Below are positions 1-26,003 of a stretch of 26,003 bases of DNA, piece by piece. Origin of the DNA: a virus; the IMG/VR virus record IMGVR_UViG_3300034789_000257, positions 1-26,003 of that record; one strand, given 5' to 3'. How positions within the stretch are numbered: the stretch's first letter is position 1; every line of letters begins with the position of its first letter. The notes under the pieces are model-generated. The model ran no database searches and was not told the DNA's origin. It saw nothing but the letters and a program-made list of their open reading frames with translations. Made by a program: the position numbers and the translations under genes.

Positions 1-1368
1 GGCAAATGTATTTTCTACACTATTCATTAACAACCATGTGTTTGCAAGTGCATCTACCTCACTATAGAGATGCTTACCCATATTAACATAATCTATATTC
101 TCTGTCACGTCTCTCCAATACTGATTATCTTCTCTTGATGACAATGAATAATGTAATGATACAAAATTAGACATTGCTTCAATCATATTATTAACCTGTC
201 CGTTGTAACTATCTCTATCAAATCTAGTTACAATACCCTCTCTCCTCTCTAAGAAATCTGATAGTAATAATATATTCTCATGAGTAGTCATGAGTCCAGT
301 TGATTCTAATGGCTCTACAAATCCATATGATAAACCAATACCTACAACATTCTTTACCCATGCTTCTGTATGCTTACCGTGTTTAATTTTAATAGGTTTA
401 AACTCAGCTTCATGGGCAATTTTGGGCGAATATCTGACTGCAAGATACTTTCTAAATTCTACCTCTGCTTCACACTGATTGATATACTTACTACTATAAC
501 AATAACCTGTGCCTACTCTATGCCATAGTGGAATATTCCATACCCACCCTGCATTCATTCCAACACAATCAGTATATGTTTCCATCTGTTTCTCTCTGTC
601 CACATATGGAATCTGTGTTGCGAGTGCTGCATCATTATATAATTTGTAATGGAAATCCTCGAAAGGACTACCCATGTGTTGCTCAAGTATTAGTGATTTA
701 AAACCTGTGCAATCTAGAAACATATCAGCACTAATAGAAGTACCATCATCAGTAATGATGGATTGAATACTACCATCAGGTCTTTTAATGACATTGCCAA
801 CCTCCCCAGTAAGATGCACCACACCATTAGGTATGCAATGATGCTCTTTTAAATACTGTCCAAATAATTCTGCGTCTAAATGATATGCTCTATCTAATCT
901 CTCGTCCCATACCGAACCTGGTATCTCTTTATCAACCATACGACACTCTTCTGCCAACCATGTAGACCTGTTGGCAAAACGGGCAAATTCTTCTGGTGGA
1001 TATAACTCTTTACCATACTTTGCTCTTAACTCATAAAAGCGTATAGGATTATCACAATACCAATCTATAGTATCAAACTTACCAAATGGATATTGAAATC
1101 TCTCTCCCTTCCCTTCTCTAAAATTCTTAAATGCAATAGATGTTTTGTAAGTGGCATTGCAATGTGGCATCCACGTGTCATCTTTTAATCCTAAGCGAAT
1201 AAGAAACCTATTAAAATGTCCCAGTGTAGATTCTCCTACACCAATAGGTTTAGTCTTTTCACTTTCAATCAGACATATCTCAATGTCTGGGTGCTCTTTA
1301 GATAGTATAGCTGCTGACATCCAACCACTACTACCACCACCAATTATACAAATAGATTCAACTTTCAT
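1..1368 (-). CDS. prnA: Flavin-dependent (tryptophan-type) halogenase, C-terminus cut by window edge
   Basis: This is an FADH2-dependent halogenase that would oxidise a halide and halogenate an aromatic substrate. The ATG at 1368 opens a frame that stays open to base 1 (456 residues), so the C-terminus is missing. Visible motifs are the FAD-binding GGGSSGW at residues 10-16, IGVGEST at 42-48, the family lysine in TYKTS (K75), the halogenase signature WVWNIP at 275-280, and PLESTG with the catalytic-type glutamate E355. By family knowledge, the lysine and glutamate hold and activate HOX. Related halogenases occur in T4-like cyanophages; from memory, VirX1 of cyanophage Syn10 is a characterised viral member with broad substrates and iodination activity. 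Substrate here is unknown, and free tryptophan should not be assumed. The gene follows the tail-fibre operon but has its own sigma70-type promoter and a leader hairpin. It needs reduced flavin, probably from a host reductase. Confidence 0.93.
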   Translation of the reverse strand, partial: MKVESICIIGGGSSGWMSAAILSKEHPDIEICLIESEKTKPIGVGESTLGHFNRFLIRLGLKDDTWMPHCNATYKTSIAFKNFREGKGERFQYPFGKFDTIDWYCDNPIRFYELRAKYGKELYPPEEFARFANRSTWLAEECRMVDKEIPGSVWDERLDRAYHLDAELFGQYLKEHHCIPNGVVHLTGEVGNVIKRPDGSIQSIITDDGTSISADMFLDCTGFKSLILEQHMGSPFEDFHYKLYNDAALATQIPYVDREKQMETYTDCVGMNAGWVWNIPLWHRVGTGYCYSSKYINQCEAEVEFRKYLAVRYSPKIAHEAEFKPIKIKHGKHTEAWVKNVVGIGLSYGFVEPLESTGLMTTHENILLLSDFLERREGIVTRFDRDSYNGQVNNMIEAMSNFVSLHYSLSSREDNQYWRDVTENIDYVNMGKHLYSEVDALANTWLLMNSVENTFA

Positions 1369-1396
1369 AAAAAAAGAGGAGTGTCATGCTCCTCTT
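1369..1396 (-). terminator. Terminator-like hairpin in the halogenase leader
   Basis: On the minus strand an 8-bp perfect stem (AAGAGGAG pairing with CTCCTCTT, 7-nt loop) is followed by a run of seven T that ends at the halogenase ATG. This has the form of a rho-independent terminator. It lies downstream of both the last late structural gene (ending 1424) and the sigma70-like promoter at 1418-1446. It could therefore end the late operon, attenuate the halogenase transcript, or both. The left arm contains a GGAG sequence that could act as a Shine-Dalgarno site when the stem is open. Confidence 0.75.
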
Positions 1397-1417
1397 ATAT
1401 AGGTCACTTGCAGATAT

Positions 1418-1446
1418 ATTATACTATGGTGGAGACCAGTTGTCAA
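1418..1446 (-). promoter_or_regulatory. Perfect-consensus sigma70-type promoter for the halogenase
   Basis: On the minus strand, TTGACA (1441-1446) and TATAAT (1418-1423) are separated by exactly 17 bases. The -35 box lies in the last codons of the preceding gene and the -10 box starts right after its stop codon. A transcript would start near 1411, giving a leader of about 43 nt that contains the hairpin. A consensus host-type promoter beside a late operon suggests that the halogenase is expressed early or throughout infection, by host RNA polymerase without the phage late factor. Confidence 0.85.
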
Positions 1447-1849
1447 CCCATGGGTCCCACGCTTTACGTCCTTCTAATTGTACCTTTTTCTCGTCTAAAT
1501 TAAATGTGCCAAATGTTGAAGGTGCAGTAGTTGTTGCCTTAACGTTTGCAATGTGGTCTTTCCAACGTGTACCACCATCTAGTGAGTCTTTATACTGCAT
1601 ATCTAACTGGTCACCAATAGCCCCATATGCTAATTCCCGAGTTACCTGAGCATCTTCTTTAGGGTCTTCTACATCATTATGATGTATGACTGTCCCATTG
1701 ACCATATAATGCTCAAAGGTAGTATCGTCTGGCACTTCGCACCATTTAGATGTTGCGTCAGCACCTTCGTAAATTTCAAATTTGTCCGCTTCATCAACGA
1801 TATCTGATAATTGTCCAGAATCGCCATCCACGATTGCCCATTTTGCCAT
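1424..1849 (-). CDS. Small tail-fibre-associated protein with XkdW-like C-terminal domain
   Basis: This 141-residue protein has two parts. Residues 1-60 are acidic with a short beta-rich character. The rest contains AYGAIGDQLDMQYKD (about 88-102) followed by a W-K-x-x-I-x-x-V-K stretch, the pattern of the short XkdW-like/tail-fibre-assembly proteins common beside adhesin genes in marine phages. A role as chaperone or accessory of the neighbouring glycine-rich adhesins is inferred from position and this pattern. The ATG at 1849 has a strong ribosome site (GGAAGGAA) and a late-type motif lies just upstream, inside the end of the preceding gene. It is the last gene of the structural run. Its final codons contain the halogenase -35 box. 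Confidence 0.75.
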   Translation of the reverse strand: MAKWAIVDGDSGQLSDIVDEADKFEIYEGADATSKWCEVPDDTTFEHYMVNGTVIHHNDVEDPKEDAQVTRELAYGAIGDQLDMQYKDSLDGGTRWKDHIANVKATTTAPSTFGTFNLDEKKVQLEGRKAWDPWVDNWSPP

Positions 1850-1873
1850 GAGATTAATTCCTTCCTATAATTC

Positions 1874-1881
1874 TATTTAGC
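1874..1881 (-). promoter_or_regulatory. T4-type late promoter motif (GCTAAATA)
   Basis: GCTAAATA is close to the T4-type late -10 TATAAATA. It lies 25 nt upstream of the ATG at 1849 and contains the TAA stop codon (1877-1879) of the upstream adhesin gene. The distance fits a late promoter for the 141-residue gene. Confidence 0.55.
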
Positions 1882-2689
1882 CACCATAGTATTCATAAAC
1901 TACGACCACACCTTCACGACCTCGAGCACCACGGTTGCCCTCTCGAGCACCATTACCGCCTGCACCCCAAGCTGCGTGAGATTGATGTCTATGACTATAG
2001 TTTCTTTGTGCGTGTCCAGAGGGTTGTGTACCTCCCATGTATGACATGCCTGCTGAGTGGTTACCGTATGAGTGATAACTACCATGACCGTTACCACCGC
2101 CACCGTATACGTTTAAGGTACCACCACTACCATTACCACCAACACCTCCTGCGTGTTGCTGACGACAGTTAGCACCTTGTCCACCACCGCCAGAGCAGTA
2201 TCCACCAAATGATGAAGTATTACCTCCACCACCACATCCTGAGTAGTTACTACCACCGCCAGGATTACCAACAGTAACAGATACTGAAGATGTATTGGTT
2301 ACGTCAATTACTCTTTCGGCAGTACCGCCCGCTCCACCAGATTCAGTGAATCCAGAACCTCCACCACCCGCACCTGTTACAGTGACTTGGATAGTTTCTA
2401 CACCGCTAGGTCTATTCCATGTGCCATTAGATGTCCACACTTGCATTGACCTTAATCCTGCTACAGCAGTCAATCCTTGCCATGACATTGATGTGCCATT
2501 AGTGGTCAAGAATCTACCTGACTGTCCAGACAAGTTAGGGACTATGTAGTTAGAGCTACCTTGAATATTTCCATTGATATTGATGTCATTGACTTTCAAT
2601 GTACCTAGGGCAGTAACTGTGCCACTAGAGAATGAAAATCCACCAATACCCGCTAGGTCTCTTACTTCAGTAACTTTTAAAACAGACAT
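1877..2689 (-). CDS. Glycine-rich tail adhesin, paralogue A of three
   Basis: This 270-residue protein is probably a receptor-binding tip or tail-fibre adhesin. Residues 1-78 form a moderately conserved N-terminal part with a fibre-like SGxFLTTNGTSMSW stretch. From residue 79 (RSMQVWTSNGTW) it becomes a glycine-rich domain with repeated GGGG runs (108-111, 153-156, 197-199), as in polyglycine adhesins such as the gp38 type of T-even phages. Residues 206-240 are rich in His, Tyr and Gln and differ most from the two paralogues. The C-terminus (GARGREGVVVVYEYY) is again conserved. A Shine-Dalgarno-like AAGGG precedes the ATG at 2689. The specific receptor and true homology to gp38 cannot be shown from sequence alone; a generic Gly-rich tail protein is the alternative. 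Confidence 0.8.
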   Translation of the reverse strand: MSVLKVTEVRDLAGIGGFSFSSGTVTALGTLKVNDININGNIQGSSNYIVPNLSGQSGRFLTTNGTSMSWQGLTAVAGLRSMQVWTSNGTWNRPSGVETIQVTVTGAGGGGSGFTESGGAGGTAERVIDVTNTSSVSVTVGNPGGGSNYSGCGGGGNTSSFGGYCSGGGGQGANCRQQHAGGVGGNGSGGTLNVYGGGGNGHGSYHSYGNHSAGMSYMGGTQPSGHAQRNYSHRHQSHAAWGAGGNGAREGNRGARGREGVVVVYEYYGG

Positions 2690-2709
2690 TAGATAATTCC
2701 CTTACGTTT

Positions 2710-2717
2710 TATTTATC
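2710..2717 (-). promoter_or_regulatory. T4-type late promoter motif (GATAAATA)
   Basis: GATAAATA matches the late -10 TATAAATA at seven of eight positions. It lies 21 nt upstream of the ATG at 2689 and contains the TAA stop codon (2713-2715) of paralogue B. Its spacing suits a promoter for paralogue A. Confidence 0.6.
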
Positions 2718-3522
2718 CGTAGTATTCCTTTACTACAACTACACCTTCTCGACCTCTAGCACCACGGTTTCCTTCCCTAGCACCATTTCCTCCAGCTCCC
2801 CATGCACAATGTGATTGGTGTCTGTGTGCATAGTTACGTTGGTTGTGTGATGAGGGTTGTGTGCCACCATAGTAACTACCCCCTGCAGTATGGTTTCCAT
2901 AGCACCAGTAACTACCATGTCCATTTCCTCCACCACCATATACGTTTAACGTTCCTCCAGACCCATTGCCTCCAATACCGCCTGCATGCTGTTGCCTACA
3001 GTTAGCACCATATCCGCCTGACGCACTACAGTAACCACCGAAGGAACTAGTGTTACCACCGCCACCGCAACCAGAATAATTTGAGCCACCACCTGGGTTA
3101 CCAACAGTAACACCGACACTGGAGACGTTTGTGACATCAACTGTTCTCTCTGCTGTACCGCCTGCTCCACCTGATTCTGCGAATCCACTACCACCACCTC
3201 CTGCTCCTGTTACAGTAACTAGAATTGTTTTGACTCCTGAGGGTCTTGACCATGTGCCATTAGATGTCCACACTTGCATTGAGCGAATACCTGTGGCAGT
3301 TGACACTTCTTTCCAAGATAATCCTGAGCCATCTGAGCTCAAGAATTTACCAGAGTTACCTGTCTGTGGTGGTATTACATAGTTAGACTGTCCTTGTATC
3401 TGTCCGTTGATATTAATGTTACCAACAGTCAATGTACCTACAGCAGATATACCTCCACCAGATAGTGAGAAACCTCTGGAATCTGTTAAATCTCTTATTG
3501 AAGCAACTTTGAGCTGTGACAT
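2713..3522 (-). CDS. Glycine-rich tail adhesin, paralogue B of three
   Basis: This 269-residue protein has the same architecture as paralogue A: an N-terminal fibre-like part (1-79), then a glycine-rich domain with GGGGSGF, YSGCGGGGN and YGGGGNGHG motifs, a variable window (about 205-240) and a conserved GREGVVVV end. In the variable window it carries WCYGNHTAGGSYYGG where A has HSYGNHSAGMSYMGG. The variation includes many synonymous changes, so it looks like ordinary divergence and selection. The ATG at 3522 is only 8 nt after the stop of paralogue C, with no recognisable Shine-Dalgarno sequence, so it may depend on translational coupling. Confidence 0.8.
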   Translation of the reverse strand: MSQLKVASIRDLTDSRGFSLSGGGISAVGTLTVGNININGQIQGQSNYVIPPQTGNSGKFLSSDGSGLSWKEVSTATGIRSMQVWTSNGTWSRPSGVKTILVTVTGAGGGGSGFAESGGAGGTAERTVDVTNVSSVGVTVGNPGGGSNYSGCGGGGNTSSFGGYCSASGGYGANCRQQHAGGIGGNGSGGTLNVYGGGGNGHGSYWCYGNHTAGGSYYGGTQPSSHNQRNYAHRHQSHCAWGAGGNGAREGNRGARGREGVVVVKEYYG

Positions 3523-3527
3523 ATCAG

Positions 3528-3535
3528 TATTTATC
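3528..3535 (-). promoter_or_regulatory. Late promoter-like motif (GATAAATA), position doubtful
   Basis: GATAAATA contains the TAA stop codon (3531-3533) of paralogue C, but ends only 5 nt before the ATG at 3522. Transcription from it would start at or near the start codon and give an almost leaderless mRNA. It may be a relic of duplication of the gene-end/promoter unit. Confidence 0.3.
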
Positions 3536-4340
3536 CGTAGAATTCATGTACAACAACGACGCCTTCACGTCCTCTAGCACCTCTATTTCCTTCTCTTGTG
3601 CCATTACCACCACTACCCCATGCAGCATGAGACTGATGATTGTGTCCGTAGTTTCTTTGTACGTGTGATGCTGCTTGTCCACCACCGTAGAAAGATTGTC
3701 CACAACTGTGGTTACCATACGAGTGATAGGAACCGTGTCCGTTACCTCCACCACCGTATATATTCAGCGACCCACCGCTACCATTACCACCGATACCTCC
3801 TGCGTGCTGTTGCCTACAGTTAGCACCATATCCACCTGATGCAGAGCAATAACCTCCGAATGATGATGTGTTTCCACCTCCACCGCAACCAGAGTAATTA
3901 GTACCTCCACCTGGATTTCCTACAGTAACAGATACTGAGGATACATTGGTAACATCTACCTGACGTTGGGAAGTACCTCCTGCACCTCCTGACTCACAGA
4001 ATCCACTACCACCACCGCCTGCACCTGTAACTCTAACCAAAATAGTTTTTACACCACTTGGTCTATTCCATGTGCCATTGGAAGTCCATACTTGCATTGA
4101 GCGAATGCCAGACTGCAAGTTAACAGCACCCCATGACATTGTTGAGCCGTTATTGGTAACAAAGTTATTATTCTGTCCAGATGGGTTAGGGAGAATATAA
4201 CTTGAAGACCCCGAGATGTTTCCATCAATAACAATGTCAGTAACAGTTAAAGTCCCGTTCGCAGTAATACCACTACTGGAAAAAGTGAATCCACCAATTC
4301 CTCCTAAGTCCTTTATAGCTCCCAGTTTTAACTGTGCCAT
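3531..4340 (-). CDS. Glycine-rich tail adhesin, paralogue C of three
   Basis: This 269-residue protein is the promoter-proximal copy. Its N-terminal 78 residues resemble A and B only loosely. The glycine-rich domain from RSMQVW onward is very similar, with the GGGGSGF, YSGCGGGGN and YGGGGNGHG blocks. The variable window reads HSYGNHSCGQSFYGG and later NYGHNHQSHAAWG, and is rich in His, which could reflect metal binding as in other phage fibre tips (speculative). A good ribosome site (AGGAG) and a CATAAATA late motif precede the ATG at 4340. The upstream XkdW-like gene ends 6 nt before it. Function is inferred as for paralogue A. Confidence 0.8.
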   Translation of the reverse strand: MAQLKLGAIKDLGGIGGFTFSSSGITANGTLTVTDIVIDGNISGSSSYILPNPSGQNNNFVTNNGSTMSWGAVNLQSGIRSMQVWTSNGTWNRPSGVKTILVRVTGAGGGGSGFCESGGAGGTSQRQVDVTNVSSVSVTVGNPGGGTNYSGCGGGGNTSSFGGYCSASGGYGANCRQQHAGGIGGNGSGGSLNIYGGGGNGHGSYHSYGNHSCGQSFYGGGQAASHVQRNYGHNHQSHAAWGSGGNGTREGNRGARGREGVVVVHEFYG

Positions 4341-4346
4341 TGTTTA

Positions 4347-4664
4347 TTATGCTCCTGTGTTATTTATGTAGTGAGGATAACAACATTTATAAAATGTCCC
4401 ACCTTTATTTAGTGAATTGTTGTGTATGTCAACCCATAACCACTCTAGCATTTTGTCTAGTGATGGTTTTGAAGCTTCCAACTCATCTTCTAATCTAAAT
4501 TCCTCTGCAACACATTCCATCATCATTTCTAATTTAGCAGTGGGAATTGCTTTTGCATCATTGTTTGGAAATAAAATAGTATCCCCATTAGTAATAGTAA
4601 AATCAACATTAGGTCTTAATCTCCTAATTGCTTCCGCTTTCACATCATCAGCACCACGTTTCAT
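4347..4664 (-). CDS. XkdW-like small tail protein
   Basis: This 105-residue protein has the pattern A-I-R-R-L-R-P-N-V-x-F (residues 12-22), then NGDTILFPNN and PTAKLEMMMECVAEEF. This arrangement is typical of the XkdW-like proteins found next to tail fibre genes in PBSX-type and marine phages. The second half is helical with a Trp-rich EWLWVDIH segment. A clear ribosome site (GAGGT) precedes the ATG at 4664, two bases after the stop of the upstream fibre gene, so the two are co-transcribed. A fibre-assembly or attachment role is inferred from position. The family assignment comes from pattern recognition and is moderate. Confidence 0.65.
   Translation of the reverse strand: MKRGADDVKAEAIRRLRPNVDFTITNGDTILFPNNDAKAIPTAKLEMMMECVAEEFRLEDELEASKPSLDKMLEWLWVDIHNNSLNKGGTFYKCCYPHYINNTGA
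4361..4368 (-). promoter_or_regulatory. T4-type late promoter motif (CATAAATA)
   Basis: CATAAATA lies 21 nt upstream of the ATG of paralogue C (4340), within the last codons of the XkdW-like gene, and is followed by the AGGAG ribosome site. Spacing is close to that of the motif before paralogue A. Confidence 0.6.
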
Positions 4665-4666
4665 AA

Positions 4667-5566
4667 TTAACCTCTAATTTCATATGCAGCCAAACTACTA
4701 ATTGACCTCATGTCATTACTATCTCTATCATTAATATAGAGGTCTCTTGTGCCACCACCCCATGATGCAGATACTCCAACAGAATATGTGCAGGGATTAG
4801 TGGTGTTTGGCATGTCCATGTATTGTATCATAGTATTAAACATATCTCCACCAGTATCCCTATTATGATAGGTAGTAGCAACACTACCGCTACCAACGTT
4901 AGTGTTACCAGATAGTCCACTGGTTAATGTGCCATTATTCCTCAAGAAACCAAATGATGTAACGTGTCTCGCATTGCTATTAATCATAGCAACCAAGAGC
5001 ACTTTTGAGTTTGTATGTGAGGGTTGTATTGTTACCTCTAAGTTAGGTATAGGTGATAAGTTTTGTGATTGAATTAAATATCTGTCAGCTGGAGTCTGTG
5101 AATATCTCATCTGCATTATCTGACCTTCACCAACGTCGTTGTCCTCACCACCAAGTATAAACCATTGTGCACCATTCTCTACTGTAACCGTATTACCATT
5201 GGCAATATTAATAGGTCCTGCAGAGAATCCGTTAGTAAATTCTACACCACCATTAGCACTAGGTCCGACTGTTAGAGTCTCACCAATAGTTGTGCCATTT
5301 GTCCTTATGATACTATCTTCTCCTACACTGGGTCCTCCACCACCTACATCATCCCAACCTGGCACACCTTGAGCAGCATCCTGTTTGTATATCTGTGCCA
5401 TATCTTCGGTGGTATTATACACCAAAGTACCATATGCGGGAGTACCTAAGGCATTAACTTGGGATTGGTTTAGGGAAGGCAAGTTGATTTGCTCCGTAAC
5501 CTGTAGTGCTTCCATGATAGCCCTAGTGGTTGCGTCAATCTGATTACCTATAATTTTTGTTGACAT
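4667..5566 (-). CDS. Tail fibre protein
   Basis: This 299-residue virion protein has three parts. Residues 1-75 resemble the start of many phage fibres: a helix (STKIIGNQIDATTRAIMEALQ), then GTPAYGTLVYNTTEDMAQIYK and a WDDVGGGG turn. Residues 78-140 are beta-rich (NGTTIGETLTVG). Residues 160-299 form a probable beta-sandwich ending in GTRDLYINDRD and MRSISSLAAYEIRG, a tail domain seen repeatedly in marine phage and viral fibre proteins. The role is receptor binding or a fibre segment, inferred from sequence style and position. A ribosome site (GAGGGAAA) precedes the ATG at 5566. No late promoter motif was seen, so it probably depends on the transcript of the upstream 1190-residue gene. Confidence 0.75.
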   Translation of the reverse strand: MSTKIIGNQIDATTRAIMEALQVTEQINLPSLNQSQVNALGTPAYGTLVYNTTEDMAQIYKQDAAQGVPGWDDVGGGGPSVGEDSIIRTNGTTIGETLTVGPSANGGVEFTNGFSAGPINIANGNTVTVENGAQWFILGGEDNDVGEGQIMQMRYSQTPADRYLIQSQNLSPIPNLEVTIQPSHTNSKVLLVAMINSNARHVTSFGFLRNNGTLTSGLSGNTNVGSGSVATTYHNRDTGGDMFNTMIQYMDMPNTTNPCTYSVGVSASWGGGTRDLYINDRDSNDMRSISSLAAYEIRG

Positions 5567-5582
5567 TGGTTTCCCTCGTTAA

Positions 5583-8500
5583 TTAAATTACCAATTCACG
5601 AATTTGAATGTTGTCTCCTGTCTGAGGAGTTGTGCCGATAGAGAAATCTACAGAGTTAGCATTAACTGTGTAGTCAGTACCTGGTCTCTGACAAACACCA
5701 TTCAAGAATACCAATAACGAATATGCGGTATGCCCAGGTGATATTGCAAAGGATGTGGTTGACCCATTACCTGTATACATCACACCATTGTTACCACTGT
5801 TTACACCTGTTGCTAAACTATATTTATCTGCACAACCATATTTACCAGTCACATCAATGTCACCAGTGACAGCGACATTACCAGTAATTCTCATTCTATT
5901 GTTGGCGTCAGGTGCTTCTCCAATACCGTAGTGTGTAACTCCTGCGAATCTATTAGATGTAATAGGTGCAGTATCACTTAGACCAAACTTATACCATGTG
6001 CCACTATCATATATCCATCCTAAAAATGTGCCTGGTGTCCAGTCTATATTGTATGCTAAGTCTCCATCATTAAATGCTAGTGAAGTATCAACAGTAGGAT
6101 TACCACCACCATCATCTTCTGCTAAGAATGAATTTCTTAGCACTGTGCCATCGTCGTTGGAGTATGTTAGATTAAGTGTCTGGATTGTATCCTGTGATGT
6201 TACTTTCTTCTGGAAGGTAACAGGACCTGAGAATACAGACTCTAACTGGTTAGATGCACCACCAATTACGGTTAGTTTGTCAGTTAAGACCAACTCTGAG
6301 AATGTCTCAATAGTTGTGCCCTCTTCACCCAACACGTTAAGTTGTGCAATATCCTCGTTAGTAATCTGACCTGTAACTGGGTTAATAACTTGGTTACCAA
6401 CAAACAACTCACCATCACTGTTAACACCAGAGTAATATGCAACACCTGCTGCTTCTTTTAGTGACTGCGACAGTCTGACTTGGGCAGGAGTTAACACTTC
6501 TACCTGTGTAGATGGGAATGCAGTTGAATAGTTACCAGGACCGAAACCAAGATACTCAAACGTATGACCTGATGCTCTAAGAATTGAGTATCGTCTCAAC
6601 TCACAGAGTATCGGTTGGACTGAGTTATCTGCATTTAATTTAAGTGGTATCTTTCTCTCTTCTGCGTCTCCTAATCTAGCAGTAACACTAATACCATTCA
6701 ATACGTTAGATGTAGTGTTATATCCTAAGTTATTTTCTGACTCTAGTAAGAAGAATTGAGATGTCTCTTTTGTAATTGACCTCTGTGTATCTTCATTAGG
6801 TGTAGGTGATGCACCATCAGTTGTTGTCACCAATCCTAATGTTTCGTTATCTGCTATTGATACTGCTGCAGCAGGGTCGGCTACTGGGTTGTCTCTATCA
6901 AATGCAGGATATAAGTCTACAGTCTGCTGTGAGAAGAAGAAATCATTAAAGTTAGATGTTGAAGGTGATACACTAGCATTCAAGAATGTCAAATAATATA
7001 TTCCATCAGTCACACCTCTTTCAAACTCTTGATATGTTTCTACTGAATAGAGATAATATGTCTTAGAATATGCAGGAGAGTTAGTTTCACTACTTCTAGG
7101 TTGCACAACGAAACCAGTGATAGGTGGTCTAGGCACTGGGAAAGCATCCTTATCTAATACATAGCGATATCTATAAATTCTATCAACAAGGTTTCTTGCA
7201 TCAGGTACTCTTCGGATGAATGTAGTAGGTGTGAATCCTAAGTTTTGGTAGATACTGTTAGCAAGTAACGTAGTATAGATTGTATTTTGTGAGCCATCTA
7301 CCTGTATATACCATTGATTATTTGTGCTATCCCACTTGATAGGTGAATTATCATCACCCGCTCTTGTGCCTGTTACGTCAGGACCTGAAGGATTAATCTC
7401 TGCATAATGAGTTGTTGGCTCTTGTGCTCCAGATGCAATTAATAGCACATATACTCTGTCTGGTGTATTAACGTCATCACGTCTAGCACCTATAGTATAT
7501 CCCTGTACCTTACTTGGCGGTCTCGCAGTCTCAACTGTGTATCCATATAAGAATAGTTTAGTGGGGTCTGCAACGTTTCTCGTCTTGGTGATGTCAATAG
7601 TAACCCAGTTGATTGAAATTTCTTCAACATCTGACAACGACTTGGGAGGGATAACGTGAGTGATTTGCCCAGCTTTATCTTTTGTGAATGATGCAGCTTT
7701 GAATCCTTTGCTTCGCAGCGACGTATTTCCGAAGTTTGAGTTACTGTTAGTAATAGAGAGGTCGCCACCAGACTGAGAAAAGAAATGGTCACCAAATCCA
7801 ACAGCAAACACAGAAACAACCTGAATGAAAGCATCATTGGATGCTTTGATATGGCAATGACGCCACCCTTTACGATATTTGCAAAGACCGTTAATGTGTG
7901 CACCACTACCCGCAGCTTGTGCTTCATATGCTCCTGTTGATTGATTATACAATACAAATGCTCTGTCGTCTTTCTGTAGTGATATACCAGTAAACTGAGC
8001 AACAACCATAGATTTGAAACCAGTCGCTTCAGCTCCATCTGCGTGCATTCCTGCAACTCCCCACACACTTCTTAGTGAGCAGTTAAAGACATATGGTGAT
8101 GCTGAGTCAACAGTATCGATTTCAACTTTAACAAGTATATTACTACCTAACGCATTACCTGACGGCTCAGATGACATCTGATATGTAAACTGGTTACCTT
8201 GTGCAGAGGTTACCAAGAAACTACCATTATAGAGGAGAGCATCTTGGTCAGTAGGACCTGTTACACCTGATATATTAACAGCAACACCAACGGAGAAACC
8301 ATGGTTTTTGGGGTTACCCAATTCATCTACAGTAAATGCAGTTGCAGTCTGTCCGTTTCTAATAATCTGTGATACAGCAAATTCATCAGAAATAGGACCA
8401 ACGATTCTGTTTTCTTCAACTCTTGGTTGTAATTGGTCTTGTGCAATAATACCAGAGGTATCTGGGATAACAGCATAACCTTTTGAAATCTTCTGATAAT

Positions 8501-9155
8501 ATAATTCTAGGTCTGTTGTATTCGCATACTCAAAACACGTAATTTTATGGTGCGAATAATTTGGGGCAATCTGTGAAAGGTCATCACGATAATATACACC
8601 GTTGTTGTCACCATCAAAGAATGACATCTGCCAGAAATAGCATCCACCAGTTAGTCTGAATATAGCAGAGAAACCAGGCTCGTTAGCAGCAGTGATACCT
8701 AAACTACCCTGCACTGTAGGGTATGGCACATACTTCGGCACAATTTTAGTACGACGTAAGTCACTACCAACAACAGAACAACCTCTGGGGACTATGACAC
8801 CACCACGAGTGGAGTTAAATTTATATAATTCGTTACTTGCAGACGTTAAATCAAAGTTAGTATTCTCATTAAATGGTTGGATTTGGTTATAATCTGCTAA
8901 ACCAGGTCGGTTATCAATAACATACTCTGATGGATAGAGATAGATTGAGAATGCGTCAAATTCGTCATTACTCAAACCAACTCTATATGAAAATCTTGCT
9001 ACCTCAAGAAATGCTCTCTGCAACGTCTTAAATGGACGTAACGCTGAGTTACCTCTATTATCAAATGCATCAGACGCATCAAAGTCGTCGGGGTTGACGT
9101 ATATAATACGACCTGTCCTCGACGTGATGATATTTTTAAGTCGGGTTAGTGCCAT
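5583..9155 (-). CDS. Large virion structural protein (tail fibre / baseplate periphery)
   Basis: This 1190-residue protein starts with TRLKNIITSRTGRIIYVNPDDFDASDAFDN-type sequence (only the first part quoted) and RPFKTLQRAFLEVARFSYRVG (about 41-61), a conserved opening of a large structural protein in T4-like cyanophages. The middle is rich in Thr, Ser, Asn and Gly with beta-strand character, perhaps a beta-helix (residues about 130-520). A separate C-terminal module (about 1090-1190) begins TGNGSTTSFAISPGHT and ends with SLLVFLNGVCQRPGTDY and GDNIQIREL, typical of phage fibre termini. No enzymatic motif was identified. It probably forms part of the baseplate rim or a long fibre. A CTAAATA late motif and a possible AGGAA ribosome site precede the ATG at 9155. 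Confidence 0.75.
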   Translation of the reverse strand: MALTRLKNIITSRTGRIIYVNPDDFDASDAFDNRGNSALRPFKTLQRAFLEVARFSYRVGLSNDEFDAFSIYLYPSEYVIDNRPGLADYNQIQPFNENTNFDLTSASNELYKFNSTRGGVIVPRGCSVVGSDLRRTKIVPKYVPYPTVQGSLGITAANEPGFSAIFRLTGGCYFWQMSFFDGDNNGVYYRDDLSQIAPNYSHHKITCFEYANTTDLELYYQKISKGYAVIPDTSGIIAQDQLQPRVEENRIVGPISDEFAVSQIIRNGQTATAFTVDELGNPKNHGFSVGVAVNISGVTGPTDQDALLYNGSFLVTSAQGNQFTYQMSSEPSGNALGSNILVKVEIDTVDSASPYVFNCSLRSVWGVAGMHADGAEATGFKSMVVAQFTGISLQKDDRAFVLYNQSTGAYEAQAAGSGAHINGLCKYRKGWRHCHIKASNDAFIQVVSVFAVGFGDHFFSQSGGDLSITNSNSNFGNTSLRSKGFKAASFTKDKAGQITHVIPPKSLSDVEEISINWVTIDITKTRNVADPTKLFLYGYTVETARPPSKVQGYTIGARRDDVNTPDRVYVLLIASGAQEPTTHYAEINPSGPDVTGTRAGDDNSPIKWDSTNNQWYIQVDGSQNTIYTTLLANSIYQNLGFTPTTFIRRVPDARNLVDRIYRYRYVLDKDAFPVPRPPITGFVVQPRSSETNSPAYSKTYYLYSVETYQEFERGVTDGIYYLTFLNASVSPSTSNFNDFFFSQQTVDLYPAFDRDNPVADPAAAVSIADNETLGLVTTTDGASPTPNEDTQRSITKETSQFFLLESENNLGYNTTSNVLNGISVTARLGDAEERKIPLKLNADNSVQPILCELRRYSILRASGHTFEYLGFGPGNYSTAFPSTQVEVLTPAQVRLSQSLKEAAGVAYYSGVNSDGELFVGNQVINPVTGQITNEDIAQLNVLGEEGTTIETFSELVLTDKLTVIGGASNQLESVFSGPVTFQKKVTSQDTIQTLNLTYSNDDGTVLRNSFLAEDDGGGNPTVDTSLAFNDGDLAYNIDWTPGTFLGWIYDSGTWYKFGLSDTAPITSNRFAGVTHYGIGEAPDANNRMRITGNVAVTGDIDVTGKYGCADKYSLATGVNSGNNGVMYTGNGSTTSFAISPGHTAYSLLVFLNGVCQRPGTDYTVNANSVDFSIGTTPQTGDNIQIRELVI

Positions 9156-9175
9156 TTAAGGAATTCCTACGGAAA

Positions 9176-9182
9176 TATTTAG
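9176..9182 (-). promoter_or_regulatory. Late promoter motif variant (CTAAATA)
   Basis: CTAAATA lies directly after the TAA stop of the upstream gene (9183-9185) and about 20 nt before the ATG at 9155. It has the same position relative to the downstream gene as the other late motifs. Confidence 0.5.
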
Positions 9183-11438
9183 TTAGGGTGCTGCTCCACC
9201 AGCTCCACCATCACCAGTTGATGATACCTTAGTCATATTGACTACTGTGAAATCATCAGAAGGAGATTCAAACCCTGTAACCACATAACTTAAGTCGCCT
9301 GCTGAGGAGTAGACTGTCAAGTTTTGTCCAGGACCTACAATGATTGCACTATTTTTATCAGTTGTATTTGCTGCAACTGACTTATCATAGAATACATAAT
9401 CTTCCGCATTATAAATTGCTGCTTGGTCTGTATTGACACCTGTGCTAACTGTAGCGACATTAAATGTCAACGCTGCCCCGCCACCAGACCCAAGTAATGA
9501 GTCGTTAACTGTAATTGTATCTGCTGCTGCATGACCTTCACCACCATCAATAATAGTCACAGTCGCTGCACCACTACCATCCACAACTATAGAGTATGTG
9601 TCTCCTGTGCCACTACCTGTAGTGCCTGATGGAGCTGAGATAGTGTATGTGCCTGCTGCTCTACTTCCATCTGCTGCACCAATAGAGTTGACAGTAAGTA
9701 TCTTACCAGTTACAACCTTTGCCATTGTACGAGTACCATTGTTTAACGTTGGTGTATCGTAAAATTCTGTGCCTGCAGTAAATGGAGTTGACCCTTCACC
9801 TAACGTAACTTTCAGATGAGCATTAACTGGGTCATATGACTGCACATAACCAAATGGTCCTGGTGTTACAGCAGCATTACCACCAGCTAAACTGTCTGCT
9901 GTGATAGTATAGGTAACACTATTAACAGTGAATGTGTCGCCTGCTGCAAGAGGCTCACCCTTTACATCATAGATGTAAATCTCATTATATGCAGGGTTTT
10001 CATCAACTGCAAGTGAGAAACCAATACCAGTTGTGCTACCCGCAGGACTTCCATCTGCATATGCAAATAGGTTAATCTCAGTGGAGTCTGTTACTGCGAT
10101 TGAAGTATATGCTCCACCTGTGCCTGCAGTACCTACTTTACTGACCCCTGCAGTATATTCAGTACCTGGAGTTGGGTCTGCGTTTGTACCTTCAGCCTCA
10201 TCTGCAGAGAATTTAAGTGGATAGTTGTTGTTACTAGAGTCACTTAAATCAAACTTATATAATCTATCTTTTCTGATAAGTATAGACCCAAAAAGTATAT
10301 GTCCACTACCCTGTGTTTCAGAGAGAAGATACTTATTAGTGATAAGTGCGTCAGATGCAGTAGAGAATCCTAATGTTGCTGATGCGTTTGATGTGCCACC
10401 AGAAATACTTTCTGATTCAGTGAAATAATTGGCAAGATATACACCATTATCTGTTAACAGTGTAACTGTTGCACCATTGTTGTGGTCAACGTCTCCTGTG
10501 CCATACTGTGCTCTCTCAACAGTTATATCATTTCCTGCTACGTCTGTGATATTTAATATCTCATTATCAATTAACATCTTACCACCAGAAACAAATCCAG
10601 TAGAATCTGCAACTGTCAATGTTAGGTCACCTGATGCAAATGTCGCACCCTCATCAATAGTTGTAACTGTAGCAGATGCACTCCATGCATTACATGACCT
10701 TCCTGCAGGGATAACCCTAGGAGTTGTATTAAGAGCACCACGAGTAACAGTTAAAACATTTGTTGTTGTATTAATTCCACTAGCATCGATACTAACGATT
10801 TCCGTATCTGCAGGAGACCCATCTGTATTTTGGGCAATACCCAAGGTAAGATACATACCGTCAGCAAGACCAGTATTCCTAGAAATATTAAATGTGGTTG
10901 CTCCTGTAGTAACATCTGTAAATTGTAATGTTAATTCAGTATCTGCTCCTCCACGATAGACCGCAGTAAGACCTGATGTTGCTCCTGTAATTGTCTCACC
11001 ATTACTGAAAGTACCTGCTTGACTATTAGCTTCTAACTGAGTCTGTGAGACAGGTGCAACTATAGTGTAATATGTAACGTCTGATGTTGGTTTGAATACA
11101 TCAAGAATCGTTGCTATTGAATTATTTGTTGATGTAAAAGTTGTGCCTGGAATTGCGTTAGCATCTTGGAATCCTGGGTTTGTCTGGATTTTATATGCCG
11201 TAATTGGATTACCTTTATCTAACTTAAAAGGTGAGGCTGCTGCACCTGTGGATGACTGTGTGCCACTTAGATGTAACACTTGGTCATAATCTCTCAATGC
11301 TGTCCGATATGTCGCTGCACTTCCTGACTGATTACACACATTTAATACTGTGCTACCAGTTACTGTAGTAGGGCATCTATATACCGTTGTGTTTGTAGTC
11401 GCCCCTGGTTTAGCAGCGGCTAGTCTTCCTGCTGTCAT
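9183..11438 (-). CDS. Large tail/baseplate structural protein
   Basis: This 751-residue protein is almost all low-complexity beta-type sequence rich in Thr, Ser, Gly, Ala and Asp. It begins MTAGRLAAAKPGATTNTTVYRCP and ends with NLTVYSSAGDLSYVVTGFE followed by a Gly/Ala-rich tail, a combination I associate with a conserved virion protein of T4-like cyanophages. There is a mid-protein stretch GYVQSYDPVNAHLKVTLGEG and a SYSIVVDGSG-like beta hairpin region. No catalytic motif is visible. It starts 4 nt after the stop of the 448-residue fibre gene and precedes the 1190-residue gene, so all three are likely parts of one late transcript and one substructure (baseplate rim or fibre base). The exact T4 counterpart is uncertain. 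Confidence 0.7.
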   Translation of the reverse strand: MTAGRLAAAKPGATTNTTVYRCPTTVTGSTVLNVCNQSGSAATYRTALRDYDQVLHLSGTQSSTGAAASPFKLDKGNPITAYKIQTNPGFQDANAIPGTTFTSTNNSIATILDVFKPTSDVTYYTIVAPVSQTQLEANSQAGTFSNGETITGATSGLTAVYRGGADTELTLQFTDVTTGATTFNISRNTGLADGMYLTLGIAQNTDGSPADTEIVSIDASGINTTTNVLTVTRGALNTTPRVIPAGRSCNAWSASATVTTIDEGATFASGDLTLTVADSTGFVSGGKMLIDNEILNITDVAGNDITVERAQYGTGDVDHNNGATVTLLTDNGVYLANYFTESESISGGTSNASATLGFSTASDALITNKYLLSETQGSGHILFGSILIRKDRLYKFDLSDSSNNNYPLKFSADEAEGTNADPTPGTEYTAGVSKVGTAGTGGAYTSIAVTDSTEINLFAYADGSPAGSTTGIGFSLAVDENPAYNEIYIYDVKGEPLAAGDTFTVNSVTYTITADSLAGGNAAVTPGPFGYVQSYDPVNAHLKVTLGEGSTPFTAGTEFYDTPTLNNGTRTMAKVVTGKILTVNSIGAADGSRAAGTYTISAPSGTTGSGTGDTYSIVVDGSGAATVTIIDGGEGHAAADTITVNDSLLGSGGGAALTFNVATVSTGVNTDQAAIYNAEDYVFYDKSVAANTTDKNSAIIVGPGQNLTVYSSAGDLSYVVTGFESPSDDFTVVNMTKVSSTGDGGAGGAAP

Positions 11439-11442
11439 TTAC

Positions 11443-12789
11443 TTACCATCCGCTTTGGAAAAATGATTGTAATCGAATCTGACCGCCCAATACAGGAGCG
11501 GACAATGCACCACCGAAACTGATTGCAACATCACTAATGTTGTTAGTAGATAGCAACGTAGCGTCAGCATCTGGGAATTGAATGGTGCGTGCACCAGTCA
11601 AATTTGATGCATCAATGGTTATCTCACCATTAACGTCGTCTGGGTTATTTATCTTAGTAAGCTCTAAGGTTTTATTCTTAAGAGTCTGTGTTTTTAATTC
11701 AGTAACTAAGATATTTGTAGCACCACCATTGTTTAATGGGGCGGTAACCGCATTATTTGGGAAACCAAAAGCATATGTCTGGTTATCTTCTATGTTAGAC
11801 AGGTCGAATTGTATCTTTCTACCTTCGCCATCACTTTCGTCTGTGTCACAGAAAACTGCTCCCTTAAACAGTTTATTCTCTATTGTTTGAGATGATGCTT
11901 CACCAACCACCTTGATATTAAGGTCAGGAAATACAACTGTCCTGTTTAAAGTTAGCTCAGAAGAATCAAAAATAACATAACGAGTAGGGTCATTCTGCTC
12001 ATCACTTGAAGGTGTATTCGAGAATGTGGGGTTAACCATATTCTTATTGAATACGTTTTGCTCTGTAACGTCATCCAATAGAGTCGACTGTGTTACAGCA
12101 GCACCAAAGTCAGGTAGTCTATAGGTATGTAAACCTGGTGACTCCCATGCGTCACACTCTAACTTAGCAATCTTATCTGTTGATGTAGAACCTGTGATTT
12201 GTAACTCACCGTCCTTGATAATAATTGTCTTGTTAGTAATAGTCTGGAATGTATCGTTTGCAAGCAACGTTGTGCTTGTGTTTGTCCCCACGTTTGGTAG
12301 GTCAAAACGACGTGTCCCTGACTGTGTAGATATGGTATCTACGTTAAAGTGTGCTCTCTTAGCAGGGTTTTGGTCGCCCCCTAAGAAAAACTGTGCATCG
12401 GTCTGAATAATAGGACCGTTGACAGTAAAGAATCCACTACCCTGAGGTGTGAATTCAATGCTTGATGTTGCAGAGGCAGTGTCAACAGCTCTAACAACTA
12501 AGGTCGATGACCCATCTGTATTGTTTCTGCGTGTGTTATAAAACGCTGCTGTGCCAAATGTGATACCAATTTCATTGACAGCACTTTGATAAATTCCCGA
12601 ATCCCTGTCCAAATCGAAGGCTAATCCAGGCGCAGTTTGCGACCCTGCTGATAAACCTCTGAAAAGTTGATTAACTTTTGCTTTACGGTTTGGAATTAGC
12701 GGGTCAGATATAACAATAGGCAGAATAGCTTCACCAGTTACGAGTGCGTCTGCGATTGTATCTAACTGGGATATTCTTTTAGTTGCCAC
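11443..12789 (-). CDS. Repeat-containing tail fibre/baseplate protein (GTG start)
   Basis: This 448-residue protein has an N-terminal adaptor region (KRISQLDTIADALVTGEAIL, residues 4-23), then GLAFDLDRDSGIYQ (55-68). A shaft of degenerate repeats follows: a core like (R/V)xFPDxxxxxT-TLL followed by Q-T-(I/L)-x-N-K-T. Copies are seen at residues 160-190, 222-251, 283-308, 338-375 and 400-413. Such FPD/NKT repeats are common in trimeric phage fibres. The C-terminus ends SFGGALSAPVLGGQIRLQSF. The start is GTG at 12789; the only in-frame alternative nearby is weaker. A perfect TATAAATA lies 30 nt upstream, so this is likely the first gene of the late tail-fibre transcript. Confidence 0.75.
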   Translation of the reverse strand: MATKRISQLDTIADALVTGEAILPIVISDPLIPNRKAKVNQLFRGLSAGSQTAPGLAFDLDRDSGIYQSAVNEIGITFGTAAFYNTRRNNTDGSSTLVVRAVDTASATSSIEFTPQGSGFFTVNGPIIQTDAQFFLGGDQNPAKRAHFNVDTISTQSGTRRFDLPNVGTNTSTTLLANDTFQTITNKTIIIKDGELQITGSTSTDKIAKLECDAWESPGLHTYRLPDFGAAVTQSTLLDDVTEQNVFNKNMVNPTFSNTPSSDEQNDPTRYVIFDSSELTLNRTVVFPDLNIKVVGEASSQTIENKLFKGAVFCDTDESDGEGRKIQFDLSNIEDNQTYAFGFPNNAVTAPLNNGGATNILVTELKTQTLKNKTLELTKINNPDDVNGEITIDASNLTGARTIQFPDADATLLSTNNISDVAISFGGALSAPVLGGQIRLQSFFQSGW

Positions 12790-12818
12790 TGAAATTCAAC
12801 ACTACTTTGCTACTTTTT

Positions 12819-12826
12819 TATTTATA
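12819..12826 (-). promoter_or_regulatory. Perfect T4-type late promoter (TATAAATA)
   Basis: TATAAATA on the minus strand lies in the short gap between the JmjC/cupin-like gene and the GTG start at 12789, giving a leader of about 23 nt. It separates the accessory island from the tail-fibre genes. Confidence 0.8.
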
Positions 12827-12832
12827 AGCGTT

Positions 12833-13291
12833 CTATTCCTTTGAGAAGGATAGACTACATCTAGGTCCTATAACCGATGGGTTATGATACACTCCTTTAG
12901 GAATATGTATGCCATCGCCAGGTCTTAAGATTATATCTGTGCCATCATCAAACCTATATTTCACCAATCCTAACACATTTACAATGAATACATCCATTGT
13001 ATCATTGTGTCTGCCAAGTGTTTTACCCTTAGCGAATGAAATATAGGTATGGACTCTATGATAATCAAAATTATCTGCAACTTTGTCTATGATAGGTTGT
13101 AGATTAGGTGCATTCCATTTACCTTCACATACAATAGTGGGTATGAATCCTTCTTGAGGGTCTTCACAATAACCCCACTCACCATTTAATACATCATAAT
13201 CAACCTTATCAATGACATCATTCCATGTCACACCCGAGAAAAAACACTCGTCAATCCAATTTTTAAAGTGTTTTACCGATTGTTGCTGCAT
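12833..13291 (-). CDS. JmjC/cupin-like Fe(II) oxygenase protein
   Basis: This protein has 152 residues counted from the ATG at 13291; a TTG at 13303 would add four. The core reads GRHNDTMDVFIVNVLGLVKYRF followed by LRPGDGIHIPKGVYHNP. This matches the double-stranded beta-helix of JmjC/Cupin_4 hydroxylases: HxD at H95/D97, distal H136, and R144 as a possible 2-oxoglutarate partner. By family knowledge, such proteins hydroxylate proteins or small molecules using Fe(II), O2 and 2-oxoglutarate. It is short for JmjC enzymes, so a bare cupin with no oxygenase activity is possible. It overlaps the end of talC by 29 nt and is the last gene of the accessory island. Its substrate is unknown. Confidence 0.7.
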   Translation of the reverse strand: MQQQSVKHFKNWIDECFFSGVTWNDVIDKVDYDVLNGEWGYCEDPQEGFIPTIVCEGKWNAPNLQPIIDKVADNFDYHRVHTYISFAKGKTLGRHNDTMDVFIVNVLGLVKYRFDDGTDIILRPGDGIHIPKGVYHNPSVIGPRCSLSFSKE

Positions 13292-13922
13292 AATCTGCGT
13301 CAAATAATGCTAAACCTTTCTCAGTCAATACATGATTATACATCTTGTCAAAGATTTTAGGTGGCATTGTAACAATGTCAGCACCGTATGTGAAACATTC
13401 AGCAACGCTATGCACATCACGAAGTGATGCTGCCAATACATGTGTTGTATCTACATCTTGTGTGCAGAATGTAGCAGTAATCTCTTTAATCAATTCCAAA
13501 CCATTGAATGAGTTATCATCAACTCTACCTACAAATGGACTAACATATGTCGCTCCCGACTTATGTGCCAGTATAGATTGTGCTAATGAGAATATAAGAG
13601 TGACGTTTACTCTTGCTCCTTCTTCTGATAATGCTCTGCATGCGGCTAGACCTTCTACTGTGCAGGGCACTTTAATTGTTGCTTGACGATTACCAAACTT
13701 TTTAATCAGTCTTCTACCCTCACCAATCATAGTATTTTCGTCACCTACGACTTCCATACTAATATCAGGTATACCCATATCGATTAACTCTTGGTATACA
13801 TCTTCTGGGTTTCTGCCTGATTTGTATATCAGAGTGGGATTAGTTGTGACTCCGTCAATCATACCAGTATTGTAATACTGTCTGATTTCATCTGTAATAG
13901 CGGAATCAAGAAATAATTTCAT
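13263..13922 (-). CDS. talC: Transaldolase (TalC / fructose-6-phosphate aldolase-like type)
   Basis: This 219-residue protein is a complete short-type transaldolase, a TIM-barrel enzyme that transfers a dihydroxyacetone unit between sugar phosphates in the pentose phosphate pathway. The Schiff-base lysine is in ATIKVPCT (K84), and the family residues D6 (LFLDSA) and N28 (GVTTNPT) are present, with SLRDVHSVAECFTYGADIVTMPP as the C-terminal phosphate-side region. TalC is one of the best known cyanophage auxiliary metabolic genes and is thought to support NADPH and nucleotide precursor production. Its ATG overlaps the TGA of the upstream oxygenase-like gene by 4 nt (ATGA), so it is translationally coupled. 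CP12 in the same window fits the same metabolic redirection. Confidence 0.96.
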   Translation of the reverse strand: MKLFLDSAITDEIRQYYNTGMIDGVTTNPTLIYKSGRNPEDVYQELIDMGIPDISMEVVGDENTMIGEGRRLIKKFGNRQATIKVPCTVEGLAACRALSEEGARVNVTLIFSLAQSILAHKSGATYVSPFVGRVDDNSFNGLELIKEITATFCTQDVDTTHVLAASLRDVHSVAECFTYGADIVTMPPKIFDKMYNHVLTEKGLALFDADYAATIGKTL

Positions 13923-14479
13923 AATAGTTTAGGTGCAATATTTTTTATCCAAAAATTGCAGGATAATGTTTTTCTTACGTTGTCATGTTTGTGGGATGTT
14001 ACCCCATGAAACATGTGGCCAGGAAAAAATAGAATATCTCCCGCCTCGATTTTAGGAATGTGTGTCTGCTCAGTCTGTAAAACGTGCTTCCAAACTGGTG
14101 ACAAGTCCACATGTCTATCTAGGAAATAAAATTGTGAATACCCTTCCAAATATTCTGGAAAGAAAACACCAACAACATCACAGTCATTATGGTCATGAGG
14201 TTCTTGATAATCCCCTCTTTCGTAATGACTTACCCAAGGTCTATTCATAGACATGAGCATTCTTTGGTCAAGTGCTTCACACAATTTATTGATACTAGGT
14301 TGCATCATAGGAAGTATGTCGTCTAGTATCTGTGTCATTTTAACAGAGCAGAGTTTACCCCAAGGTACTGGGTCTCCACTCTTTTGTTTCATCACAAACT
14401 CTGACAACTCTTCACTATTGGGTGCTTTAAACTTCCAATAAAAAGTTTGATTAAAAATATTATTCGGGGATATTTTCAT
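13919..14479 (-). CDS. 2OG-Fe(II) oxygenase-like protein (second of two)
   Basis: This 186-residue protein has a double-stranded beta-helix pattern. EPHDHNDCDVVGVFF (H95 and H97, perhaps D99) gives the first metal ligands, and AGDILFFPGHMFHGV gives the distal histidine H158. R169 in VRKTLSCNFWI is placed to bind 2-oxoglutarate. This matches the putative 2OG-Fe(II) oxygenases found in many marine phages. The upstream MSMNRPWVSHYERGDYQ stretch precedes the motif as in relatives. The substrate is unknown; possible targets are host or phage protein residues or a small molecule. It overlaps talC by 4 nt and the preceding unknown gene by 20 nt, so it belongs to the same operon. Confidence 0.8.
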   Translation of the reverse strand: MKISPNNIFNQTFYWKFKAPNSEELSEFVMKQKSGDPVPWGKLCSVKMTQILDDILPMMQPSINKLCEALDQRMLMSMNRPWVSHYERGDYQEPHDHNDCDVVGVFFPEYLEGYSQFYFLDRHVDLSPVWKHVLQTEQTHIPKIEAGDILFFPGHMFHGVTSHKHDNVRKTLSCNFWIKNIAPKLL

Positions 14480-14762
14480 AGTTGTCAGTCATATATTCCA
14501 TATCGAAGATGAGTGGATGACACTGCTCCATTATAAGATATTCACTCGCATGATACAAGTCTATGTCAGTATATTCTAGCGAATACCAATCTGCCTCTGT
14601 CCTCACATCATCTAAGTCTTGCACTGCTTGAGGTAACTCTTCAAAAGTAAATGGAATGCCATTGATGAAATACATCATGACTATCACCCTTACTGTCTCC
14701 TCAGGTTTCTGAGTATACATTGTAAGGTAGCAATAGTTATGTGTGATTTCTGCCTTGACCAT
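14460..14762 (-). CDS. Hypothetical protein, 100 residues
   Basis: I do not recognise this protein. It begins MVKAEITHNYCYLTMYTQKPEETVRVIVMM and is acidic toward the end, with FTFEELPQAVQDLDDVRTEADWYSLEY and a Tyr-rich C-terminus. The ATG at 14762 overlaps the TGA of the upstream oxygenase gene (TGATG); a TTG one codon upstream is less likely. Coding is supported by its place between coupled genes, with a 20 nt overlap at its 3' end. It is found between the two 2OG-oxygenase-like genes, which may mean it assists them, but that is only contextual. Confidence 0.65.
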   Translation of the reverse strand: MVKAEITHNYCYLTMYTQKPEETVRVIVMMYFINGIPFTFEELPQAVQDLDDVRTEADWYSLEYTDIDLYHASEYLIMEQCHPLIFDMEYMTDNYENIPE

Positions 14763-15388
14763 CAACCTATGGTGATATTAGCTGTGAATGCAATTCTATC
14801 GTTACTGGGGTTTGAATCAAATCCATGTGTAACGTTTGAGGGGTAGATAATAATATCTCCTTCCTCCATATTGAAAGTTGCTTCTGTTAAATTAAAAGCA
14901 GTTGGATTTTCACTATCTATCTGCAATATGGGATAGTGATTAGATGCAACATTCTTTCTCCATTTAATATATGCGTGTTGCTCATGATTATAGTTAACAA
15001 GGTAAGTAAGTGAGTATACACAATTACTATGCTCATGAGGTGCGTAGATTGCACCTTCAGTTGCTAACTCTAGATAACTCTCAGAGACTTGTAAGTCTGA
15101 TTTATAGTTATAAGATGACTCATTATGCTTGGCAACAGCATCCATAATAGTCGTCCTAAACTCATAATAGTCATTAAAAAGTTTATTAGTCTCTCCTATT
15201 TGTGAGATGCCATGGCAAATTGACTCCCTTCCATGCTTAGGTAAAATATCTTCTTTACTAATCCACTCCATGATTCCTTTTTTAAGGTCTGCATGATTTG
15301 GTGCTTTGATTCTTGTAACAGGTGTAGGAAAGAATCCATAAGTTTCACTTTGGATTACATCTTCTAATTTATCACTAAGTTTGTCCAT
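14762..15388 (-). CDS. 2OG-Fe(II) oxygenase-like protein (first of two)
   Basis: This 208-residue protein resembles the putative 2OG-Fe(II) oxygenases of marine phages. It has YGFFPTPVTRIKAPNH at 17-32, the metal motif APHEHSNCVYSLTYL with H118 and H120, EEGDIIIYPSNVTHGF with H188, and R198 in NDRIAFTANI for 2-oxoglutarate. The order and spacing match the second oxygenase-like gene of this island, although sequence identity is low outside the motifs. The HxH rather than HxD first motif is usual in this phage subgroup. Substrate is unknown. The AAAGGA ribosome site and TAATG junction with the upstream Phd-like gene support the ATG at 15388. Confidence 0.8.
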   Translation of the reverse strand: MDKLSDKLEDVIQSETYGFFPTPVTRIKAPNHADLKKGIMEWISKEDILPKHGRESICHGISQIGETNKLFNDYYEFRTTIMDAVAKHNESSYNYKSDLQVSESYLELATEGAIYAPHEHSNCVYSLTYLVNYNHEQHAYIKWRKNVASNHYPILQIDSENPTAFNLTEATFNMEEGDIIIYPSNVTHGFDSNPSNDRIAFTANITIG

Positions 15389-15627
15389 TAAAAATCCTTT
15401 GTCATTTGTCCAAGAGATTCAGCAACGTATGCTTGTGTGCCTGCAGGGTCTGGCACAAACTCCTCTGGTTGCGGAATATTTATCTCTGGTGGAGCTTGTG
15501 CTACTGATGTAATTATAGCAACTTTGTCTCCTGTATTAATCTTTACTGTATGTCCTTTTGCTACAAGTGACATAATGAAGTCAAAGTTTGCTTTAAACTC
15601 TGCAACTTCTACGCTAATGATATTCAT
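15388..15627 (-). CDS. Phd/YefM-like antitoxin-family protein, no partner toxin seen
   Basis: This 79-residue protein has an N-terminal half MNIISVEVAEFKANFDFIM, then KGHTVKINTGDKVAIITSV, which follows the Phd/YefM pattern (I-x-x-x-E-x-x-x-N-x-x-x-x-x-x-x-x-x-G-x-x-V-x-I-x-x-x-x-K-x-A-x-I). That family binds operator DNA through its N-terminus and neutralises a toxin with its C-terminus. The C-terminal half here is Pro-rich (PEINIPQPEEFVPD) and unlike a typical toxin-binding tail. No toxin gene lies beside it. It could counter a host toxin, autoregulate the island, or have lost the antitoxin role. It overlaps the upstream gene by 4 nt and the downstream one by 1 nt. The family call is moderate. 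Confidence 0.55.
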   Translation of the reverse strand: MNIISVEVAEFKANFDFIMSLVAKGHTVKINTGDKVAIITSVAQAPPEINIPQPEEFVPDPAGTQAYVAESLGQMTKDF

Positions 15628-15833
15628 AGGTAAGTAATTAAATCTTCTGGGAGGTCTTGAAATGTGGTCAAGGTTTCCATGAAACCTTCCATTCCTTCTG
15701 TGTCAAACTTCCATGTTACGGTCTCTTCGTAACCTTCTGTATCAAGAATCTTTACGCTACGCTTGGGTATCTCTACCCAGATATGCTCCAAATACGTGGT
15801 CGTATTGTTGAGCTCATCAAAGCTTTCAATCAT
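15624..15833 (-). CDS. Hypothetical protein, 69 residues
   Basis: I do not recognise this short acidic protein. It has IWVEIPKRSVKILDTEGYEETVTWKFDTEGMEGFMETLTTF in the middle and ends DLPEDLITYL. The pattern (short beta strands and a helix) suggests a small folded protein. It is the first gene of the accessory island, about 16 nt after the predicted transcript start, and its TGA overlaps the next ATG by 4 nt. No strong Shine-Dalgarno sequence is present at the right distance. Similar small proteins of unknown function are common in cyanophage genomes. Confidence 0.6.
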   Translation of the reverse strand: MIESFDELNNTTTYLEHIWVEIPKRSVKILDTEGYEETVTWKFDTEGMEGFMETLTTFQDLPEDLITYL

Positions 15834-15855
15834 GAGGGGAGTAGTTTCTCTCCCT

Positions 15856-15884
15856 AGTATACCCTAGTTTAGGAGTAATGGCAA
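15856..15884 (-). promoter_or_regulatory. Sigma70-type promoter for the talC/oxygenase island
   Basis: On the minus strand, TTGCCA (15879-15884) and TATACT (15856-15861) are separated by exactly 17 bases, each matching the consensus at five of six positions. The boxes overlap the last codons and stop of the needle gene, and the predicted start near 15849 lies before the ATG at 15833. This would let host RNA polymerase transcribe the island early, independent of the late structural genes around it. Confidence 0.75.
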
Positions 15885-16874
15885 GCCATAGACCTGATGA
15901 GGTCCGAAACCGCAACCAGTCGCCATGTATCCTGCACCCACAGAGTAGGACGCCATGCCTGCCACCACTTGATTCATGATGTTTCCTGCGGTTACAAATT
16001 CAGTGATAACACCTGTAGGAGCAGCGATGAATGTGTTATGGACACCTGACACTGACCCTGCAATGATGTCATTCATAGAGCCTGGTATGGTAGATGACAC
16101 CGCAATACGTGTATGAGTCGGTGGTGAAACTGATGGGAATGGTAAGTCAGTTACAATATCAACGATTGACCCTTTGACTAGACTAAACTGTCCAGTCAAT
16201 GCAGCAAACGGATTGAATAGTGCAACGAATTCAAATCTTCCTGCATTTAAGAAGGATGTAATCCAGTTTGCTTCGTTAACTATCTCACCATCTGCAACGT
16301 TTTCAATAGTATTTGCTTCTGTCCTAACTGTCTGAGCATTCAAGTTAATACCTTCAACAGCAGTAATCTTAACTTTAGACCCCTGTATTGCCACCTCACC
16401 TGTGTATGCAATTTCATGGTCTCCTTCCTTACGCATTGCAGACTTTTGCTCGTTATCATCTTGCAACTCTGCCTTAAGTTGAGGACCGTATGGTGTCCTA
16501 CCCCACTCGTCAGCATCAGGATGATAAGGTATCTCATCTACTGGGTAGAATCCACCTAAATTATTCTTCTTTAATATTTGATATCTATCTCCTGCTTTCT
16601 TTTTAAACACCTTTGTATAGTTTAAGTAGTTTCCACCAGACCCTGTTGGCACATTAACACTACTACCACTACCACTATCATTATTACTTGAGTTTGCTGA
16701 TTTAAAGGTGCTACTGTTTGTATGATTTGATGTCACGTTAGTATCAACATCCTTCAGCATACTATCTAATTGGTCGTCACTAGGACTATCAGATGACCCA
16801 TCTGCCTCTGATTGAGGACCGTTAGATGAGTGCTCATTCTTTGCACCAGTAATTTCTTCATGATAATTACCCAT
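15864..16874 (-). CDS. Needle/C-terminal portion of gp5-like hub, after an in-frame amber codon
   Basis: This 336-residue ORF continues the gp5-like reading frame: its ATG at 16874 is in phase with the upstream ORF, four codons after the TAG at 16884-16886. It starts GNYHEEITG, which resumes the octad repeat of the gp5 C-terminal beta-helix. A Ser/Asn-rich linker (14-85) follows, then a folded part DRYQILKKNNLGGFYPVDEIP, an IAYTGEVAIQGSKVKITAV strand region and a hydrophobic, Gly-rich tip (about 215-336). By analogy with T4, it would form the membrane-puncturing spike. It could be made by readthrough of the TAG, by reinitiation at this ATG as a separate chain, or the TAG may be an error. See the finding on the amber split. 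Confidence 0.75.
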   Translation of the reverse strand: MGNYHEEITGAKNEHSSNGPQSEADGSSDSPSDDQLDSMLKDVDTNVTSNHTNSSTFKSANSSNNDSGSGSSVNVPTGSGGNYLNYTKVFKKKAGDRYQILKKNNLGGFYPVDEIPYHPDADEWGRTPYGPQLKAELQDDNEQKSAMRKEGDHEIAYTGEVAIQGSKVKITAVEGINLNAQTVRTEANTIENVADGEIVNEANWITSFLNAGRFEFVALFNPFAALTGQFSLVKGSIVDIVTDLPFPSVSPPTHTRIAVSSTIPGSMNDIIAGSVSGVHNTFIAAPTGVITEFVTAGNIMNQVVAGMASYSVGAGYMATGCGFGPHQVYGLPLLLN

Positions 16875-16883
16875 GACTTTGAG

Positions 16884-18599
16884 CTACATGTCTCCCTCAA
16901 CAGTCAATACATAATTACCTTTAATGGTTTGTGCTAAATCTTTACCAACAGTTTTTGTTTCATTATTAGGCACGTTGGTATGTTTGTTACCATACTCATC
17001 TTCAAACAGAGATACACCACCAGGTCCTGAGATAATAGATTTTACTTTACCTGGATTTGCATCATGAATAATCTTAGACCCATCGAGGAAGGTAGTTACC
17101 TCCATCAACTTTGTGTCTAAGTTTTGAAACATGTTATCAATATAACTCAAACCTGGAATAGTAATTCCTGGACTCTCACCCTTAGAAGTTAAGTCACCAC
17201 ATTTATATGGTGTGCCTTTTACTGCATCATCTATGTTTGTACATGATGTCGTACCTATCAGAGGATACCACCGATTTTGTTTAGGTCGTTTAATTTTCCT
17301 ACCACAATCTTTCTTAAAGAGTGTGCCAAGAAGCATTTTAATAATAGAAATCAAACTACCCCAATCTAACTTAGTGAAGTCAACTTCAAAGATTTTAGAA
17401 ACAGTAGACCCGATTGCTCTTGCCATACCAGCTATCGCTCTTGCTGTAGAGACTGCTGCAATAATATCACCCGCAACACCCTTGATTCTTTCCATTGCTG
17501 CAGTGATACCATTTAATATACGACATGTAACTGCCTTAACTGCATCAGCGATTGCTTTATTAACAGCATTAATCACCTTATTAATGGCAAGCGATGCCAT
17601 CTGGTTTGCGAAATTCGTGACGTCATTCAGTGCTGCCCTCACCAGTCCTAACCACATTGGTGTCTTAGCACAAAATATACTGAATATCTCTTCAACTAAA
17701 CTAAGAATAGCATTGATAACACCGAGAGGAATGAATTTAGATACAATCTTAACTAAAGCATTGATAACCTCTGCAATAATCTTTGCTAGTAATTCTTTTA
17801 ATGGTGCAAGGATTCCTGCAATACCTGAGGATAAGAAGTTAGTAATTCTTCCGAGATGCTCTCTGATTTTATCTCCTGCAATTTTATGACCTGTTGCAAG
17901 TGAAATCATACCATTCTTAGTCCATGCTGAAGCGGATGACATTTCACCCAACTCTTGCAACATACGTTTCAAGTCTATTTCAAATCCTGACCCACCAGGT
18001 CCGCCAACACCATCTGCAATAGAGTTTGCTTCTACAGAGGGTTTGATTGGATTAGTAATTACATTACCTGGCAGTGCTTCCTCTCCCTGAGATATAGCAC
18101 CACGTGATTCTTCTGTGCTACCACTATCATCTGAAGGTGTCTCTGATTGCACTTTAACGAAAGGATTACCTTCATTCCTTTCTGCACCAGTTAAATCTTT
18201 CTGTAAACTATTTGCCTTTACACCTTCTGTGCCATCAGCAATAGTCGTTTTCTTATCGCTTTCTTTCTGCTGAAATCCTCTGAATGCTCCTAATACACAA
18301 GGTAACTGTGCTTCATCTCCATCAAGGAAAAATCCTAATACCCATGCACCTGGCTGTAGTTGACAGGTTGTACCTGTATTTTTAGTCTGTGCATGGTCAG
18401 TTGGTAACAATACACTTGCCCAAGGTAACGATGCTGTTGGGACTTCTTTTGTATATGCTTCTTTATCGTAACTTCCTGTATACCAACCAAGAATACGCAC
18501 CTTGACACGACCAAGCTCCGAGGGGTCTTTATTAGACTCAACCTCGCCAACCCACCATGTGTATCCGTCTCTTCCTAGAAAGTCCGACCTTGTTTTCAT
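16884..18599 (-). CDS. gp5: Baseplate central hub subunit, gp5-like (ends at an in-frame TAG)
   Basis: This 571-residue product is the central hub/spike protein of the baseplate. Residues 10-110 are the OB-fold domain, with YTWWVGEVE, GRVKVRILGWY, LPWASVLLPTDHA and PGAWVLGFFLDGDEAQLPCVLGAFRG. Residues 110-210 are a polar linker. Residues 235-430 are a long amphipathic/hydrophobic helical region in the place where T4 gp5 has its lysozyme; no lysozyme catalytic motif was seen. Residues 500-571 begin the beta-helical needle, with residues V551, I559 and V567 spaced by eight. The TAG at 16884-16886 falls inside that repeat, and the frame continues into the next ORF. A perfect late promoter lies 18 nt upstream of the ATG at 18599, and there is no obvious Shine-Dalgarno sequence. 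Confidence 0.85.
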   Translation of the reverse strand: MKTRSDFLGRDGYTWWVGEVESNKDPSELGRVKVRILGWYTGSYDKEAYTKEVPTASLPWASVLLPTDHAQTKNTGTTCQLQPGAWVLGFFLDGDEAQLPCVLGAFRGFQQKESDKKTTIADGTEGVKANSLQKDLTGAERNEGNPFVKVQSETPSDDSGSTEESRGAISQGEEALPGNVITNPIKPSVEANSIADGVGGPGGSGFEIDLKRMLQELGEMSSASAWTKNGMISLATGHKIAGDKIREHLGRITNFLSSGIAGILAPLKELLAKIIAEVINALVKIVSKFIPLGVINAILSLVEEIFSIFCAKTPMWLGLVRAALNDVTNFANQMASLAINKVINAVNKAIADAVKAVTCRILNGITAAMERIKGVAGDIIAAVSTARAIAGMARAIGSTVSKIFEVDFTKLDWGSLISIIKMLLGTLFKKDCGRKIKRPKQNRWYPLIGTTSCTNIDDAVKGTPYKCGDLTSKGESPGITIPGLSYIDNMFQNLDTKLMEVTTFLDGSKIIHDANPGKVKSIISGPGGVSLFEDEYGNKHTNVPNNETKTVGKDLAQTIKGNYVLTVEGDM

Positions 18600-18611
18600 T
18601 TTATTAACGTT

Positions 18612-19082
18612 TTAGTTATTTATAGCAACAAATTGAAACTCACCTTCTTCTTTTGGCTTGCCCCATGCCTGCTCATTTGTCTCTAGATTATATCCAAAGT
18701 CCTGTGACCTATAGTCAAATCCATTGAATCTAACTGTGGATACCATCTTATGTCCTCTAACAATACAGTCATCTAACGTAGTGCCAGACCACCATCCAGT
18801 TTGTTTATCCCATTTCCAGTAGAAGGGGCATGAATCTGTATTGTGCATTAAATTGAAGATATCTGTTTTCACAAAATCCTCTGCCATACCAGTTACCCTA
18901 TAACGTAACCAGTTGTAAGGATTATCTTCTCCCTTATACTTATACCACGACTTTGACTCAAAGATGCCACTACCAGTCTTCCAAATCTTAATGTCAACCT
19001 GAGGCCACTTGGCAGGGTTAGACATTGCTTGACGTTGGTTTCGATAATGTCCTTGAATCAAATCTTCCCAGTTATTCATCAT
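18612..19082 (-). CDS. cpeT: CpeT-family phycobiliprotein lyase-like protein
   Basis: This 156-residue protein (from ATG 19082) matches the CpcT/CpeT family, beta-barrel chromophore lyases that attach or handle bilins on phycobiliproteins. Residues 11-35 (GHYRNQRQAMSNPAKWPQVDIKIW) match the family N-terminal N-x-x-Q-A-x-x-N-P pattern. LRYRVTG (59-65), WWSGTTLDDC (97-106) and the closing YNLETNEQAWG (131-141) match the R-x-x-x, F-x-G and D-P-E-T-x-E-Q-x-W-G landmarks. Cyanophages are known to carry a CpeT variant that has been studied as a bilin-binding protein with altered activity. It sits between two hub genes, starting inside the end of the upstream unknown gene (TAA overlaps the start region). 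TTG at 19088 is an alternative start. Confidence 0.88.
   Translation of the reverse strand: MMNNWEDLIQGHYRNQRQAMSNPAKWPQVDIKIWKTGSGIFESKSWYKYKGEDNPYNWLRYRVTGMAEDFVKTDIFNLMHNTDSCPFYWKWDKQTGWWSGTTLDDCIVRGHKMVSTVRFNGFDYRSQDFGYNLETNEQAWGKPKEEGEFQFVAINN
18617..18624 (-). promoter_or_regulatory. Perfect T4-type late promoter (TATAAATA) for gp5
   Basis: TATAAATA overlaps the last codons of cpeT and lies 18 nt before the gp5-like ATG at 18599. Transcription would start close to 18610. Confidence 0.8.
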
Positions 19083-19284
19083 AGTCAAATATACCGTAAG
19101 GTGTTAAGTCATACTTCACTTTTTCAATACCTTTTCCTTCCCTAGGTTTCGGGCGTCCTATTTTATCTAGGACGAGAACTGGTATCTTCTTCTTAGTTAT
19201 ATCATAAGGAATAGGTGCATTTGCTACACATACTCTTATGCATTCCAACTCTTCATCCGTGAAGGAGAAGTAGTTATTAGTCAT
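19072..19284 (-). CDS. Hypothetical protein, 70 residues
   Basis: I do not recognise this protein. It opens MTNNYFSFTDEELECIRVCVANAPIPYDIT, a short helical segment with two Cys (residues 15 and 19), then a Lys-rich central stretch (KKKIPVLVLDKIGRPKPREGKG) and an acidic Tyr-rich end (YGIFDYDE). It overlaps the cp12 end by 8 nt at its start and the cpeT start by about 11 nt at its end. It is therefore coupled with the two host-derived genes; a role with them is only contextual. Confidence 0.6.
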   Translation of the reverse strand: MTNNYFSFTDEELECIRVCVANAPIPYDITKKKIPVLVLDKIGRPKPREGKGIEKVKYDLTPYGIFDYDE

Positions 19285-19504
19285 CGTAAATCAAACACTC
19301 TGGTTCGTCAGGATTTTGGTCGCAGAATAACTCAAGAGCGTTAGGGTCATGGTGGTCTCCTGCAGCAATCTCAGCTTTGTGATGCTCTGCGTATTCTTCC
19401 AACTCATGTAATTCTACCTTTGCATGCCTGCGTGCTGCAGGAGACGCCAAGGGATTTTCAATGATATCTTTATCTTTTTGAATGTGTTGTTCTATAGATT
19501 CCAT
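19277..19504 (-). CDS. cp12: CP12-like Calvin-cycle regulator
   Basis: CP12 binds GAPDH and phosphoribulokinase and holds them inactive, lowering Calvin-cycle flux. This 75-residue protein has the C-terminal hallmark: LELFCDQNPDEPECLIYDD with C61 and C70 (Cys-x8-Cys) as in the canonical CxxxPxxxEC pattern. The middle region (RRHAKVELHELEEYAEHH, 25-42) corresponds to the AWDAVEELQAE helix, though the AWD core is replaced. The N-terminal Cys pair of plant and many cyanobacterial CP12s is absent, so the GAPDH-binding half is kept and the PRK side may be changed. CP12 is a known cyanophage gene. It follows the gp27-like gene by 12 nt with a good ribosome site (AAAGG). Confidence 0.85.
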   Translation of the reverse strand: MESIEQHIQKDKDIIENPLASPAARRHAKVELHELEEYAEHHKAEIAAGDHHDPNALELFCDQNPDEPECLIYDD

Positions 19505-19516
19505 ATTAGTTTACCT

Positions 19517-20896
19517 TTAGTAAATGTCCTTCATAACAGAGTCTCTAGTCAAAACAAGTTTGCTAGTCAAACCTTCTTTCGTGAAAGTGTGTGTCACTGC
19601 GGAAATTAGATACTTTCCACTATATCTTAGGTCTTCTTTAAGAGACCTTTGCTTTTCTTGGGAGGCTGGTATCCTCACCTTGATAAGCATTCCTGCCGTT
19701 AGAGCAGAATTACCAGGTACAACTATTGATAGTTGTATTGCCTGTAGTAGATTATAGCGTGAAGCAGCATATTCTGCAACTGCCATTGTATCATCGTCAG
19801 GATTTGTTCCGTTTTCAGGATCATCAAGATTTGCTTGGTTTTTTAAACCAGGCAATGCTCTGTATTTAATCCTTGTCGCACCATCAAATTCTTCAAGGTC
19901 AGAAGGCAAATCATAAGGTTTTCTTTTATGTATTGTATCTGCCTTAGTAAACACTTGTGCGTATGATAAAACCTTAGGACTATGAATAGTCCCTGCAGGG
20001 GCAGTATCTTCAGTTGAGCCAGTATCAGTAGCATTAGAGTTTGTAGGACGTGGCATAGATATGCTGATAGCAGCAGTCTTAAATGTCCCCATTCTCATGT
20101 TTCTAAGATGGTTGGCTCTGTCAGGGTAGGATATCTTCTCAATGGTATGATAACCATTGTTAGGAGGGTCATTACCCTGTTGTATATAAGTATACTCAAA
20201 TATTTCTGTGCCTTCGGGTACTCCACTACCTAAACATAATGCGTCTAGTGATTTAAAATTAAACCCATATCTATTCTCGTAAAATAAAAATCCAGATTGT
20301 TTTCGTGATGTCTTTCCACTGCCACTACCCTCAATACGTGTCACTTTATCAGACATGTATGAGATTGCTTCTACTGGTCTCCAATTTGTAGATATAAATG
20401 ATATCTTAGAATGTGGCTCAAAGTTAACATCCTTAGTCTTTTCTTTAGGTGCTGAAAGATATTCCTTACATATATGCTTGGGGATGTGGTCAACATCTTT
20501 TCCTGCAGGTCCGAATGGTTTGAATACTTTATTCATTTCATTTGGATATGCTTCTGGTGATGTGCAATGTAAGATATACAACTGCCCTCTCTCACTCTTG
20601 ATTGTGCTACCAATTTTAAATACTCTAACTTTAAATTCTAATGACTTCTTATCTCCATCTAAAGTGCTACTTTCAGTAGTTAGTTTGACAGTAATAATCT
20701 CACCACCTATCAACAATTTGTTGAAGTCGATAGCATCAATCATAGTAAAGTCACACCTAATAAAAGGTGAGTCAATAGATTCAGTGTAATTAAAATCAAT
20801 TACAAGGTCTCGTATATCATACGTTGGAGGGTCACCACTAGGTATGGCAATCTCCATTTTATCTAATGTAAATAACCGTGATTTTCTATCTGCCAT
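19517..20896 (-). CDS. Baseplate hub protein, gp27-like
   Basis: This 459-residue protein precedes the gp5-like gene, the order expected for a gp27/gpD-type hub. It starts with RLFTLDKMEIAIPSGDPPTYDIRDLVIDFNYTESID and an early SPFIRCDFTMIDAIDFNKLL strand pair, then ILHCTSPEAYP (about 107-117). The C-terminal AEYAASRYNLLQAIQLSIVVPGN...AGMLIKVRIP and SGKYLISAVTHTFTKEGLTSKLVLTRDSV resemble the last domain of tail-hub proteins. By analogy with T4, a trimer would form the torus that surrounds the gp5 spike. Homology was judged by pattern and context only. The ATG at 20896 follows a GCGGAG ribosome site and shares its A with the upstream TAA. Confidence 0.75.
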   Translation of the reverse strand: MADRKSRLFTLDKMEIAIPSGDPPTYDIRDLVIDFNYTESIDSPFIRCDFTMIDAIDFNKLLIGGEIITVKLTTESSTLDGDKKSLEFKVRVFKIGSTIKSERGQLYILHCTSPEAYPNEMNKVFKPFGPAGKDVDHIPKHICKEYLSAPKEKTKDVNFEPHSKISFISTNWRPVEAISYMSDKVTRIEGSGSGKTSRKQSGFLFYENRYGFNFKSLDALCLGSGVPEGTEIFEYTYIQQGNDPPNNGYHTIEKISYPDRANHLRNMRMGTFKTAAISISMPRPTNSNATDTGSTEDTAPAGTIHSPKVLSYAQVFTKADTIHKRKPYDLPSDLEEFDGATRIKYRALPGLKNQANLDDPENGTNPDDDTMAVAEYAASRYNLLQAIQLSIVVPGNSALTAGMLIKVRIPASQEKQRSLKEDLRYSGKYLISAVTHTFTKEGLTSKLVLTRDSVMKDIY

Positions 20897-23469
20897 TACA
20901 TTAACTCCGCTACATCGCCATTAAATTCAGATACCAAACCAAATCTGGTTATGAGATAAGGGTCGGCAGCACCAACAGAATCTATAGGGATTGGTATTTC
21001 ATACTGACCACCAGGCGTTGACATTTGCACTGGAGGAGCAGTTTGTGTTGGTGCTTCTATGACCTGATTCTTCTTACCTAATAACTCATTTTTCTTATCT
21101 ATAAGTGCTAACTTAGCTTGCTGAATTAAGTTACTAGCATCACTCTTTAAGTTTTTTGCACCTTCCAATATTGTCTGGTCACCACGACCATCAAAGTCGT
21201 ATTGGTTACCTGTGTATGCATCTGCTAATCCTAAGTAAATTCTCTTCCATCCTGTAGCTTCACCTTCTTCATTTCTTTCTGCTGTTATGAAGTTGGTAAA
21301 ATTCTTCTTCAACTTCTTAACTGTCTCTTGTCGTTGACGCATATGCGTCTCTTTTTGTGCATCACTGGTGCGTAAGATATTAATTAATCTATCTTGATTC
21401 ATCTGCACTTGACCCGCAATCACATCATCAATAGAAGTGCCCTCAGGTAATTGCTTTAATATTTGTTTTTGATGTCTTCTAAGACTCTCTATATCAATAG
21501 CATATCCTTGACCCATGATTTGATTCTCAATATTCACATTACCTATAATCTGCTCTACTTCACCACCCTCTGACTTCTGAGGTAATGCATATCCACCCTG
21601 CATTGCTTCACGAAATCTTCGTGATGTCAGTCCGCTATCTTTTTTAGTTGCAGGAGTATTGTATGGCACAACAAATGCACCACCACTCGCCATTTTAGAC
21701 CCAACCCACTCTAAACCATGACCAATAAACGCTGTGCTTCTACCACCGTCTAGTGATACAGGGTATCCAGACATAGGACCGTTTATCCATCCACCTTTTG
21801 CAAATTTGGGTGGAGCAACTTCACCACCCTCTGACTTCGGTGGAAACTTTTTGAGAGTGTCTTCTAAGATTTTAAGTTTCTTCTCAGCAAAAGCTAACTT
21901 ACTTCCTTTTTTATTATCAGGTATTTCACCTGATTTCAATTTTGCAATTTTATTCTGAGTTAATTCAATTTGTAATTTTATGTCTGGTTGTTTTTTCTTT
22001 TCCTCCACACCATCCGCAGTTGGTTGAGTCTCACCAGAACTTTGTGATGATGATGACAGTTTTTCACCAGTTTTTGAAGAAGATGTTTCTTCTTCATCTT
22101 CTTTATCTGCTTTAGGTGCAAAGAATTTCAATACTGCCGTTAATGCTTTTAACCCCATGAATAAGGGTCCAAACATTACATCAATACCTATTCCTAGAAT
22201 CTTCTCAATCAATGGCATATGTGGCTCAATGAAATCTAAGACTCCATTCATAACACCACCAAATGCTTCAAAGAATCCATTCAAACTATCTTTAATAGGC
22301 TCCATTATCTTATTAAATGTGTCACCTACCATTTTAAAGAATCTACCTAGTGGCTCCATTATAGGTTTCAACATCTTACCGATGCCTGCTCCTGCTTTTC
22401 CACCAAGTGCTCCTCCTGCTGCACCCAATATCATTCCCATGCCAGGAATACCAGTTGCCTCTCCCAACTTAGCACCTAACATACTACCGCCTGCAGCACC
22501 TATTCCACCACCAACAACCTCTTCTACATCCCCACCAGCTGCTTGGATTGAGAAAGCTGTGCCTAATCCCGCACCTACACCTAATCCAATTCTTGCAAAT
22601 TTATTACGTTGGAATGCACGCAAGGCTTTCATACCCTTGCCTGCCTTAAACATTCCTGCTATAGATTTACCTAATGTGCCGATTACCCATGAGAATGCAC
22701 GGACTGTGCCAATAGGATTTCTAAGGAATGCCATTGTCGCAAACAATGGTGCTGCAGCAATGACAAATTGAAGAGCACCAAACAATCCTTTAAGACTGAT
22801 AGGATTCTCTAAGAAACTTATAAGACCATTGAATGCATTTCCTGCTAAGAAAGACGATACACTCAATACAAACTTACCCACTGATGCTAAAGTTTTAGCA
22901 AGTCTTTGTATTGCTTCTGGATTCTTTGCTATCCAATTTAATGCAGCAAATCCCACTACTATCTTGAGGAAGTAAGTAGATAGTCTTACTAATCCAGAAA
23001 ATAATCCACCAAACGTTTTCTTAGACTGCTCTTTGAATGACTTACCTATTCTCTTGAATAGAGATGGTTTACCTACCTCTGAATCTTTTTCTGCTTCATC
23101 TCTCTGTTGTATCTTACGTCTTCTTGCTTCATCTTTTACTTTTATCTTTTCTCTTTCTCTATCTTCTTTTAATGCATCTTCTTGGACTTTCTCTATCTTA
23201 TTTGCCTGCTTAATCTGTTTAGCAACTGCTAACTTCATAGAAGAAGTCATGCTCTGCATACCTAGTGCAATACTATTAATAGATGCACCTAAAGAGTTTA
23301 TACCACCTATTACTGCTTGGAAACCTTTTCCCATATCACCCTGCATCTTACCCATCTCATCTGCAGATTGTAAGGGTGTATATTTCTTGCCACCAGTAGA
23401 CCCCTTATAAGATACCATCTTATAAAGAGCTGCCTTAGGGACTTTTATACTAGCGGGATTAGTTGCCAT
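20896..23469 (-). CDS. Large tape-measure/tail-hub-like protein
   Basis: This 857-residue protein probably lies inside the tail tube or hub. Residues 1-80 form a mobile N-terminal part, and about 80-150 a highly charged helical region (REREKIKVKDEARRRKIQQRDEAEKD), a likely coiled coil. A hydrophobic block (about 150-290) with NWIAKNPEAIQRLAKTL follows, then a Gly/Ala-rich zipper (about 290-370) and MEPLGRFFKMVGDTFNKIM. Later it has FAKGGWINGPMSGYPVSLDGG and TAFIGHGLEWVG, seen in phage tape-measure-like proteins, and ends LITRFGLVSEFNGDVAELM. Its first half is paralogous to the upstream gene. The hydrophobic and glycine-zipper segments suggest membrane insertion during DNA entry. It overlaps the upstream gene by 11 nt. 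Confidence 0.7.
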   Translation of the reverse strand: MATNPASIKVPKAALYKMVSYKGSTGGKKYTPLQSADEMGKMQGDMGKGFQAVIGGINSLGASINSIALGMQSMTSSMKLAVAKQIKQANKIEKVQEDALKEDREREKIKVKDEARRRKIQQRDEAEKDSEVGKPSLFKRIGKSFKEQSKKTFGGLFSGLVRLSTYFLKIVVGFAALNWIAKNPEAIQRLAKTLASVGKFVLSVSSFLAGNAFNGLISFLENPISLKGLFGALQFVIAAAPLFATMAFLRNPIGTVRAFSWVIGTLGKSIAGMFKAGKGMKALRAFQRNKFARIGLGVGAGLGTAFSIQAAGGDVEEVVGGGIGAAGGSMLGAKLGEATGIPGMGMILGAAGGALGGKAGAGIGKMLKPIMEPLGRFFKMVGDTFNKIMEPIKDSLNGFFEAFGGVMNGVLDFIEPHMPLIEKILGIGIDVMFGPLFMGLKALTAVLKFFAPKADKEDEEETSSSKTGEKLSSSSQSSGETQPTADGVEEKKKQPDIKLQIELTQNKIAKLKSGEIPDNKKGSKLAFAEKKLKILEDTLKKFPPKSEGGEVAPPKFAKGGWINGPMSGYPVSLDGGRSTAFIGHGLEWVGSKMASGGAFVVPYNTPATKKDSGLTSRRFREAMQGGYALPQKSEGGEVEQIIGNVNIENQIMGQGYAIDIESLRRHQKQILKQLPEGTSIDDVIAGQVQMNQDRLINILRTSDAQKETHMRQRQETVKKLKKNFTNFITAERNEEGEATGWKRIYLGLADAYTGNQYDFDGRGDQTILEGAKNLKSDASNLIQQAKLALIDKKNELLGKKNQVIEAPTQTAPPVQMSTPGGQYEIPIPIDSVGAADPYLITRFGLVSEFNGDVAELM

Positions 23470-26003
23470 TCGTTAGCATTCCGTTATTGTTAGAGACATA
23501 AGAAATTACAGGTTGGTCTCCTCCAACTGTATTTATTATGGGTTTCTCAATAGTTTGAGTTACGAAAACAACATTAGACTCTAATTCTTCATCAGCATCC
23601 CTCTGTGCTTTAGATAATAGAGCGTTATCGTTGAATGTAAATGTCTGTTGAGTATCATCTGAAGTGTTAATCATTTCTGACATCTTCTTCAAGTCACCCT
23701 CAAGACTGCCTAATAGTTTCTCTAGAGGAGTGCCTCCTTCCTTCTCATCGTCGTCTCCTGTTTTAGTTTTAACTGTTTTAATCTTCTTATCTTTACCAGT
23801 AAACACACCCAATGGGTCCCACCATGCTTTTTTCTTTGCCTCTTCCTTCTCTGCTTCTTCTGTCTTAGGTTTTGTAATCTCTTTTAGACCTCTAGGTGCT
23901 CTCCACATCCAAATATCATTCTCAGGTGACTGGTCTTGGAATATATCTCGCTTCATAAGATAAGACTTACCTACACCATCAGTCTTACTGTCTTGTGAGT
24001 TTTTCTTGAGCCAAGTGCCACCCATACCTAATTGACCAAAGGGGTCATGCACAATCCATCCTAACGGTGAATAACCTGTTAGCATAGCCCAGTGACCAGT
24101 GCCTGTATACTTCATCCCAAGAGGGACTGGGTATCCATCATCTATCTCTTTTCTTAAGTTATCATATCCCTGCACACCAGTCTCTAACTTACTATCAATG
24201 CCATAATCTTTCAATGCTTTCTGTTGTGCTGCAGCATCAGTTGACGTGCCATACTTATGTCTTGTCTTATTGTATTCTTTTGTAGTTACAGTATTACCTG
24301 TCAAATAACTCGTCCACATTGCCATGACAGTTGAATAGCATTGTGTATCTCCTTTACGACCTTCGGGGTCATCATCATTTGCTCTCTGATTATAGTAGGG
24401 CACAGTCAATACCTTACCACCCGACTCAAACTCTTGTAACCTCTGAGATGGATTATGTCCTGCAATCCTCATCAGTGTGTCGAAACAACTGACTAAACCA
24501 CCTTCTGCAAACTGTTGCTGTTTAAATGCTGTTGCTAACTCATCAAACTGAGCACCGACATGTCCACCCCATGCCTTGCTGTCGCCAGAAAACAATCCAG
24601 CTGGGTCCCACCATGCCTTATTTTTCTTATCTTTTTTTGCGTTGTCACCAGTAAAGACACCACCTACGTCCCACCATGCCTTATCACCTGATGCAGTCCT
24701 CTCTCCATCAAAGTCAAACAGGTTTAATGTCAATGCATCTGCAAACCCTGCTACCACACTTTTTGGATTCAACAATCGTTTAGCATTTCTGACAATAAAC
24801 CCTACCGTCTTACCTATTACTTTAAATCCTGTGGCAAAAACAAACCCATAGAAATCTCTTAATGGTTTTGTGTAGTCCCACAGCATCTTACCAAGAGTGC
24901 CTAAAACCTCAAATAAGTCACCAAGTAAAGGTCCTAGTTTGTCAGCGAAAGGTTTATATAATGCCTTTGCCAACTCCATATACATTTTAAATGCTCTACC
25001 TAGAGGCTCAAATATAGGTTGTGCCATCTTACCAAATGACTTTCCTACCCACTCTCCTAAGAAACCACCAATAGCACTACCAATCATAGGTGCGAAAGGT
25101 CCTAAGAATGGTGCAACTGCTGTTAATGCTGCTGCTCCTGCAATACCACCGACTGCTTGACCTACACCCGCACCGACTGCCTCACCCGCTTGCTCTCCTT
25201 GTGCTAGTCCTCCTGCAATACGTGTGACACCACCAATAATACTAAGACCGCCTGCTATCTTCCCTGCACCAACTTTCTTGGCAAACTTACCAAGACCTTT
25301 ACCCATCTTATTACGACCAATCCTACCTCTCTGCTGTAGTTTTGCTAAAGGACCCTTCTTCTTACCTTTAAACTGTGTTTGAAATCTATCCTTAAATTGT
25401 TTTGAATATAGGTCAGACTTCATTCCTCTGCCTGCTTTCGCAGCACGTTTGGAATCAGCTCTCTGAGCTGACTTTTGCATTGCCTGATATTCTTTCTCTG
25501 AGTATATGACTCCTGTTTTCTTATCTCTATACCCTTTTATTCTAGCTTTACTAGATGCTCTCAATTCTTCTGTGGTTTCTGCAGTCTTATCAAATATGCT
25601 ATTGATACCTTTGACATCCTGTATCAATTTCCATGGCATTATAAGATACTGAGCTGTCCTTAATGCTGCAATACCACCAATTATCTGGAATACTCCGACA
25701 AAACGACGCATTCCTCTTTCTACTATATTCTTATCACTAAGGTCTCCAAATGTATTACTGAGACCACCTAATACACCACCAACACCAAATGATGCTATTT
25801 TAAATGCGAATTTACCTAGAGTAAAGAAGAATTTAACTAATTTCGTTACTTGCTCTGGGTTTTTCTGTATAAAATCTAATGCACCATATATCACAAACCA
25901 TTTGACCATAGTGCCTAAAGTCTTACCGAGCATCCCGATAAAACTTTCTATAGGTTTACGAATTGTCTTAAACCTCTTATCTGCCTCCTTTGCTCCTGCC
26001 TTT
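23459..26003 (-). CDS. Tape-measure-like protein with C39-like peptidase domain; 5' end outside window
   Basis: The frame is open to base 26003; the first Met inside the window (25933) is preceded by in-frame codons (KRFKTIRKPIESFIG), so the start is missing. Numbering from that Met, it has a KWFVIYGALDFIQKNPEQVTKLVKF block like the next gene, a basic region (100-210), a Gly zipper (225-290) and QPIFEPLGRAFKMYMELAK. It then has a papain-like C39 domain with VPYYNQ, DTQCYSTVMAMW (C532), GHWAMLTGY (H614) and VHDPFG (D630), a plausible Cys-His-Asp triad. AWWDxxGxF(S/T)G motifs flank that domain. A role as tail protein with a peptidase that opens the host envelope is inferred. Confidence 0.75.
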   Translation of the reverse strand, partial: KAGAKEADKRFKTIRKPIESFIGMLGKTLGTMVKWFVIYGALDFIQKNPEQVTKLVKFFFTLGKFAFKIASFGVGGVLGGLSNTFGDLSDKNIVERGMRRFVGVFQIIGGIAALRTAQYLIMPWKLIQDVKGINSIFDKTAETTEELRASSKARIKGYRDKKTGVIYSEKEYQAMQKSAQRADSKRAAKAGRGMKSDLYSKQFKDRFQTQFKGKKKGPLAKLQQRGRIGRNKMGKGLGKFAKKVGAGKIAGGLSIIGGVTRIAGGLAQGEQAGEAVGAGVGQAVGGIAGAAALTAVAPFLGPFAPMIGSAIGGFLGEWVGKSFGKMAQPIFEPLGRAFKMYMELAKALYKPFADKLGPLLGDLFEVLGTLGKMLWDYTKPLRDFYGFVFATGFKVIGKTVGFIVRNAKRLLNPKSVVAGFADALTLNLFDFDGERTASGDKAWWDVGGVFTGDNAKKDKKNKAWWDPAGLFSGDSKAWGGHVGAQFDELATAFKQQQFAEGGLVSCFDTLMRIAGHNPSQRLQEFESGGKVLTVPYYNQRANDDDPEGRKGDTQCYSTVMAMWTSYLTGNTVTTKEYNKTRHKYGTSTDAAAQQKALKDYGIDSKLETGVQGYDNLRKEIDDGYPVPLGMKYTGTGHWAMLTGYSPLGWIVHDPFGQLGMGGTWLKKNSQDSKTDGVGKSYLMKRDIFQDQSPENDIWMWRAPRGLKEITKPKTEEAEKEEAKKKAWWDPLGVFTGKDKKIKTVKTKTGDDDEKEGGTPLEKLLGSLEGDLKKMSEMINTSDDTQQTFTFNDNALLSKAQRDADEELESNVVFVTQTIEKPIINTVGGDQPVISYVSNNNGMLTNGN
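23812..24683 (-). repeat. Three AWWD-x-x-G-x-F-(S/T)-G motifs in one protein
   Basis: The protein segments KAWWDVGGVFTGD (about 24683), KAWWDPAGLFSGD (about 24620) and KAWWDPLGVFTGK (about 23830) are near-identical. The underlying DNA is also close (CCCACCATGCC on the plus strand in all three). Two lie before and one after the C39-like domain, each followed by a Lys-rich stretch, so they look like docking or linker units. Confidence 0.75.

Follow-up and report, generated by a model that had tools for sequence, protein, structure and literature searches.

A single in-frame TAG in the gp5 gene of a cyanophage contig is probably a sequence error or a private mutation

Results and Discussion

The gp5 gene in the window (the whole stretch of DNA analysed, a 26,003-base record) is interrupted by one in-frame TAG, and among the contigs examined the TAG is present in this one only; the two parts belong to one ancestral gene, the relatives carry sense codons at the site, and TAG is a usual terminator of the gene. 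Because the TAG is absent from the relatives examined, including two that are nearly identical to the window, the most likely reading is an error in the sequence or else a rare mutation private to this contig. We are confident that it is a substitution confined to one contig (an error in base calling or consensus building, or a nonsense allele private to the contig) in an ordinary single-gene gp5, and that no programmed device for making two products is involved. A single substitution would have converted codon 572, which specifies Tyr in close relatives, to TAG, and the virus population would translate gp5 without interruption, into a single chain of about 900 residues. The translational novelty suggested in a first-pass annotation is thus not supported, the TAG being a substitution in one contig, and as it stands the finding leaves existing knowledge unchanged. 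Were the amber allele real and functional, a two-chain spike, in T4 the product of proteolysis, would be reached through translation instead. The practical lesson is that, when a structural gene is interrupted in one contig of an uncultured virus, a translational mechanism should be put forward only after near-identical contigs have been compared.

The interrupted frame and its octad repeat

The frame at 18599-15864 (minus strand) has a single interruption, the TAG at 16886-16884, and reads on the minus strand ...GTTGAGGGAGACATG TAG CTCAAAGTCATGGGTAATTATCATGAAGAA; if the TAG is counted as a residue, the frame comprises 911 residues. The first-pass annotation had described an octad-bearing gp5 frame split by an in-frame TAG, and this was confirmed at the same codon. 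The 5' part (baseplate hub/spike; 16884-18599, minus strand) contains 571 codons, ends with VEGDM and is followed by the TAG as residue 572 (16884-16886, minus strand), which is TAT in the two near-identical contigs. The 3' part (15864-16883, minus strand) continues in the same frame for 339 codons up to a normal terminator, TAG at 15866-15864.

The TAG lies in an octad repeat that resembles the C-terminal trimerisation stretch of gp5 (residues ~538-591; 16827-16988, minus strand), as judged from the octad positions and from a Pfam match on an intact relative, L002. With the TAG taken as one residue, the register comprises V551, I559, V567, V575 and I583 together with G561, G569, G577 and G585, so that every position named in the first-pass annotation was correct and the phase is kept across the stop. 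Four isolate cyanophage proteins and four intact IMG/VR relatives align without gaps through the TAG position, which argues that the register is not due to chance. The TAG is located about two octads short of the end of the octad stretch; its placement inside the repeat is therefore upheld, but its placement at the boundary between hub and needle is not, since about two octads remain after it. By eye, the 339 residues 3' of the TAG consist mostly of a Ser/Asn/Gly-rich linker and an octad-free C-terminal region. The downstream ORF that begins at ATG 16874 takes as its start M576, a Met within the repeat that is nearly invariant in 29 relatives; this ATG is an internal Met of the repeat rather than the start of a separate gene.

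An ordinary gp5 of T4-like cyanophages

The interrupted gene is an ordinary single-gene gp5 (baseplate hub plus spike) of a T4-like cyanophage. Both parts match one profile, phrog_694 (baseplate hub and tail lysozyme; 851 positions), the part before the TAG at 12-543 (E 2.4e-126) and the part after it at 634-851 (E 2.7e-29), i.e., over most of the profile length and with the N- and C-terminal parts in order. The single uninterrupted reading frame that a PHROG 694 gene should have is broken in the window by the TAG at 16886-16884, and since the interruption is one codon in this contig alone, we filed the gene as a broken copy of PHROG 694. The rest of the window also has the marks of a cyanophage, with a CpeT gene (18612-19088), a transaldolase gene (13263-13922) and other tail genes beside the gp5-like one. 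A tryptophan-halogenase-like gene on this cyanophage contig (1-1368, minus strand; PF04820, E 7e-102) runs off the window end, and a small gene at 15388-15627 (minus strand) is weakly Phd-antitoxin-like (phrog_375, E 3.3e-7; below the cut-off in Pfam).

When phage records were searched by tblastn with the hub ORF, 673 of them matched, and four Kyanoviridae isolates among the matches listed were examined. Their gp5 is one uninterrupted CDS (P-TIM40, 865 aa; S-WAM1, 859 aa; S-SZBM1, 851 aa; P-RSM6, 910 aa), resembling the window in that both ORFs belong to the same family, the length is similar and the same repeat motif occurs at the site; in three of the four, as in the window, a CpeT-like gene lies directly upstream of gp5. 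They differ from the window in the intact CDS and in the residue at the site, which is His in P-TIM40 and Tyr in S-WAM1, S-SZBM1 and P-RSM6, where the window has TAG.

The similarity to T4 gp5 is partial. A profile of 29 relatives matched T4 gp5-type chains in the PDB (five distinct sequences) at query positions 11-125 only, corresponding to the N-terminal OB region, and Gp5_OB of Pfam scored 23.8 bits on the window ORF, just under its cut-off of 25 (Gp5_OB was not listed for L002). The C-terminal octad repeat is also shared with T4, Gly and Val being in register (T4 repeat: PMC3004832); PF22178 (Gp5_trimer_C) matched residues 538-589 of L002 with E 3.4e-5 and 24.4 bits, below the curated cut-off of 30.9, and the TAG falls within the corresponding stretch of the window protein. 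In contrast, T4 gp5 carries a lysozyme domain that lies between its OB region and beta-helix, for which no Pfam match was found in the window hub ORF nor, at E up to 1, in L002, and the PDB profile match of the relatives was confined to positions 11-125. The name "tail lysozyme" seems to be inherited from T4 and is unsupported here, because no lysozyme domain was found. Elsewhere in the window, a large tail gene (23459-26003, minus strand) contains a domain resembling C39 cysteine peptidases (PF13529, E 2.7e-9; residues 532-654 of the translated part), which, given that no lysozyme domain was found in gp5, may be a cell-wall or processing enzyme. An AlphaFold model built from L002 and 28 other relatives did not reach a usable quality (mean pLDDT 40.6, pTM 0.21); single-chain folding is not to be expected of a triple-stranded helix.

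The first-pass annotation had also drawn a parallel with T4, in which gp5 is cut into gp5* and gp5C. This parallel is weak. The cyanophage protein has the octad/trimerisation domain (recognised by PF22178 below its cut-off) but no match to the lysozyme domain that characterises T4 gp5 in the strict sense, so that no such domain was found for a cut to release. Moreover, T4 obtains two chains by a cut between Ser351 and Ala352, before the beta-helix, whereas in the window the stop falls among the octads and is not shared by relatives. Termination after residue 571 would give a spike cut short rather than the counterpart of gp5*.

The codon at the site among relatives

Two contigs are nearly identical to the window and carry two different metagenome numbers: 3300020403_000054 (99.56% identity over 17,204 columns) and 3300020470_000104 (99.72% over 17,397 columns). 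Both have TAT at the site, and among the differences listed in either comparison TAG/TAT is the sole one by which a stop is gained or lost. Apart from it, gp5 differs from that of 3300020403_000054 in one amino acid, S161N; 3300020470_000104 spans gp5 from about residue 402 on and shows no other amino-acid difference there. Between 16120 and 17390 the window equals both twins except at the TAG base, and thus no other change accompanies the TAG. Four further relatives with 82-86% protein identity (L003, L004, L005 and L047; the proteins of L003 and L004 are identical) agree with the twins on TAT, which indicates that the base of the window is the derived one.

For a wider comparison, IMG/VR was searched with six hub-ORF peptides, none of which lies at the site, yielding 56 loci, of which 51 cover the site (L006, L051, L055, L056 and L057 gave no alignment over it). 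The codon there is TAT in 38, TAC in 2, AAC in 6, ACT in 4 and ACG in 1 of the 51 contigs, encoding Tyr, Asn or Thr, and a stop in none (0/51); note that the 51 do not amount to as many independent lineages, because some are almost duplicates of others. With TAG at the site, a degenerate pattern had no match in IMG/VR, the same pattern with TAY matched 64 stretches, and neither a looser TAG pattern nor a TAA/TGA pattern had any match (the scans may omit records very near the window, so that a second TAG-bearing copy could be hidden). Pooling the peptide search and the TAY scan gave 76 distinct contigs with the site and a stop in none (0/76), 25 of them coming from the TAY scan only and hence selected for TAY. 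Both ends of the frame are present in 63 of the 76, and all 63 are open across 884-942 codons from stop to stop. The comparison of this codon in close relatives, which the first-pass annotation had called for, therefore returned a sense codon throughout, and the TAG is specific to this contig among those examined.

Sequence error or private mutation

Among the explanations that had been offered for the TAG, a nonsense mutation or a sequencing error is favoured by the 0/51 stops and by TAT in the near twins. A random single-base change in gp5 leads to a stop in 4.3% of cases (354/8199), and one such change suffices. A wrong consensus or base call in the metagenome assembly is, in our judgement and not by measured odds, slightly the more likely of the two; a private and probably defective nonsense allele is quite possible, and we hold that option more tentatively. 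As a control for the rate of such stops, 14 genes (gp5 included) were compared across 56 related loci, about 146,000 aligned residues in a first count. Three stops were flagged, all near alignment ends, and a recount that also covered the intervals between same-frame pieces gave 498 gene copies and 151,641 covered residues with no internal in-frame stop and three at the ends (the window genes 9183-11438 and 23459-26003 gave no alignment past the cut). Errors of this kind are thus uncommon, which leaves room for a real allele. Taken together, we infer that the TAG is an error or a deleterious mutation.

Alternative explanations

The TAG might be a genuine nonsense allele that the virus tolerates, with some gp5, full-length or in two chains, being made by weak TAG readthrough or by re-initiation at AUG 16874. 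In accordance with this, the downstream frame is intact, an in-frame ATG follows 12 bases past the T of the TAG, and the cleaved pieces of T4 gp5 stay in one complex, (gp27-gp5*-gp5C)3 (PMC3004832). However, M576 is a nearly invariant repeat residue in the relatives and so has not arisen as a start, the stretch 16120-17390 is otherwise identical to that of the TAT-bearing twins with no companion change, the RNA that follows the TAG shows no notable structure (fold of the next 100 bases: z -1.5, 16 of 200 shuffles being at least as stable), and in T4 it is the C-terminal part that is responsible for trimerisation of the whole protein (PMC3004832). We regard such an allele as unlikely, and its stronger form, an amber gp5 allele that circulates and stays infectious through limited readthrough or restart at the downstream Met, so that its two-chain spike would replace what T4 achieves by proteolytic cutting, as very unlikely. 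Programmed readthrough or an amber suppressor of the phage, by which a short hub and a long hub-plus-needle chain would be produced on purpose, would fit a lone in-frame TAG beyond which both the protein family and the octad register continue, but we consider it highly improbable. A programmed stop should be conserved with the downstream frame in relatives, yet the site has a stop in none of the 51 contigs from the blind search, in neither near twin and in no match of the pattern scans. Furthermore, gp5 itself has TAG as its terminator in the window and 33 of the 63 full-length relatives (TGA in the other 30), so suppressing or reassigning TAG in general would disrupt the proper end of gp5, prolonging it in the window by 79 more open codons. 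Neither the window nor the five related records scanned yielded a tRNA with a CTA anticodon, although the genome is probably larger than the window and a suppressor could sit elsewhere in it. The scan found no tRNA gene in the window, in either twin record or in G003, and none at the joins of fetched pieces in G001-G003 or in a 58-base gap of G004; of two long relatives (G004 and G005) one has no tRNA and the other has Arg-TCT and Thr-TGT, and both speak weakly for this virus because the identity of the hub ORF is only 63% and 56% (L007 and L039). Neither suppression by a host or phage tRNA nor a deliberate pair of short and long chains, both raised in the first-pass annotation, is borne out, in view of the sense codons in the blind-search contigs and the twins, of TAG as the ordinary terminator of gp5, and of the lack of a CTA tRNA in the records scanned. 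Our literature search found no paper uniting cyanophage, amber and stop-codon readthrough ("readthrough" in the relevant part of PMC3091744 denotes a -1 frameshift, and the relevant passages of PMC5009743 contain no case in a phage tail gene).

A changed genetic code with TAG as a sense codon, as in some gut phages, is extremely improbable. Reassignment of TAG to Gln does exist in phages (PMC11210395), and phages using table 15, e.g., Crassvirales, resemble the window in having an in-frame TAG in a structural gene. Unlike in these, the TAG of the window is single, TAG also serves as a terminator, no suppressor tRNA was found in the records scanned (in the relevant part of PMC11210395, 375 of 715 predicted TAG-reassigned cases, 52.4%, had a suppressor tRNA with a CTA anticodon) and the site has Gln in none of the relatives examined: codon 572 specifies Tyr, Asn or Thr in the IMG/VR relatives and His or Tyr in the four isolates. 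A genome under table 15 should have many TAG-interrupted genes and no TAG terminators, whereas here one gene is interrupted and gp5 ends in TAG. Among the 24 ORFs taken as genes, only gp5 continues as the same protein past its stop (the frame 18612-19088 is likewise open past its stop, but there the stop is TAA and the continuation is gp5 itself), and their stops comprise 17 TAA, 4 TAG and 3 TGA, two of the four TAG being the interrupting codon and the normal end of gp5. We rejected a changed code on the stop usage of the window and its relatives. That hub and needle are two ancestral genes which share a frame by chance is suggested by the two separate ORFs of the mechanical listing, but the probability is vanishingly small: the frame is single and uninterrupted in 63 of 63 full-length relatives and in the four isolates (851-910 aa), and both ORFs match consecutive parts of one profile. 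Two separate genes are therefore ruled out by the single frames of the relatives; none of these relatives had two genes, and in the eight proteins aligned through the site no gap breaks the octad. The first-pass reading of the two ORFs as one ancestral protein of about 911 residues agrees with these data.

Other features noted in the window

The comparisons with near-identical contigs also drew attention to features outside gp5. A short stretch (21816-21998, minus strand) of an 857-aa tail gene is hypervariable relative to the 99.6% identical contig, with amino-acid changes and in-frame gaps totalling 21 bases. Three tandem genes (1877-2689, 2713-3522 and 3531-4340, minus strand) encode similar Gly-rich proteins of about 270 aa and give cross-matches to a near twin at about 71% DNA identity. 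Finally, dense clusters of synonymous differences from the 99.7% identical contig, of the kind that local recombination leaves, occur at 5679-5763 and 6267-6297 (minus strand).
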